Shown: piece by piece, positions 1-64,000 of the stretch
How the letters are laid out: each line of letters opens with the position of its first letter
Numbering within the stretch: position 1 is the first letter of the stretch
Assembly (NCBI RefSeq): GCF_900453205.1
Contig: NZ_UGQU01000002.1
Location: 372,001 to 436,000 of the forward strand
Length of the DNA stretch: 64,000 bases
DNA from: Moraxella lacunata
GTDB taxonomy: Bacteria; Pseudomonadota; Gammaproteobacteria; Pseudomonadales; Moraxellaceae
Direction: 5' to 3'
The notes under the pieces: generated by a model
The model's database searches: none
What the model was told of the DNA's origin: nothing
The model's input: the letters and a program-made list of their open reading frames with translations, nothing else
Position numbers and translations under genes: made by a program

Positions 1-341
1 CCCATCTAAACCTACTCCATCGTGATAGAATTAAGCAGTATAAGGCAATAGGCGACTATATCACAGGCGAGCTTGATGATGGCACACCGCTGATTTTGGC
101 AGGGGATTTTAATGATTGGTCAAAAAAATCGGACGATTTTTTGGGCGGTCTTGGGCTTGTTGAAGTGTTTGGCAAGTTGTATGGCAAACACCCTGCCACT
201 TTCCCTGCCAAATTACCCATGATTAGCCTAGACCGCATTTATGTGCGACATCTAACCGTCAAAAATGCGATTGTGCATGGCGGTGTTCCGTGGGCGGATT
301 TGTCCGACCATTTGCCGATTACAGCGGTGGTGGAGGTTTAG
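1..341 (+). CDS. C-terminal part of an endonuclease/exonuclease/phosphatase (EEP) family protein
   Basis: The reading frame is open from base 3 to a TAG at 339-341 and has no start in the window, so only about the last 112 residues are present. Motifs of the EEP fold are visible: the AGDFND stretch (catalytic Asp-Phe-Asn), LDRIYV (substrate-binding Asp) and SDHLPI (the C-terminal catalytic Asp-His). Such metal-dependent phosphodiesterases cut nucleic acids or phosphoester lipids; the substrate here cannot be read from the fragment. It ends 75 bp before mltG. Confidence 0.85.
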   Translation, partial: HLNLLHRDRIKQYKAIGDYITGELDDGTPLILAGDFNDWSKKSDDFLGGLGLVEVFGKLYGKHPATFPAKLPMISLDRIYVRHLTVKNAIVHGGVPWADLSDHLPITAVVEV

Positions 342-416
342 GGTGATGGTGTTAAATTTGCCCATTTGCTCCAAATTTTTGCTACAATAGCTCATTATTC
401 TTACAAGTTTTGACTT

Positions 417-1526
417 ATGCCAAAATCCAAAGCGCCCAAAGACACCGCCCATAAATCCAAAAAATTTCCAAAAAAACGCTTCGCCATGATGTGGTTGCCC
501 TTTGTTGTGCTTGGGTTGACTGTTGTTTGGTTTTTGATTGTATATTTTAGTGTTTTTGCCAAGACCGACCGCCCCGCCCAGACTTTGACGGTGGATAAGG
601 GCGACACTTATCATAGCCTGCTTGTCAAGGACAAATGGCAGACCAGTCCGCTTGCGTCGAGCACTGCCACACGATTGTATCTTAAATTTCATGCCAAAGG
701 CAACCTAGAAACAGGAGCATACCAAATCCCACAGGGGGCGAGCCTTGCCGATGTGGTCAAGATTTTGGGGCAGGGGGCAGAGGTTGCCATGATAAAGGTG
801 CAAATCATCGAAGGCAGGACGGTCAAAGACCTATACCACACCCTAAAAACGACCGATGGGGTCAAGCTTGAACTACTCACACCGCTCCTGTCGGATGCTG
901 ATGGGTATTCATGGGTGGATGTGGCACGAGACAATGCCAAAGTTGCCAAAGCTCTAAATGTCAGCACGCCCAACGGCAACCTAGAAGGGCAATTCGCCCC
1001 GAATACCTACTTTTTTAATCAAGGCACTTCCGACATCGCCATTTTAAAAAAACTGCACACCGACCAAATGGCGATACTTGATAAGGCATGGACACAGCGT
1101 GATGAGAACTTGCCTTACAAGACACCTTATGAAGCTCTCATCATGGCAAGTATCATCGAAAAAGAAACAGGCATCAAATCCGAGCGAAATGACGTATCAG
1201 CCGTATTTGTCAATCGCTTACGTCAAGGCATGAGACTACAAACCGACCCGACCATTATCTACGGGCTATTTGACCGCTATGATGGTAAGATTTATAAATC
1301 CAACATCGCTGAGCGAACCGATTATAACACTTACCAAATAGACGGCTTACCGCCCACGCCCATTGCCCTGCCGTCTGCCGAAGCGATACAGGCGACCATG
1401 CACCCGTCCGATGTGCCATATATCTACTTTGTGGCGACAGGTAAGGGCGGTCATAAATTTAGCGTAACGCTTGATGAGCATAACAAAGCGGTGGCGGAAT
1501 ATCGTAAAGTGATGGCGGAGAAATAG
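417..1526 (+). CDS. mltG: Endolytic murein transglycosylase MltG (YceG family)
   Basis: This 369-residue inner-membrane protein cleaves nascent peptidoglycan strands and is thought to act as a terminase of glycan elongation. A basic cytoplasmic tail (residues 1-22) is followed by one membrane segment (about 24-47), then a periplasmic LysM-like part and the YceG catalytic domain. The signature MASIIEKETG carries the probable catalytic Glu248, and DPTIIYG follows. Length is normal for the family. An extended -10-like TGCTACAAT lies about 30 bp upstream. Only 2 bp separate it from tmk, the mltG-tmk order found in many gammaproteobacteria, so the two are probably cotranscribed. Confidence 0.95.
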   Translation: MPKSKAPKDTAHKSKKFPKKRFAMMWLPFVVLGLTVVWFLIVYFSVFAKTDRPAQTLTVDKGDTYHSLLVKDKWQTSPLASSTATRLYLKFHAKGNLETGAYQIPQGASLADVVKILGQGAEVAMIKVQIIEGRTVKDLYHTLKTTDGVKLELLTPLLSDADGYSWVDVARDNAKVAKALNVSTPNGNLEGQFAPNTYFFNQGTSDIAILKKLHTDQMAILDKAWTQRDENLPYKTPYEALIMASIIEKETGIKSERNDVSAVFVNRLRQGMRLQTDPTIIYGLFDRYDGKIYKSNIAERTDYNTYQIDGLPPTPIALPSAEAIQATMHPSDVPYIYFVATGKGGHKFSVTLDEHNKAVAEYRKVMAEK

Positions 1527-1528
1527 CA

Positions 1529-2164
1529 ATGAACCAACCACCCAAATTCATCACCTTTGAAGGCACCGAAGGCGTGGGCAAAACCACTGCCGTTGATGGC
1601 TTTTGTGCCAAACTTGACAGTCTTGGCATTGCCCATATTCGCACCCGTGAACCAGGGGGCAGTCCGCTTGCCGAAGACTTGCGTAAGATTTTGCTGGATA
1701 ACAAAACCCACATCAATAACGACACCGAACTTCTTTTGATGTTTACCGCCCGTGCTGACCATTTGCACCGCACCATTTTACCAGCACTCTCGGACGGCAA
1801 ATGGGTGATTTGCGACCGTTTTTTTGACAGCACCGTGGCGTATCAAGGCTTTGGACGGTTTGGGGGCGATGAGCGTGAACTTGCCAAGATTGAACGGCTT
1901 ATCGCTGACTTTATCCCAAGACAGCCTGATTTGACCTTTTGGCTTGATTTAGACCCTGCCATTGGCTTGGAGCGAGCAGGTAAGCGAAGTGTAGCCGACC
2001 GCTTTGAGAGTGCAGGGCAAGGATTTTTTGACAAAACTTATCAAGGCTTTTTGTATCAATATCAAAAACACCCCGAGCGTATCAAACGTATCAATGCCAA
2101 CGGCTCGCCTGATGATGTGGCAGGGGAGATTATGCAAGTTTTACAAGATTATTTGGTGGATTGA
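1529..2164 (+). CDS. tmk: Thymidylate kinase
   Basis: The 211-residue protein phosphorylates dTMP to dTDP in the cytoplasm. The P-loop FEGTEGVGKTT is near residues 9-19, the DRF motif (CDRFFDSTVAYQG) near 97-109, and a LID segment with arginines (RAGKRSVADRF) near 148-158, as in Gram-negative type II enzymes. It follows mltG by 2 bp, which suggests translational coupling. No strong terminator was seen directly after it. Confidence 0.97.
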   Translation: MNQPPKFITFEGTEGVGKTTAVDGFCAKLDSLGIAHIRTREPGGSPLAEDLRKILLDNKTHINNDTELLLMFTARADHLHRTILPALSDGKWVICDRFFDSTVAYQGFGRFGGDERELAKIERLIADFIPRQPDLTFWLDLDPAIGLERAGKRSVADRFESAGQGFFDKTYQGFLYQYQKHPERIKRINANGSPDDVAGEIMQVLQDYLVD

Positions 2165-2218
2165 TTTTTTTTAGCGGATTTTAAATACATCTAGCAAACT
2201 CAATATTTACCAAGGGTT

Positions 2219-2285
2219 TGTAGGGACTGGCTCCACACGTCCTTTAATGTTGTTATTTTTATAGGTATGCACAGCACGCCCCTAC
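2219..2285. repeat. Degenerate TGTAGGG...CCCCTAC short repeat
   Basis: A 67-bp stretch bounded by TGTAGGG and CGCCCCTAC. Its middle (ACGTCC, TTTAAT, TTTATAGGT, CAGCA) is shared with the segment at 13999-14060. Related outward-complementary ends occur at 58379-58443. It has the look of a small palindromic intergenic repeat with no coding content. Confidence 0.5.
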
Positions 2286-2339
2286 CTAAAATCTATCCAT
2301 ACAAGCAAGACTTTATAACCTTTAAACACACATTTTGCC

Positions 2340-2368
2340 TTGACGAATGGCGTGCTTTTTAGGATAAT
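2340..2368 (+). promoter_or_regulatory. Probable sigma-70 promoter of the Do-family protease gene
   Basis: TTGACG at 2340-2345, a 17-bp spacer and GATAAT at 2363-2368. The protease start codon is 25 bp further on. Confidence 0.6.
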
Positions 2369-2392
2369 TTGACTATTTAGATAGGAATTATT

Positions 2393-3775
2393 ATGAACAT
2401 CAAACCTGCCATGCTCGCCCTAAGCCTTGCCCTTGCCCCCGTTGCTCTGCCCATTGCCACGCCTGCTTATGGGGCGGTGGCGATGGATTTTTCGCCCCTA
2501 GTGGAGCAGGTGTCTAGTGGTGTGGTGCGAGTGAGTATCACCAAAAAGGTCAGCGAAGAAGAGCTGGCATTGGCTCAGCAGGTGCAAGCCTTACAGCAGT
2601 TCTTTGGGGGGCGGGTCGCCGTGCCAAACCTGCCAACGGTAGAATACGGCTACGGCACGGGCTTTTTTATTACCCAAGATGGCTATATTCTTACCAATCA
2701 TCATGTCGTCGAAGGGGCGGATAAAATCACCGTGACCCTGCATGATCGCACCGAGCTAGACGGACGCCTTATCGGTTCGGACGAAGCGTCCGATGTGGCG
2801 GTGTTAAAGGTGGCGGGGCAAAACTTCCCTGCCCTAAGTGTTGCCAAAGGTGATACCCTAAAAGTGGGCGAGCCTGTGCTTGCCATTGGCTCGCCCTTTG
2901 GTTTTGACTACTCAGCGTCATCGGGCATTGTCTCTGCCAAGAGTCGCAACATGAGCCGTGAAGCGGTCGTGCCGTTCATTCAGACGGACGTGGCATTAAA
3001 CCAAGGCAACTCAGGCGGGCCTTTGTTTAACCAAAAAGGTGAAGTGGTCGGCATTAATTCACTCATTTTTAGTCGCACGGGCGGACACATGGGGCTGTCT
3101 TTTTCTATTCCCATTGACACCGCCATGGACATCTATGAGCAGATTCGCACGACAGGGCGTGTCTCTCGGGTCTATCTGGGCGTGGTGTTGCAGGACATTG
3201 ACCGCAATCTGGCGGAAGCTTATCGCCTTGACAGACCGCAAGGAGCTTTGATTACTCGCACCAGTCCTGATTCCCCTGCCGATAAGGTGGGGCTAAAAGC
3301 AGGTGATGTCGTGCTTGATTTTAATGGGCAAAGTATCGGGCGAGCGTCTGATTTGTTAAATCTCATCAACCGTGCCAAGGTGGGTGACGAGTTTGAGCTG
3401 ACCTACCTACGAGCGGGCAAACAGCACCGTGCCAGTGGGCAGTTTGCCGAGACAAGTGATGTCTCTACCAGTCAAAACGCCAGCGATGGTGTCAGATTAG
3501 GCTTACGCCTAAAAGAGCTGTCAGGGCGTGAAGCTCGCATGATTCAGGAGTTTGGCGTGGCAGGTGGCGTGGTCATCAGCTCGGTGGATGTCACAGGACT
3601 GGCAGGGCAGGCGGGACTGATGGCAGGGGACGTCATCGTCAATCTCAATCATCTGCCGACCGCAGGCATTGGCGAGTTTGAAAAGGCGTTAAAGAGCCTA
3701 CCCAAAAAAGGCGTGGTTACCATTGGTATCATTCGTGATGGCAATCCTGCGATTTTGGGGCTTAGGGTTGAGTAA
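2393..3775 (+). CDS. Periplasmic serine protease/chaperone of the HtrA (DegP/DegQ/MucD) family
   Basis: The 460-residue precursor has a Sec signal peptide (about residues 1-28, cut near AYGA-VA), a trypsin-like domain and two PDZ domains. The triad is visible: His104 in TNHHVV, Asp134 in SDVAVLKV and Ser207 in GNSGGP. PDZ1 starts near YLGVVLQ and PDZ2 near LGLRLKEL. Such proteins degrade or refold damaged envelope proteins. The gene has its own promoter. It converges on the broken exporter gene, whose stop codon is 8 bp beyond its own. DegP, DegQ and MucD cannot be told apart safely here. Confidence 0.93.
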   Translation: MNIKPAMLALSLALAPVALPIATPAYGAVAMDFSPLVEQVSSGVVRVSITKKVSEEELALAQQVQALQQFFGGRVAVPNLPTVEYGYGTGFFITQDGYILTNHHVVEGADKITVTLHDRTELDGRLIGSDEASDVAVLKVAGQNFPALSVAKGDTLKVGEPVLAIGSPFGFDYSASSGIVSAKSRNMSREAVVPFIQTDVALNQGNSGGPLFNQKGEVVGINSLIFSRTGGHMGLSFSIPIDTAMDIYEQIRTTGRVSRVYLGVVLQDIDRNLAEAYRLDRPQGALITRTSPDSPADKVGLKAGDVVLDFNGQSIGRASDLLNLINRAKVGDEFELTYLRAGKQHRASGQFAETSDVSTSQNASDGVRLGLRLKELSGREARMIQEFGVAGGVVISSVDVTGLAGQAGLMAGDVIVNLNHLPTAGIGEFEKALKSLPKKGVVTIGIIRDGNPAILGLRVE

Positions 3776-3913
3776 GAGCTGACTAGATGGGGTTGTTGCT
3801 CAAAGTGATGACCCTATCCGCACTTGCGATGGTTTCAGGACGATGAGCAATCATCACACGAGTGATATTTAGTGATTTAATCATGTCATTGATTTCTCTT
3901 TCTTTTTCGATAT

Positions 3914-4706
3914 GGCAGTGGTTCAAAAAGTATGCTGTAACAAAAACTAAAAAGACAACTTAACCAAACAGTGGTAATTTACGGTTATGAAGACGACAAT
4001 TACCATTACTTGCCCAAGTTGCCTATGTCATAGTATAAAGAAAAATGGCGTAAAAAGCTATGGCAAACAAAATTATTTTTGTAAAAATTGCCACAGACAG
4101 TTTGTCCAACAGTCAGAACTAAGCTACAAGGGCTGTTATTCGCACATAGACAACAAAATACGCTTAATGCTTGCTCGTGGTAGCATTGCAGATATTGTGG
4201 TAATTGAACAAGTGAGCAAAGCAAAGGTGCTAAGTGTACTCACAAACAGCAACCACAAAATCAAACCCAAACAACAACATTACGACACCTTAGAAGTAGA
4301 TGAGTTTTGGACTTATGTTGGTAACAAGAAAAACAAAGTTTGGCTCATCTATGCTTATGACAAAGGCACAGGTGAGATTGTTGCTTTTGTGTGGGGCAAA
4401 CGAAACCTTGCTACTGCCAAAAAACTCAAAATACAACTTACCCAACTAGGCATTACTTTCAACAAAATTGCTTGTGATGATTGGGATAGCTTTTTAACTG
4501 CCTTTAAGCACTCTTTAAAACAAGTTGGTAAACGCTTTACTGTGGGTATTGAAGGCAATAACACCAGACTGAGAACCTTCGTCAGGCGAGCATTTAGGAG
4601 AACTTGCTGTTTTTCTAAAAAGCTAGAAAACCATTTCAAAGCATTTGAGTTGGTGTTTCATTATATTAACTATGGTTGGGTTTAGCATACTTTTTAGACC
4701 AGAGCC
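3914..4706. mobile_element. Complete IS1-family insertion sequence, 793 bp
   Basis: The 23-bp terminal inverted repeats begin GGCAGTGGTTCAAAAAG (left) and, read inward from the right, GGCTCTGGTCTAAAAAG. Both continue TATGCT. An exact 8-bp target duplication, TTCGATAT, flanks it at 3906-3913 and 4707-4714. Removing the IS and one duplication rejoins the exporter reading frame (DEATSHLNIE-KEREIND). One transposase gene fills it. The same ends occur on the 133-bp MITE at 23322-23454. Confidence 0.93.
3987..4685 (+). CDS. IS1-family transposase, single reading frame
   Basis: The 232-residue protein fuses what in classical IS1 are InsA and InsB. An N-terminal zinc-finger with CPSC and CKNC cysteine pairs (residues about 9-37) is followed by a short helix-turn-helix region and a DDE domain starting LEVDEFWTYVGNKK, where the first catalytic Asp sits. 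A second Asp is in ACDDWDSF and the Glu in GIEGNNTRLR. No frameshift is needed, unlike in IS1 of Escherichia coli. The gene looks intact, so the element may be active. Confidence 0.92.
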   Translation: MKTTITITCPSCLCHSIKKNGVKSYGKQNYFCKNCHRQFVQQSELSYKGCYSHIDNKIRLMLARGSIADIVVIEQVSKAKVLSVLTNSNHKIKPKQQHYDTLEVDEFWTYVGNKKNKVWLIYAYDKGTGEIVAFVWGKRNLATAKKLKIQLTQLGITFNKIACDDWDSFLTAFKHSLKQVGKRFTVGIEGNNTRLRTFVRRAFRRTCCFSKKLENHFKAFELVFHYINYGWV

Positions 4707-5634
4707 TTCGATATTTAGATGGCTGGTTGCCTCATCTAAAAATAAAATCTTAGGCTTTTTATATAAAGCACGAGCGATAAATATTCGCTGTTTTTGTCCA
4801 CCTGATAACACACTCCCCATATCTCCTACTAAGGTTTGATAATTCATCGGCATTGCCATAATTTCATCGTGAATGCCAACCATTTTGGCACATTGTTCCG
4901 CCCATTCTTTGTCCAATTTATCATCAAAAAAGCTGATATTTTCTAATAAACTACCTGCAAATAATACATCATCTTGACTGACACACGCCACACAGTTTAA
5001 GGCATTGACATCATTCATGGTTTTAATTAATTTCCCTGCAATTTTAATTTCGCCACTATTGGCGGTTAATTCGCCTAATAATAAACTCATTAAGGTGCTT
5101 TTACCACAACCAGTTGCTCCAACAATCGCAACTGATGAATTTTCTTTAATATGAAAACTTAAATTTTCAAAAATATAAGGCTCATCATCACTATATTTAA
5201 AGGATAAATTTTTGACTTCAATATCATATTGTTCAATTTTTGGTTCATATAATATAAATTCTTGATTTTCTTTTTTAGTCAAAACAATATCAGCAAGTCT
5301 TTCGGCATGTAAAGATAGCATTTTGACTTGGACAAATTTATCAATCAAACTACTGACTCGTCCGCCAAATTGGTTTTTATAGGCGATAAATGCCATTAAA
5401 ATCCCAACCGTAAATGTACCATCTATCACATAGCTTGCTCCTAAATAGATAATAATCAAGTTTTCTAATCCAAAAATAATGCCATTAATAAAGCCAAACG
5501 CTAAGCCTAATTTTTGCGTTTTTAATCCTGCATTGATTTGATTAACGAATAAAGTTTGCCAAGTATTTTGGCGTAAAGTTTGTTTGTCAAATCGTTTAAT
5601 CGCCCGAATGCCCCGCATGGTTTCCATAAAATAT

Positions 5635-5834
5635 AGAGCGTAAATACCATTAATTACGCATATGTTATTATTTTTTCATTATTAAGTCTTAGCTTTTGTG
5701 TTAAAAATAGCTAAATCTTGATTTTTGTCGTCAAAATCCTTGTCAATATTAATCATATTGACTTCGGATTTTTCCTAAAAAATCTGGCGATTTATCTTAT
5801 TTTTAATCACAAAAATCAATGGTGTTTACGCTCT
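5635..5834. mobile_element. 200-bp MITE inserted in the microcin exporter gene
   Basis: Ends are inverted repeats: AGAGCGTAAATACCATTAAT at the left and, read inward from the right, AGAGCGTAAACACCATTGAT (17 of the first 20 bases identical). The coding sequence of the exporter stops at one edge and resumes at the other. It contains no gene. Inner blocks such as AGCTAAATCTTG and CGATTT(T) are shared with the element at 51146-51350, whose ends begin AGGGCGTG. No clear target duplication could be fixed. Confidence 0.8.
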
Positions 5835-7771
5835 GCTTTGCTTGGCATTATGAATAATGGCTTCTTCGCTGGCTCGTCTAAGTGGCATATACCAAGCCCA
5901 TCTTAAAGTGCCATAAATCGCCATTGCACCAATGGCAATCCACGCCAAAGTCGGGCTATAAAAAAACATTAAAACAAGCGTAAAAATTGTCATTAAACCG
6001 TCCAAAATGGCGGTTAAAAAACTGGTGGTTAAAGTAGATTGAATAGCATCAATAGAACCAAAACGAGAAATAATATCGCCCAAATGCCTTTTTTGAAAAA
6101 ATGAAATTGGCAAATGAATTAAATGATTAAAAATATTGGCTTTCCATTGTACATTTAAAGTTGTTGCCAAATACATCACAATCCACGCTTGTAATAAACT
6201 AATCAATTGTGTTAAAAACATTAACAAGCCAAAACCAATCACAAGTGTGGTTAATAAATTTAAATCAGCTGATACGATGGCGTGGTCAATGACCCATTGC
6301 ATAAAAAAGGGGCTGGTTAAAGCAAATATTTCTAATACAATGGCTAAAATTAAAATCTGATTTAACGATTTCCATAGCCCTTTAATTTCACCAAAGAGTT
6401 TAAAAATTTTGATTTGTGTTTTTTCTTCTTTTTTCTCAAAACCATTATCCGCCCATATCTCTAAGGCAATGCCTGTAAAATGCTTGGAAACTTCTTTTAA
6501 TTCTAATACTCTAAGACCGACTGCAGGGTCAATGATGGTAATTTTATTTAAGCCAACAGATTTTAATACCACAAAATGATTTAAATCCCAATGCAAAATA
6601 CAAGGCGTACGCAGTTCTTTTAATTCATCTAATTCTAACTTTAAAGGACGAGTGTTTAGTTTAATCTGTTGGCAAATTTTAATTAGGGTGTGTAGCGTTG
6701 CTCCTTTTTGGGAAGTGGGATATTTTTGTCTTAAACTAAACAAATCCGTATGATAACCATAATAATGAGCAATCATCGCAATACACGCCAATCCGCATTC
6801 GGAATTTTCGGTTTGCAATATTACAGGCAATTTATGCCCAAGACCCAAAGAAATATTTTCCAAGTAATTCATAACCATCCATCATTAAAAAATAAAAAAA
6901 GGTGCCATGCACCCAATGACAATAAACGCTTGATTAGATTTTGCCAGTAATGCTATATAAAGGCTCTAATACCCACTCATAGAGCTTCCTAGTTTCGTGT
7001 AAGATATCCCCCTCTAATGTCATACCTACTTGTAATGGCAGGTCATTGCCATAGGCTTTTATCGTTTGCTTTTCTAATTTTGCACGCACGACATACAAAG
7101 GTTCATTAGTCATTTGTTCGCTTTGTGATACGGTGCCAATACTTTGGATGTTTTGTCCTGCTAATGCAGTTTTTGCTACTGAGATGATTTGTGCATTGGC
7201 GTGTCCAAATTTTTGATAGGGATAGGCTTGATAACGGAGCAGTGCCTCATCACCAGTTTTGACAAAACCAATGGCACGACTTGGTACATACATTTCGGCG
7301 ATGACATGACTATCATGGGGCAAAATGGTAATGAGTGGTTTACTACTTTCGATGTATTGACCTGTTTTGATGTGATTGGTGCTGATTACACCATCAATCG
7401 GAGCATAAATAGAGATAAACTCCCCTGCCTTGTTTTGGATTTTGCTTTGCCTATTATCCGTGAGGGATTGTTGTAATTGATTGAGATTGGCTTTATGATT
7501 TTGTTTGGTTCTATCTAAACTGATGGTTTGTTCTTTGATTTGTTTTTCAAGTGATGATAGCTCTCGGCTGAGTGTCATGAGTTGTTCGTGTTGGGCGTTA
7601 TATTCCATTTGGCGGTTATTGACTTCAAGAGCGGATACGGCATTGATGGCACTGATTTCTTGATGTCTTTTTAGGTTATCAAGTGCAAGCTAAACTTGGG
7701 TTTTTTGCAATTCAATCTGAGCGATGAGTTTTTGTTTATCATCTTTTAGTCGCTCAATGGTGGTTAATATA

Positions 7772-8744
7772 TACTCACCAAACCCCAAAATAACACTTCA
7801 AACCTTCTTCGATTGTATCAAACTCTGACAAATGACTTCTAAGCCATCTTTTAATCGTTGCCCAAGTTTGCTCTATTGGGTTTAGCTTGGATGAGTAAGG
7901 TGGTAATGGTAAGATGATGTGTTTGTATGTTGTGTTATTGATAAGCTCTTGCAAGTGTTTCATTCTGTGAAATCTTGCATTGTCTAAGATGATGATACAA
8001 GGCTTGCCTGTTTGTTTGGTGTGATTGTTAAGACAAGGCAGTAGCATTTGTTCAAACCACGTTTCAAACAAAGCACTTGTCATTGTATTGTTGTAGATGA
8101 GTGGAGCAATCAAGTTTTTGGCTTTGCCCCCTATTTGTCCTGCCACTAAGGAGACTCGTTGATAGCGTCTGCCACTGACTTTATCATAGGCTCTTTGACC
8201 TTTTAGACTTCTTGCATGAGTACGGTGTAGATAAGTGCCAATGCCTGTCTCATCTATATAGACAAGCTCATAACCGTGTTTGGACGTAGCTTGTAGTTGT
8301 GTTAATTTGTCTTGGAAGTCTTTGACTTTATTTGGGTCTTTCTCGAAGTAAGTTGTGGTCTTTTTTTAAGAGTAATGTTCATTGCTTTGAGTGCTTTATG
8401 GATTGCCATATCACTACACCCAAATACTTCACCAATTTCACGTAGGTATTTGTCAGGATTTGCTTCTACGTAAGCAAGAAGCTCTTTTCTGTCAAACTTT
8501 CTGGGTCTGTTGGTGGGTTTTTTACAAGACAAATTGCCTGTTTCTTTAAGTTGTCGTCTCCAACGAAACACGGTGTGTCTTGATACACCAAAAGCTTCCA
8601 TAACAAGGTCAATGTTCTTGCATTTGTCATAATAAGCCAAGGCTTTTTGTCTGATTTCTAGTGAATAAGCCATTTGAAGTAGTGATTAGTGAATGGTGAT
8701 GGAGATATGGGGATGATTGGTGTTGTTTCAAGGTTTGTTGGTTA
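7772..8744. mobile_element. IS630-family insertion sequence, 973 bp
   Basis: Ends read TACTCACCAAACC (left) and, inward from the right, TAACCAACAAACC. A TA dinucleotide is duplicated on both sides (7770-7771 and 8745-8746), the normal target of this superfamily. It lies in the HlyD-type adaptor gene, and precise removal rejoins that frame. A transposase in two overlapping frames fills it. Confidence 0.88.
7775..8673 (-). CDS. IS630-family transposase in two frames, joined by probable -1 frameshift
   Basis: The first frame (8673 to 8302) encodes a helix-turn-helix N-terminus (FGVSRHTVFRWRRQL). The second frame continues it at an AAAAAAA run near 8367: in the -1 frame translation goes on as KTTTYFEKDP and then the DDE domain with YIDETGIGTY, the ILDNARFHR motif (second Asp) and SSKLNPIEQTW (Glu). 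The A7 tract at the junction is the usual place for programmed frameshifting or transcript slippage in this family, so the gene is probably functional. Start ATG is at 8671-8673. Confidence 0.87.
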
Positions 8745-9171
8745 TACTGTTGATTTCTTGGGTTTGGCTTTGTTTGGTATAAAAGATTTGATTTTGAATA
8801 AGTGTATTTTTGAGTGCCAACTCATCATCGATGGCTTTTTGGGTACTGCCCTCATCGCCATGATGGGCGGTGGAGATTTTATAAAGCAAATCACCCTTTT
8901 TGACTGCCTTGCCGTCATGAGCATGATTTTCAATAACGACACCACTGGTAGGGCTGTGGCTATATATCAGCCCCTGCTCTGGAATCAGCTGACCTTTGAC
9001 GGTGCTACGTTTGGTGTATTCACCCCAAATCAAAAAGGCAACAAGCATCAACCCGATGCCTAACGCACATAGAGTTAAAAAAGTAAAACTGACTGGGCGA
9101 GTCAGAATAATCGTACCCGTCCAGTTCGTTTTTTGAGCATCTAGGGCTTCTTGGCGGAATAAACTCATACA

Positions 9172-9336
9172 TCAGTTGCTTTCTTGTTTATCGTAGTATA
9201 GATAAAACGCAAAAAAAGTTGTTAAAGAAATAAACAATCCATAATATACATAATAAGGAAAATTATTAAATTCTTGCAATATAAATATAAATAATGCAAT
9301 GATTGTATTAGGTATTTTTGTATGTATATGACATTC
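9172..9336 (-). other. Small hydrophobic reading frame without a normal start codon
   Basis: Read on the minus strand, 54 codons are open between two stops and end in TGA 3 bp before the adaptor ATG. The deduced peptide is hydrophobic (IPNTIIALFIFIL, then FISLTTFFAFYLYY) with two likely membrane segments. No ATG or GTG precedes it. It could be the remnant of an immunity protein or a gene using a rare start. No coding claim is made. Confidence 0.3.
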
Positions 9337-9636
9337 TTAATCTCTAAAATATTATTTAGGTGTTCATGATGCAATATTAATCGCAATCAAACCATAATGT
9401 CGATTGATATCATTTTAATTATAGATTGATTAGCATTTCATATATTGTACACTAAGATTATACCAATCTCAACTTAAGATTGTAAATTATTGATTATTTT
9501 TAAGTTACAGGGGTGAATTGTAATTCTCCCCTGTAAAAATTAATGACTTATATAAAGTTGAGAGTGAAATTAAGATTCTCAATCATTATGGAATAGACCA
9601 TTCTTTGGTTGTTTGTCAATATGCTCCTTACAATCT
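9337..9636. other. AT-rich intergenic stretch, nothing recognised
   Basis: About 300 bp of very AT-rich sequence between the small hydrophobic frame and the 60-residue membrane protein gene. No convincing gene, terminator or repeat was found on either strand. Confidence 0.5.
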
Positions 9637-9822
9637 TCATAATTTTTTGATATATCTCATGATATGCCCGTGCAATAGATTAGCAATTCTTTTGCTGAAA
9701 TACATAAAAATACTCATAATAATCAAATATATATAAATTGATATCTGGGTATTTATATAAACAAAACCCATAAATACATATACAATGCATATCAGTAGTA
9801 GATAAAATAAGCTGTTACTCAT
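9637..9822 (-). CDS. Small membrane protein of the microcin locus, possible immunity protein
   Basis: About 61 residues with two hydrophobic segments (about residues 4-24 and 27-43) followed by a basic tail ending YIKKL. AAGGAAATTT precedes the ATG, a good ribosome-binding site. It lies 27 bp downstream of the microcin precursor on the same strand, the usual place for an immunity gene. No family was recognised; immunity is inferred from size, topology and place only. Confidence 0.55.
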   Translation of the reverse strand: MSNSLFYLLLICIVYVFMGFVYINTQISIYIYLIIMSIFMYFSKRIANLLHGHIMRYIKKL

Positions 9823-9849
9823 AAATAAATTTCCTTTTCTTTTCTAAAT

Positions 9850-10191
9850 TTAATCTGGCGGAAGAGTTCCTGATTTAATTTGATTATCAATATATATTTT
9901 GTAATCTTCACCTAATTTATTCCAATCTACATTGTCAATTTGATGTCCTGCGTAACCACCTACCACACTTCCTGCCGCGGCACATTTATCACCACACATA
10001 CGACCGCCAATTACACCACCAGCAGCACCTAGTATGGTAGTTGCCCAAGTAAATGATGAGGAATTGTTACTTGTATGATTGCTATCCCCGTAATCATTAC
10101 CTGAGGTATCGCTACCACCTGATGATGACGATGATGATGCATTACCTGCACCAGACACAAAAAATAATTCATTGATTGTTAATTCACGCAT
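9850..10191 (-). CDS. Colicin-V-type (class II) microcin precursor with double-glycine-type leader
   Basis: The start at 10191 is chosen over the longer frame because AGAGGAA lies in front of it and the protein then opens with MRELTINELFFVSGAG. This closely follows the colicin V leader plan (MRTLTLNEL...VSGG), with Gly-Ala at the cut site instead of Gly-Gly. The 113-residue product has a Ser/Gly/Asn-rich segment after the leader, then a glycine-zipper hydrophobic region (ILGAAGGVIGG and AAGSVVGGYAG) typical of membrane-inserting microcins, with a Cys pair (MCGDKC), and an acidic C-terminus. The exporter and adaptor genes next to it are the matching secretion system but are broken. It corresponds in role to mcbC of M. 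catarrhalis. Confidence 0.82.
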   Translation of the reverse strand: MRELTINELFFVSGAGNASSSSSSGGSDTSGNDYGDSNHTSNNSSSFTWATTILGAAGGVIGGRMCGDKCAAAGSVVGGYAGHQIDNVDWNKLGEDYKIYIDNQIKSGTLPPD

Positions 10192-10211
10192 GACAAAATT
10201 CCTCTTGTTGA

Positions 10212-10496
10212 TTAATTTAAAAAGTAAAATAGTAGAGCCACAACAAAGGTGATATTCATAACCTTTGAAAATATGCAAATATATTTGGGTGGATTTTTGT
10301 TCCCTATATTGTAAATTTTTGGAAAGAAAAATCCCAAAGTAAATGATGTTATCACCGTAACATATACGATTGATAAATAAATATTTGTATTAAAATTATT
10401 TATTTCAATACATAATAAAATTATGCTAGACATTAAAAAAGAAAATAGCACAATGCGACACAAGGTTTCTTTGTCAATAGCTTTTTGTTGATTCAT
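10212..10496 (-). CDS. Small membrane protein between cupin and microcin genes, possible immunity protein
   Basis: The 94-residue protein begins MNQQKAIDKETLCR, followed by three likely membrane helices (IVLFSFLMSSIILL, IYLSIVYVTVITSF, VMNITFVVALLFYF). The ATG at 10496 is preferred over upstream starts because it follows GGGGGTGG. The start overlaps the end of the cupin gene, suggesting coupled translation, and the stop is 20 bp before the microcin precursor. No family recognised; its place suggests immunity or a transport helper. Confidence 0.55.
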   Translation of the reverse strand: MNQQKAIDKETLCRIVLFSFLMSSIILLCIEINNFNTNIYLSIVYVTVITSFTLGFFFPKIYNIGNKNPPKYICIFSKVMNITFVVALLFYFLN

Positions 10497-11638
10497 AAGC
10501 CACCCCCACCACATCAAAATTCGCCAAATCATAAGCAAGTTTTTGAATGTGTTCATGTTGTGCTTTATCAAAATGTGTTAATACTTCCGATAAAGCAATG
10601 GGTTGGTGATTAATGATGATGTTGATGAATTTTTTACTCAGCTCATCCACATTAATCTTGGTGCCATTTGAAATCAGATAGCCTTTATCCAATGTGCGTA
10701 TGTCTACCACATTGAGGCTAAGTTTACTTTCTGGTGGCAACTTATCATTGTTGGGATTGCCAAACAACTCCATATTAAAGCGAGTATCCATGCGATGATT
10801 ACCCAAAAATTCCTGCATGAACCTATCATACATAACAGGGTCGGTCATCATGGCAGACAGCTGGGTGCAGGCTTGGGCGATGTTGTTTTTGTCAGTTTCC
10901 CAATCAGATAAGTTATAACGAAGTGGCAAGATGTTGGGTGTTTGCTTGGTAAGCCATTCCATTGTAGTCATAGCCTGTTGGGGCAAAAGTGCCGATTGCC
11001 AAATGAAAAGTTTCACAGCCCATCGGTACAGGGTTGTGCCACCATCCTCGTGGGATATATAGCACATCACCAGCCTCCAAAACTACTTCCATGTCAGGCA
11101 TGGTCGGTTCTGGCACATCGACATCTTTGGATTGTTGCATGTATAAGGGACTTTCAAAATTGGGTTGATATAACGCCCAATGTTTTTTGCCCATGAGTTG
11201 CACTGCAAAGACATCACGAGTATCCCAATGACTTTTAAAGGAAGCGTCCGACCCAAAAGCAAGATAACCACTTACTACCGTAGATGCATTGACAAACTGG
11301 GCGACTTGCTTTGCCAAATCATCAACAAAAGGTTCATTGTTGATGCGATTATAAACAATCGTTGCACCGTTTTTCAGGTGGTGATAAATGGCAGGTTTGA
11401 CAAAGCGGTGGCGAGTACGCCCAGTGTCATCAAAGCTCTCCACATATTCAGAGATAGGTACAATCTCGCCTTTACGCAGACGAAAAAGCTCGTCCATTGG
11501 GTTGGCTCGTTGGTACAATTCGTTGATTTGTTGCCATGTGATGTCTAGGTTTTTGACAGCACCCTTAAACAGTTTGGGCTTTTGATAGAGTATCTCTTGC
11601 CTGAACTTATCAGACGACATATTAAAATCCAGTTCCAT
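10474..11638 (-). pseudogene. JmjC-like cupin (Cupin_4/RoxA-type 2-oxoglutarate oxygenase), frameshifted
   Basis: The ATG at 11638 follows TTAGGAAC. The first frame runs to 10913 and carries a cupin fold with iron-ligand motif HWD (SHWDTRDVFAVQL) and a distal His (PRGWWHNPVP), as in ribosomal oxygenases of the YcfD/RoxA group that hydroxylate protein side chains. Near 10965-10985 the homologous frame switches: GYDYNGM is followed in the other frame by EWLTKQTPNI and a winged-helix-like C-terminal half ending at 10474. One surplus base explains the change. Joined, the protein has about 388 residues, the normal family length. It heads the microcin operon, so a role in modifying the microcin is possible but unproven. 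Confidence 0.75.
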
Positions 11639-11902
11639 ACAGTTCCTAACTTTGAAGTGAAAATGAATATGAGTTTCATTTATCTTAGTTATGATATAAT
11701 ATACTAAAATGCAAAAAAACAATGCCATCCATTGCTAAAAGTAACCCATTCATCACAAATTTATTGATTTATTATTTTAATTTATATTTAAAAAATATTT
11801 TAAAATTCCAATAAATACAATAATTTTAATTTAAGCATTTTAAAACACCCAGTAAAATGTTAAACTAAGCCATTCGATACAAAATGATAAATCAGGTGTT
11901 TT

Positions 11903-12805
11903 ATGGCAACTTATGATGAGATGAAGGCAAGACTACAAGGCTCGATGACGGCACTGGTCACGCCCATGACGGCAGACGGGGCGGTGGATTATGAGGCTTT
12001 GGGCAAATTGATTGACTGGCAGATTGAGTCTGGCACGCACGCTTTGGTGGCGGTGGGTACGACAGGCGAGTCGGCAACGCTTTCTATGAAAGAGCATGGC
12101 GATGTGATTGAATTTTTTGTTAAGCGTGTGGCAGGTCGCATTCCTGTGATTGCAGGGACAGGGGCGAATAACACCGCCGAAGCCATTGAGCTGACCGCCC
12201 ACGCTAAGGCAGTGGGGGCGGATTTTGCCCTTTTGGTTGTGCCTTATTATAACAAACCCACCCAAGAGGGCATGTATCAGCATTATAAGACCATTGCCGA
12301 AGCGGTAGACATTCCCCAGATTCTCTATAACGTCCCAGGGCGGACGGTCGTGGACATGGCAGAGGACACCGTGGCACGCCTTGCCGACATCCCTAACATT
12401 GTCGCCATCAAAGATGCCACAGGCGATTTGGAGCGTGGTAAGTCGCTCATTGAGCGGGTGGGCGAGCGTCTTGTGGTGCTATCAGGCGATGACCCAACCG
12501 CCCTAGAACTCATGAAATTTGGAGCGAAGGGCAACATCTCAGTAACGTCCAATGTCGCTCCCAAAGCCATGAGCGAGATTTTTAGCTTAGCTTTGGCAGG
12601 TAAGTTTGATGAAGCAAGTACCATCAACCAAGGTATTGAGCATTTGCACAAAGAGCTGTTTTGTGAATCTAGCCCCCAACCTGCCAAATATGCCCTGCAC
12701 AAGATGGGCATGATTGACACGGGCATTCGTTTGCCTTTGGTGTGGCTGTCAGCAGGCAATCAACCCATCATTGACCAGGCACTACAAAAAGCCAATTTGA
12801 TTTAA
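11903..12805 (+). CDS. dapA: 4-hydroxy-tetrahydrodipicolinate synthase
   Basis: The 300-residue enzyme condenses pyruvate with aspartate semialdehyde, the first committed step to diaminopimelate and lysine. The TIM barrel shows GTTGES (substrate Thr-Thr), YNVPGRT (catalytic Tyr) and IVAIKDATGD (Schiff-base Lys). Length is typical. The preceding 264 bp (11639-11902) are very AT-rich. Downstream, a BamC-like lipoprotein and purC follow as in Acinetobacter and Pseudomonas. dapE of the same pathway is at 34.3 kb. Confidence 0.96.
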   Translation: MATYDEMKARLQGSMTALVTPMTADGAVDYEALGKLIDWQIESGTHALVAVGTTGESATLSMKEHGDVIEFFVKRVAGRIPVIAGTGANNTAEAIELTAHAKAVGADFALLVVPYYNKPTQEGMYQHYKTIAEAVDIPQILYNVPGRTVVDMAEDTVARLADIPNIVAIKDATGDLERGKSLIERVGERLVVLSGDDPTALELMKFGAKGNISVTSNVAPKAMSEIFSLALAGKFDEASTINQGIEHLHKELFCESSPQPAKYALHKMGMIDTGIRLPLVWLSAGNQPIIDQALQKANLI

Positions 12806-12828
12806 CAGTAAGAATAAGTGAGAATAAC

Positions 12829-13113
12829 ATGACAACGCTAAAAACAACGCTAAAATTAACCGCCCTTGCCATGATGAGTGTGGTGCTACTGACGGGCTGT
12901 CAAAGCATCAAAGGTGTGCTGGGCAAGCGTGATAACGGCAGTCTGGACTATGTCCACGCCACCAAGCTAGACCCTATCCGCCTACCTGCTAACCAAGCGT
13001 CTGCCCCATTTATCCCCCTATATGACGTGCCAGAGGTGGCAGGCGAGGTTGTCCCTTCGACCAACGAGTCAGGCAAGCAGTACGAGCTACCTAGACCACC
13101 ACAGGTGAGATGA
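12829..13113 (+). CDS. Short BamC (NlpB)-like lipoprotein
   Basis: The 94-residue precursor has a lipobox, LLTGC, with Cys25 as probable acylated residue. The mature part contains VPSTNESGKQYELPRPPQ, which matches the conserved unstructured N-terminal region of BamC that lies along BamD in the outer-membrane assembly machine. The two helix-grip domains of full BamC (about 340 residues) are absent: a stop follows the PPQ motif. Its place between dapA and purC is the classic bamC position. It is probably a natural minimal BamC, though a truncated remnant is possible. Confidence 0.75.
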   Translation: MTTLKTTLKLTALAMMSVVLLTGCQSIKGVLGKRDNGSLDYVHATKLDPIRLPANQASAPFIPLYDVPEVAGEVVPSTNESGKQYELPRPPQVR

Positions 13114-13193
13114 TGGTTTGGTACGAGCGTTGCTGTTCGTGCCTTTTTATTGTGTAAATTTATCGTGCAAACCGCCACAAAACGGAGAAACCC

Positions 13194-13907
13194 ATGCAAA
13201 AGCAAGCCCTACTTTATACTGGCAAAGCCAAATCTGTCTATGAAACGGACAACCCTGATTATCTGATTTTGCATTTTCGTAACGATGCATCCGCCTTTAA
13301 TGGCGAAAAAATCGCTCAGCTTGACCGCAAAGGCAGAGTAAATAACCGCTTTAATAACTTTATCATGGGCAAACTGGCAGATGCTGGCATTGAGACGCAT
13401 TTTGAGCGTGAGCTGTCTGATGATGAAGTGCTGGTCAAACGCCTAAAAATGATACCCGTAGAGTGCGTGGTGCGTAACTATGCAGCTGGCGGTATTGCCA
13501 AGCGTTTGGGGCTTGCTGAGGGCTTGCCACTCATGCCACCGACCTTTGAGCTGTTTTATAAAGACGACAAATTGGGCGACCCCATGCTTGCCCCAAGTAC
13601 CGCCATTGCCTTAGGTTATGCCACCGCAGACGAGTTGGAGCAGATGAGTGTGCTGACTCACAAGGTCAATGACGTGCTAAGTCAGATTTTTGATGAAGCG
13701 GGTCTTATGCTGGTGGATTTTAAATTAGAATTTGGACTGTTTCATGGGCGTGTGGTGTTAGGCGATGAGTTCTCGCCAGATGGCTGTCGCTTGTGGGATA
13801 AAGAAACCAAGAAAAAACTCGACAAAGACCGTTTCCGTCAAGGTTTGGGCGATGTCGTTGAAGGTTATGAAGAAGTGGCAAGACGTATCGGCGTACCGCT
13901 TGACTGA
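13194..13907 (+). CDS. purC: Phosphoribosylaminoimidazole-succinocarboxamide synthase
   Basis: This 237-residue enzyme joins CAIR and aspartate with ATP to give SAICAR in purine synthesis. It starts [13 protein letters not shown], the conserved nucleotide-binding edge, and contains [12 protein letters not shown] and DFKLEFG, family signatures. Length is normal. It closes the dapA-bamC-purC block and is followed at once by a strong terminator. Confidence 0.96.
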
Positions 13908-13915
13908 TAGACGTG

Positions 13916-13947
13916 AACAAGGGCGGTTATCGCCCTTGTTTTTTTTA
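13916..13947 (+). terminator. Intrinsic terminator after purC
   Basis: A 10-bp perfect stem, AACAAGGGCG and CGCCCTTGTT, with a GTTAT loop is followed by a run of T. It separates the purC block from the CRISPR-Cas locus. Confidence 0.9.
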
Positions 13948-13998
13948 TGATATTTACCCCAATTTGCACCAATGCTAAATTTTAAAAAGAAATTCATT

Positions 13999-14060
13999 TG
14001 TGGGGGCGTGCTTTCTACGTCCCTTTAATATTGATGTTTATAGGTGTGTCCAGCATGCCC
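13999..14060. repeat. Degenerate short repeat related to 2219-2285
   Basis: Shares ACGTCC, TTTAAT, TTTATAGGT and CAGCA-GCCC blocks with the copy at 2219-2285 in the same order. A further partial piece (CATGCCCCTACA) follows near 14157. The rest of the gap up to cas1 holds a C8 tract near 14210 and the cas1 promoter, and no gene. Confidence 0.45.
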
Positions 14061-14242
14061 AAAGCCTGTGATGACATTGAGCTTGTTAGGTATGATTGGA
14101 TGGATTTGGCTTTTATGCGCTTTATTTCTTGTATTCAAAACGTGGCATGAGTCCATCATGCCCCTACACGCCTACTCAAAATACCACCATCCAAATCCTG
14201 CCTAATCCACCCCCCCCAGCCCGCCCCAATCTACCCCAACGA

Positions 14243-14271
14243 TTGACGATGCAGTATACATCTGTTAATAT
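14243..14271 (+). promoter_or_regulatory. Probable sigma-70 promoter of cas1-cas2-3
   Basis: TTGACG at 14243-14248, 17-bp spacer, TAATAT at 14266-14271. The predicted transcript would start about 17 bp before the cas1 ATG. Confidence 0.6.
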
Positions 14272-14294
14272 CCATGTTATTTGTAAGGAAAAAC

Positions 14295-15248
14295 ATGGAC
14301 ACCCTACGCCCCACCGACCTAAAAACCATTTTACATTCCAAACGTGCCAATTTGTATTATTTAGAACATTGCCGAGTCATGCAAAACGACGGGCGAGTGC
14401 TGTATCTGACCGAAAGTAAAAAAGAAAATCTCTACTACAATATCCCCATTGCCAACACCACCGTGATACTACTTGGCACAGGTACGTCCATTACCCAGTC
14501 TGCGGTGCGACTCTTAGCAAGTGCAGGCGTGCTGATTGGCTTTTGTGGGGGTGGCGGCACACCTTTGTTTATGGGGAGTGAGATTGAGTGGCTGACCCCA
14601 CAATCAGAATACCGCCCCACCGAATACATTCAAGGCTGGCTGTCGTGGTGGTGGGACGATGACAAACGTCTGGCAATGGCAAAACGTTTGCAAATGGCTC
14701 GGCTTGATTTTATGAATGACGTATGGGGGCGTGATAAGGACTTGCGTGGGGCGGGGTTTGATAGTAAATGTGATGAAATCATAAGCTTACAAAATCACTA
14801 CCGTACCCAGATTTTGGGGCAAAATAGCGTATCAGACCTGCTTGCCTTAGAAGGGCGTATGACCAAAGAGCTGTATAAATTTGCTGTCAAACACACAGGT
14901 TATAAGGGATTTAGCCGTGATTATGACGGCGTGGATAAAGCCAATCAGTTTTTAAATCACGGCAATTATTTGGCATATGGCTTGGGGGCGACCACCGCTT
15001 GGGTTCTCGGCATTGCCCACGGATTTGCGGTCATGCATGGCAAAACTCGGCGTGGGGCGTTGGTGTTTGATATTGCCGACATTGTCAAGGATACAATTAT
15101 CCTGCCACTTGCCTTTATGTGTGCGTCTGATAATGCTCGTGAGCAGGAATTTCGTGAACTCTGCTTATCCTATTTTACCGATTATCACGCCCTTGATGTG
15201 ATGTTTGAGACGGTAAAGGGGCTTGCTCTAAACAAGGAATTTGGATAA
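14295..15248 (+). CDS. cas1: Type I-F CRISPR integrase Cas1
   Basis: With Cas2-3 this protein integrates new spacers into the array. The start at 14295 (MDTLRPTDLK) is preferred over an ATG 21 bp upstream because AAGGAAAA precedes it. The 317-residue product has the I-F Cas1 N-terminus (ILHSKRANLYYLEH) and the catalytic Glu (LALEGRMTKEL), His (IAHGFAVMHG) and Asp (VFDIADIVKD). Length is normal and the gene looks intact. The cas2-3 start follows 9 bp after its stop. Confidence 0.96.
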   Translation: MDTLRPTDLKTILHSKRANLYYLEHCRVMQNDGRVLYLTESKKENLYYNIPIANTTVILLGTGTSITQSAVRLLASAGVLIGFCGGGGTPLFMGSEIEWLTPQSEYRPTEYIQGWLSWWWDDDKRLAMAKRLQMARLDFMNDVWGRDKDLRGAGFDSKCDEIISLQNHYRTQILGQNSVSDLLALEGRMTKELYKFAVKHTGYKGFSRDYDGVDKANQFLNHGNYLAYGLGATTAWVLGIAHGFAVMHGKTRRGALVFDIADIVKDTIILPLAFMCASDNAREQEFRELCLSYFTDYHALDVMFETVKGLALNKEFG

Positions 15249-15257
15249 GGATTTTGC

Positions 15258-18200
15258 ATGATTGTAACCTTTATTTCTAAATGCCAGAAAAAAGCCATTA
15301 AACGCACTCGTAAGATTTTGGACGCTTTTGCAAGTCGCATTGGCGACAACGTTTGGCAAACCAACATCACCGAGATTGGTCTAAAAACGGTGTACGAGCT
15401 CTTAAAATCCACCGCCAGTAAATCCACCGCAGTTGCCTGCCACCGTATCGCCACTCGCCACCGCACTGAGCTTGTTTGGGTGGTGGGGAATAAATCCAAA
15501 TTTAACACCACAGGGGGCGTAGCCGTGAATCGTACCAGACGTTCTATTTTGCACCATGATTGGGAGAATAACTGGCAGTTTTTGGACGGCATTGGCATCA
15601 TCGCCACATTGGCAGGACTGCTCCATGACATCGGCAAATCCACGATAGGCTTTCAAAATAAACTCTTTGCCACCACCAACATCTGTGACCCCTACCGCCA
15701 CGAATGGGTGTCGTTAAAACTCATCGTCTGGCTGGTGGGCGACTGCACGAGCGACCAAGCAGTATTTGAACGCCTCGCTCATGTTGATGAGTATCTGGCA
15801 GATAAGGCATTGCCGGCTTTGTCCGATTTTGGCACGCCAGATAAAGCGGATATGGGTAAGCTACCACCTTTAACCAAATGGATTATTTGGCTTGTTGTAA
15901 CACATCATCGTCTGCCACTGCACACGCTTATTATTTTAAAAAGCCTGAAATGTATAGCACACCAAACTGTTTGTCAGGCGATGTGCAAAGTTATTTGGCA
16001 AGTCTAGAAGCCATAGAGCATTGGGTGCTTAATAAGGGCAATAAGGCGGACGACTTTTTTAGCTTTAAACAGTTTATTTTGCACAACAAACTGTGGCAAA
16101 AACAGCTCAAACGCTACGCCACAAAAGCCCAAAATTCGCCCTATCTGCAAACCCTTATCAAGCAATACCCCCAAGCGGTATCCGACCCATTTTTACTGCA
16201 TTTATCACGGCTATCACTCATGACCGCTGACCATAATTATTCTGGTTTAAAAAAAGATGATAAAAAACGGCATCAAGGAAAATTTGACCCAAACCTTATT
16301 GCCAATACCATTAAAATTGATGATAAAAACCAAATCACACAAACACAAGCCAAGCAAACACAAATCAAACAAACATTAGACGAGCATTTATTAGGCGTGG
16401 CACAATTTAGTGCTCAATTTGTGCGGATTTTGCCAACGTTGCATGAAAATTTGCCAACCCTACAAAACCACAATCCTTTATTGCAAAATACCGATACGGA
16501 CGGATTTTTGTGGCAAAATACCGCCTTTAAAACCGCTTTAAAACACCGTGAAGCGACCGATACACACGGCTTTTTTGGGATAAATATGGCAAGCACAGGC
16601 AAAGGCAAAACGCTTGCCAATGCTCGTATCATGTACGCCTTGACCGACCCTAATAAGGGGGGGCAAGGCTTACTGTGGCGTTGGGGCTTCGTGTTTTGAC
16701 CTTACAAACAGGGCAAAGCCTACGCCAAAAACTGGCTTTGACGGATAAAGAGCTTGCCGTATTGGTGGGCGGTCTTGCACAAAAACAGCTTTTTGAGTTG
16801 CAAAACAGCGACAATGACACCGAGATAGGCTCGGATACAGGCAGTGAGTCCGCCCAAAGATTGCTAGATGAATTTGTGGATAGCGACATTGACACGGATT
16901 TGGGCGAGCTAAATCTTGGCACGCTCGTAGAGAGCGACCACGCCAAACGCCTGATAGCCTCCCCTGTGGCAGTCTGCACCATAGACCACCTAATGCAAGC
17001 CAGCGAGTGCAAGCGTGGTGGGCGGTATATCGTACCGATGTTACGGCTGTTTAGTAGTGATGTGATTTTTGATGAGCCTGATGATTTTGACCAAAACGAC
17101 CTGCCTGCCTTGTCTCGCCTCGTGCATTTGGCAGGAATGTTTGGTTCTCGGGTGATGTTGTCGTCTGCGACATTACCCCCTGATTTGGTGGCAGGGCTGT
17201 TTAAGGCGTATCAGAGCGGACGTATGATTTATAACGCTAATTTTGGCAAACCTACCCCAAAGGTGGTGTGCGCGTGGTTTGATGAAAATGTGAGCAAAGC
17301 GGTACAAGTGGCAGATGATTTTGATGCTTATCATGAGCAGTTTATTAGGGGGCGTGTCAAGCATTTAAATGACAATGCTGTGCGTCATTGGGGCGAGATT
17401 TTGCTGATTGATGAGATGGATAATGAAGACGATGACGAGTTTTATAAAGACATGGCAGGCGTGCTGTTTGACAAAGCCAAAGCCTTGCACGACTTACATC
17501 ACACCCAAATTCATGGTAAGACGGTAAGTATTGGGCTTATTCGCATGGCAAACATCAATCCACTCATCGGTATCGCCAAAGCCATGCACGAGACGGGCGA
17601 CATGGCAGGGTTTGACGGTTGTCAATTTTATTTGGCATGCTATCATGCAAGACAAGTGCTTATTTTGCGAAATCAGCTGGAAGTGCGACTTGATAAACTC
17701 CTAAATCGCCATGACCCAAAGGCTCTTGCCAACAATCCTGATATTATAGACAACCTTGCCAAGCACCCCGACAAAACGCACCACATCTTTATGGTACTTG
17801 CCACGCCTGTGGCGGAAGTGGGGCGAGACCATGATTATGATTGGGCGATGATTGAGCCAAGCTCCATGAGGTCTATCATACAAACAGCAGGGCGAGTGTG
17901 GCGACATCGCACCGATAAGGTGGCTTTTGCTCCCAATATTGCCATTTGGAATAAAAATATCAGGGCGTTAAAGGATAAAGACATTGCTTTTTGCCGACCG
18001 GGATTTGAAAGCGAGCGTTTTCCCCTTGCCACGCACCAAGTGAGCAAACTTATCAAACAGGCAGATTATGAACGCATTTCATCGGTCGCTCGGATTAGCA
18101 AATCCGCTACGCCAGAACCCAAAAAGAATCTGGCGGATTTAGAACACGCCGTCATGCAGGATTTGATGAACAATGATGACATCAATGTGGTCAATGCTTA

Positions 18201-18582
18201 TTATGAGCCAGATACCGCCAACCGTCTGCACGTTCATTTGTCTTGTCTGACACCATTTCGCCAAAGTCAAAAGCAGACAGATTTTATCGTCAATCCGCTT
18301 GATAACACCCTAAATATCTCGTCCTATGACAGCGTAGAGATGCACGGTGTGGCGAACGCCAAAACAACCCATGAGATTATCCCAAAGGCGATAACGTGCC
18401 AAAATCCCAATCTTGATACATGGCTGACCGCCAATCTATCGGACGAGCTTGCCAAGCTTAGGGAGTATTATCCAGACACGTCTGTCAATACGCTCATCAT
18501 TCGCTTTTGCGTGCTGACCATTCGTGATGATTATCATAACGGCTATTATTTTGATGAGCGGTTTGGGGTGTATGAGCGGTAA
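15258..18582 (+). pseudogene. cas3: Type I-F Cas2-Cas3 fusion, split by two frameshifts
   Basis: The I-F fusion joins an adaptation domain (Cas2, about residues 1-95) to the HD nuclease and SF2 helicase that destroy targets. Frame 1 (from 15258) carries Cas2 and the HD motif LLHDIGKS and reaches VTHHRLP. Near 15925 the homologous frame changes, as if one base were missing (PL-AHAYYFKK). Frame 2 holds Walker A, ASTGKGKT, and ends after a G7 run at 16657-16663. The right continuation, ARLTVALGLRVLTLQTGQ, is in frame 3, which would be read with five or eight Gs. Frame 3 has VIFDEPDDF (Walker B), SSATLPP and a TAGRVWRHR motif. Joined length is about 1,110 residues, normal. If the errors are real, interference and adaptation are lost while Cascade remains. 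Confidence 0.92.
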
Positions 18583-18591
18583 CGTGGTAAA

Positions 18592-18721
18592 TACAGCTAA
18601 CAAAATTGAATTTTACTACACAAGCCGTTCGCCTTAAGCTTGCCTGCGGGTCAGTTTCCGTTAGGTTTCCCAAGCTCACCACGAACGAAAAACCGTAGCA
18701 CTTTTCATTTTGTAGAGTGTA
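18592..18721. mobile_element. About 130-bp MITE between cas2-3 and csy1
   Basis: Inverted ends: TACAGCTAACAAAATTGAAT at the left and, inward from the right, TACACTCTACAAAATGAAAA. The centre is a G+C-rich palindrome with GCCTGCGGGT and AAGCTCACCACGAACG, shared with the MITEs at 23322 and 56779. A second copy in opposite orientation is at 24618-24750. Its right edge coincides with the point where the adjacent CRISPR-like repeat loses its last four bases. Confidence 0.75.
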
Positions 18722-18791
18722 AGTCATCTATGCGATGTGGAATGTGTATTTAACATACATAATTTTCTAAGTCATCTTTGCGATGAACTTT
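18720..18791 (-). ncRNA. CRISPR-like mini-unit, candidate Cas-regulating guide RNA (repeat-20 nt-repeat)
   Basis: On the minus strand a degenerate I-F repeat (18791-18764) keeps the hairpin CATCGCAAAGATG and the full 8-nt handle CTTAGAAA. It is followed by a 20-nt spacer (18763-18744) and a second repeat (18743-18720) identical to the array repeat except that its last four bases are missing. Array spacers are 32 nt, so this unit is atypical. A promoter at 18794-18822 would start the RNA at the first repeat. The spacer agrees with 14 of 20 positions of the site 18831-18850, which begins after a CC PAM and contains the csy1 -10 box. Mismatches are at 6, 8, 12, 17, 18 and 20. A remnant of a second decayed array is the alternative. 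Confidence 0.6.
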
Positions 18792-18793
18792 AT

Positions 18794-18822
18794 ATTATAC
18801 TTGATTTATTTATCAATAACAA
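18794..18822 (-). promoter_or_regulatory. Probable promoter of the CRISPR-like guide RNA
   Basis: On the minus strand TTGTTA (18822-18817), 17-bp spacer, perfect TATAAT (18799-18794). Initiation about 7 nt later falls at the start of the repeat hairpin, giving an RNA with almost no leader. Confidence 0.6.
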
Positions 18823-18830
18823 AATTTCAC

Positions 18831-18856
18831 ATACATTTTACAAATATAATGGTTGA
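18831..18856 (+). promoter_or_regulatory. csy operon -10 region and candidate Cascade target site
   Basis: A perfect TATAAT at 18845-18850 lies about 57 bp before the csy1 ATG. No good -35 is visible. GG at 18851-18852 gives a CC PAM on the minus strand. The 20 bases read from there on the minus strand match the candidate guide spacer at positions 1-5, 7, 9-11, 13-16 and 19. Binding of the Csy complex would cover the -10 box. Confidence 0.55.
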
Positions 18857-18906
18857 AATCAATTTTTAAATATGCTTTAATACCCTAAAAATAACAAGGA
18901 AATCCC

Positions 18907-20304
18907 ATGACGGCACCGACCCCAAACACCAATTTGACAACCGATGACATCAAGCGAGCGATTGATGAGTTTTTGCTCGCTCAATTTCACAAAAAAGCCG
19001 ACAAAGAGCTAAAACAGCTTGCCAAAGCCACAGAAGCAGGCGAACCCACCAAAATCGCCCAAGCCCAAGAAGCACTTGCCCCCATACAAGCCAAATACCA
19101 AAAACAAACATGGCTTAGCGATGCCAAAAAAATGGCAACTCAGCTAAAATTTGGCACGCACATCTCAAAAGGCGTACACCCCGATGCCAAAGGCGACAAC
19201 ATCACCGCCAACGCCACACCCTGCCCATTTGTCGGCACGCACACCCTTGATACACCAAGCCTTGATGCCAACGGCAACGCTGCTGCCCTGCCACTGGCGA
19301 GCTTTTTTGATTGGCAAGTGGGCGACATCAAAATAAGACAGCTTATCACCGACAAACACCCTGCCTTGGTGGGGGCATTTCATGATGACGTGGCGGTTTG
19401 TGATGACTATCGGCAGATTTTTTATGACACGCTCACAGGCAAAAAGGACGTACCTGCCACGCACGAACGCAACAAACAGCTTTTTTGGGCATTGCCTGAT
19501 GATGAATATCATCTCATCATACCGCTGTTTGCGTCCGCTCTTAGCCATGATGTTTTTCATAAAATCAATCACTTACGCTATTCAGACGCCAACAAACAAG
19601 CCCGAGACAACCGCTTTAAGGGCAAAGAGACGACCGCTTATGTGTCGGTTGTGGATTTGGCAACGATACAGCTTGGTGGTACAAAGCCCCAAAACATCTC
19701 TCAACTTGTCAGCCGTCAAGGGGGTAAAACCTATCTTTTACCGTCCTACCCACCCACCTTTACAGGCAGTAGCGATTTGTCTTTTGCCAAGACAGCCAAG
19801 ACGATTTTTGGCAAGTCGCTAGCCTATGTGGTCAAAGATGATATGGACGAGCTTTTTAAACTGCTTGTTCGTGTCAATAAAAACCACAAAAACACCATAG
19901 ACGTTCGCACCGCTCGTGATGACATTTTGCAAAATATTATCTTAAGCGTACTACAAGTCGCCCATGCTATCCGTCAGAAAGAAGCAGGCTGGTCAAAGGC
20001 TTATAAACTTGCCTTGCACCAAAAATACTGGCTAGACCCAAAGCGTGGCGAGCTTGACGGCGAAGACAAATTTAAAAGAAATCATGAGAGCAAAAACTGG
20101 CAAAACGATGTACAAAAAGATTTTGCCCATTGGATTCAAAACGAGCTTGAAAAACGCTTGGCTTATTATCAGCAAGAGCAAAAAAAGAAAAACAAGCAAG
20201 CGGTAGAGCTAGAATTTGGACGGGCGGAGTTTGAGCATTGGCAAAAAGAATTTAAAGACACCTTTAACGCAAGTTTGCGTTTGGGGCAAGGAGTATTGAC
20301 ATGA
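18907..20304 (+). CDS. csy1: Type I-F Cascade subunit Csy1 (Cas8f)
   Basis: The 465-residue large subunit sits at the foot of the Csy complex, where it takes part in PAM recognition with Csy2 and holds the crRNA handle. It shows the usual helical N-terminus (TTDDIKRAIDEFLLAQF) and a family-typical length. ACAAGGAAAT precedes the ATG. Its stop overlaps the csy2 start (ATGA), so the csy1-csy4 genes form one translationally coupled operon. No damage is visible, unlike in cas2-3. Confidence 0.93.
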   Translation: MTAPTPNTNLTTDDIKRAIDEFLLAQFHKKADKELKQLAKATEAGEPTKIAQAQEALAPIQAKYQKQTWLSDAKKMATQLKFGTHISKGVHPDAKGDNITANATPCPFVGTHTLDTPSLDANGNAAALPLASFFDWQVGDIKIRQLITDKHPALVGAFHDDVAVCDDYRQIFYDTLTGKKDVPATHERNKQLFWALPDDEYHLIIPLFASALSHDVFHKINHLRYSDANKQARDNRFKGKETTAYVSVVDLATIQLGGTKPQNISQLVSRQGGKTYLLPSYPPTFTGSSDLSFAKTAKTIFGKSLAYVVKDDMDELFKLLVRVNKNHKNTIDVRTARDDILQNIILSVLQVAHAIRQKEAGWSKAYKLALHQKYWLDPKRGELDGEDKFKRNHESKNWQNDVQKDFAHWIQNELEKRLAYYQQEQKKKNKQAVELEFGRAEFEHWQKEFKDTFNASLRLGQGVLT

Positions 20305-21236
20305 GTTTTATTTATCCACAGCATTCGCTGGTCGGCTATGTTCGCCTTGACCGTCTCAAAATCATCAATGCCAATGCCGTCTCCGCTCCCTTGACTTATG
20401 GCTTTCCTGCCTTGACAGGATTTGTTGGGGCAACGCACAGCCTAAGCCGTAAAGTATCAAGCCTTATGGGTTTTGAAAATATTCGCTTGGACGGTGTGCT
20501 GGTGGCGTGTTTTGATTGCCAAGTTCAAACTTACCAAGAAGGCTATAAGGACAAAACCTTCGCCCAAACTCGCAACCCCATTTTAAAATCAGGCAAAACC
20601 GCCCCAATCATCGAAGAAGGGCGTTGTCATCTCACCATCTCTTTACTCATCGGTGTGTATAAAGACAGCGTGCAGGATTTGACCGAAGATGAAGCAAATC
20701 AGCTCACCCAAAACGTGCAAGAATTTGCCCTATCCCAACGCTGGGCAGGCGGCAGTCTAACAGGCATGAGTGGCGTGCATTTTGTCAAAAAAGACGACAT
20801 CGATGAGCAAAAATCTCGCCTATGTCCTGCCTTTATCATCACGTCCGCCCATGATGAGCTTGGCAAGATTACCCAAGAATTACAAGAGCAAAATCCCAAT
20901 GCCACCGCCCTAGATGCACTCATTGAGACGGCGGTGTTGCACCACACACCGCCCACGGATAGCCAGTCTGAGTGGACGACTCATTCGGTCAAAAAACAAC
21001 GTGGCTGGCTTGTGCCTATGCCTGTGGGCTTTGTTGGTATCTCGGACAAATACAACAAGGGGCAGATGAGCAACGCTCGCTCGGACGAGTACCCTGCTCA
21101 GTTTGTGGAAGCGGTATATTCGCTTGGCAAGTGGCGATTTGCCAATCGCATAGATGATCTAGATTCTGCGTTGTGGTATGGCGATTATGATGACACTTGT
21201 GATTTATATGTGATTAAGCATTCTAAATATTTGTAA
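20301..21236 (+). CDS. csy2: Type I-F Cascade subunit Csy2 (Cas5f)
   Basis: The 311-residue Cas5-like protein pairs with Csy1 at the 5' handle of the crRNA. The N-terminal RAMP strand (HSLVGYVRLDRLKIINANAV) and the segment PLTYGFPALTGFVGATHSLSR are typical for Csy2. It overlaps csy1 by 4 bp and ends 42 bp before csy3. The reading frame is intact. Confidence 0.94.
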   Translation: MSFIYPQHSLVGYVRLDRLKIINANAVSAPLTYGFPALTGFVGATHSLSRKVSSLMGFENIRLDGVLVACFDCQVQTYQEGYKDKTFAQTRNPILKSGKTAPIIEEGRCHLTISLLIGVYKDSVQDLTEDEANQLTQNVQEFALSQRWAGGSLTGMSGVHFVKKDDIDEQKSRLCPAFIITSAHDELGKITQELQEQNPNATALDALIETAVLHHTPPTDSQSEWTTHSVKKQRGWLVPMPVGFVGISDKYNKGQMSNARSDEYPAQFVEAVYSLGKWRFANRIDDLDSALWYGDYDDTCDLYVIKHSKYL

Positions 21237-21278
21237 TTTTAACCTTTAACCAACTTTAACCCAATAAAGGAAATTGTC

Positions 21279-22271
21279 ATGACCCTAAAAACCCCTTCCG
21301 TGCTTGCTTTTGAACGCAAACTTGACATCTCGGACGCAACCTTTTGGCAAACCAATGGTAAAGACAAAATGCCTGTACTTGTCCAAGAAAAGTCCGTGCG
21401 TGGCACAATCAGCAATCGCCTAAAAAACGCCATTGCCAGCGACCCTGCCAAGCTGGACTCTGAAATCCAAAAGGCAAATTTGCAAACCGTGGATGCAAGT
21501 TTTTTGGACGAGTCGTGCGACACGCTCATCACTCGCTTTACGGTCAAGGTACTGCCCTTTGACGGCAAAGCCAACGTCTGCAACGAACAAGCCTACCAAA
21601 ACGCCCTGCTTGATGTGGTGCAAGCCTACAAAGACGAACACGGATTTGATGAGCTTGCCAGACGCTATGCCTACAACATTGCCAACGCTCGCTTTTTGTG
21701 GCGAAACCGCATGGGGGCGGAGTCGGTGTCGGTGGTGGTAACGCTTGGCGATGAGTCGGTGAAATTTGCCAACGCTCGTGAATTGTCGCTCAACAATTTT
21801 GATTATCAAGATGACAAATTGGCTCGTTTGGCAAGCTGGATAAAAGGCGGACTCATGGGCGATAAATTCACCATTTTGACGGTGGAAGCTCATGCCAAAG
21901 TCGGATTTGGACAAGAAGTGTATCCGTCCCAAGAGCTGATTTTGGATACAGGCAGTAAAAAAAGCAAGGTGCTTTATCGTGTGGGCGACACGAGCCAAAA
22001 CCGTGCCGGTATGCACTCACAAAAGGTCAGTAACGCCATTCGTACGATTGATGATTGGTATCCAAATGCCGAGTTTCCTGTGGCGACCGAGCCTTATGGA
22101 GCGGTTACGACCCTTGGCACGGCATTTCGTCAGCCCAAAGAAAAGCAGGACTTTTATAGCTTGTTTGACGGCTGGGTTAAAGACGGCAAAATCCCAAGTG
22201 ACAACGAGCAACACTACGTCATGGGCGTATTAATTCGTGGTGGCGTGTTTGGCGAAAGCGGTAAGGAATGA
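21279..22271 (+). CDS. csy3: Type I-F Cascade backbone subunit Csy3 (Cas7f)
   Basis: Six copies of this 330-residue RNA-binding protein form the spiral backbone along the crRNA spacer. It begins TLKTPSVLAFERKLDISDA, matching the family start, and holds RYAYNIANARFLWRNR, a conserved Csy3 stretch. A clear AAAGGAAA lies before the ATG. Its TGA overlaps the ATG of csy4. Confidence 0.95.
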   Translation: MTLKTPSVLAFERKLDISDATFWQTNGKDKMPVLVQEKSVRGTISNRLKNAIASDPAKLDSEIQKANLQTVDASFLDESCDTLITRFTVKVLPFDGKANVCNEQAYQNALLDVVQAYKDEHGFDELARRYAYNIANARFLWRNRMGAESVSVVVTLGDESVKFANARELSLNNFDYQDDKLARLASWIKGGLMGDKFTILTVEAHAKVGFGQEVYPSQELILDTGSKKSKVLYRVGDTSQNRAGMHSQKVSNAIRTIDDWYPNAEFPVATEPYGAVTTLGTAFRQPKEKQDFYSLFDGWVKDGKIPSDNEQHYVMGVLIRGGVFGESGKE

Positions 22272-22873
22272 GCATGGTTTATCAAGAAATTACCCTAATC
22301 CCAAACGATGACATACCGCCCTATGCGATATGGAGCAAGCTCTACAACCAGCTTCATATCGCTCTTGCGGACGTGGCAAATGGGCATGGCATCAATACCA
22401 TTGGCGTAGCATTCCCTGATTATCGCTACAGCGAGCAGTACGACAAAGGCACGCTCGGCAGTCGCTTGCGGGTGTTTGCCCCAAGTCGTGATGAGCTTGA
22501 TAAGCTCGATTTACCCCTACGCCTGTCTCGCCTGTCTGATTATGTACATATGAAAGCGATAGCGGATGTTGGCGAGCGAGCGACAGGCTATGTGGTGGTG
22601 GAGCGTTATCGCCATTATGACTTGGGCAAGCAGGTGGAGCGGTTTGCTGATTTTAAAAATTTGACAGTGGAGCAGGCGTTGGAGCATTGCCTTGCCCACA
22701 AGAAAAAAGCCAAAAATTACCCCTTTGTCCGCCTAAAAAGCGAGACCAACCAACGGCAGTATCATCTGCATATCCGCCAATATACGGTCGCCAAGCCACA
22801 AACGGGGGTGTTTAACACCTATGGCATTACTAACATTAATGACGAGACCAAGGCAAGCGTTCCGCATTGGTGA
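22268..22873 (+). CDS. cas6f: Type I-F crRNA endoribonuclease Csy4 (Cas6f)
   Basis: The 201-residue enzyme cuts the array transcript at the repeat hairpin and stays on the 3' end of the crRNA. The N-terminal His30 (YNQLHIAL) sits where the catalytic His of characterised Csy4 lies, and a basic helix for hairpin binding is present near residues 115-160. The C-terminus ends with the family pattern NTYGI. It starts inside the csy3 stop (ATGA) and is followed by the CRISPR leader. Confidence 0.94.
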   Translation: MSMVYQEITLIPNDDIPPYAIWSKLYNQLHIALADVANGHGINTIGVAFPDYRYSEQYDKGTLGSRLRVFAPSRDELDKLDLPLRLSRLSDYVHMKAIADVGERATGYVVVERYRHYDLGKQVERFADFKNLTVEQALEHCLAHKKKAKNYPFVRLKSETNQRQYHLHIRQYTVAKPQTGVFNTYGITNINDETKASVPHW

Positions 22874-23050
22874 TTGGGGTTGGTTGTGCCAAAATAAGGG
22901 GCATGATACAGGTTTACACTCTTTATTTTTTGACTATTTAAAAACTTGATAAAAATCAAACACTTATAAAAAGGCGAAAAAACATTGGGTAAACGCCCAA
23001 AATATGGCTGTAAGCCTTGATATAAGTGGGTTTTATGTTGTATAATTCTT
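22874..23050 (+). promoter_or_regulatory. CRISPR leader
   Basis: 177 bp between csy4 and the first repeat with no gene, AT-rich towards the array. It should hold the array promoter and integration signals; single motifs were not resolved. The repeat orientation (handle CTTAGAAA at the 3' end) fits transcription from this side. Confidence 0.65.
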
Positions 23051-23318
23051 ATTCCACATCGCATAGATGACTTAGAAAAAGCACACCTGCGATGATAGCT
23101 ATCCACATGAATTCCACATCGCATAGATGACTTAGAAACAAATTTGTTTGTTGCCATGCAAGGCAATCATATTCCACATCGCATAGATGACTTAGAAATC
23201 CTGATGGTTATATTTGGCTCGACCACCATCATTCCACATCGCATAGATGACTTAGAAAGAGCAAATCTACAACAGCATAACCAAGGGCAAATTCCACATC
23301 GCATAGATGACTTAGAAA
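23051..23318 (+). CRISPR. Type I-F CRISPR array, five repeats and four spacers
   Basis: Five identical 28-bp repeats start at 23051, 23111, 23171, 23231 and 23291, an exact 60-bp period with 32-bp spacers. Each repeat begins ATTCCACATCGC and ends GATGACTTAGAAA. CATC and GATG form the Csy4 hairpin, with the 8-nt handle CTTAGAAA. There is no repeat degeneration at the distal end. The array stops at 23318; 3 bp later a MITE begins, so older spacers may have been lost there. Confidence 0.97.
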
Positions 23319-23321
23319 TTT

Positions 23322-23454
23322 GGTAGTGGTCTAAAAAGTATGCTGAACTAGGTTTTCCGTTCGCCCTGAGCCTGCCTGCGGGTAGGAAAACCGTTAGGTT
23401 TCCCAAGCTCACCACGAACGGTTTTCTTTGTAGCATACTTTTTGAACCAGAGCC
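23322..23454. mobile_element. 133-bp IS1-derived MITE at the end of the CRISPR array
   Basis: Its ends, GGTAGTGGTCTAAAAAGT and (inward from the right) GGCTCTGGTTCAAAAAGT, both continue ATGCT and nearly equal the IS1-family ends at 3914-4706. It has no gene. The inside is a palindrome with GGTTTTCCGTTCG and CACCACGAACGG. No 8-bp target duplication is seen: the left neighbour is the CRISPR repeat plus TTT, the right neighbour is the start of the duplicated phosphatase segment. Confidence 0.85.
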
Positions 23455-24325
23455 TTATTTTTTACATGAAAAATGACTATCCGACCACTTATTTTAAAAA
23501 ATTACACCCAACAAACTTGATGTTTACTACGGGTTTGTAAAGGTATGCTAGCCTTGTAGAGTGCATACCACACCACTCAAACCCACGCCCATTCATTGCA
23601 TTTTTCAGATAATCACGCTACAATCATCATACTGCCAGTCCCAAAATCAAGCATAAGCCCAAACCCAAACCGCCATGAAAAAATTCTACCTAATCCGCCA
23701 CGCCCAATCCGAATCCAACGCAGGACACGCCATTCGTCCAAACCATAAGATTGCCATTACCAAGCTCGGACAAGCCCAAGCGACAGACGTGGCGGACTGG
23801 CTCATCACACACGCCCCCATGCCTGATAAGGTTTTTGTGTCGTCCTATATCCGCACGCACCAGACGGCACAGCCTTATTTGGATAAGACGGGCATGACCC
23901 CTGTACAGATTGATGATTTAAGAGAGTTTAATTACCTAGATTATGAGCATATCAAGGATTTGACATTGCCCCAAATCGTCAAAATGGCGGACGACTACTG
24001 GGCAAATAATGACAAAACCCACACCGACAGCCCCACAACCGATAATTTTACAAACCTTGCAGAGCGTGTTAAGGCGGTGCGTGATGCGTTTGATGCTTTG
24101 CCAGACGGCACTTATGTAGTCTTTACGCATGGTATGTGGCTAGGTATGCTCATGTGGCAACTTGTGCTTGGCTATCATGGGGGCGAGTGTCCACGCCTGT
24201 TTAATATGATAAAATTTAGAGAGTTTGAACTTGCCGTCCGCCCCAAAAACTGTGAAGTCTATCTGATGATAAGCGATGACGGACATAGTACGATAAGCAA
24301 GGTAAGAGCTAGGGGCGATGATTGA
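23455..24325 (+). repeat. Large duplicated segment, copy 1 (inverted partner at 40851-41721)
   Basis: About 870 bp, nearly identical to the reverse complement of 40851-41721. It covers a histidine phosphatase gene and its 220-bp upstream region. Similarity starts right after the MITE and ends at the stop codon region (GATGATTGA). Confidence 0.93.
23675..24325 (+). CDS. Histidine phosphatase (phosphoglycerate mutase-like) family protein, copy 1
   Basis: The 216-residue protein carries the family start LIRHAQSESN (phospho-acceptor His in RHAQS), the second-half motif VFTHGMWLG (His) and Glu/Asp-rich DLREFNYLD between them. Such enzymes remove phosphate from sugar phosphates, nucleotides or proteins; the substrate is unknown. 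The copy at 40851-41501 differs at only a handful of residues near the C-terminus (for example LVLGYHGG against LMLGYHEG). Confidence 0.9.
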   Translation: MKKFYLIRHAQSESNAGHAIRPNHKIAITKLGQAQATDVADWLITHAPMPDKVFVSSYIRTHQTAQPYLDKTGMTPVQIDDLREFNYLDYEHIKDLTLPQIVKMADDYWANNDKTHTDSPTTDNFTNLAERVKAVRDAFDALPDGTYVVFTHGMWLGMLMWQLVLGYHGGECPRLFNMIKFREFELAVRPKNCEVYLMISDDGHSTISKVRARGDD

Positions 24326-24334
24326 TTTTGAATT

Positions 24335-24352
24335 TGTAAGAAAATACTGACA
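24335..24352 (+). promoter_or_regulatory. GacA-box-like upstream site of the sRNA
   Basis: TGTAAG-N6-CTGACA matches the Pseudomonas GacA activator consensus TGTAAG-N6-CTTACA at 11 of 12 specified bases. Its centre is about 65 bp before the predicted sRNA start, the usual place. It overlaps the left arm of an 11-bp perfect inverted repeat (TAAGAAAATAC at 24337-24347 and GTATTTTCTTA at 24371-24381). Confidence 0.55.
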
Positions 24353-24396
24353 AAACTTTGCGATTTTTGCGTATTTTCTTATGGTTACCGTTTTGG

Positions 24397-24402
24397 CATA
24401 AT
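24397..24402 (+). promoter_or_regulatory. -10 box of the sRNA promoter
   Basis: CATAAT about 7 bp before the predicted start near 24409. The -35 region (TTTCTT) is poor, as expected for an activator-dependent promoter. Confidence 0.5.
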
Positions 24403-24408
24403 ACACTC

Positions 24409-24541
24409 ATCAGCAAGGAGAGGGTACACGGACATACCAACACGGATGAACGCTGATATTATGGATAGAAGTTATGGACACACGGAGAAACATCTCCTAT
24501 ACAGCAAAACCGCAAATGTTTATTTGCGGTTTTGCTGTTTT
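24409..24541 (+). ncRNA. Probable RsmX/Y/Z (CsrB/C)-type regulatory sRNA
   Basis: About 130 nt with no reading frame, ending in a strong terminator. Six GGA motifs start at 24417, 24430, 24444, 24463, 24476 and 24484, each preceded by A plus one base (AAGGA, ACGGA, AUGGA), the CsrA/RsmA binding pattern. The last one sits in a small hairpin (GGAG...CTCC). RNAs of this plan bind and remove the translational regulator CsrA/RsmA. A GacA-box-like site lies upstream. No homologue search was possible, so the call rests on architecture. Confidence 0.7.
24503..24541 (+). terminator. Strong intrinsic terminator of the sRNA
   Basis: A 15-bp perfect stem, AGCAAAACCGCAAAT with ATTTGCGGTTTTGCT, loop GTTT, followed by GTTTTTG. 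A shorter T-run exists on the other strand, so it may work both ways. Confidence 0.9.
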
Positions 24542-24617
24542 TGGGCTAAAAGTTATTTGGTTGGGTTGTCTTGGGGTTATCACCATGGCTTGTCTTGATA
24601 AATGAACTGATGATACA

Positions 24618-24750
24618 TACACTCTACAAAATGAAAAAGTGCTACGGTTTTTCGTTCGTGGTGAGCTAAGTCTAACCATGACGGAAACCGACCCGCAGGC
24701 AAGCTTGTGGCAAACGTTTTTCGTAGTAAAATTCAATTTTGTTAGCTTTA
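24618..24750. mobile_element. About 133-bp MITE upstream of gyrB
   Basis: Inverted copy of the element at 18592-18721: left end TACACTCTACAAAATGAAAA, right end (read inward) TAAAGCTAACAAAATTGAAT, with the same palindromic core (GTTCGTGGTGAGC, GCAGGCAAGC). Exact borders and target duplication are uncertain. Confidence 0.75.
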
Positions 24751-24763
24751 CATATATAAATAG

Positions 24764-24779
24764 CGTTTCACGTGAAACA
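24764..24779. promoter_or_regulatory. parS-like ParB-binding site
   Basis: CGTTTCACGTGAAACA equals the conserved chromosomal parS 16-mer TGTTTCACGTGAAACA at 15 of 16 positions and contains the perfect 14-bp palindrome. It lies 100 bp before gyrB. Such sites cluster near the replication origin and seed ParB spreading. Confidence 0.75.
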
Positions 24780-24828
24780 TCATCGCCAGGCCAAGCCTTT
24801 TAGCTGTGCTTTTTTGGGCAAAAAATGC

Positions 24829-24834
24829 TATAAT
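24829..24834 (+). promoter_or_regulatory. -10 box of the gyrB promoter
   Basis: TATAAT preceded by TGC (extended -10 form), 45 bp before the gyrB ATG. The -35 is weak. Confidence 0.5.
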
Positions 24835-24836
24835 AA

Positions 24837-27314
<2,478 letters not shown>

Positions 27315-27337
27315 TGACTTAATGGCTTAATGACATG

Positions 27338-27358
27338 GGGCGAGATATTCGCCCTTTT
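27338..27358 (+). terminator. Intrinsic terminator after gyrB
   Basis: Stem GGGCGA / TCGCCC with a GATAT loop followed by TTTT. Confidence 0.7.
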
Positions 27359-27389
27359 GTAAAATCAGATTAAAAAAACAGGAGTTGTT

Positions 27390-28418
27390 ATGAGAGTTTG
27401 CTCTACATATGTTTCTAATGATGGCGGTGATTGGCTGTTTCATTATCATGATTCTGCCAACAATCATGAGCCAAAACCCCAAACCATGGCAAGATTTCAA
27501 AACGAATTGCCTGAGGTGCTTGCGTTATTGGACAAAGAAGACATCAAGTCCGAAGAAAAAGCCTTTGAATTATTCATGGAAAAAATGCTGACCGACAAGG
27601 ATTTTTTGGACGATATTAGCATGGACATGCCCCAGGCAGACATTGACATGGATAACGCCTTAGAAGAGCTATTCAACAGCCACAACACCAAAACCGAAGA
27701 CAAAGCCTACCAAAAGATAGACAAACTTTGTGATAAATACCCCCAAAGAATTGACTTTTTGTATAACGCCTACGAATTTGCCCCAGATTGGTTTGTAGAC
27801 AAAGGATTTATGCGACTAAACATGGCGGTACTCATTGGGCTTAACGCCTTGGCACAGGCAGGATTTGATTGGCAAAAAGATGAGTTGTACTGGGGATTTG
27901 TTGAAAACCGCCCCTTTCTGCGTGCCTACGCTCGCTACGCCCAAGAAATCATGGAGCGATATCATGACATAAGACAAGTGATGTTTATCCAACAGCGTTT
28001 GTTAAAAGCCTGCCCGACCGACAATCTAGGCATACGCCATGAGTATGTCCAATCCTTATTATTTTGCAAAAAATACAAAGAAGTCATCAAATTATACAAA
28101 ACCTACCCCGATGATTTTGACCCCAGTATCGTTTATGGTGTGGCGTTTGCGTCATGGCAATTGGGGCAAAAAAGTGCCGACAAATACCTAAAAAAAGCCA
28201 TCCAAGAGTTTCCTTTGTGTGCCAAAGAATTATTAAAAAAACGCCACACCATGCCATCAGACGGCTATGCTCATGGTGGTATTATGGTTGGCAGTCCTGC
28301 ACAGGCTTATGAGTTTTGGCAACAGTATGGGCAGTTTTGGCAAAAAGATGCGTTGGACTGGCTAAAACAGCACACAAGCGAGCAGGACAAAAAACCAAAA
28401 TCACCCAACAAAAAATAA
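27390..28418 (+). CDS. Uncharacterised helical-repeat protein (TPR/ST7-like)
   Basis: 342 residues, no signal peptide, acidic N-terminal third and mainly helical repeats: FEFAPDWF-like pairs, RHEYVQSLLFCKKYKEVIKLYKTYP and FASWQLGQKSADKYLKKAI resemble tetratricopeptide units. The C-terminus is a basic tail (DKKPKSPNKK). ACAGGAGTTGTT precedes the ATG. TPR-like proteins usually hold partners together; no specific role can be given. A pRiA4b ORF-3-like gene follows 100 bp later. Confidence 0.75.
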   Translation: MRVCSTYVSNDGGDWLFHYHDSANNHEPKPQTMARFQNELPEVLALLDKEDIKSEEKAFELFMEKMLTDKDFLDDISMDMPQADIDMDNALEELFNSHNTKTEDKAYQKIDKLCDKYPQRIDFLYNAYEFAPDWFVDKGFMRLNMAVLIGLNALAQAGFDWQKDELYWGFVENRPFLRAYARYAQEIMERYHDIRQVMFIQQRLLKACPTDNLGIRHEYVQSLLFCKKYKEVIKLYKTYPDDFDPSIVYGVAFASWQLGQKSADKYLKKAIQEFPLCAKELLKKRHTMPSDGYAHGGIMVGSPAQAYEFWQQYGQFWQKDALDWLKQHTSEQDKKPKSPNKK

Positions 28419-28518
28419 ATGGTACTATGGGGTGGGCATGCCTTTGGGCAATGTGATTCGCCCCGACACGCCCAAATTTTAAAATCATCTTAAATCCACA
28501 ACATCAAAGGAAGCCCCC

Positions 28519-29256
28519 ATGAACACCTACCGCCTAAAAATATCCTTAGTAGAACCGCATTACCCCATTAACGAGTTGCACCGCATTGTCGAAGTGTCGG
28601 GCAATATCCGCTTTGATGAATTGCATCAAGAGATATTTCGCCTGTTTGAACGCCATGACGAACATCTGTGGCAGTTTTTTATCAGTCGGGGCAAAATGGA
28701 CAGTTTTAATAAGCTGTTTAATGATTGTCATGAACACGTTCTGCTGGACGACAGTTGGCAGTTGGATGATGACTTATTTGTCAGCGAAAACAAAATCTAC
28801 CCCACATCAACCACGCTAGATGAGCTAAATTTAGCCGAAAAAGAATACATCTATTATTGGTTTGATTTTGGTGATGATTGGCTGCATCGCATTCGCATTG
28901 AAAAAATCACCCAAAGCGATGACGCTGACAGCTACCGCTTTACCGTCATCAAAGCCGTGGGCGAGATGCCACCCCAATATGCCGATGAGTCTGACGAGTT
29001 TGTAGATACACCCTTTGACCCAAATAACATCAGCCCTGAGCTGGATTTTGAGCTGTCCTTGTTGTCCGCCATGATGCTTATCGTGGGCGACCCAACCAAT
29101 CCGACACGCTTTGGTGATTTGGTGGAGGCAGGCATTGCCGATGAAATGCTAAAAAGAGAGCTTATCAAGCCTTGTGTGAGTCTCACGCATAGAGTACAAC
29201 TGACCGCCAAGGGCGAGAGCGAGCTTGTGCGTGCGATGGAGATGCTTGGGATTTGA
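28519..29256 (+). CDS. Plasmid pRiA4b ORF-3-like family protein
   Basis: 245 residues. The N-terminal half carries the family pattern: YRLKISLVE start, FDELHQEIFRLFE, then YWFDFGDDWLHRIRIEKI with the conserved F-D-F-G-D-D-W core. The C-terminal part is a winged-helix-like region. These proteins are common next to mobile or accessory genes and have no proven function. ATCAAAGGAAG gives a good ribosome-binding site. Confidence 0.82.
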   Translation: MNTYRLKISLVEPHYPINELHRIVEVSGNIRFDELHQEIFRLFERHDEHLWQFFISRGKMDSFNKLFNDCHEHVLLDDSWQLDDDLFVSENKIYPTSTTLDELNLAEKEYIYYWFDFGDDWLHRIRIEKITQSDDADSYRFTVIKAVGEMPPQYADESDEFVDTPFDPNNISPELDFELSLLSAMMLIVGDPTNPTRFGDLVEAGIADEMLKRELIKPCVSLTHRVQLTAKGESELVRAMEMLGI

Positions 29257-29290
29257 TTTTGATATTTGGCATTTCGCATAGGAATACACC

Positions 29291-29890
29291 ATGACAACCA
29301 CACCGTTTGCCATCGACTGGCACGCCCTAATAGACCCCAAACTTGACAACTTTATCGCCACAGGCACGATGGTGCTTGATGACGTCTTTGATTCTGAGAG
29401 CCTGTCCGCCTTACAAGATGAGAGCGGTTTTATCGACTATAAAGAAGCCAAGCTCGCACATGGCGAGCGAGAGACCGCCATTCGTGGCGACAGCATTCGC
29501 TGGATTGATGAGTCCTGCCCTGTGGGGTCGGCATATCTTGGGGCGATTGATGAGCTTGGGCGGTATTTTAACGCCACACTATACACAGGCATTCGCTCAT
29601 CAGAAGCTCATTATGCCTGTTATCCTGCGGGCTTTGGCTACAAGTGGCACAAAGACAACCCCAAAGGGCGAGACGAGCGAGTGATTTCGGCGGTGTTTTA
29701 TTTAAATGACGAATGGGGCGAAAATGATGGCGGTCAGATTACTGTGATTGACAAAAACGAAAAAACGCATCAATTATTACCCAAAGCCAATCGTTTGATT
29801 ATTTTTGATAGCAATTTATTACATCAAGTGGAAATTACCCATAAAACCCGCTATTCTATTGCCACTTGGTTAAGACGGGATTTGGCTTAA
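29291..29890 (+). CDS. 2-oxoglutarate/Fe(II) oxygenase (prolyl 4-hydroxylase-like, SM-20 type)
   Basis: 199 residues with the full iron triad: His-x-Asp in GYKWHKDN and the distal His in FDSNLLHQVE, followed by Arg in KTRYSIATWLRRD that binds 2-oxoglutarate. The double-stranded beta-helix part (AVFYLNDEWGENDGGQITV) is typical. Bacterial members hydroxylate proline in target proteins such as EF-Tu, but the target here is not visible. It starts 34 bp after the pRiA4b-like gene. Confidence 0.88.
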   Translation: MTTTPFAIDWHALIDPKLDNFIATGTMVLDDVFDSESLSALQDESGFIDYKEAKLAHGERETAIRGDSIRWIDESCPVGSAYLGAIDELGRYFNATLYTGIRSSEAHYACYPAGFGYKWHKDNPKGRDERVISAVFYLNDEWGENDGGQITVIDKNEKTHQLLPKANRLIIFDSNLLHQVEITHKTRYSIATWLRRDLA

Positions 29891-29901
29891 AGGATGGTTT
29901 T

Positions 29902-30687
29902 ATGCTACATCATAACGATATTTTAACCAAAACAAAAACCATAACTCAAAACACACAACTAAAAGAGCGTGTCAGCGAGTTATTTATCATTGCATTGACA
30001 ACGGGTTTTCATCGTGGATTAACGCCCATTTCTAATTTTTATGCAATGTGGCAAATTCCAGAACACGATTATCAGCCTTTGATTTATGATAAAGGTTACT
30101 TGCATTATGAATTAAATGAAGTGCCTTGTCATATTTGTGGACTGACCAAAACAAGCGATGAAACTGATGATTTTACAGATTTGGAAATTGGGCGAACCGA
30201 GTTAAATGCTTGGTATGAAGGTTATTATGATTTGTTATATATTGATAATTTAATCAAAAATCCCAATTTGGCTAGCAATAAAGTAGATGAATTATTAATA
30301 CAGCCTTATTTACCAGAATATGCCAAAGTATTAAATAATTTATTAAATTTTATTGAAAATATGGAAATTGGTAACAGCCCTAGTCAAATAGAAAGCTTGA
30401 TAAGCAAAGCCAAAATATTACCAAAAAGCAATAAAGCATCTCGGATTTGGCTACTTAGAATTTTATCACAATTAGGTATTTTACCTTGTAAAGAATTTCC
30501 AAAATTTCAAGGAATGGCAAATGGATTTTATCCTTATCATCAATATTGTGACTGGGAATTAAAAATGTACGATAAATTTGGTGTAAGGGCTGACCCTGTC
30601 TTTCCATTTTCATTATATAGAAGTGGTGATGGTGTAAATTGGGAAATGGCAAAAACCATTTTTCCACAATTAACCAAAATGGAATAA
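29902..30687 (+). CDS. Hypothetical protein with a CxxC motif
   Basis: 261 residues counted from the ATG at 29902, chosen because AAAGGATGG stands before it; an earlier in-frame start would overlap the oxygenase gene. A CHICG pair (possible metal or redox site), several aromatic-rich stretches and a helical middle are visible. No family recognised. Base composition is clearly more AT-rich than the genes before it and is shared with the DMT gene that follows 2 bp later, suggesting both came together. Confidence 0.65.
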   Translation: MLHHNDILTKTKTITQNTQLKERVSELFIIALTTGFHRGLTPISNFYAMWQIPEHDYQPLIYDKGYLHYELNEVPCHICGLTKTSDETDDFTDLEIGRTELNAWYEGYYDLLYIDNLIKNPNLASNKVDELLIQPYLPEYAKVLNNLLNFIENMEIGNSPSQIESLISKAKILPKSNKASRIWLLRILSQLGILPCKEFPKFQGMANGFYPYHQYCDWELKMYDKFGVRADPVFPFSLYRSGDGVNWEMAKTIFPQLTKME

Positions 30688-30689
30688 TA

Positions 30690-31556
30690 ATGCCTTATAT
30701 CATCATCGCTTTATTAATTTGGTCAAGTTCATTTACCGCAGGCAAATATGCCTATTCCATGTTTGACCCTGCAATGGCGATTGAACTTCGTTTTATCATC
30801 GCAAGTTTGATTGTCTTACCCTTTTTTATCAAAACATATCCTTTGATAGAAAAACGCATTCGCACAAAACTGTGGGGCGTGTCTTTTTTGATGTTTCCTA
30901 TTGGTATTTTTATGCAGTTTATGGGATTGTTTTACACTTCGGCAAGCAGTGCGGTAGTTGTGATTGGGACGGAGCCGATATTGGTATTATTATTGGGATT
31001 TTTATTATTTAAACAAAAAGTAGCGATTTATGATTGGCTGTTAAGTTTAATCGCTTTTATCGGCATTGGCTTATTGGTATTGGGTTCGCAAAATGACGGA
31101 GCGGTCAATTTGTTTGGGCTTATATTGGTATTTTTAGCAGGGACTGGATTTGCATTAAGTTTGTATGTTGCCAAAGACATTATGAAACAACTAGATAATA
31201 AAGTCTATACTTCGGCAATATTGGTACAAGGAATGATTTTATGCTTGCCTTTATCATTATTTTTAATCAAAGATTGGCAAGTGAATTTTAATTGGCTTGG
31301 TTTATTTTCTATTATTTATCTGGGGCTGGGGTGTAGTTGGTTTGCCTATAAACTTTGGAATATTGGACTTAATAAAACTCCCGCCCATATTAGTGGCATG
31401 CTCATTAGTTTAGAACCTGTATTTGGCGTGCTACTGGCAATGGTGCTACTGGGCGAGACGATGACGCTGTTGATGGCGGTTGGGAGCGTGCTGGTGATTG
31501 GCTCGGCGATGTTATCGACTGTCATTCCGATGATTAAACAAAAACAAGCCCAATAA
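30690..31556 (+). CDS. EamA/DMT-superfamily permease
   Basis: 289 residues from the ATG at 30690, with about ten hydrophobic helices in two EamA repeats. The first begins MPYIIIALLIWSSSFTAGKYA and the second near LFGLILVFLAGTGFALSLY. The end is short and basic (PMIKQKQAQ). Such drug/metabolite transporters usually export amino acids or other small metabolites; substrate unknown. It starts 2 bp after the preceding gene and ends before a bidirectional terminator. Confidence 0.88.
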   Translation: MPYIIIALLIWSSSFTAGKYAYSMFDPAMAIELRFIIASLIVLPFFIKTYPLIEKRIRTKLWGVSFLMFPIGIFMQFMGLFYTSASSAVVVIGTEPILVLLLGFLLFKQKVAIYDWLLSLIAFIGIGLLVLGSQNDGAVNLFGLILVFLAGTGFALSLYVAKDIMKQLDNKVYTSAILVQGMILCLPLSLFLIKDWQVNFNWLGLFSIIYLGLGCSWFAYKLWNIGLNKTPAHISGMLISLEPVFGVLLAMVLLGETMTLLMAVGSVLVIGSAMLSTVIPMIKQKQAQ

Positions 31557-31572
31557 AGACAATCAAAATCCT

Positions 31573-31600
31573 AAAACCCCCTTATTTTAAGGGGGTTTTA
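31573..31600. terminator. Bidirectional terminator between the DMT permease and the TonB receptor
   Basis: AAAACCCCC and GGGGGTTTT form a perfect stem with A and T runs on both sides, between convergent genes. Confidence 0.88.
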
Positions 31601-31606
31601 TCGGCT

Positions 31607-34129
31607 TTAGTATTTTATATTCACCGACACACTCACATTTCTGCCTTGCTGTGGCACAAAGGGCAAAAATGAGTTGTGGATATAGACTTTTTCGTTTAAC
31701 AAATTATTGCCACGCAACGACCAAGTGGTGTCCACATCGCCAAAATGACGATGATAATCTAAGCCGACATTAAGTAGATTATAGCTTTTGGTGGCATCTT
31801 CATTGATATAGATCGGACATAATTTATCACGCCCTGCCTTATGATAAGGGCATTCGCTGTCGTATTTGGCGGCAACCGACTCTGATGTGCGATTTTGGGC
31901 AAAGACTTTGCTAAATTCTAGGCTTGATGAAAAATTGCCGTGTTCGCCATTGATTCTAAACCCAAGTCTGTCAGGCGACATTCTAGGGGCGTGGCGGTCA
32001 GGGCGTGTGATGGTTTCTTGACCGATGATGGGGCGTTTGTAGATGGCACATTCTTCTTCATAATCTGGGTGCGTTCTGCTCCACCCACAGTCCTCTGGGT
32101 CTTCGTAACCGACCAGTTGTCGGTCGCCATAGATGTTGCCGACAAAAATCGGGTCAAATCCATACAATCTGCCACGCACTTTGTCGCCAAATACCGATAC
32201 TTTGTAATTGGGGTTAAATTGATAGCCAATCTCTAATTCCGCCCCACGAATTTTGGCTTTGGACTGGGTAAAGCGTCTCATGGCAAGATTGCCAACTTTA
32301 TACAGATTTTCTGGATGGATATAATTGTCAAAGTTATTGCCATAGACACTGCCTTTGACACTCCATTTATCGCCCTTAAAATTTGCCCCAAATTCTAGGT
32401 TGTCCGATTTTTCTTTGTTCAGGGCTTTGTTGCCAAACATAAATGAATTGGTCGCCAAATGCTTGCCGTGATAATAAAGCTCCATCGGTGTGGGAATGCG
32501 TTCGTTGTGCGAATAAGTCGTATCAAGGCGAAGTTTGGGCGTAATGTCCCAAAGAGCGGTGATGGCGTATGAAGTGGCGTGGTTTTTGTAGGGAGTTAGG
32601 TCGGGGTATTCTTGACGAATGCGTCTGCCAAAACTTTTTAGGGTGTGGTCAATCTCATCTAGGTCATAATGCACGCCAATTTTGGTATTCTCGTGGCGGT
32701 AGCCTGTTTCAAGCGTTAGATTGCCAAACTTGGCATTGGTTAAGGCAAACAGCCCCAAACTTTCTTGGGTGTTTTCTACTAAGGGTCGCTTGTTGCTTTG
32801 TTTTTCCTTAATGCTTGGGATAAGGGCGTGTGTGCGGTTGTGCTGATAATCTGCTCCCCACACCAGTCCATATTTGTCAAACAGCGTATGATGAAAACTT
32901 AATTTGCCAAGCCTTGCATCATTGCCATAATACACAGGATTACCCTGCACAAACCGCTCTTTACTGCCTGTCATAATCGGCTTGCCTTCGTCAAATTCAG
33001 TGTGCTTATAGTCGCTTTGTCCTAAGTTTAGCTTGATTTTATCCAGCCAAACAAAAGGGTTGTTTAACTCGCCTTGTAGGCTTGTACTACGAGAACGCAT
33101 TTCAAGCCAAGGGGCTTTGTGGTTGTGGTTGTGCTTATGCCCATAGACATTGTCGTGGCTGTGGGTGGGATCTGCCTCGTGGTCATTACCACAATGAAAA
33201 TGCAAGGCATCAATCATATCGCTGTCGTCCATCAGGTGCGGATAAATGGTCAGATAATGCCGACCTCGCCCCAACTTAGCATCAGGCTCTAAGATGTGGG
33301 CTGAACATTCATCAAATTTGTGGTTATGTCCCACCAGTCCATAATTTTCACGGCGTAAGGTATGAGCAATGCCAAGATAGCCTTGATTGCCAATATAAGA
33401 TAAGCCGATGGTGTTTGCTTTGGTGTTGTTATAAGAATCTGGCAAATATTTTAAGGTCTCATCATCAAACTTAATGGCAGGCACATTATAAGGATTGGCA
33501 TCTCGTGCCAAGCCCTCCACACGCATCGCCAAACGACTACCCAATGGAAAAGCGAGCGATGAGGTGATGAGCTTTTCGTCCGATCCCAAGTTAAAGCGAA
33601 ACAAAGTCTCGCCCTCCACCCCAGACGGCAGACGGCTTGGCACTTTACCGTCTATGACATTGATGACCCCAGCAGGCGAGGCATTTGCGTGCATAAGCGT
33701 ACTTGCCCCACGCACAAGCTCCACCCGACTGGCAAGCAAAGTATCCACCGATACAGCATGGTCAGGGCTGATATTTGACATGTCCGTTACGCCCAGTGCG
33801 TTATTAAGCACCTTCACACGCACGCCCTCTTGCCCACGCACCACAGGGGCAGACGCACCCCCGCCAAAGGGGTTTGAATGAATGCCAAGCTCACCTGACA
33901 AGGCATTGCCCAGTGTGGCGGAGCGTTGTTGGAGTTTGGATTTGGAGACGGTGGTGTCAGAGGCTTTTTGATTACCCACAAAGGCATGTCCTTGTACAGG
34001 ACTGCGATTGAGGGTGATATGCATGTTCTCCAAAACCACGTGAGGTTCACCATTTGGTGTTTCATGAGCAAAAGCGGTGTTGGCTAAGATGGCTAGCACC
34101 GCACAAGAAAGCGTTTTATAAGTCCTCAT
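31607..34129 (-). CDS. TonB-dependent outer-membrane receptor, ZnuD-like (zinc or haem uptake)
   Basis: 840 residues: signal peptide (about 1-21), a plug domain (SATLGNALSGELGIHSNPFGGGASAPVVRG, then VELVRGASTLMHANASPAGVINV) and a 22-strand barrel ending in the aromatic-terminal strand SVSVNIKY. A long extracellular loop near residues 300-340 is rich in His (ALHFHCGNDHE, HSHDN, GHKHNHNHK), as in the zinc piracy receptor ZnuD of Neisseria and Acinetobacter. The AT-rich region upstream holds TATAAT boxes and Zur-like TGTTAT/ATAAC pieces, but no clean Zur box could be fixed. Energy comes from TonB, not in this window. Confidence 0.88.
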   Translation of the reverse strand: MRTYKTLSCAVLAILANTAFAHETPNGEPHVVLENMHITLNRSPVQGHAFVGNQKASDTTVSKSKLQQRSATLGNALSGELGIHSNPFGGGASAPVVRGQEGVRVKVLNNALGVTDMSNISPDHAVSVDTLLASRVELVRGASTLMHANASPAGVINVIDGKVPSRLPSGVEGETLFRFNLGSDEKLITSSLAFPLGSRLAMRVEGLARDANPYNVPAIKFDDETLKYLPDSYNNTKANTIGLSYIGNQGYLGIAHTLRRENYGLVGHNHKFDECSAHILEPDAKLGRGRHYLTIYPHLMDDSDMIDALHFHCGNDHEADPTHSHDNVYGHKHNHNHKAPWLEMRSRSTSLQGELNNPFVWLDKIKLNLGQSDYKHTEFDEGKPIMTGSKERFVQGNPVYYGNDARLGKLSFHHTLFDKYGLVWGADYQHNRTHALIPSIKEKQSNKRPLVENTQESLGLFALTNAKFGNLTLETGYRHENTKIGVHYDLDEIDHTLKSFGRRIRQEYPDLTPYKNHATSYAITALWDITPKLRLDTTYSHNERIPTPMELYYHGKHLATNSFMFGNKALNKEKSDNLEFGANFKGDKWSVKGSVYGNNFDNYIHPENLYKVGNLAMRRFTQSKAKIRGAELEIGYQFNPNYKVSVFGDKVRGRLYGFDPIFVGNIYGDRQLVGYEDPEDCGWSRTHPDYEEECAIYKRPIIGQETITRPDRHAPRMSPDRLGFRINGEHGNFSSSLEFSKVFAQNRTSESVAAKYDSECPYHKAGRDKLCPIYINEDATKSYNLLNVGLDYHRHFGDVDTTWSLRGNNLLNEKVYIHNSFLPFVPQQGRNVSVSVNIKY

Positions 34130-34310
34130 GACCTATCCTCTTCATAAATATTTTAAAAAATAACATGATTAAGTAATATTATAATATTTAAAAATATAAT
34201 TATACAATATAACATAACAAATAAAAGCTCATTACTTTTATGTAAAAATTTGCTACAATGACATCTGCTTTTTATTTATCCATCAACCATTGACCGACAA
34301 GATCGCACCC

Positions 34311-35489
34311 ATGACCCCCACCTTATTCCTTTCTACCGCCCTTTTAAAAGAGCCGTCCATTACCCCCCATGATTTTGACTGCCAAAATATCTTGGCAGAG
34401 TTTTTGGGCAAATTAGGCTTTCATTGTGAATTTTTGTATTTTGGCGACCCTAATGACAACGGCAAAAACGCCCAAATTAAAAATCTCTACGCTAAGAAAA
34501 AAGGAAGCGACCCTACCGCCCCCCATTTGTGCTTTGCAGGGCATACTGATGTCGTGCCTGTGGGCGATGAGAGCCAGTGGACTTATCCGCCTTTTTCGGC
34601 AACGGTGGCAGACGGCTATCTGTGGGGGCGTGGGGCGAGCGACATGAAAACCGCCATCGCCTCATTTTGTGTGGCGTGTGAAAATTTTATCAAACAAAAT
34701 CCCAACCACAAAGGCGACATCTCCCTACTCATCACCGCAGACGAAGAAGGTGTGGCGATTAATGGCACTGAAAAAGTCGCCCGAGCATTGGCAGAGCGTG
34801 GCGAACGCATGGATTATTGCTTGGTGGGCGAGCCGTCCAGCACCAGCGTACTGGGCGATGTCATCAAAAACGGTCGGCGTGGCTCATTAAATGGCAAGCT
34901 CACTGTCACAGGCAAACAAGGACACATCGCTTATCCACATTTGGCAGTCAATCCAGTCCACGAAGTATCGCAAGCATTGGCAGAACTTGTGGCGACCACT
35001 TGGGATAATGGTAATGATTATTTTCCTGCCACCAGTATGCAAATTTCTAACATCAATGGTGGCACAGGGGCAAGCAATGTTATCCCTAATAGTGTGGAAG
35101 TATTGTTTAATTTTCGCTTTTGTACCGAGAACACCGCCGAGAGCTTACAGGCAAAAACCCATGCCATTTTGGATAAACATTTTGGGAGTTCAAAGGCAAA
35201 TTATACGATTGAATGGAATTTATCAGGCGAGCCGTTTTTGACCCCAAAAGGCGAGTTTGTGGATGCTGTGGTGTCCGCCATCAAGGACGTTACAGGCACG
35301 GACAGTAAGCTGTCCACCTCGGGCGGGACATCGGATGGGCGGTTTATCGCTCCGATTATGAATGCCCAAGTGGTTGAGCTTGGCGTACTAAACGACACCA
35401 TTCATCAGATTGATGAAAAAGTGGCGGTCAATGATTTGGAGAAATTAACGCAAATTTATGGGAAAGTTTTGGAAAGGCTGATTGCATAA
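34311..35489 (+). CDS. dapE: Succinyl-diaminopimelate desuccinylase
   Basis: The roughly 392-residue M20 metallopeptidase makes LL-diaminopimelate for peptidoglycan and lysine. Zinc ligands and catalytic residues are visible: FAGHTDVVP (His, Asp), [10 protein letters not shown] (bridging Asp), TADEEG (catalytic and ligand Glu), and EPSSTS. The ATG at 34311 gives an N-terminus of usual length ([16 protein letters not shown]); an in-frame TTG at 34290 is a weaker option. A terminator follows. Confidence 0.94.
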
Positions 35490-35500
35490 GAAACCCATAT

Positions 35501-35527
35501 AAAAAGGGCAAGTGATTCGCCCTTTTT
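35501..35527 (+). terminator. Bidirectional terminator after dapE
   Basis: AAAAAGGGC and GCCCTTTTT, loop AAGTGATTC, between the convergent dapE and oppA-like genes. Confidence 0.85.
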
Positions 35528-35560
35528 GTTGTACTAATTTTCCTGATTTAAAAACTCACA

Positions 35561-37234
35561 TCACTCAAATGACCAATGGCGGGCTTGCCAGTTGCCAAGA
35601 GCATCTTTGGTTGAGTAGCCTTTGACATATGGCTTTACCGCACGCACATTCACTTGATAATACACCCACACATTTGGCACATCTTTGTCCAAAATCGCTT
35701 CAAGCTCATGATATACCTTGGCACGCTCTTCGGGGCTGTTGGCGGTGTAGGCGGTTTTTAGTAGGTTGTCATATTCGGCACTAGAATACGCCCCATAGTT
35801 GCCCGAGCCTTTGGTTTTCATGACGTTTAGGAATGTGGCAGGGTCGTTGTAGTCGCCACACCATGCCGCACGAGCCATTTGGTGTTCGTGGTTACGGCGA
35901 CTAGCAAGATAGGATTTCCATTCTTGGTTGTGTAGTTCAATCTTAATAATATTACCCAAAGCTTCTTGCCATAGGGACTGGGCTGCCACCGCCACTTTTT
36001 TGTGGTTTTCGCTGGTGTTGTAGAGTAGCTCAAATTTCAAAGGATTTTGCTCGTTGTAGCCTGCTTCTGCCAGCAGTTTTTTGGCTTCGGCAATGCGAGC
36101 GGTTTTGTCAAGTTTTTGCCAATCTGGGGTGTAGTTGGGGTTGTTGGCGGTAACTTTTGGGGTCATCTGATAGGCAGGGGTCTCGCCACGAGCCGCCACT
36201 TTTTCGGCAATCAGCTCTCTATCCATTGCCAAGGTCATCGCACGGCGAACACGCACGTCATCAAAGGGTGGTTTGTTGACGTTCATTTCATAATAATACG
36301 AGCAAAACGATGGTGATGTTTTGACTTCATTTTTGTCAGCTTTGGCAAGAATATCGCTTGGAATGTCGGTATAAGTCACATCAATCTCGCCTGCCTGATA
36401 ACGAGTGTAGTCCGTCTGCCCAGAATCCACCGCAAGTAGGACCAGATTTGGAATGGCAACTTTGTCGGCATCATAATAATGGGGGTTTTTGGCAAGGACG
36501 ATTTTTTCGCCCATGACACGCTCTTTGATGATGTATGGACCGTTTACCACGATGTTTTCGATTTTTGACCAGTCATCGCCCAATTTCTCTACCACATTTT
36601 TGGGAACAGGTCGCATGGCGGTGTAGGTGAGCATGTCAGGCAAAAACGCCACAGGCTCGGACAGGGTAATCTCAACGGTCTTATCATCAATGGCTTTCAC
36701 GCCAAGCTCGGTGGGGGCTTTTTTGCCTTCGATGATGTCGTTTGCATTTAAAAACTTGGCATCCGCCACATAGTTGGCAAAGTTGGCAGCTGTCTTGGGG
36801 TCAACCATACGCTGAAAACTAAACACAAAGTCATGGGCGGTAATCGGCTCGCCATTTGACCATTTGGCATCACGCAACTTGAACGTCCATACCTTGTTGT
36901 CAGCACTCTCCCAACTTTCGGCAATGGCAGGTTCAAGATTGCCATCAGCATCTGTACTGACAAGCCCCACAAACTGCTGACGGGCAAGCCCAGACTCAGG
37001 CACACCCCCTGTTTTGTGCGGGTCAAGCGAACCGACTTCGGCACCGTTATTGATAACCAGCGTATCACGGTCGGATTTTGTCGTGTCCGCCTTGGTCTCG
37101 CTCGTCTTGTCGGCGGTATCGCCTGTTTGAGCTTGGTTTTGGGGCTGACTGCACGCCCCAAAAAACAGCGGTAAGCACACAGGCAGGGCAAGGGCTAGGG
37201 ATTTTTTGGAAAATTTAAAGGATTGGCTTGTCAT
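35561..37234 (-). CDS. Oligopeptide-binding lipoprotein of an ABC importer (OppA/MppA type)
   Basis: The 557-residue precursor has a lipobox (FFGACS, Cys28) followed by a low-complexity linker, then the SBP_bac_5 fold: INNGAEVGSLDPHKTGG at the start, VFSFQRMVDPKTA, and AWCGDYNDPATFLN, a strong OppA-family marker. It should catch peptides in the periplasm. No permease or ATPase genes lie next to it, so it either uses an importer encoded elsewhere or is an orphan receptor. Confidence 0.92.
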   Translation of the reverse strand: MTSQSFKFSKKSLALALPVCLPLFFGACSQPQNQAQTGDTADKTSETKADTTKSDRDTLVINNGAEVGSLDPHKTGGVPESGLARQQFVGLVSTDADGNLEPAIAESWESADNKVWTFKLRDAKWSNGEPITAHDFVFSFQRMVDPKTAANFANYVADAKFLNANDIIEGKKAPTELGVKAIDDKTVEITLSEPVAFLPDMLTYTAMRPVPKNVVEKLGDDWSKIENIVVNGPYIIKERVMGEKIVLAKNPHYYDADKVAIPNLVLLAVDSGQTDYTRYQAGEIDVTYTDIPSDILAKADKNEVKTSPSFCSYYYEMNVNKPPFDDVRVRRAMTLAMDRELIAEKVAARGETPAYQMTPKVTANNPNYTPDWQKLDKTARIAEAKKLLAEAGYNEQNPLKFELLYNTSENHKKVAVAAQSLWQEALGNIIKIELHNQEWKSYLASRRNHEHQMARAAWCGDYNDPATFLNVMKTKGSGNYGAYSSAEYDNLLKTAYTANSPEERAKVYHELEAILDKDVPNVWVYYQVNVRAVKPYVKGYSTKDALGNWQARHWSFE

Positions 37235-37390
37235 GTCAGCTCCATCGTGATTTGTGATATGTCTTGATGTGTCCTATTATCAGGGCTTTTTATGCAAAGC
37301 CTAAATTCCATTATGGCATATATCTCTATTATTTTGGCATATAAAATGGCTTAGCTCATCATGTCCCATCGGACACGAAAAGCCATGCAC

Positions 37391-37702
37391 TCACACACCC
37401 ACCATCTGATAGACATCATACGCTGGCACTTCATAGGGATGAGCTGATTTGTAGGCACGCACCACGTCCATGAGCCTGTCATCAGGGACGATGGTCTCAA
37501 CCCGCCACTCGGGGACGTACTCTATTTTGTCAATCTGACCGATGGCAGGGTTTGCCCCTTTTAAAGGTTTAAATTGTCCCACGCCAAGCACTTGCCACGA
37601 ACAATGGCTGTATCCGTCAAATTGCCCTGCCCCTGCGTTAAATAGGGCGGTTTTGACATTTTCTAGGTCAGACTCGGGGATATAGGCGATGAATTTGTGC
37701 AT
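37391..37702 (-). CDS. NIF3-like/YqfO-type small domain protein
   Basis: 103 residues equal to the CutA-like ferredoxin-fold domain seen inside NIF3/YqfO proteins: start KFIAYIPESDLENVKTALFNAGAG, middle FDGYSHCSWQVLGVGQF and end AHPYEVPAYDVY. Stand-alone copies are common in gammaproteobacteria; the function is unknown. Confidence 0.85.
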   Translation of the reverse strand: MHKFIAYIPESDLENVKTALFNAGAGQFDGYSHCSWQVLGVGQFKPLKGANPAIGQIDKIEYVPEWRVETIVPDDRLMDVVRAYKSAHPYEVPAYDVYQMVGV

Positions 37703-37911
37703 GGTTTGTCCTAAAATGGGTTGTTGGTGATGCTAAAGCATGGATGATGTTTTTGGCATGATACTTAAGTACTCTATCACAAAAGAGTGTATTAGGGCAA
37801 ATCACTTTTGCCTTTTGTGGCAGTCAAGCCATCAAGCAAATTGGGGCGTAGCTGATGTCTTACGGCAGATAGGAGGGCGAACTTATCCAAGTAAATGAGA
37901 ATAAATAATAA

Positions 37912-37940
37912 TTGATAATGGGGTGTGATTTTGTTATAGT
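37912..37940 (+). promoter_or_regulatory. Probable sigma-70 promoter of the 107-residue membrane protein gene
   Basis: TTGATA at 37912-37917, 17-bp spacer, TATAGT at 37935-37940. The ATG is 36 bp further on. Confidence 0.6.
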
Positions 37941-37975
37941 ATTATTTTTTCACGTCAAATCAAACAGGGAAAACA

Positions 37976-38299
37976 ATGACCAAATTGACCAAATTTTTTC
38001 GCTCATCATGGCTTGACCGAAATGAAGGTGTTCGCATGGCGGTTATGGGATTTTGGGTGTTCTTTTTTATATTGCTTCCAAAGATTATCCCTTCTCGGTT
38101 GCCACCTAACCTACATGATACAGCACTGTATTGGCTTGGGGTTTGTGGCTTGGGGTTTGCTACCCATTCTTTGGCAAATGCCTATTTCTCAAAACGTGAT
38201 TATTCTGATGAACAATTAAAATGGCTTAATAAAATAGGTTATGGACTGTGGTTGGTATTTGTTTTATTGCCTTTTGGGGTTTGGTATTATTTGAAATAA
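37976..38299 (+). CDS. Small inner-membrane protein, unknown
   Basis: 107 residues with three likely membrane helices (VRMAVMGFWVFFFILLPKII, ALYWLGVCGLGFATHSLANA, IGYGLWLVFVLLPFGVWYY). CAGGGAAAAC precedes the ATG. No family recognised. A second small membrane protein gene follows 51 bp later. Confidence 0.65.
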   Translation: MTKLTKFFRSSWLDRNEGVRMAVMGFWVFFFILLPKIIPSRLPPNLHDTALYWLGVCGLGFATHSLANAYFSKRDYSDEQLKWLNKIGYGLWLVFVLLPFGVWYYLK

Positions 38300-38350
38300 T
38301 ACGATGATTTGGATAATTTAACTGTGATAATCATGTATTAGGAAAACACC

Positions 38351-38671
38351 ATGCCAACACCCGACCCAGAAAAAAATTGCTATTGCAACTTATGGCAAAC
38401 AGACCCTGATCATTTAAAAAAGCGAAACATTCCTTATGGATTTTGCGGTATTTGTAAATGCGGTGAATATGGGCATTTACGCCACGCACCCAATGGACCT
38501 TATACGGCTGAATTTTGTGATAAATGTTATCGCAGACTGGTTGTTATTACCTATTTAAAATCAGCGTTGATTGTTTTTTTGTTGATTGCGTTATTATGCA
38601 AACAATGGACTGTGGCGGGCGGTTTACTCGTGGCGATTGTTATTTTGCATGGATTACAATTAGCCCATTAA
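38351..38671 (+). CDS. Small Cys-rich membrane protein, unknown
   Basis: 106 residues. The N-terminal half has several Cys pairs (CYC, CGICKCG, CDKC) plus His residues, suggesting a zinc-ribbon-like fold; two hydrophobic helices fill the C-terminal third (ALIVFLLIALLC, GGLLVAIVILHGLQL). No family recognised. ATTAGGAAAA precedes the ATG. Confidence 0.62.
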   Translation: MPTPDPEKNCYCNLWQTDPDHLKKRNIPYGFCGICKCGEYGHLRHAPNGPYTAEFCDKCYRRLVVITYLKSALIVFLLIALLCKQWTVAGGLLVAIVILHGLQLAH

Positions 38672-38698
38672 CCCATTTTAAAACCACCCAATCTTTGT

Positions 38699-38704
38699 TA
38701 TAAT
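38699..38704 (+). promoter_or_regulatory. -10 box upstream of the TPP riboswitch
   Basis: TATAAT directly before the aptamer; transcription would start at about 38711, the first base of the P1 stem. Confidence 0.55.
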
Positions 38705-38710
38705 GTTACC

Positions 38711-38807
38711 AACTTGACGGAGTGCAACCCAAAGTTGCCGAGATTGTGGTTATGCCACAAAATCCGTTGAACCTGATGCGGTTCGTACCGCCGTAGGAAA
38801 TCAAGTT
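38711..38807 (+). ncRNA. TPP (THI element) riboswitch controlling thiC
   Basis: P1 is formed by AACTTGA (38711-38717) and TCAAGTT (38801-38807). Conserved core pieces appear in order: GACGGAGTGC, GCCGAGA, then TTGAACCTGATGCGG and CGCCGTAGGAAATCAAG. These bind the pyrimidine and pyrophosphate parts of thiamine pyrophosphate. Its place before thiC fits repression when TPP is plentiful. Confidence 0.95.
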
Positions 38808-38829
38808 TTCAAAGTCTATTTGTGGTTAA

Positions 38830-40821
<1,992 letters not shown>

Positions 40822-40850
40822 GCGATAGATTGCAAAGAAAAGGGCTTGGG

Positions 40851-41501
40851 TCAATCATCGCCCTTAGCTCTCACCTTGCTTATCATGCTGTGTCCGTCAT
40901 CGCTTATCATCAGATAGACTTCACAGTTTTTAGGGCGGACGGCAAGTTTAAATTCTCTAAATTTTATCATATTAAACAGGCGTGGACACTCGCCCTCATG
41001 ATAGCCAAGCATCAATTGCCACATGAGCATACCTAGCCACATACCATGCGTAAAGACTACATAAGTACCGTCTGGCAAAGCATCAAACGCATCACGCACC
41101 GCCTTGACACGCTCTGCAAGGTTTGTAAAATTATCGGTTGTGGGGCTGTCGGTGTGGGTTTTGTCATTATTTGCCCAGTAGTCGTCCGCCATTTTGACGA
41201 TTTGGGGCAATGTCAAATCCTTGATATGCTCATAATCTAGGTAATTAAACTCTCTTAAATCATCAATCTGTACAGGGGTCATGCCCGTCTTATCCAAATA
41301 AGGCTGTGCCGTCTGGTGCGTGCGGATATAGGACGACACAAAAACCTTATCAGGCATGGGGGCGTGTGTGATGAGCCAGTCCGCCACGTCTGTCGCTTGG
41401 GCTTGTCCGAGCTTGGTAATGGCAATCTTATGGTTTGGACGAATGGCGTGTCCTGCGTTGGATTCGGATTGGGCGTGGCGGATTAGGTAGAATTTTTTCA
41501 T
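40851..41501 (-). CDS. Histidine phosphatase family protein, copy 2
   Basis: 216 residues, nearly identical to the product of 23675-24325 and with the same motifs (LIRHAQSESN, VFTHGMWLG). Differences cluster in the last 50 residues (LMLGYHEG, REFKLAV, GHSMISKVRAKGDD). It converges on thiC, with its stop about 30 bp after the thiC stop. Both copies look intact, so one may be redundant or the pair recent. Confidence 0.9.
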   Translation of the reverse strand: MKKFYLIRHAQSESNAGHAIRPNHKIAITKLGQAQATDVADWLITHAPMPDKVFVSSYIRTHQTAQPYLDKTGMTPVQIDDLREFNYLDYEHIKDLTLPQIVKMADDYWANNDKTHTDSPTTDNFTNLAERVKAVRDAFDALPDGTYVVFTHGMWLGMLMWQLMLGYHEGECPRLFNMIKFREFKLAVRPKNCEVYLMISDDGHSMISKVRAKGDD

Positions 41502-41721
41502 GGCGGTTTGGGTTTGGGCTTATGCTTGATTTTGGGACTGGCAGTATGATGATTGTAGCGTGATTATCTGAAAAATGCAATGAATGGGCGTGGGTTTGAG
41601 TGGTGTGGTATGCACTCTACAAGGCTAGCATACCTTTACAAACCCGTAGTAAACATCAAGTTTGTTGGGTGTAATTTTTTAAAATAAGTGGTCGGATAGT
41701 CATTTTTCATGTAAAAAATAA
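40851..41721 (-). repeat. Large duplicated segment, copy 2 (inverted partner of 23455-24325)
   Basis: Reverse complement of 23455-24325 with few differences. Beyond 41721 (ATTAAAGCG) the similarity ends; in copy 1 the same border is where the MITE next to the CRISPR array lies. Confidence 0.93.
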
Positions 41722-41779
41722 ATTAAAGCGTTAAATTCTCGTCTTATTTTATAGAAAAGTTATTAATGGTAGGTACGCT

Positions 41780-42739
41780 TTAATACTTGACAAGATTTTC
41801 TCTTAAAAAATCTTGAACCGCTTGGGTGTGGCTATGATGATTGATGAGTATAAAATCCTGCCTGACATCATTAAAAGAAAATTTTTGAAAAATATTGATG
41901 TCCGATATGTCTGTTTTGATATTTTCATAATTTAGTAAGTATAATTTGATGATGATTTCTTTGTTAAAAATGGTTTTGATTAATAAATGGTCTGGGTGTA
42001 GTGTGATTGTACCACTTTTGGCGATGAATTTAATCCCATCAATGAGTAGCTTGATGATAAAAATCAAAAATGCCACTAACGCAAACAGGTGAATTTGGGC
42101 ATCTAGCGACAGCTCATTAAAATGATACACGCCCATTGCGATATAAAATAAAAACACCATCACAGCAAGCACACCTGCAACCATACAAAACCCTACCAGA
42201 TAATACCGAGAATTAAAGGTTTGGGGCAGATTTGGTATGGCGGATTTTTGATACAATACTTGATTGAAGATCTTTTTGTGAAGCAAAAACATCTGAAAAT
42301 CCACCCATATCTGTGCATCGTGACGACACAGATTGATATTTTGTTGGTAAATGGTGTTTTTGTGATGATAGGAGATTTGCAAAATGGTTGGCGGATTTTT
42401 ATAACGTTTGGCAGGCAAATAGATGTCGGTAACAGCGATGATGTTTTGATAATCTATTCTTACGGTTTTTATTCGCCAAAGCCCAATTTTTATTGTGATA
42501 CCTTGTGCGTCTTGATGAATGATTTGCCGACTTTGTAGTGTCAGATAAATACAAAGGGGAATTAGAGATGATAACATTCCCAAAGCCACCCATTTAATGA
42601 GAGCATGCCAATCTGCCAAAAAATAAATCGGTACCGCAAAAGCAAGCACGCACAATAAGATGATCGCCATGTTTTTTAAGTTCATTTTAATAAAATCATG
42701 GCGATGTTGGATAAGTGTGGGCGGTAATGAGCATTCCAT
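41780..42739 (-). CDS. Hypothetical inner-membrane protein
   Basis: 319 residues with four likely membrane helices in two pairs (about residues 24-42 and 48-66, then 178-203 and 215-233). Each pair is followed by a beta-rich soluble part (IIHQDAQGITIKIGLWRIKTVRIDYQ; ITLHPDHLLIKTIFNKEI) that resembles a PH-like domain of the YdbT/PH_2 kind, a tentative comparison. An internal ATG at 42685 is possible. It follows parC on the same strand after 19 bp. Confidence 0.62.
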   Translation of the reverse strand: MECSLPPTLIQHRHDFIKMNLKNMAIILLCVLAFAVPIYFLADWHALIKWVALGMLSSLIPLCIYLTLQSRQIIHQDAQGITIKIGLWRIKTVRIDYQNIIAVTDIYLPAKRYKNPPTILQISYHHKNTIYQQNINLCRHDAQIWVDFQMFLLHKKIFNQVLYQKSAIPNLPQTFNSRYYLVGFCMVAGVLAVMVFLFYIAMGVYHFNELSLDAQIHLFALVAFLIFIIKLLIDGIKFIAKSGTITLHPDHLLIKTIFNKEIIIKLYLLNYENIKTDISDINIFQKFSFNDVRQDFILINHHSHTQAVQDFLRENLVKY

Positions 42740-42758
42740 AAACTTACTCTAAATTTGC

Positions 42759-44969
42759 TTATGATGTCGCCGTGCTAAGCCCCACCACGCTCAAAAACCC
42801 TTTTGGTAATGCCCCGCCACGCCCTGCACGTTTGCCTTGATAGCTTGCCCAGTCGGCAGGTTTTAGGGTGAGCGTACGCTTGTTGGTGCGAACGATGAGA
42901 TTGTCCGTGTCGGCTAAGGCACACACCGCCACCAGCGTTTCGTTGTCTTTTAGGCTCATGAGTTTGTTGCCCTTGCCCTTTGCCAGTACGGGCAATTCAT
43001 CACGGTTAAAGATAAGCAGATTTCCGCCACTACTCACCACCGCAATGTGCGTGGCGTTGTCCACAGGGGCAAATGGCAACAGGGTCGCCTCGCCCAGATT
43101 GACCACCGCTTTGCCTGCTTTTTGGGCGGTGTCTAGCCCTTTGGTGTCGGTGATAAAGCCATAGCCTTGACTGCTGGCTAGGATAATGGGATAACTGCCA
43201 AATAGGGCTTGCTCAATTTTTACGCCATTTGCCAAATTAAGCATACTGCTAATCGGCTCGCCCTGCCCACGAGCGGACGGCAGACTTGCCGTGTCTAGCC
43301 CATAGCTACGCCCCATGTTGTCAAGCACGATAAGTCGCTCGCCCGTCTTGCCAAGGGCGTGCGTGGCGTACTCATCGCCTGTGCGAAAGTTTAGGGCGAC
43401 AGGGTCAATCTCATGCCCTTTTGCCATGCGAATCCAGCCTGCTTTTGAGATGATGACGGTTACACTCTCGCTCGGGGTCAGCTCGGACGCTTTGACAGCG
43501 ACAGATTCTTCACGCTCCACAACGGGCGATTTGCGTTTATCGCCATGCGTTTTCATGTCGGCAGTTAGCTCGTCTATGAGTAGGTTTGTCAGGCTATCGG
43601 GGTTATTCATTTGCTCAGTGATAATGGCTCGCTCTTTTTGTAGTTCGTCTCGCTCGGCATTTAGCTCAATCTCTTCTAATTTGGCTAATTGGCGAAGTTT
43701 GATGTCAAGAATGGCGTCCGCTTGGGTGTCGGACAGCCCATAACGGCTCATCAAGACCGCCTTGGGGTCGTCTTCGGTGCGAATGATGGCAATGACTTCA
43801 TCAATGTGCAAATACGCAATGAGCAAACCTGCCAAGATGTGCAAGCGTTTGTCAATCTTATCAAGGCGGTTGGCGAGTCGTCTTAGCACCACCGCACGGC
43901 GTGATGAGAGCCATTCGGATAGGATTTGTTTTAGATTTTTGACTTCGGGTTTGCCATTTAGCCCAATCATGTTCATATTGACCCGATAGGATGTTTCTAG
44001 GTCGGTCGTGGCAAACAGATGAGCCATGATTTTGTCAATTTCAACCTTGCCACGCTTAAACTCAATGACAATACGGCAAGCGTTCTCGTGGTCGGATTCG
44101 TCTGTGATGTCATTAACCCACGGTAGTTTTTTGTCGGTCATGAGTTTAGCAATCTGCTCAATGATTTTTGAGCCTGAGACCTGATAGGGCAACGCATCTA
44201 TGATGACGGTGTTTTTGTCTTGTTTATCAATATGATAAGTCGCTCGCATTTTGTAATTACCACGCCCTGTTTCGTACATTTTGACAAGTTCATCTTTTGG
44301 CGTGATAATCTCGGCAGATGTCGGCAAATCAGGGGCAAGCACCGTCTTGCATAGCTCGGCTGTGGTGATGTCGGGGTTTTTTAGAAGCTTGATACACGCC
44401 TTGACGGTCTCGGTGAGATTGTGGGGCGGAATGTCGGTCGCCATGCCCACGGCAATGCCTGTGGTGCCGTTTAGCAAGATGTTTGGCAAGCGGGCAGGGA
44501 GCGTGGCAGGCTCGCTCATCGTGCCGTCAAAGTTGGGGATAAAATCCACCGTGCCTTCGCCAAGCTCGGATAGCAGGGTGCTGGCGTAATTGCTCATCTT
44601 GGCTTCGGTATATCGCATGGCAGCAAAGGATTTGGGGTCGTCAGGACTGCCCCAGTTGCCTTGCCCCATGACAAGCGGATAGCGATAACTAAACGGCTGT
44701 GCCATAAGCACCATGGCTTCATAGCACGCTGTATCGCCATGCGGGTGATATTTGCCCAGCACGTCGCCCACGGTGCGGGCGGACTTTTTGGGCTTGGCGG
44801 TGTGGCGAAGTCCTAGCTCATTCATGGCGTAGATGATACGGCGTTGGACGGGCTTTAAGCCGTCAGCGATGTGCGGTAAGGCTCTGTCCATGATGACGTA
44901 CATGGCGTAGTTTAGGTAGGCGGATTCGGTAAATTCGGCAATGGAGCGGGTGTCAAAATCGGTTTTCAT
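42759..44969 (-). CDS. parC: DNA topoisomerase IV subunit A
   Basis: The 736-residue subunit cuts and passes DNA to unlink daughter chromosomes. The breakage-reunion domain has the active-site Tyr in [11 protein letters not shown] and the quinolone region [15 protein letters not shown], where Thr stands at the position of Ser80 of E. coli ParC and Glu84 is kept. The C-terminal part is a shorter beta-pinwheel lacking the GyrA box, and the 736-residue length fits ParC rather than GyrA. parE is not in the window. Confidence 0.93.
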
Positions 44970-45120
44970 GGTGTGGTGTCAATAAAAAATTTGGGGTATT
45001 GTAGCAAACTTAATAAAAAATGGCTATTTGTCAGGGGGTTAAAAATACCGCTACCCAACGCCCTAAATTTATGCTAATCTATACTTAAATCCTTTATTTT
45101 ATTAGCCATTAGGAGCTATC

Positions 45121-45444
45121 ATGGACATCAACAAACACAAAGCCGATTTGCTTGCCCTAAAAGCAGAGTATGAATACCGCATTGACAAAATCACCAATCA
45201 CCTAGAACACCCCCAAGATGAGCTAGGACATCATTGGGACGACCAAGCTGTCGCCGCCCAAGAAAATGACATGCGTAAAAATCTGCTCATCGAAGCCCAA
45301 GAAAACCTTGCCAAAGTCAATGTCGCTTTATCTTGCATTGAAAACGACTTGTATGGCGAATGCAGTGAGTGCGGTGAAGAGATAGAAGAAGGGCGACTCG
45401 ACGCGGTGCCGTATGCCACAGAGTGTATCAAGCACGCCAAATAG
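45121..45444 (+). CDS. TraR/DksA-type zinc-finger protein
   Basis: 107 residues: an N-terminal coiled-coil hairpin (about 1-75) and a C-terminal zinc finger CSECGEEIEEGR...ATECIKHAK. The fourth ligand position is His rather than Cys. Short DksA-like proteins bind the secondary channel of RNA polymerase; the Asp-rich tip of true DksA is only partly present (HWDDQAVA). relA lies next to it in convergent orientation, which is suggestive because DksA works with ppGpp, but not proof. Confidence 0.82.
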   Translation: MDINKHKADLLALKAEYEYRIDKITNHLEHPQDELGHHWDDQAVAAQENDMRKNLLIEAQENLAKVNVALSCIENDLYGECSECGEEIEEGRLDAVPYATECIKHAK

Positions 45445-45461
45445 ACAGCCTGACAACCATA

Positions 45462-45489
45462 AAAAAGCGGTTCATTCTGAACCGTTTTT
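45462..45489. terminator. Bidirectional terminator between the DksA-like gene and relA
   Basis: CGGTTC and GAACCG stem flanked by A and T runs, between convergent genes. Confidence 0.8.
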
Positions 45490-45508
45490 GTTTTGGCGTT
45501 TTTAAATC

Positions 45509-47875
45509 CTAGCCCACACTTCGCCTTGCCTTGACCACGCTTGGCTGTTGCTCGATTTTGGCAAGCAGGCGAGATAAATGCTCAATGCCTGCCACTTCCA
45601 CAAAGAATTTCATCTGAGCGTCCATGCCATCATCAAAGACTGTCTCGGCACGTTGGATATTGACTTTCTCACGGTCGATGACATTAAACAAATCCCGCAG
45701 CAGTCCGCTTGTGGCGTGAGCGTCCACGACCACACAGACAGGCTGATACCGCCCAAACTCCGCTTGCCAGTCGGCACAGACGACCCGCTCTGGCTCTTTT
45801 TGGGCGAGACGTGACAGCTCCACGCAGTCGCTACTGTGGATACTAACCCCATTCATGAGCGTAATAAAGCCTGTGATGGGTTCGCCATGCACGGGGTTAC
45901 AGCATTTGGCAAGGTGTATCTCGACATTGTCAAGTCCATGCACGTCAATCTTGTATTTGTTGGGGCGAGTTTGGGGTTTGGATTCGATGTGCGTTTCGCT
46001 GACATTGGGCGTACTTAGGTTCAAATCCTTGATGATTTTGCCTGAGATTTGGCTAACCCCAATCTCGCCCATGGTGATGGCAAGATACAGCTCATCTTCG
46101 CCCTTGTAGTCCAGCTCTCGGCACAGCACACCAAAGTCCACGCCCGACACCGCCACGCTCAGTCGCTCTAACTCACGCAGTAGCAGGGCTTTGCCCGTTT
46201 CGATGTTTTTGTCACGGTCTTGTTTGTTAAACCATTGGCGTAGTTTGGCTTTGGCACGAGCGGTATGGATGTATCCGAGCGATGAGACAAGCCAGTCACG
46301 ATTCGGCTCACGGCTTGATTTGGTGATAATCTCCACTTGGTCGCCTGTTTTGGGCTGATGAGTCAGTGGCACATAACGCCCGTTTACCCTTGCCCCTTGG
46401 GCACGATTGCCAACTTCGGTATGCACATGGTAGGCAAAGTCAAGCACGGTCGCCCCCTTGGGCAATTCGGTGATGTCCCCGTCTCGGCTAAACACGTAGA
46501 TTTGTTGGACGTTATCAAGGTTGTCAAGCTCTATCTCGTCGCTCTCGCTTTTGTCTCCACCCAAAAGCTGTCTTAGCGAGCTGATTTTGGCGGTGAGATA
46601 GTCGTCCGTTTTATTGCCCTTTAAGCCCTCTTTATAATTGACGTGCGACGCCTTGCCAAGCTCCGCCTCAAAGTGCATGTCAAAGGTGCGAATCTGCACT
46701 TCTAGGGTGCGATTTTGGGCGATGACGACCGTGTGTAGCGACTTGTAGCCGTTGGGTTTGGGGTTGGTGATGTAGTCATCAAACTGCTCGGGGACGTGTC
46801 GCCACAGTCCATGCACCACGCCTAGGGTGTGATAGCACTCGGCGTTGGTGTTTACCAGTACCCGTAGGGCTCTGATGTCATAGAGCTGGTCAAAGGATAG
46901 GTTTTTCTTTATCATCTTGCGATAGATGGAGTAGATGTGCTTGACACGCCCTGAGACTTCGCATTTGATACCGACCCGATTTAGTTCATCGGTGAGTGTT
47001 TGCTTGACTTCTTCGATGTAACGTTCACGCTCGCTACGTTTTTGGGCAAGCAGACTGGCGATACGTTTGTACTCATCAGGGGCAAGATAGCGAAAAGCCA
47101 GGTCTTCTAATTCCCATTTTAGCTGGGCGATGGATAAGCGGTGAGCCAATGGAGCATAGATGGTCATGACCTCACGAGCCACCCGTTTTTGGCGGTCGGG
47201 CGTGGCAAAGGACAACTCACGCATGGCAAAGGTACGCTCGGCAAGTTTGATGAGTACCGCCCGCACGTCATTGGTGGTGCTAATGAGCATGCTGTATATG
47301 GTCGATAGCTGTTCACGGTTGTTATTTTCAAAATAATCTTCAAGCCGTTTGTTGCCCTCTATTGCCTCGGACAGTCGCCCCATGGCAAGCGTGTCTTCGA
47401 TGAGATGGGCGATGTCTGCCCCGAACTCATGAGCGATGGAGTCCATGCTAATTAGCTCACGCCGTACCGAGCGATAGAGCATGGCAGCGACCAGAGCGTT
47501 TTCATCTTGGAACAGATATGCCAAAATGTCCGCCATGCCAATGCCTGTCACATACGCTCCTGAGCGAGAGTGGTGGGGTTTGGCGGATTGTATGCGGACG
47601 AACTCGCAGGCTTTTTTGAGTAGGGGTAGCTCATCTTTGCCGATACGCTGGGCGACATTGGATAGCCATTTGTCAATGTCAATGTCGGTCTCGCTAATCT
47701 TGGCAGGCGTGTCGGTGGCGTGGCTGTGGTCGTGGGTAGTGGTGAGTTTTTGACTGTGAAGCTGTGCCTGAAAATCGGGGTGCAATTGGTCTGCCACAAG
47801 GCTTGCTGCTAGGCTTGCACTGTCGCCTGAGTCTTTGCCTGTCAGCAGGGGCAAGCTGTCTCGAATCTGTACCAC
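45509..47875 (-). CDS. relA: (p)ppGpp synthetase RelA
   Basis: 788 residues. The N-terminal hydrolase-like domain has lost the HD motif (MLYRSVRREL where SpoT-type enzymes have HDVVED), so it should be a synthetase only. The synthetase domain shows GRVKHIYSIYRKM and PKPNGYKSLHTVV, and the alarmone-related CASHVNYKEG-like stretch. TGS (VFSRDGDITELPKGATVLDFAYH), a Cys-containing helical part (LAKCCNPVHGEPITGF) and a C-terminal ACT domain follow. It senses amino-acid starvation on the ribosome. Confidence 0.93.
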   Translation of the reverse strand: MVQIRDSLPLLTGKDSGDSASLAASLVADQLHPDFQAQLHSQKLTTTHDHSHATDTPAKISETDIDIDKWLSNVAQRIGKDELPLLKKACEFVRIQSAKPHHSRSGAYVTGIGMADILAYLFQDENALVAAMLYRSVRRELISMDSIAHEFGADIAHLIEDTLAMGRLSEAIEGNKRLEDYFENNNREQLSTIYSMLISTTNDVRAVLIKLAERTFAMRELSFATPDRQKRVAREVMTIYAPLAHRLSIAQLKWELEDLAFRYLAPDEYKRIASLLAQKRSERERYIEEVKQTLTDELNRVGIKCEVSGRVKHIYSIYRKMIKKNLSFDQLYDIRALRVLVNTNAECYHTLGVVHGLWRHVPEQFDDYITNPKPNGYKSLHTVVIAQNRTLEVQIRTFDMHFEAELGKASHVNYKEGLKGNKTDDYLTAKISSLRQLLGGDKSESDEIELDNLDNVQQIYVFSRDGDITELPKGATVLDFAYHVHTEVGNRAQGARVNGRYVPLTHQPKTGDQVEIITKSSREPNRDWLVSSLGYIHTARAKAKLRQWFNKQDRDKNIETGKALLLRELERLSVAVSGVDFGVLCRELDYKGEDELYLAITMGEIGVSQISGKIIKDLNLSTPNVSETHIESKPQTRPNKYKIDVHGLDNVEIHLAKCCNPVHGEPITGFITLMNGVSIHSSDCVELSRLAQKEPERVVCADWQAEFGRYQPVCVVVDAHATSGLLRDLFNVIDREKVNIQRAETVFDDGMDAQMKFFVEVAGIEHLSRLLAKIEQQPSVVKARRSVG

Positions 47876-48087
47876 GTCATGTCCTTTAATAACTTGTAAT
47901 GATTATTTTCACAAACCCATGTTTAGCAGATTGGGTATATCAACAAAATTAACTTAAATTAAAATTGCCATAAAAAAATAAAATACTCATGCTACTTATT
48001 ATATTATGGCATTTTTGAGAATTTTTTAAAAGCCAAAAACCCCTAAAATTTACCAAAATTTCCTGCCTACTTTGCCAAAAACTGTGG

Positions 48088-48603
48088 TATAATGGCTCTC
48101 TTTGGTAAAATAATTTGCCAAATCATCGCTGAACCTGCTTATTTTCTATTGATATGAGGGTACGCCCTAGAATAAGCCACATCGTAGGCTAGGACGGTTT
48201 TGCCGTCAAATGTGTTTAAGAACGAGTTAAGTTCGTTTTATACTTCTGGGCGTTTGGATATTTCATCATTACGTTTAATGATAAATATATCAGAAAAATG
48301 CAAATTGCCATTGTTTATTTTTTAACACAATTAAAATGGCACGTCTAAAATGACTTCTGTGTACTTCTTATCATCATGATTGCTGATTTTGTCAAGGTTG
48401 GTTTTGATTATAAAACCAACGGCAAACTGTTGGCAGTATGAATTGTCTTCGGTGTTTTTTGTAAAACATGATTGGGTCTGGCAAGGGCTATCCTTTGCCA
48501 TGTAGATGTTTTTTTAAGATTTTTTAAATAGACATTTTAAAAAACCCCAACCACGTTCGCCAAGCCAGCGATTATTATCAACATCATGACATCAAGGTTA
48601 TTT
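48088..48603 (+). promoter_or_regulatory. Promoter and unusually long 5' leader of the DEAD-box helicase gene
   Basis: A TATAAT at 48088-48093 with TGTGG before it is the best promoter in the 728-bp gap after relA. It would leave about 500 nt of untranslated leader. Several hairpins can be drawn, for example AACGA/TCGTT near 48223-48238 and GACGG/CCGTC near 48194-48210, and a short-repeat-like GAGGGTACGCCCT. No gene was recognised. Long structured leaders are usual for cold-induced RNA helicases and CspA-type genes. Confidence 0.45.
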
Positions 48604-50436
48604 ATGACAACCCAGCACCAACAAGATTTTGCCCCACAAAATGAGCAAACAGGCGAGCAACCCACCGAGCAAAAAGAGCAAAACAGCCTAACTTTTGAGC
48701 AGTTAAACCTTGCCAAACCCATTTTAAAAGCCCTGACCAAATCAGGCTATACCACGCCCACGCCCATTCAGGCAGGGGCAATCCCCCATGCCATAGACGG
48801 ACGTGATTTGCTACTGTCCGCCCAAACAGGCTCGGGCAAAACGGCGGCGTTTGTCCTGCCGATTTTGCACCAATTAGCCCAGCCAAAACCTGCCGAAAAA
48901 TCCAGTGAGTTTAGCCAAAAATCACACAACCGCCACCAAAAGACCGCCATTAAAGCTTTGATACTGACCCCCACCCGAGAGCTTGCCATGCAGGTGCAGG
49001 AAAACGTGCGTAAATACAGCAGTGAAATGCGTGGGATTTTTAGTGTACCATTGGTCGGCGGTGCTCCGTATGGCGGACAGATTCGTGCCTTGCGTAAGGG
49101 CGTGCAGATTGTCATCGCCACCCCCGGTCGCTTGATTGACCACATGAATGACGGGCGTGTGGATTTGTCCGAGCTTGACACGCTGATACTAGACGAAGCT
49201 GACCGTATGCTGGACATGGGTTTTGCCGATGACATCAAGACTATCCTGGAAGCCGCCCCAAGCGAACGCCAAACCGTGATGTCATCAGCGACATGGGACG
49301 GAGCGGTTGGCAAGATTGCCGAGAGCTTTACCGTGAATCCTGAGCATGTCTCTATCAAAGTTGAGTCGGCTCATATCGATGAGAGCGTGTATTTTTGTGA
49401 TGATTTTCACCACAAAAATAAGATTTTGATTGAACTTTTGGGCAACCCCGAGATTAACCAAGCGGTGATTTTTACCGCCACCAAACGCAGTACCGAACAG
49501 CTTGCCCAGTCGCTCACCGAAGCAGGATTATCGGCTCGCTATCTGCATGGCGATTTGCCACAAGGCAAGCGTAACCGTATCATCAGCGATGTCAAGTCGG
49601 GCAAATGCAACTTTTTGATTGCCACTGATGTCGCCGCTCGTGGCATTGACATCTCTGCCATTAGCCATGTGGTGAACTATGATTTGCCCCGTCAAGTCGA
49701 AGACTATGTGCACCGCATTGGTCGTTGTGGGCGAGCAGGACGGACAGGGGTCGCCATGAACCTATGTAGCATGGACGACAGACGTCAGCTTGGACACATC
49801 AACCGCTATCTAAACCGTGAAATGAAAGAAGAAGTGGTTGCAGGACTAGAACCCAAACGAGTTGCCCCAAGTGCCAAAGACAAAGACGGCAGACGTGAAG
49901 GGCGTGGCAGACGTGGCGAGCGTTATGGTCGCTCGGGCGGTCGTGGTTTTGGGCGTGGCGAGAGAGCAGAGTTTGGCACTCGCTCAGGGCGGTCATCGTT
50001 TGGCGGTCATGACAGACAAGCTTATGATAAGCAGGCTTATGACCGACAAGGCGACAGACCAAACCGTGAACGCCAATACCGTACAGAGCGATATGAGCGT
50101 GGTGAGAGTGGACGTGATGAGCGTTTTGCCAAGCCGTACCAAGAGCGTTTTGGCGACAGAGACGACAGATGCACTCGCCAAGACAGAGACTATCGCCAAG
50201 ATAAGCCCAAATCTTTTGGTTATGCCCGTGAAAACAGCCGTGAATTTGGACAGCGTGATAACACCTACAAAGGCGAGCGTGCATGGCGTGATGACAAAAG
50301 AAAGGACAGCAAAGAGACGGCAAAATTTGGCGGTAGAGACGGCGTGAAAAAGCCCTACAAAAAACGAGCGGTCGAAGAGGTATTCTTTGCCAAACGCCAA
50401 GAGAAGAAAGCCAAACGCAAATTTGGCGAGTTGTGA
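48604..50436 (+). CDS. DEAD-box ATP-dependent RNA helicase (RhlE/DeaD type)
   Basis: 610 residues from the ATG at 48604, which follows CAAGGTTATTT; an ATG 18 bp upstream is in frame. Helicase motifs: Q-motif PTPIQAGAIP, AQTGSGKT, PTRELAMQ, ILDEADRMLD, MSSATW, and HRIGRCGRAGRTG. After about residue 415 comes a basic, Arg/Gly/Asp-rich tail (GRGRRGERYGRSGGRGFGRGE; many RDxR units), which binds RNA and may drive condensates. Such helicases help ribosome assembly and mRNA decay in the cold. Confidence 0.93.
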   Translation: MTTQHQQDFAPQNEQTGEQPTEQKEQNSLTFEQLNLAKPILKALTKSGYTTPTPIQAGAIPHAIDGRDLLLSAQTGSGKTAAFVLPILHQLAQPKPAEKSSEFSQKSHNRHQKTAIKALILTPTRELAMQVQENVRKYSSEMRGIFSVPLVGGAPYGGQIRALRKGVQIVIATPGRLIDHMNDGRVDLSELDTLILDEADRMLDMGFADDIKTILEAAPSERQTVMSSATWDGAVGKIAESFTVNPEHVSIKVESAHIDESVYFCDDFHHKNKILIELLGNPEINQAVIFTATKRSTEQLAQSLTEAGLSARYLHGDLPQGKRNRIISDVKSGKCNFLIATDVAARGIDISAISHVVNYDLPRQVEDYVHRIGRCGRAGRTGVAMNLCSMDDRRQLGHINRYLNREMKEEVVAGLEPKRVAPSAKDKDGRREGRGRRGERYGRSGGRGFGRGERAEFGTRSGRSSFGGHDRQAYDKQAYDRQGDRPNRERQYRTERYERGESGRDERFAKPYQERFGDRDDRCTRQDRDYRQDKPKSFGYARENSREFGQRDNTYKGERAWRDDKRKDSKETAKFGGRDGVKKPYKKRAVEEVFFAKRQEKKAKRKFGEL

Positions 50437-50452
50437 TATTTTATTAGACAGG

Positions 50453-50482
50453 CAAAAACCCATGTTTTGGCATGGGTTTTTG
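50453..50482 (+). terminator. Intrinsic terminator after the helicase gene
   Basis: CAAAAACCCATG and CATGGGTTTTTG form a perfect 12-bp stem with loop TTTTGG, symmetrical and probably bidirectional. Confidence 0.9.
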
Positions 50483-50526
50483 TTTTGGATTTCATGAATT
50501 GTTAAATTAATCTTAACAAATTCATC

Positions 50527-51024
50527 TTAAAAACGCACAGACGCATTCTCGCCCAAGCTATCAGCAACCTTACCGCCTGCAATGGCAGACGCTGTTAGTT
50601 TGAACATATTAACGACACTGTTACCACTTAGCCAGTATTCTGCCCCATTGGGGATGACTTTGATGAGTTGTACATTGGCATCATCTTTGCCATTGGCAAA
50701 AAAGGCACTGTACGTGGGCGACCACAGCTCATCGAGCTTGGCAGGGTCGGCGACCAATTCGGCTTTGCCATTGATAGACAGATAGTCTTTGTTGTTTTGG
50801 GCGGTGTAGGACAGATTGACCTGTGGGTTTGCCTTGATGTCGGCAACGGTTTGGGTGCTGGCATCAGCGATGAACCAAATCTCTTTTTTGCCCAAGTCAA
50901 ACTCGCTAGTCGTCATGGGGCAGGCGTGTAAATGTCCGTCTGCGGTAACGGTTGTCATCATGGTAAATTTGATGTCTTTGACCAACTCGCCAATGGTGTC
51001 AATGTGGGTTTGGGTGTCGCTCAT
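50527..51024 (-). CDS. PNPOx-like general-stress-protein-26 family protein
   Basis: 165 residues forming a flavin-binding split barrel: IKFTMMTTVTADGHLHACPMT, then FDLGKKEIWFIAD and VNLSYTAQNNKDYLSINGKAEL. Members bind FMN or FAD and are linked to stress. It has AGGACAAT before the ATG. The enzyme activity is not known. Confidence 0.88.
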   Translation of the reverse strand: MSDTQTHIDTIGELVKDIKFTMMTTVTADGHLHACPMTTSEFDLGKKEIWFIADASTQTVADIKANPQVNLSYTAQNNKDYLSINGKAELVADPAKLDELWSPTYSAFFANGKDDANVQLIKVIPNGAEYWLSGNSVVNMFKLTASAIAGGKVADSLGENASVRF

Positions 51025-51145
51025 GGGATTGTCCTTGTTTATCAGTGGATTAAAATTGCTTTATCACCAAATTGTGATGTCTTACTTTAACAAGTTCTGC
51101 CCCATTTACCAAGTAAATTTATGTACCGCTTTGTGTGCTTATGTA

Positions 51146-51350
51146 AGGGCGTGCCTACCCTTTATAACACTATTTACGATTTAGATGTATTTTAGAAATA
51201 AATCAATCGTTTTTGCATGAAAAATGGCTAAATCTTGTGGCTCGAAGTCAAAAACTTGTCTGATAGAAAACTCACAGCCTTTGTTTTTTCCTTGAAAAAC
51301 GTGCGATTTTTCTCATTTTTCATTGCAAATACAAAAGGCAGGCACGCCCT
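51146..51350. mobile_element. About 205-bp MITE between the PNPOx-like gene and ihfA
   Basis: Inverted ends AGGGCGTGCCTACC (left) and, inward from the right, AGGGCGTGCCTGCC. Inner blocks GGCTAAATCTTG, CTTGTC and CGATTTTTCT match, in order, the element in the microcin exporter gene (5635-5834). The rest of the 476-bp gap (51025-51500) holds only the ihfA terminator. Confidence 0.65.
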
Positions 51351-51426
51351 AGTTATACTTTGATTGCGTATAAAGCAAATCAGCCGTATGTATGGATAAA
51401 TCCCCATTTACCCCATATAACACACC

Positions 51427-51459
51427 AAAAAGCCCCAATCATCGGAGTTTGACTGGGGC
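51427..51459 (-). terminator. Intrinsic terminator after ihfA
   Basis: On the minus strand GCCCCAGTC and GATTGGGGC pair around AAACTCC and are followed by TTTTT. Confidence 0.85.
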
Positions 51460-51500
51460 GTATTCGCCTTTATTTTTGCAAATTTTTAAAATTGACGGTG

Positions 51501-51788
51501 TTATTTCACATCAATCTGACGGCGAAACTTTTGCCCTGCCTTAAAGGTAACGACACGGCGAGCCTTGACAGGGATAACTTCCCCTGTTTTGGGGTTGCGA
51601 CCTGGGCGGGACTTTTTGTCTTTTAACTCAAAGTTGCCAAAGCCTGAGAGCTTGACTTCTTTACCGTCTGCCAAACTTTGGCTAATCTCACTAAAAAAGG
51701 TATCCACCAATTTGCGAGCGTCTTGGCGAGTCATACGCAGGCGAATGGTCAAATGGTCTACCATGTCTGCTTTGGTTAAGGTTGCCAT
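51501..51788 (-). CDS. ihfA: Integration host factor subunit alpha
   Basis: 95 residues. [10 protein letters not shown] and [24 protein letters not shown] are the HU/IHF signatures; the latter contains the DNA-bending arm with Pro. IHF-alpha identity rests on the arm sequence and on its place behind pheT, the order pheS-pheT-ihfA shared by gammaproteobacteria. It bends DNA for recombination, transcription and, in I-F systems, possibly spacer integration. Confidence 0.94.
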
Positions 51789-51864
51789 GTGTTATCCTTT
51801 TAAAATTAAATTAAAATTGGCATTGTTAGGGTTAAGGGCGAACCACATTCGCCCTTGATAAACA

Positions 51865-54252
51865 TCAGCTATCACGCAGTTGTGCTTGGTAATTGTCGGT
51901 CAATGCCACAATTACCCTATCCATCAACGCCTTAATCTCATCATCAGACAGGGTGCGAGCAGTATCTTGCAAGGTCATGGCAAATGCCAGTGATTTTTTG
52001 CCCGCAGGCAGTCTGTCGCCTTCATAGACGTCAAACAAGGCAACATCTGTCAAATGCTCGCCTGCCACATCACGCACGACATCTGCCACGTCTTGCCATG
52101 CCAAATCCTTATCCACGAAAAATGCCAAATCACGGCGAACGCTTGGGAATTTGCTCGGTAGGCTCACAGCAAGGGGCTTGCGATGCAGGGCAAGCAGTTT
52201 ATCAAGCTCAAACTGAGCCACCCACACGGTCGGCAAATCAAGCTCGCTTGCGATACTGGGGTGGAGCTGTCCAAAGTAGCCCACTTTTTCGCCATTTACC
52301 ACCAAATAGGCACTTTGCCCTGAATGCAAAAACGCCAAATCCGTTCGCTCATAGCTTGGGCGGACATGAGCAGGGAGCAGGGTTTCGATGTCGGCTTTTA
52401 AATCATAAAAGTCCATGCCACGCACGCCATGAATGCTGTCGGTGGCTCGTCCTGTGGCGATGATGGCAAGACTATTGATTTGGGCAAGGCTTGCGACATC
52501 TTTACCCACGAACGACAAACCCACCTCAAACAGTCGCACGTCCGTTTGCTGGCGGTTGAGGTTGTGGCTCACGATAGGCAGTAGGCTAGATAGTAGCGTA
52601 CGTCTCATGACCGCAAGCTCGGAGGAGATGGGATTGGCAAGAGGCAAAATCTCGCCCAATTTGTCATCGTGGAGCAGTTGTTCTAATTTGTCATCACAAA
52701 AGCTAAAACTCACCGCCTCAAAATAGCCCTGTTTGGCAAGTGTCAGTTTGAGCGTGTGGGTCAAATCTGCCGTGTCATCATAACTCATGTCCACTGCAAA
52801 CTCGGGCAGGCGTGGGGCGATGTTGGCATAGCCATGCACCCGAGCAATCTCCTCGATGATGTCCTCGCTGATGCTTAGGTCAAAGCGATGGCTTGGGGGC
52901 TGACAGGTAAATGCCGTGCCGTCAAAAGTGGTGTTAATTTCTAAGCGGTTTAATAGCTCGGTAATAGTATCGCTGGGCAGGCTGATACCAAGCAGTTTTT
53001 CGACTTTGGTAAATGGCACGCTGATGGTGGTGCGTGCTGGCAAATCAGAGACGCTCTCGGCGGTGGTGATTTGTCCGACTTGACCGCCAGCAATGCTCGC
53101 TATCAAAGTCGTGGCACGGTCAAGGGCGAGTTTGGGTAAGTTAAAATCCACCCCACGCTCAAATCTGGCACTGGCATCGGTGTGCAAACCAAAACGTCTG
53201 GCACGCCCTGCGATGTTTAGCTGATTAAAATAAGCCGATTCTAGCACGATGTTGGTCGTGCTGTCCGACACGGCAGAGCGAGACCCACCCATAATCCCTG
53301 CCAGTGCAAGCACACCCACCTCATCAGCAATGACCAGCTCATCGCCACTTAGGGTAATGGTTTGCTCGTTTAACAGCTCTACCGTCTCGCCTTTATGGGC
53401 AAGGCGTACCACGATAGAGCCGACAATTTTATCAGCGTCAAAGGCGTGTAGGGGCTGACCAAGTTCTAATAAAATAAAGTTGGTCACATCCACCAAAAAA
53501 TTATGGGTGCGTAGTCCGCTCGCCACGAGACTGTCTTTTAGCCATTTTGGGGTTTTAACGGTGCGGTCAATGCTCCCGATATACTGAGCCAAATAGCGAG
53601 GGCAGGCGGTGGTGTTGTCTACTTTGACCGCTACCGCTTTATCTAGTGTGGGGGCAGTCGTGATAATCTCTGGGCGGTTTAGGGATAAGCCATTAACCAC
53701 GCCAATCTCACGAGCCAAACCTAACACGCTCAAACAATCGCCACGATTGGGGGTAATCGCCACATCAAAAATCTGACCGTCCAGCCCCAAATATTCACGC
53801 ACATTCACACCAATCGGTGCGTCATCGTCAAGCTCTAAAAGTCCGTCAATCTCATCAATCAAGCCCAGCTCAGACGCACCGCAGAGCATGCCTTGTGATT
53901 CTACACCACGCAGTTTGCCTTTTTTAATTTTAAACTCTTTGCCGTCAATCGGTGGTAGTACCGCCCCAACGGTTGCCACCGCCACTTTAAGTCCTGCACG
54001 CACATTGGTTGCCCCACAGACAATTTGCAAATGCTCATCTGTACCAACATTGACGGTGGTCACGGAGAGTTTGTCGGCATCGGGGTGCTTGTCGCAAGTG
54101 ATGACCTGACCCACAACCACACCACTAAACTTGGGGGCAATGGGGGTGATGTCGTCTAGTTCTAGTCCAAGCATGGTAAGCTGTTCGCCAAGCTCGGCGG
54201 AGGTATTGGCAGGATTGACCCATTGTCTGAGCCAGTTTTCGCTGATTTTCAT
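51865..54252 (-). CDS. pheT: Phenylalanine-tRNA ligase beta subunit
   Basis: The 795-residue subunit binds tRNA-Phe and edits mischarged tyrosine. Visible parts: N-terminal tRNA-binding domain (GVVVGQVITCDKHPDADKLSVTTVNVG), B3/B4 editing region (TNFILLELGQPLHAFD), B5 repeat and the C-terminal FDX-ACB domain (SKFPSVRRDLAFFVD). Its ATG overlaps the stop of the small upstream gene (ATGA), so translation is coupled. Confidence 0.96.
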   Translation of the reverse strand: MKISENWLRQWVNPANTSAELGEQLTMLGLELDDITPIAPKFSGVVVGQVITCDKHPDADKLSVTTVNVGTDEHLQIVCGATNVRAGLKVAVATVGAVLPPIDGKEFKIKKGKLRGVESQGMLCGASELGLIDEIDGLLELDDDAPIGVNVREYLGLDGQIFDVAITPNRGDCLSVLGLAREIGVVNGLSLNRPEIITTAPTLDKAVAVKVDNTTACPRYLAQYIGSIDRTVKTPKWLKDSLVASGLRTHNFLVDVTNFILLELGQPLHAFDADKIVGSIVVRLAHKGETVELLNEQTITLSGDELVIADEVGVLALAGIMGGSRSAVSDSTTNIVLESAYFNQLNIAGRARRFGLHTDASARFERGVDFNLPKLALDRATTLIASIAGGQVGQITTAESVSDLPARTTISVPFTKVEKLLGISLPSDTITELLNRLEINTTFDGTAFTCQPPSHRFDLSISEDIIEEIARVHGYANIAPRLPEFAVDMSYDDTADLTHTLKLTLAKQGYFEAVSFSFCDDKLEQLLHDDKLGEILPLANPISSELAVMRRTLLSSLLPIVSHNLNRQQTDVRLFEVGLSFVGKDVASLAQINSLAIIATGRATDSIHGVRGMDFYDLKADIETLLPAHVRPSYERTDLAFLHSGQSAYLVVNGEKVGYFGQLHPSIASELDLPTVWVAQFELDKLLALHRKPLAVSLPSKFPSVRRDLAFFVDKDLAWQDVADVVRDVAGEHLTDVALFDVYEGDRLPAGKKSLAFAMTLQDTARTLSDDEIKALMDRVIVALTDNYQAQLRDS

Positions 54253-54452
54253 GGTTTTCTCTTATTATCTTGTTTTGTATGGTTTAATTTGGCTTTGTCT
54301 GGATAAGTGCCACTAATATCTTCTTCGCTAAATTCAAACATTCGCATGATTTCATCATCACCCCAATGAATATCATCGGGAATGGTGACTTGCCCTTGTC
54401 CAAGACCAATGCGTCTTGTGGAGGTATTGTCATCATGCACGTCGTTTGTCAT
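54249..54452 (-). CDS. 67-residue antitoxin-like protein between pheS and pheT
   Basis: The ATG follows the pheS TAA directly and the TGA overlaps the pheT ATG, so the gene is embedded in the operon by tight coupling. The segment RRIGLGQGQVTIPDDIHWGDDEIMRMFE resembles the C-terminal toxin-binding tail of Phd/YefM- or DUF2281-type antitoxins (usually G-x-I-x-I-P-D-D-F-D ... E-I-x-x-x-F). The DNA-binding half of such antitoxins and any toxin partner are missing. The match is by eye and tentative. Confidence 0.6.
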   Translation of the reverse strand: MTNDVHDDNTSTRRIGLGQGQVTIPDDIHWGDDEIMRMFEFSEEDISGTYPDKAKLNHTKQDNKRKP

Positions 54453-55511
54453 TTAAGCAAACTGCCCCAAAAATCTCACATCATTTTGGAAAAATACTCG
54501 CAAATCATCAATGCCATAATACAGCATGGCAAAGCGTTCGATACCCAGTCCAAAGGCAAAACCTGTGTATTCATCAGGGTCAATGCCACAGTTGCGTAGA
54601 ACTTGGGGGTGAACCATGCCACAGCCTAAGACTTCTAGCCATTTGCCAGAGTCGGATAAAATATCCACCTCCGCAGACGGCTCGGTAAATGGGAAAAAGC
54701 TCGGACGAAAACGCACGGTCATCTGCCTACCAAAAAAGGCATTTAAAAACTCATGAATCACGCCTTTAAGCTCGGCAAAGCTCGATGATTTAGAAATCAT
54801 CAAACCTTCCATTTGGTGAAACATCGGCGAATGCGTCTGGTCGCTGTCACAGCGATACACACGCCCAGGGCAGATGATACGCAGGGGCGGTTCGCTCGCC
54901 TCCATGGTGCGAATCTGTACACCTGATGTGTGCGTACGCAGTAGATAATGAGCGTCAAAATAAAAGGTGTCGTGCATGGCACGAGCAGGGTGGTGGTCGG
55001 GGATGTTTAGGGCTTCAAAGTTATAATAATCGCTCTCCACCTCAGGGCCTGTCGCCACGCTAAACCCTGCTTGTACAAAAAACTGCTTCATCCGCTCGGT
55101 GGTGTGTGTAATGGGGTGTAGTCCGCCTGTGGGGCGGTGGCGTGGCGGGAGCGTGATGTCGATTTGCTCTGCCATGAGCTTGGCGTTTAGGGCTTCTTTT
55201 GCTAGTACCGACCCACGCTCATCAAGGGCGGTAGCAATGCGAGTGCGTAGCTCGTGCAGGTATGCCCCGTAGGTTTTTTTGCCCTCAGCGTCCAGTCCGC
55301 CCATTTGTTTGGAGAGGGCAGTGAGGGGGGATTTTTTGCCTTGCAATGCTCCTTTTAATTCTTGTAATTGGGCGGTGTTGTAAGCCGTGCCAATCGCTTT
55401 GATGACCTGTTTGGCATAATCATCAAAATCATCACTGCTAATGTCTGCTAGGGGTTTATCCAAATGCGATAGGGCAAGCACCACGTCTAAGGGAGAATGA
55501 GTATCAGTCAT
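54453..55511 (-). CDS. pheS: Phenylalanine-tRNA ligase alpha subunit
   Basis: 352 residues from the ATG at 55511 (MTDTHSPLDVVL); a longer frame reaching 55580 has an unlikely hydrophobic start. The helical N-terminal arm is followed by the class II core: motif 2 (HQMEGLMI and FRPSFFPFTEPSAEVD) and motif 3 (GFAFGLGIERFAMLYYGIDD). With PheT it charges tRNA-Phe. No leader peptide or attenuator was recognised upstream. Confidence 0.95.
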   Translation of the reverse strand: MTDTHSPLDVVLALSHLDKPLADISSDDFDDYAKQVIKAIGTAYNTAQLQELKGALQGKKSPLTALSKQMGGLDAEGKKTYGAYLHELRTRIATALDERGSVLAKEALNAKLMAEQIDITLPPRHRPTGGLHPITHTTERMKQFFVQAGFSVATGPEVESDYYNFEALNIPDHHPARAMHDTFYFDAHYLLRTHTSGVQIRTMEASEPPLRIICPGRVYRCDSDQTHSPMFHQMEGLMISKSSSFAELKGVIHEFLNAFFGRQMTVRFRPSFFPFTEPSAEVDILSDSGKWLEVLGCGMVHPQVLRNCGIDPDEYTGFAFGLGIERFAMLYYGIDDLRVFFQNDVRFLGQFA

Positions 55512-55811
55512 GTTCGTTATCATCATGAATTTAAAAGAACTATTGTAAAAAATAATTATAAAAATGTAAACAAAAACCACGCTATTTTGGCAAAAACTGA
55601 CAAATTATGGGCAAAATATGACCGATTTTTTGGGTTTTTATGGATTATAGTAAAAAATATTTGCAATATGATGTAATTTTATGTATATTTACCTTGCAGT
55701 TATAAAACTGTTAATTTGTATCAAGATAAACGCTGTTGTTATCAGGTCAGGAATGCTTAATTAGGATTAATTAAGTGGACATGGTAACACCACTTCAGCT
55801 TAAGGAACATC

Positions 55812-57065
55812 ATGAAACATTTTTCCGCTCAAAAACTAGCCATCGCCACTTCCATTGCCCTTGGTGTCATGCTTGCCACAACCGCTCATGCCGACCCTAA
55901 AATCTCAGGTCGTCTTTATCTGAGTACGCTTTATGAGAATAAAGATGTTACTGAGACCAACACAGTCACCAATGCAGTATCCAAAACCAACACTGACCGC
56001 ACGACGTTAAATTCGGGGGGTTCTCGTATTCGCTTTACAGGCGATGAAAAGCTGACAGATGATGTTACTTTGGATTATCGTTTAGAATACAGTGTGTTTT
56101 TGGATAATGATGCTGTAACCAGTGATGGCAAAAGCTTAAATTTTGCCGCTCGCACCACTTATTTGGGATTAAAACATAAAGATTATGGGCATCTGGCCGC
56201 AGGTCGCATGTACACCCCTGATGATGACATTGATTATGTCAATGCAGGCTATCTATATGCCTCAGGGGCGGAAGCACCATTTAGCTATCATGGTCAGCGT
56301 ACCAATAATACGTTCCAATACACCAGTCCAAAAATTAATGACAAGACGCAGTTCAAGCTCCATTATGCCATGGATGAAGACATTGGAACGTATGTCAGTG
56401 GTTCCAATAATCACGGCGGTGCAGTTAGTGGCGTTTTTGTCAATGGCGAACAAACTACAATCAGAAGAGATTTGATTGCAGGTCATGTGTTGCATGAAGA
56501 TGAGAAGTTTGATGCAGGACTTGCTTATACCTATGCAGGCGAGTTTAAAGCCTTGCGTGGCATGGTGTGGCTCAAACCTACTGATAAGTTTAAGTATGGC
56601 ATCATTGCTCAGCAAACAGACTACAATAGTGGTAATAAAGAATTAGGTGCATTAATCACGGGCTATTATAGCATGGATGATAAGACCGATTTTTATGCTC
56701 AAGCAGGCTATGCTGATAATTTTAAAGGTTTTAAAGATGGTGAACGCACTGTTGCCAGTACGGGTATCATCAAATGGTGGTATTGTTAAATAAAGATAGA
56801 TTTTAAGGTTTTCCGTTCGGACTGAGCTTGTCGAAGTCTAGGAAAACCGTTATGGTTCGACAAGCTCACCACGAACGGCTTTCTAGAAAAGTATACTCAA
56901 TTAACAATACCCAAATGGTTAAAGCGTGATGGTGGTACTAGGGTTCGTGCATTTGGTACATTAAACTATGATGACCGCACTGAATTTAAATACATCAACG
57001 ACCAGCTCATCAAAGTTCAAAGCGATGCCTTTGGTGTGGAAGCAGGTTTGCGTTACGATTTCTGA
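55812..57065 (+). pseudogene. Outer-membrane porin gene interrupted by a 133-bp MITE
   Basis: The precursor opens with a signal peptide ending near TTAHA-DPK and beta-strand patterns (KISGRLYLSTLYE, GSRIRFTGDEKLTDDVTLDYRLEYSVF, TYLGLKHKDYGHLAAGRMYTP) of a 16-strand general porin. Translation now stops at 56787-56789 soon after entering the MITE. The last strands lie beyond it (56920-57065; AFGVEAGLRYDF ends with the terminal Phe needed for BAM). Excising the MITE and one 8-bp duplicate restores IIKW-LKRDGG and a 371-residue protein. The upstream 300 bp (55512-55811) are AT-rich and hold no other gene. Confidence 0.92.
56779..56911. mobile_element. 133-bp MITE in the porin gene
   Basis: Ends are inverted GGTATTGTTAA. 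The exact 8-bp target duplication CAAATGGT flanks it (56771-56778 and 56912-56919). Inside is a long palindrome with CCGTTCGGACTGAGCTTG, TCGAAG, TTCGACAAGCTC and CACCACGAACGG. Length and core match the MITE at 23322-23454, and an 8-bp duplication is typical for IS1-type transposition. Confidence 0.93.
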
Positions 57066-57243
57066 TAATTAGACAGCATAAAACCAGTCATGACAAATGG
57101 CTGGTTTTATTTTTGCCAAAATCACAACTGGCAATCTAAATTATTTGTTAAATATTCCTATTTTCATTGATTTATCAAAGATTTTTGGTTAAAATATGTA
57201 ACCATCATTTATCTTTCCTGTTTTGTCATATATAGGACGTGTT

Positions 57244-58287
57244 ATGTTTACCAAAAAACTTTTAGCCCTTGCCGTTGTTGGTGTGTTTGGTCTGACCGCT
57301 TGCAACCAAGACAAACCTGCAACCACAGACACCGCCCCTGCCGAGCAAAAAACAGAACAAAAGGCTGAATCAGCACAAACCAAACCTGCTGACACCACAG
57401 CAACCCCTGCCACAGGCGATGTTACCATCAAGACCGCCACAGGCGAGCAGACCATCCCTGCCAATCCTCATCCCATCGCCGTCTATGACATGACCGCCCT
57501 ACAAAACCTAAAAGCCTTGGGCGTTGCGGTGCAAGGCATGCCGTCAGCGGAGATGACTGCCGAGCGTATCGCTACCCTAAACCTAAAAGCGGACGGCACG
57601 CCAGACGGCACAAGCGTTGGTACACTATTTGAACCAAATTTAGAAGTATTGCACAGCCTAAAACCACAAGCCATTTTTGTGGGTTCTCGTATGGCAGAAA
57701 AGAGCGAAGAGCTTGGCAAAATCGCCCCAACGTATAACCTAACCATTGACACCAACAACGTCTATGAGTCAAGCAAACAGCAGATTACCGATTTTGGTAA
57801 AGTGTTTGGCAAAACTGCCGAAGCCGACAAACTCATCGCCGACATTGACACCGCCATTGCCGAGACCAAAAAAGCGGTAGAAGGCAAGGGCAACGGGCTT
57901 GCCATTCTTATCAATGGCAACAAAATGAGTGCCTATGGCAAAAACTCACGCTACGGCTATCTACACACCACATTCGGCATTCCCATGGCGGACGCTGACG
58001 TGAACAAAAACGAAGAGCGTCATGGTCAGCCCATTAGCTTTGAATATATCCAAAAAGTTGACCCTGATTGGCTGTTTGTCCTAGACCGCACGTCAGCGAT
58101 TGGCGAAGAAGGCGTATCGGCTAAGGAAGTGCTAAATAACCCACTCATGCGGGGCACCAAAGCCTATAAAAATAACCAAATCGTCTATGTGAGTGCAGAT
58201 TCTTATCTTGCCTTTGGTGGCTATTATCAATGGCTAAAAGATGCTAAGATTGTTACCGATGCGTTTAATGCAAAAACAGCTCAGTAA
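57244..58287 (+). CDS. Siderophore-binding lipoprotein of an ABC importer (FatB/CeuE type)
   Basis: 347 residues from the ATG at 57244. Lipobox LTAC (Cys at about residue 19), a long Thr/Ala/Lys-rich linker (about 20-60), then a class III binding protein: IAVYDMTALQNLKALGV, FEPNLEVLHSLKPQAIFVGSR and AFGGYYQWLKDAKIV. Members bind catecholate or mixed siderophores. Permease and ATPase genes of the same system follow. No clean Fur box was found upstream. Confidence 0.9.
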   Translation: MFTKKLLALAVVGVFGLTACNQDKPATTDTAPAEQKTEQKAESAQTKPADTTATPATGDVTIKTATGEQTIPANPHPIAVYDMTALQNLKALGVAVQGMPSAEMTAERIATLNLKADGTPDGTSVGTLFEPNLEVLHSLKPQAIFVGSRMAEKSEELGKIAPTYNLTIDTNNVYESSKQQITDFGKVFGKTAEADKLIADIDTAIAETKKAVEGKGNGLAILINGNKMSAYGKNSRYGYLHTTFGIPMADADVNKNEERHGQPISFEYIQKVDPDWLFVLDRTSAIGEEGVSAKEVLNNPLMRGTKAYKNNQIVYVSADSYLAFGGYYQWLKDAKIVTDAFNAKTAQ

Positions 58288-58302
58288 TTGGTGTTGGGTG
58301 TA

Positions 58303-58332
58303 AAAAAAGGGGCGGATTTTATTCGCCCTTTT
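58303..58332 (+). terminator. Terminator-like hairpin after the binding-protein gene
   Basis: GGGCG / CGCCC stem around GATTTTATT with A and T runs. It may reduce transcription into the permease genes and so give more binding protein than permease. Confidence 0.7.
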
Positions 58333-58378
58333 GCTGATTTTTATTAGCATTGTTAATTGATTGTGTTTGTAGTGAATT

Positions 58379-58443
58379 TGTAGGGGTAAATTACATTTGC
58401 CCTGTACCATAAGTGTTTTTTGGGCATTGTATTCGCCCCTACA
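58379..58443. repeat. Palindromic TGTAGGGG...CCCCTACA repeat
   Basis: TGTAGGGGTAAATTACATTTGCCC and its imperfect complement ending CGCCCCTACA face each other across a short centre. A further palindrome, AGGGCGTGGAAAGCACGCCT, follows at 58488-58507. These fill most of the 359-bp gap before the permease genes; no gene is visible there. Confidence 0.6.
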
Positions 58444-58646
58444 CATCCAAATTTTAAACATGGTTATTTAAATTCAAAATATACTAAAGGGCGTGGAAAG
58501 CACGCCTCTACAAAGGCATTATTTTAAAAATGCAAATTGGGGCATATATTTTGATTTAATCATATCAATTTATCATATAAACCCATTTTAAATTATAAAC
58601 CCCTTTGCCCCACCATGCACCTTAGGAATTATCACTTGGGAACCCT

Positions 58647-59648
58647 ATGACCGCAGCGACACTCTCTACCCCGAAGTCCGCCCCAAAATCTCGGTGGTCG
58701 CCAGCATTTGTCAATGTTGGTGCGTTTTTACTTTTGTTTGTTTTGATTGTCATCAGCATTTCGGTGGGGGTGGCGGATTTTTCATGGGCAAAACTCTTTG
58801 ACGACACCGACAACAGCTCACAGTTATTTTTGGTGAGCCGTCTGCCCCGTACGCTGGCGTTGATTTTGACAGGGGCGAGCATGGCGATAGCAGGCATGAT
58901 GATGCAGGTCGTGCTAAAAAACCGCTTTGTTGAGCCGTCTATGGTTGGGGCGACACAGTCGGCGGTGCTTGGGATTTTGCTCACAAGCCTTTATATGCCA
59001 ACCTTGCCCCTTTTGGGTAAAATGAGCGTGGCAACAGTCATGGCGTTTGGCGGTATGATGATTTTTATGCAGATTATCAAACGCTTACCGCCCACGGACT
59101 TTCTCATCATTCCGCTTGTGGGGATTGTGTTTGGGGGGATTATTGATTCGTTTACGCTGTTTTTGGCGTATCAGACCGAGACGGTGCAAATGCTGTCGGT
59201 GTGGCGGTTTGGCGATTTTTCTAGCGTGCTGGCAGGGCGGTATGAGACCTTGTGGCTTGTTGGGATTTTGTCCGCCATTGCCTATATCATGGCAGACCGC
59301 TTGACGATTATTGGGCTTGGGGACGGTATCGCCAAAAATCTAGGGGTCAATAAAGACGCTGTCATGTGGCTTGCCATTGGCATGGTGGCGATGATAAGTG
59401 CGGTGGTGGTGGTAACGGTGGGGGCGATTAGCTTTGTGGGGCTTGTCGTGCCAAATATCGTGAGCCGTCTGGTCGGAGATCGCCTACGAGTGTCACTCCC
59501 TGCGGTGGCGTTGCTTGGTGCGTCTTGTGTCCTTTTGTGCGATATTATCGGGCGTGTGATACGCTATCCCTTTGAAATCCCTGTCTATGTCGTCTTTGGT
59601 GTGCTGGGGTCGGCACTGTTTTTGTGGCTTTTGTCAAAATCAAAATAG
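58647..59648 (+). CDS. FecCD-family siderophore permease, first subunit
   Basis: 333 residues with about nine membrane helices. VSRLPRTLALILTGASMAIAGMMMQVVLKNRFVEPSMVGATQSA and VGAISFVGLVVPNIVSRLVGDR are FecCD signatures; the latter holds the loop that contacts the ATPase. It pairs with the product of 59658-60629. Only 9 bp separate the two genes. Confidence 0.92.
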   Translation: MTAATLSTPKSAPKSRWSPAFVNVGAFLLLFVLIVISISVGVADFSWAKLFDDTDNSSQLFLVSRLPRTLALILTGASMAIAGMMMQVVLKNRFVEPSMVGATQSAVLGILLTSLYMPTLPLLGKMSVATVMAFGGMMIFMQIIKRLPPTDFLIIPLVGIVFGGIIDSFTLFLAYQTETVQMLSVWRFGDFSSVLAGRYETLWLVGILSAIAYIMADRLTIIGLGDGIAKNLGVNKDAVMWLAIGMVAMISAVVVVTVGAISFVGLVVPNIVSRLVGDRLRVSLPAVALLGASCVLLCDIIGRVIRYPFEIPVYVVFGVLGSALFLWLLSKSK

Positions 59649-59657
59649 GGGTGTGTG

Positions 59658-60629
59658 ATGAATTTTGAAAAGTTATTGGGCAACCCTATTTTGTGTGCGT
59701 TTATCGTGCTTGTGATTGGTTGTGGGCTGTATTTGACCCTAAATGTAGTGAGTTGGGATTTTGCCTTGCCCCTGCGTACTCGCAAGCTCATCGCTTTTTT
59801 GGTGGTGGGCTATGCGGTGGGGGTGTCCACGCTACTGTTTCAAACGCTCACGCATAACCCCATTTTAACGCCAAGTCTCTTGGGTTTTGATGCCTTGTAC
59901 GTCTTGATACAGAGCCTTATGCTGTTCTTTTTGGGTATGCTAAGTTATGTCACCTTGCCTGTGGTTGGTAAATTTGCCTTTGAAGTGGCGATGATGATGA
60001 TTATGTCGGTGATTCTGTTTCGCTTTTTGTTTACCAAGCACAATCAGGATTTGACACGGCTTATCTTGGTGGGCGTGATTTTTGGGACGTTGTTTCGTAG
60101 CCTATCCTACATGGTCGCTCGCATGATAAATCCTGATGAATTTGTAACCGTGCAAGCCAATAGCTACGCCAGTTTTACCGCCGTCAATGTCAATCTACTC
60201 ATCACAAGCGTGGTGCTGTCGGTGGCGACTTTTATTTATGTGTGGCGACAACGGTTTGCGTTGGACGTATTGCTACTTGGTAGAAATTGTGCCATTTCGC
60301 TTGGCGTGCCGTATCATAAGTTGTCTCTTGGCATTTTGATGACAATCTCGCTACTGGTATCTATGGCAACCGCCCTTGTGGGTCCGATTACGTTTTTTGG
60401 GCTACTTGTGTGTGCTTTGACCAATCGGTTTTGCACCAAAATGGCTCATGGCGAGAGGCTGATTTTGGTAACGCTCATCGCCAGTAGCACGCTCATCGTG
60501 GGACAGGCGGTGTTTGAGCATGTCTTTAAAATGGCAGGCGTGCTTGAAGTGGTAATTGAGCTGTTTGGCGGGATGGCGTTTTTGCTACTGATTTTTACAC
60601 AATATGGCAAACAACGCACAATGCAATAA
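59658..60629 (+). CDS. FecCD-family siderophore permease, second subunit
   Basis: 323 residues from the ATG at 59658; a GTG directly before it is in frame. About nine helices; TRKLIAFLVVGYAVGVSTLLFQTLTHNPILTPSLLGFDAL and ALVGPITFFGLLVCAL are the family signatures. Together with the first permease it forms the membrane channel of the importer. Confidence 0.92.
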   Translation: MNFEKLLGNPILCAFIVLVIGCGLYLTLNVVSWDFALPLRTRKLIAFLVVGYAVGVSTLLFQTLTHNPILTPSLLGFDALYVLIQSLMLFFLGMLSYVTLPVVGKFAFEVAMMMIMSVILFRFLFTKHNQDLTRLILVGVIFGTLFRSLSYMVARMINPDEFVTVQANSYASFTAVNVNLLITSVVLSVATFIYVWRQRFALDVLLLGRNCAISLGVPYHKLSLGILMTISLLVSMATALVGPITFFGLLVCALTNRFCTKMAHGERLILVTLIASSTLIVGQAVFEHVFKMAGVLEVVIELFGGMAFLLLIFTQYGKQRTMQ

Positions 60630-60671
60630 TTCTTAATACATAAAATTTAATCTATAAATTTAGGTTGTTGA

Positions 60672-61369
60672 ATGAAAAATAAATTAAAATCATTACACTT
60701 ATTTGATGTGGTTATTTTGGCGATTATCTTTTTTGGTTTTGCCATTTATAGTTCCAATATGCAGTTTTTTGAATTGATAAGTCATGAGCAGGTTGCTCCC
60801 GAGACTTTGGAATTCAACAGTTCAAGTAATTGGTCGGGGATTTTGAGTGAAATTGTGGCATTATTGGTGGCGTTTGGGTATTTGACCTATCGTAAATTTG
60901 ATTTTAAACAATTAAATTTTAGTGTCAATCGCTGGACATTGCCAAAAATGGTGCTGTACATTCTCATTGCAGGAACGGTGGCAAGTGCTTATGAAGCCTT
61001 GCAATACATGGCCTTGCCACAGCTGTATCCACCTGCTGAAGCACAGTATGGGACAAGCGAGCATTTTAGTATGTGGTCTGTTTCCTTTATTTTATTTGCT
61101 CTGCTAAATGGCTTTTATGAAGAAGTATTTTTTATTGGATTGGCGGCATTGACCACAAAAAACATTTGCCCCTTGCCATTGTGTTTACTTTGTTTGTGCG
61201 ATTTGCCTTTCATACCTATCAAGGATTGGCAGGAGCATTAACCATTACCACTTTGGGGATTGTGTTTTTGTTATTACGCTATAAAAGTGATGAATTGTTG
61301 CCATTTACTTTGGCACATTCATTTTTTGATTTATTTGGGCTTGGCTTGCCTTTGTATTTGTTGGAATAA
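60672..61369 (+). pseudogene. CPBP-family intramembrane metalloprotease, frameshifted in an A-run
   Basis: The first frame (60672 onward) has several membrane helices and the catalytic NGFYEEVFFIG motif (Glu-Glu). At ACAAAAAACA near 61158-61163 the homologous frame changes: with one more A it reads TTKKHLPLAIVFTLFVRFAFHTYQG, ending AHSFFDLFGLGLPLY, where the His ligands lie. Joined length is 231 residues or so, normal. Bacterial CPBP proteins cleave or protect membrane proteins and often act in bacteriocin immunity. It sits oddly inside the siderophore operon between permease and ATPase genes. Confidence 0.85.
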
Positions 61370-61380
61370 TTGGGGTATTT

Positions 61381-62142
61381 ATGATAAAAGTAAAAAACGT
61401 CAGCCACAACATCGGCGATTTACCCATTTTAAAAAACGTAAATTTTGAGCTACCCACAGGGCAAATCATCGCACTCATCGGAGCGAATGGGGCGGGCAAA
61501 AGTACGCTGTTTAGCCTGATGGCTCGCATGAATCCTTTGCAGGACAAATCCGCCTGTATCAGCTTTGATGGGCATGACATCAGCACCGCCACAGATGGTG
61601 ATATGGCAAAAGTGGTCGCCATGCTCGCCCAAGAAAACCACATTCAAGGGCGACTGCGTGTGCGTGAGCTACTCATGTTTGGGCGTTATCCTTATCATCA
61701 GGGCAGACCCACACAGGCGGATAAGGATAAGGTGGAGGAGATGATAGCGACTTTTGAGCTTGAGTCGCTTGCCGAGCGGTTTTTGTCCGACTTGTCGGGC
61801 GGTCAGCGTCAGCGTGTGCTGATTGCCATGGTGGTGTGCCAAGATACCCCGTATATCTTGCTTGATGAACCGCTCAATAACCTTGATATGTACCACGCAG
61901 GGCGACTCATGCGACAGATGAAGGTGCTGGCAAGTCGTGGCAAAACGGTGGTTATCGTGCTACACGACATCAACCAAGCGTCCCAATTTGCCGATACGGT
62001 CGTGATGATGAAAGGGGGCGAAGTGGTGTCGGTGGGTACACCAAAAGACGTGCTAACGGCTGAAAATATGAAAGTGCTGTATAACGTGGACGTAACGGTG
62101 CTGATGCATAATGGCAAGCCGATTGTGGTGGATGTGGTGTGA
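61381..62142 (+). CDS. Siderophore ABC importer ATPase (FecE/FatE type)
   Basis: 253 residues with Walker A GANGAGKST, Q-loop MLAQENHIQGRLRVRELLMFGRYPYHQGR, signature LSGGQRQRV, Walker B YILLDEPLNNLD and H-loop VLHDINQA. It drives the two FecCD permeases encoded upstream. It starts 11 bp after the CPBP gene, so all belong to one transcription unit. Confidence 0.94.
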   Translation: MIKVKNVSHNIGDLPILKNVNFELPTGQIIALIGANGAGKSTLFSLMARMNPLQDKSACISFDGHDISTATDGDMAKVVAMLAQENHIQGRLRVRELLMFGRYPYHQGRPTQADKDKVEEMIATFELESLAERFLSDLSGGQRQRVLIAMVVCQDTPYILLDEPLNNLDMYHAGRLMRQMKVLASRGKTVVIVLHDINQASQFADTVVMMKGGEVVSVGTPKDVLTAENMKVLYNVDVTVLMHNGKPIVVDVV

Positions 62143-62233
62143 TTGGGATTTGATAGATTGCACTATCAAAACAAAAGGTGTTATAATAGAATATTTAGAT
62201 AATTTTCTTTAATTGGACTTAGACGGGGGCGTT

Positions 62234-62989
62234 ATGATGACTGATAGCAATTACGCCACATTCACACTCAGACTGACTGGCATTGATTTGGATAATATTC
62301 ATCCAAATGATGTGGGGACTTTATTGTCTGATTTTTCTCGTCTGCTTAATGAAGATAGTCTAAAATTTGATAGCATTCGTCAAGGCTCTGCGGTGGTTTC
62401 TGTGCGAGCCAATCAAGAGCTTTACCCCCAAATTTTGCAAAATTTTCAAAACGGCATGGTAAAATCTGCCTACAAATCTTTGACAAAAACCATTCGTAAA
62501 TACGCCAAATATTATCCTGATATTCAAGCTGAACTGTGGGCAAAGCCAAATAATAAAAGTGAAAATCAATTAATTGAAACCTTGGATTATCAAGAATACA
62601 CAAAAACCATAAAACAAACAGAAACGCTAATTGGCAAACTGCAAAAACCTGCACATGGTAAAGATGATACTGACCATTTTACCATTTTGCTTGCTAATGG
62701 TAATCAAGTTGCTGTTAAAGTAAATAAAATATTGTCTCATGAATTGGCAGGGTATTTGGAAGGGCTTTGGCTGGCGGATAGTTTGATTGAATTTACAGGT
62801 ATTGCCAAATATCAATTGACAGGTTGGCAAATGAAATTGTCTGAATTTACCGCTCAAAGCTTTGTTGTTTTGCCTAATAAAAATGAATTGACAAAATGGG
62901 CGGACGACTTTCATGCGTGCGGTGAAAGCGGTTGGCGAGCATTGGATAATCCTGAGCAAACTTGGCTAATGGAGCGTCATTCATCATGA
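62234..62989 (+). CDS. Unknown protein coupled to a PIN-domain gene
   Basis: 251 residues from the ATG at 62234 (MMTDSNYATFTLRLTGIDLDN). It looks soluble and alternates strands and helices; LLSDFSRLLNEDSLKF and GSAVVSVRANQELYPQIL are near the start, and a helical linker (YTKTIKQTETLIGKLQ) precedes a C-terminal beta-rich half. No family recognised. Its TGA overlaps the ATG of the PIN gene, so the two are made together; an antitoxin or regulator role is only a guess and its size would be unusual for that. Confidence 0.6.
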   Translation: MMTDSNYATFTLRLTGIDLDNIHPNDVGTLLSDFSRLLNEDSLKFDSIRQGSAVVSVRANQELYPQILQNFQNGMVKSAYKSLTKTIRKYAKYYPDIQAELWAKPNNKSENQLIETLDYQEYTKTIKQTETLIGKLQKPAHGKDDTDHFTILLANGNQVAVKVNKILSHELAGYLEGLWLADSLIEFTGIAKYQLTGWQMKLSEFTAQSFVVLPNKNELTKWADDFHACGESGWRALDNPEQTWLMERHSS

Positions 62990-63456
62990 TAATGGCGGAT
63001 AACAATTTTTTGATTGCTTTGGTTGCTGATAAACAAAAATATCGCTTATTATTGCAACAATTGGAGAGACAAAATCATAAAATTGGTTTGCCAACACCCG
63101 TATTGGCAGAATTTATGGTGCGGGATAATAATATGGAGCGAGAACTGTTTTTAACGACCAATCACTCTTTTATTCAAGAATTCGATTTTGACAAAAAGTC
63201 AGCAATCGTCAGTGCTAATATCATGCGAGAATTATTAAAAACAGACTTTTTCAAAAATAAATCAAAAGATAAACAGATTATTAAGGTAGATATTCAAATT
63301 TTAGGCATTACCATTGCAAATGGTGTCAAAAAACTATTCAGTGCTGATATTGAAATAGCAAGAATTATTGATATGCTTGAACTACCGATTGAGTTGGTTA
63401 ATTTTGATGAGAATGACGGTTTAGAGCAATCTGATTTATTTGGTACTGTTTGTTAA
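62986..63456 (+). CDS. PIN-domain protein (VapC-like nuclease)
   Basis: 156 residues from the ATG overlapping the upstream stop. The acidic residues of a PIN nuclease are placed as expected: Asp in MADNNFLIAL, Glu in TPVLAEFM, Asp in FSADIEIARI and Asp in NFDEND. VapC-type toxins cut tRNA or rRNA. Here the partner is a 251-residue unknown rather than a small VapB. A terminator follows, so the pair is a closed two-gene cassette. Confidence 0.75.
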   Translation: MIMADNNFLIALVADKQKYRLLLQQLERQNHKIGLPTPVLAEFMVRDNNMERELFLTTNHSFIQEFDFDKKSAIVSANIMRELLKTDFFKNKSKDKQIIKVDIQILGITIANGVKKLFSADIEIARIIDMLELPIELVNFDENDGLEQSDLFGTVC

Positions 63457-63461
63457 AACTT

Positions 63462-63487
63462 AAAAAGGGCGAAATCTCGCCCTTTTT
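63462..63487. terminator. Bidirectional terminator after the PIN gene
   Basis: AAAAAGGGCGA and TCGCCCTTTTT pair around AATC. Confidence 0.88.
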
Positions 63488-63494
63488 AAGTTGG

Positions 63495-63596
63495 TTAAAC
63501 CATATGATTTTCCCCCACCTTATTCCCCACCAAAAACGCCACCAAACCAATCACCAACGCAGGTACGACAGCGTGCAAATCCCATAAGGCAATCAT
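63495..63596 (-). CDS. 33-residue hydrophobic reading frame after the MFS gene
   Basis: The frame starts 5 bp after the MFS stop and encodes one membrane helix (AVVPALVIGLVAFLVGN) with polar ends. It could be a small membrane protein or the tail of a lost sodium-solute-symporter-like gene, which ends in similar VPALV-type segments. No ribosome-binding site is clear. Confidence 0.35.
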   Translation of the reverse strand: MIALWDLHAVVPALVIGLVAFLVGNKVGENHMV

Positions 63597-63601
63597 ATCA
63601 C

Positions 63602-64000
63602 TCAATCCACCCTATCCCCACGCCCAGCCAGCCAGCCAAAGCCGACATTGACACACATTAGAATAAATAGCACATACAGCGACACTTCCCAAGTGCCTGT
63701 TTTTTCGTACAATTTACCCAACACCAACGGGCCAAAAAACGCCACGCCATAGCCCACCGCCTGCACCATGCCCGACAAATCCCGAGCGGTGTCAAGCCGT
63801 GTTGTACGAATAGAAAACAGCATGAGCGACAACGTAAAAATACACGCCCCACCAAAGCCCATGAGTGCCGACCAAACCATGAGACAATCAGGGAACCAAA
63901 TCAATCCACCCGACCCCACCACGTTAGCAAGGCTTGCCACTAAGGCAATGATTTTTATGGGAAAATTTCTTTTGATTAAAAAGGTTAATAAAAATATCGC
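63602..64000 (-). CDS. C-terminal part of an MFS transporter (possibly CynX/NimT type)
   Basis: The frame enters from the right edge of the window and ends at 63602, so about 132 C-terminal residues are seen. Four hydrophobic helices are visible, with the conserved loop MLFSIRTTRLDTARDLSGMVQAVGYGVAFFGPLVLGKLYEKTG. The pattern TARDLSGMVQAVGY is typical of CynX-like permeases. The N-terminal half, start and substrate are outside the window. Confidence 0.75.
   Translation of the reverse strand, partial: AIFLLTFLIKRNFPIKIIALVASLANVVGSGGLIWFPDCLMVWSALMGFGGACIFTLSLMLFSIRTTRLDTARDLSGMVQAVGYGVAFFGPLVLGKLYEKTGTWEVSLYVLFILMCVNVGFGWLAGRGDRVD

Follow-up and report, generated by a model that had tools for sequence, protein, structure and literature searches.

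A candidate CreR-type guide directed at the csy1 promoter of a Moraxella type I-F CRISPR-Cas locus

The type I-F locus and the mini-array between cas3 and csy1

The window, a stretch of 64,000 nucleotides from the 2.83 Mb genome of Moraxella lacunata, carries a type I-F CRISPR-Cas locus in which the gap between cas3 and csy1 holds a divergent unit of repeat, 20-nt spacer and repeat (18716-18791, minus strand). The features of the locus and of this mini-array are the following.

14274-15248, plus strand: cas1f (family match, TIGR03637)
15258-18582, plus strand: cas3f (cas2/3), split over three reading frames (ORF reading and family match)
18592-18721, no strand assigned: dispersed repeat of about 130 bp adjoining R2, with many copies in the genome and absent here in the same-genus genome G018
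18716-18743, minus strand: R2, equal to the array repeat at positions 1-24
18744-18763, minus strand: spacer ATTATGTATGTTAAATACAC, 20 nt (direct reading)
18764-18791, minus strand: R1, AAAGTTCATCGCAAAGATGACTTAGAAA, a degenerate type I-F repeat (direct reading)
18724-18771, minus strand: predicted mature guide RNA, 48 nt, with predicted 5' end CUUAGAAA
18794-18822, minus strand: mini-array promoter, TTGTTA (18822-18817), 17 nt, TATAAT (18799-18794); promoter scan, 10 of 12 consensus bases
18907-20304, plus strand: csy1 (cas8f; family match, TIGR02564)
20301-21236, plus strand: csy2 (family match, TIGR02565)
21279-22271, plus strand: csy3 (family match, TIGR02566)
22268-22873, plus strand: csy4 (cas6f; family match, TIGR02563), the predicted guide processor
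23051-23328, plus strand: CRISPR array of five repeats with 60-nt spacing (repeat search)

R1 differs from the array repeat at 6 of 28 bases, and it has a 5-bp stem (TCATC/GATGA), a 5-nt loop and an intact handle, CTTAGAAA. In R2 three of the last four bases are unlike the array repeat, at the junction with the dispersed repeat. Folding recovered a 4-bp core of both the R1 and the R2 hairpin, with a z-score of −2.35. The predicted guide RNA would consist of the 8-nt handle, the 20-nt spacer and a 20-nt 3' part with the hairpin; its ends assume that Csy4 cuts after repeat position 20, which we take to be the rule of I-F processing. With a 20-nt spacer and an R1 unlike the array repeat, the unit lacks the 32-nt spacer and identical repeats of a functional immunity array. 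The region of the unit gave no match in Rfam up to E = 1; likewise, phage records searched with the cas3-csy1 gap gave no match, and viral contigs searched with one spacer pattern gave no exact match.

All four frames from csy1 to csy4 are open and in family. The cas3f gene contains two frameshifts, one of them near a G7 tract (16657-16663), and its split reflects either a real loss of Cas2/3 or a sequencing error; the counterpart in the same-genus genome G002 is open over 1110 codons. The dispersed repeat has an inverted copy past the array, at 24615-24750, and the csy operon and the array are thereby bracketed; the query that revealed its copies has 37 matches in the genome in all, some of which are array repeats. 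In G002 the unit query gave 55 matches, almost all of them within one array-like run, whereas the array of the window has only five repeats. With so short an array, fewer competing crRNAs would favour a regulatory guide.

Spacer and target site in the window and in related genomes

The sequence matched by the spacer lies between the mini-array promoter and csy1.

18831-18850, minus strand: target site (protospacer) ATTATATTTGTAAAATGTAT, matched to the spacer at 14 of 20 positions
18851-18852, minus strand: CC PAM, which the site follows directly (direct reading)

Spacer and site are mismatched at positions 6, 8, 12, 17, 18 and 20. The original prediction had described this match and the CC before it, as well as a minus-strand promoter leading into a degenerate repeat, a 20-nt spacer and a second repeat; direct reading, together with the promoter scan, bears out the match and the layout, the coordinates given there having been a few bases off. 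In Cascade structures of type I complexes every sixth base is flipped out and goes unread. Over positions 1-17 minus 6 and 12, spacer and site agree at 13 of 15 positions, a score that was reached within the 118-nt gap by 9 of 20,000 shuffled spacers and in 20 of 20,000 shuffled gaps. The raw 14/20 was reached by 370 and 97 of 20,000, respectively, and because of this the window's match is, on its own, good but not crushing evidence. The pair is among the poorer ones that we found, with mismatches at 8 and 17 besides the flipped bases. A pattern search of the window's own genome (N at 6, 12 and 18, at most 3 mismatches) returned the unit and the csy1 site and no other place, and the backward control returned 3 matches, hence uniqueness there is no evidence by itself.

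We looked for the unit upstream of Cas8f in related genomes. Cas8f is matched in 9 of the 22 genomes of the genus, and the strict scan, which required four of five stem pairs, found the unit in seven of these nine (G000, G002, G018, G012, G017, G008 and G020) and no unit in the Cas8f-upstream region of G021 and G007. In the family, Cas8f is present in 74 of 348 genomes, with 78 matches, and 72 of the 78 upstream regions were examined (dropped: G054, in two pieces, G050, G101, G045 and G211). The strict scan found the unit in 28 of the 72; a relaxed scan recovered 24 of these 28 and added three, all with a perfect handle, while on reversed sequence it also gave 3 matches. No unit was thus found in 44 of the 72 regions by the strict scan, or in 41 after the relaxed one, and therefore the unit is not essential; either it is optional in the family, or some units were missed by the scan.

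R1 units were chosen by eye, as minus-strand matches followed by a second hairpin, before any target was scored, and other scan matches were passed over. Among the 29 units scored, 27 have a site of their own at 11/15 or better. The two with poor targets, namely the first unit of G337 with its spacer of the ordinary 32 nt (9/15) and that of G099 (9/15, with positions 1-9 matched), were left out of the mismatch profile. In G059 the second-best site is nearly equal (12 versus 13). At 18 of the 28 loci the site lies at most 80 nt from a cas8f start codon; these, which we refer to as CreR-type, comprise seven loci of the window's genus, nine of g15 and two of g2, with 15 distinct spacers. At the other ten (eight of the genera g2 and g3, two of g15), at least 200 nt separate the site from the nearest in-frame cas8f start.

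Across species the spacers vary, and the sites vary alongside. For instance, in G012 the spacer ATAGTGTTTTGAA pairs with the site ATAGTATTTTGTA, and in G008 the spacer ATTATTTTATTTTTATACAA pairs with ATTATATTATTATTATATTT. The 15 distinct CreR-type spacers score a mean of 13.4/15 on their own sites and 6.4 on the sites of others, and none of 100,000 permutations was as good as the own-site pairing. The own site is by choice the best in its region, which inflates the own scores, and a fairer control is the best site in each foreign region: here the mean is 8.7 and 5 of 210 comparisons reach 12 or more, compared with 14 of 15 for the own sites. Other 20-mers of the same regions reach 12/15 in 21 of 11,953 cases and 13/15 in one, whereas 12 of the 15 real spacers score at least 13/15. 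The R1 stems also vary in sequence and still pair (TCATC/GATGA, CTATC/GATAG and CTATT/AATAG are examples), with 88 of 90 pairs formed over the 18 loci, wobbles counted and partly by selection.

The mismatches between spacers and sites are not evenly spread. In the 22 distinct pairs, positions 6, 12 and 18 are mismatched in 14/22, 15/22 and 11/18, respectively, and positions 1-5 and 7 in none. Pooled, this gives 40 mismatches in 62 positions at 6/12/18 and 37 in 352 elsewhere, in pairs that were selected by total score, which hence does not favour 6 and 12. The 15 CreR-type pairs alone give 28/41 versus 27/233. In a class-level draw of 369 genomes, 32 have Cas8f, and scanning 29 regions beyond the window yielded nine units with mismatches at 6, 12 and 18 in 8, 7 and 6 of 9, although these were selected at 12/15 or better and are not an independent test. 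As judged from these pairs, the level of mismatch at 6/12/18 is that expected of unread bases. Since the mismatches cluster at the flipped-out positions, the reader would be Cascade rather than antisense pairing; natural variation alone indicates that I-F Cascade reads regulatory guides by the every-sixth-base rule of defence.

Of the 28 units (the first unit of G337 excluded), 14 have a spacer of exactly 20 nt. For eight longer spacers, 25 of 62 positions beyond 20 are matched (raw count), with runs to 22-24 in four. These natural pairs of guide and operator offer many cases in which to test how short a guide can bind without cutting.

Position of the site at the csy1 promoter

On the plus strand the PAM complement, GG, is directly followed by a −35-like box.

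18853-18881, plus strand: likely csy1 promoter, TTGAAA (18853-18858), 17 nt, TTTAAT (18876-18881), with TG at 18873-18874 (layout by eye)

The TG lies one base ahead of the −10 box, and the 54 nt from the PAM to the csy1 ATG accommodate one promoter and the csy1 ribosome-binding site. At 10 of the 18 CreR-type loci the PAM stands, by eye, beside a −35-like box that is 17 nt from a −10-like box, and at the remaining eight the PAM has no clear promoter of this spacing alongside. Of the seven CreR-type loci in the genus, all except G020, which has a distant Cas8f, show the form TTGNNN-17-TNTAAT after the PAM; the layout also follows the PAM in two further g15 loci, G300 and G338. Compared with the window, G018 is almost the same in its upstream half up to the −35 box and then diverges, yet the 17-nt distance and TTTAAT are kept.

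We also considered the TATAAT inside the site (18845-18850), which the original prediction took for the −10 box of csy1. The hexamer is real, but it is probably not the main −10: it is present in G002, G018 and G008 and missing in G012, G017 and G020 of the same genus, while the TTGNNN-17-TNTAAT layout is missing in G020 alone among the CreR-type loci of the genus, and we rejected the hexamer as the main promoter. The promoter scan lists no plus-strand promoter that uses it; TTGAAA-17-TTTAAT is itself unlisted because the scan accepts only A as the second base of a −10 box. The comparison of loci suggests that the conserved csy1 promoter is probably TTGAAA-17-TTTAAT.

The promoters of the mini-array and of csy1 diverge, and about 30 bp separate the two −35 boxes. 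The −35 box of the mini-array is 8 nt past the site in the window, and within the site in G012.

A CreR-type guide and alternative readings

CreR, described by Liu et al. (2023) as summarised in two reviews, is a crRNA-like RNA that partly matches a cas promoter and is loaded into the effector, with a proposed autorepression that responds to the load of crRNAs and to anti-CRISPRs (PMC12737573, PMC13131331). According to these reviews, CreR has been reported for types I-B, I-E and V-A (PMC13131331) and is widespread in type I and V-A (PMC12737573). Our unit shares the arrangement: its repeat-like units adjoin the cas operon outside the array, its spacer is partly complementary to the promoter of that operon, with the PAM of the subtype, and no toxin gene lies between. 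It differs in belonging to type I-F, where PMC13131331 names I-B, I-E and V-A, in its 20-nt guide and in a PAM that adjoins the −35 box. A literature search, exclusive of the full texts of Liu 2023 and Shmakov 2023, gave no Moraxella unit of the CreR kind among the matches listed.

Standalone-repeat mini-arrays with two repeat-like units and a spacer that partly matches cas promoters, above all that of cas8, have reportedly been described by Shmakov et al. in 2023, and one I-F1 mini-array is said to have been tested there as a regulatory guide. The mismatch spacing and covariation measured here may also be found in that work. Phage Racr solitary repeats are a further likeness, as mimics of the I-F repeat that are processed by Cas6f, but they are phage-borne and have no promoter-targeting spacer, according to PMC10651486.

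From the anatomy of the unit, its PAM, the covariation, the 6-nt spacing of mismatches and the promoter geometry, all of them read from sequence, the best explanation is very probably a CreR-type guide for Cas autorepression. The cross-species covariation and the mismatch spacing lend strong support to the core of the original prediction, a guide that brings the Csy complex to the csy promoter. Guide processing, binding, repression and anti-CRISPR sensing we infer, the direction of the effect and the sensing by analogy with published systems. The crRNA-like guide would be transcribed away from csy1, and Csy4 would cut the transcript to an RNA of about 48 nt with the 20-nt spacer. The Csy complex loaded with this guide would bind the CC-flanked site. 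As this site lies immediately ahead of the −35 box of csy1, the complex would face and cover that box with its PAM-reading end (Cas8f/Cas5f). RNA polymerase would thereby be kept off, and the Csy complex would limit its own synthesis. When free Csy complex becomes scarce, through competing crRNAs or anti-CRISPRs, csy transcription would rise. The position of the site beside the −35 box amounts to a precise prediction of the footprint. Should the feedback prove real, cas expression in these bacteria would go up when anti-CRISPRs take Cascade away, and such units could be used in CRISPR tools for self-limiting expression.

As PMC7296934 describes, a type I-F1 Cascade from Aggregatibacter whose spacer had 20 nt (−12) bound its target and opened an R-loop, and did not trigger Cas2/3. 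By analogy, a guide of 20 nt is consistent with a complex that binds without cleavage by Cas2/3, and guide length or mismatch seems to keep the R-loop short at these loci. As the pairing would stop at about 20 nt, Cas2/3 would not be called in and the locus would be left uncut.

As the site lies between the two −35 boxes, it is conceivable, if rather doubtful, that the loaded complex closes both promoters and that one guide shuts csy1 and its own mini-array in a double negative loop. If so, changes in guide and operator would go hand in hand at the bases that are read and be unconstrained at every sixth, and across Gammaproteobacteria the locus would serve as nature's own record of R-loop rules.

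The closest I-F relative in the same place is the CreTA of Acinetobacter, an antitoxin guide that silences a toxin RNA, creT, and makes the cell dependent on the Csy complex. It shares the cas3-csy1 gap, the divergent mini-array layout, the 20-nt spacer, the CC PAM and a partial match, with mismatches at 6, 11 and 18, but its target drives a toxin RNA and not csy1 (PMC10097628, as far as described there). Haloarchaeal CreTA is similar in that the first repeat is more diverged and keeps the handle and the second loses it, as in R1 and R2; it is archaeal, and its guide silences a toxin RNA, according to PMC9458426. The ten loci with at least 200 nt between site and cas8f start would have room for a toxin gene. 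In the window the 54 nt from PAM to ATG are taken up by a single promoter plus the ribosome-binding site of csy1, which leaves no space for a separate mini-ORF and a ribosome-binding site to go with it, and the guide's target drives no toxin RNA gene. A CreTA-type guide is already disfavoured by this layout, and we consider it very unlikely.

Alternatively, the unit could be what is left of an array, matching the promoter by chance. The degenerate R1, an R2 into which the dispersed repeat cuts, a match of just 14/20 and shuffled controls that reach the raw score in up to 2% of trials would all suit decay. Decay cannot, however, produce the covariation seen in 15 distinct pairs, nor mismatches spaced 6 nt apart, and when the two closest loci, G002 and G018, were examined for a decayed or unrelated spacer beside the same promoter, which the original prediction named as evidence against it, none turned up: both carry the identical, unchanged spacer. 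For the family as a whole this reading is refuted by the comparison of loci, and it is highly improbable for the unit.

The divergent promoters, with −35 boxes about 30 bp apart, could also suggest regulation that does not involve Cascade, either through an antisense RNA acting in cis or through a divergent transcript that interferes with the promoter. Plain pairing would neither spare positions 6, 12 and 18 nor keep the Csy4 hairpin and handle, and such a mechanism is extremely unlikely; the CC flank was required by the site search and hence is not independent evidence against it. An ordinary self-targeting immunity spacer, tolerated through the split cas3 of the window, is equally hard to credit, with a spacer of 20 nt, not 32, and an open frame of 1100-1127 codons at the cas3 place in G002, G018, G017, G012 and G008, which have like units and already contradict it.

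Besides the CreR-type guide itself, several loci have features of their own. In G337 (L054) a further spacer of 32 nt stands on the leader side of the unit and has no good target nearby; the unit looks like a regulatory one that acquired a spacer for immunity. In G300 (L046) and G338 (L047) the spacer-site pairs are near-perfect (19 and 20 of 20) and are located upstream of cas8f at a distance of about 410-420 nt, and another regulated gene may lie in this interval. G002 (L069) and G018 (L070) are 88-93% identical in cas1, cas3, csy2 and csy3, with csy1 at 56% and csy4 at 75%. Judging by these alignments, csy1 has apparently been swapped, with one edge of the exchange just past the −35 box and with guide and site left intact.
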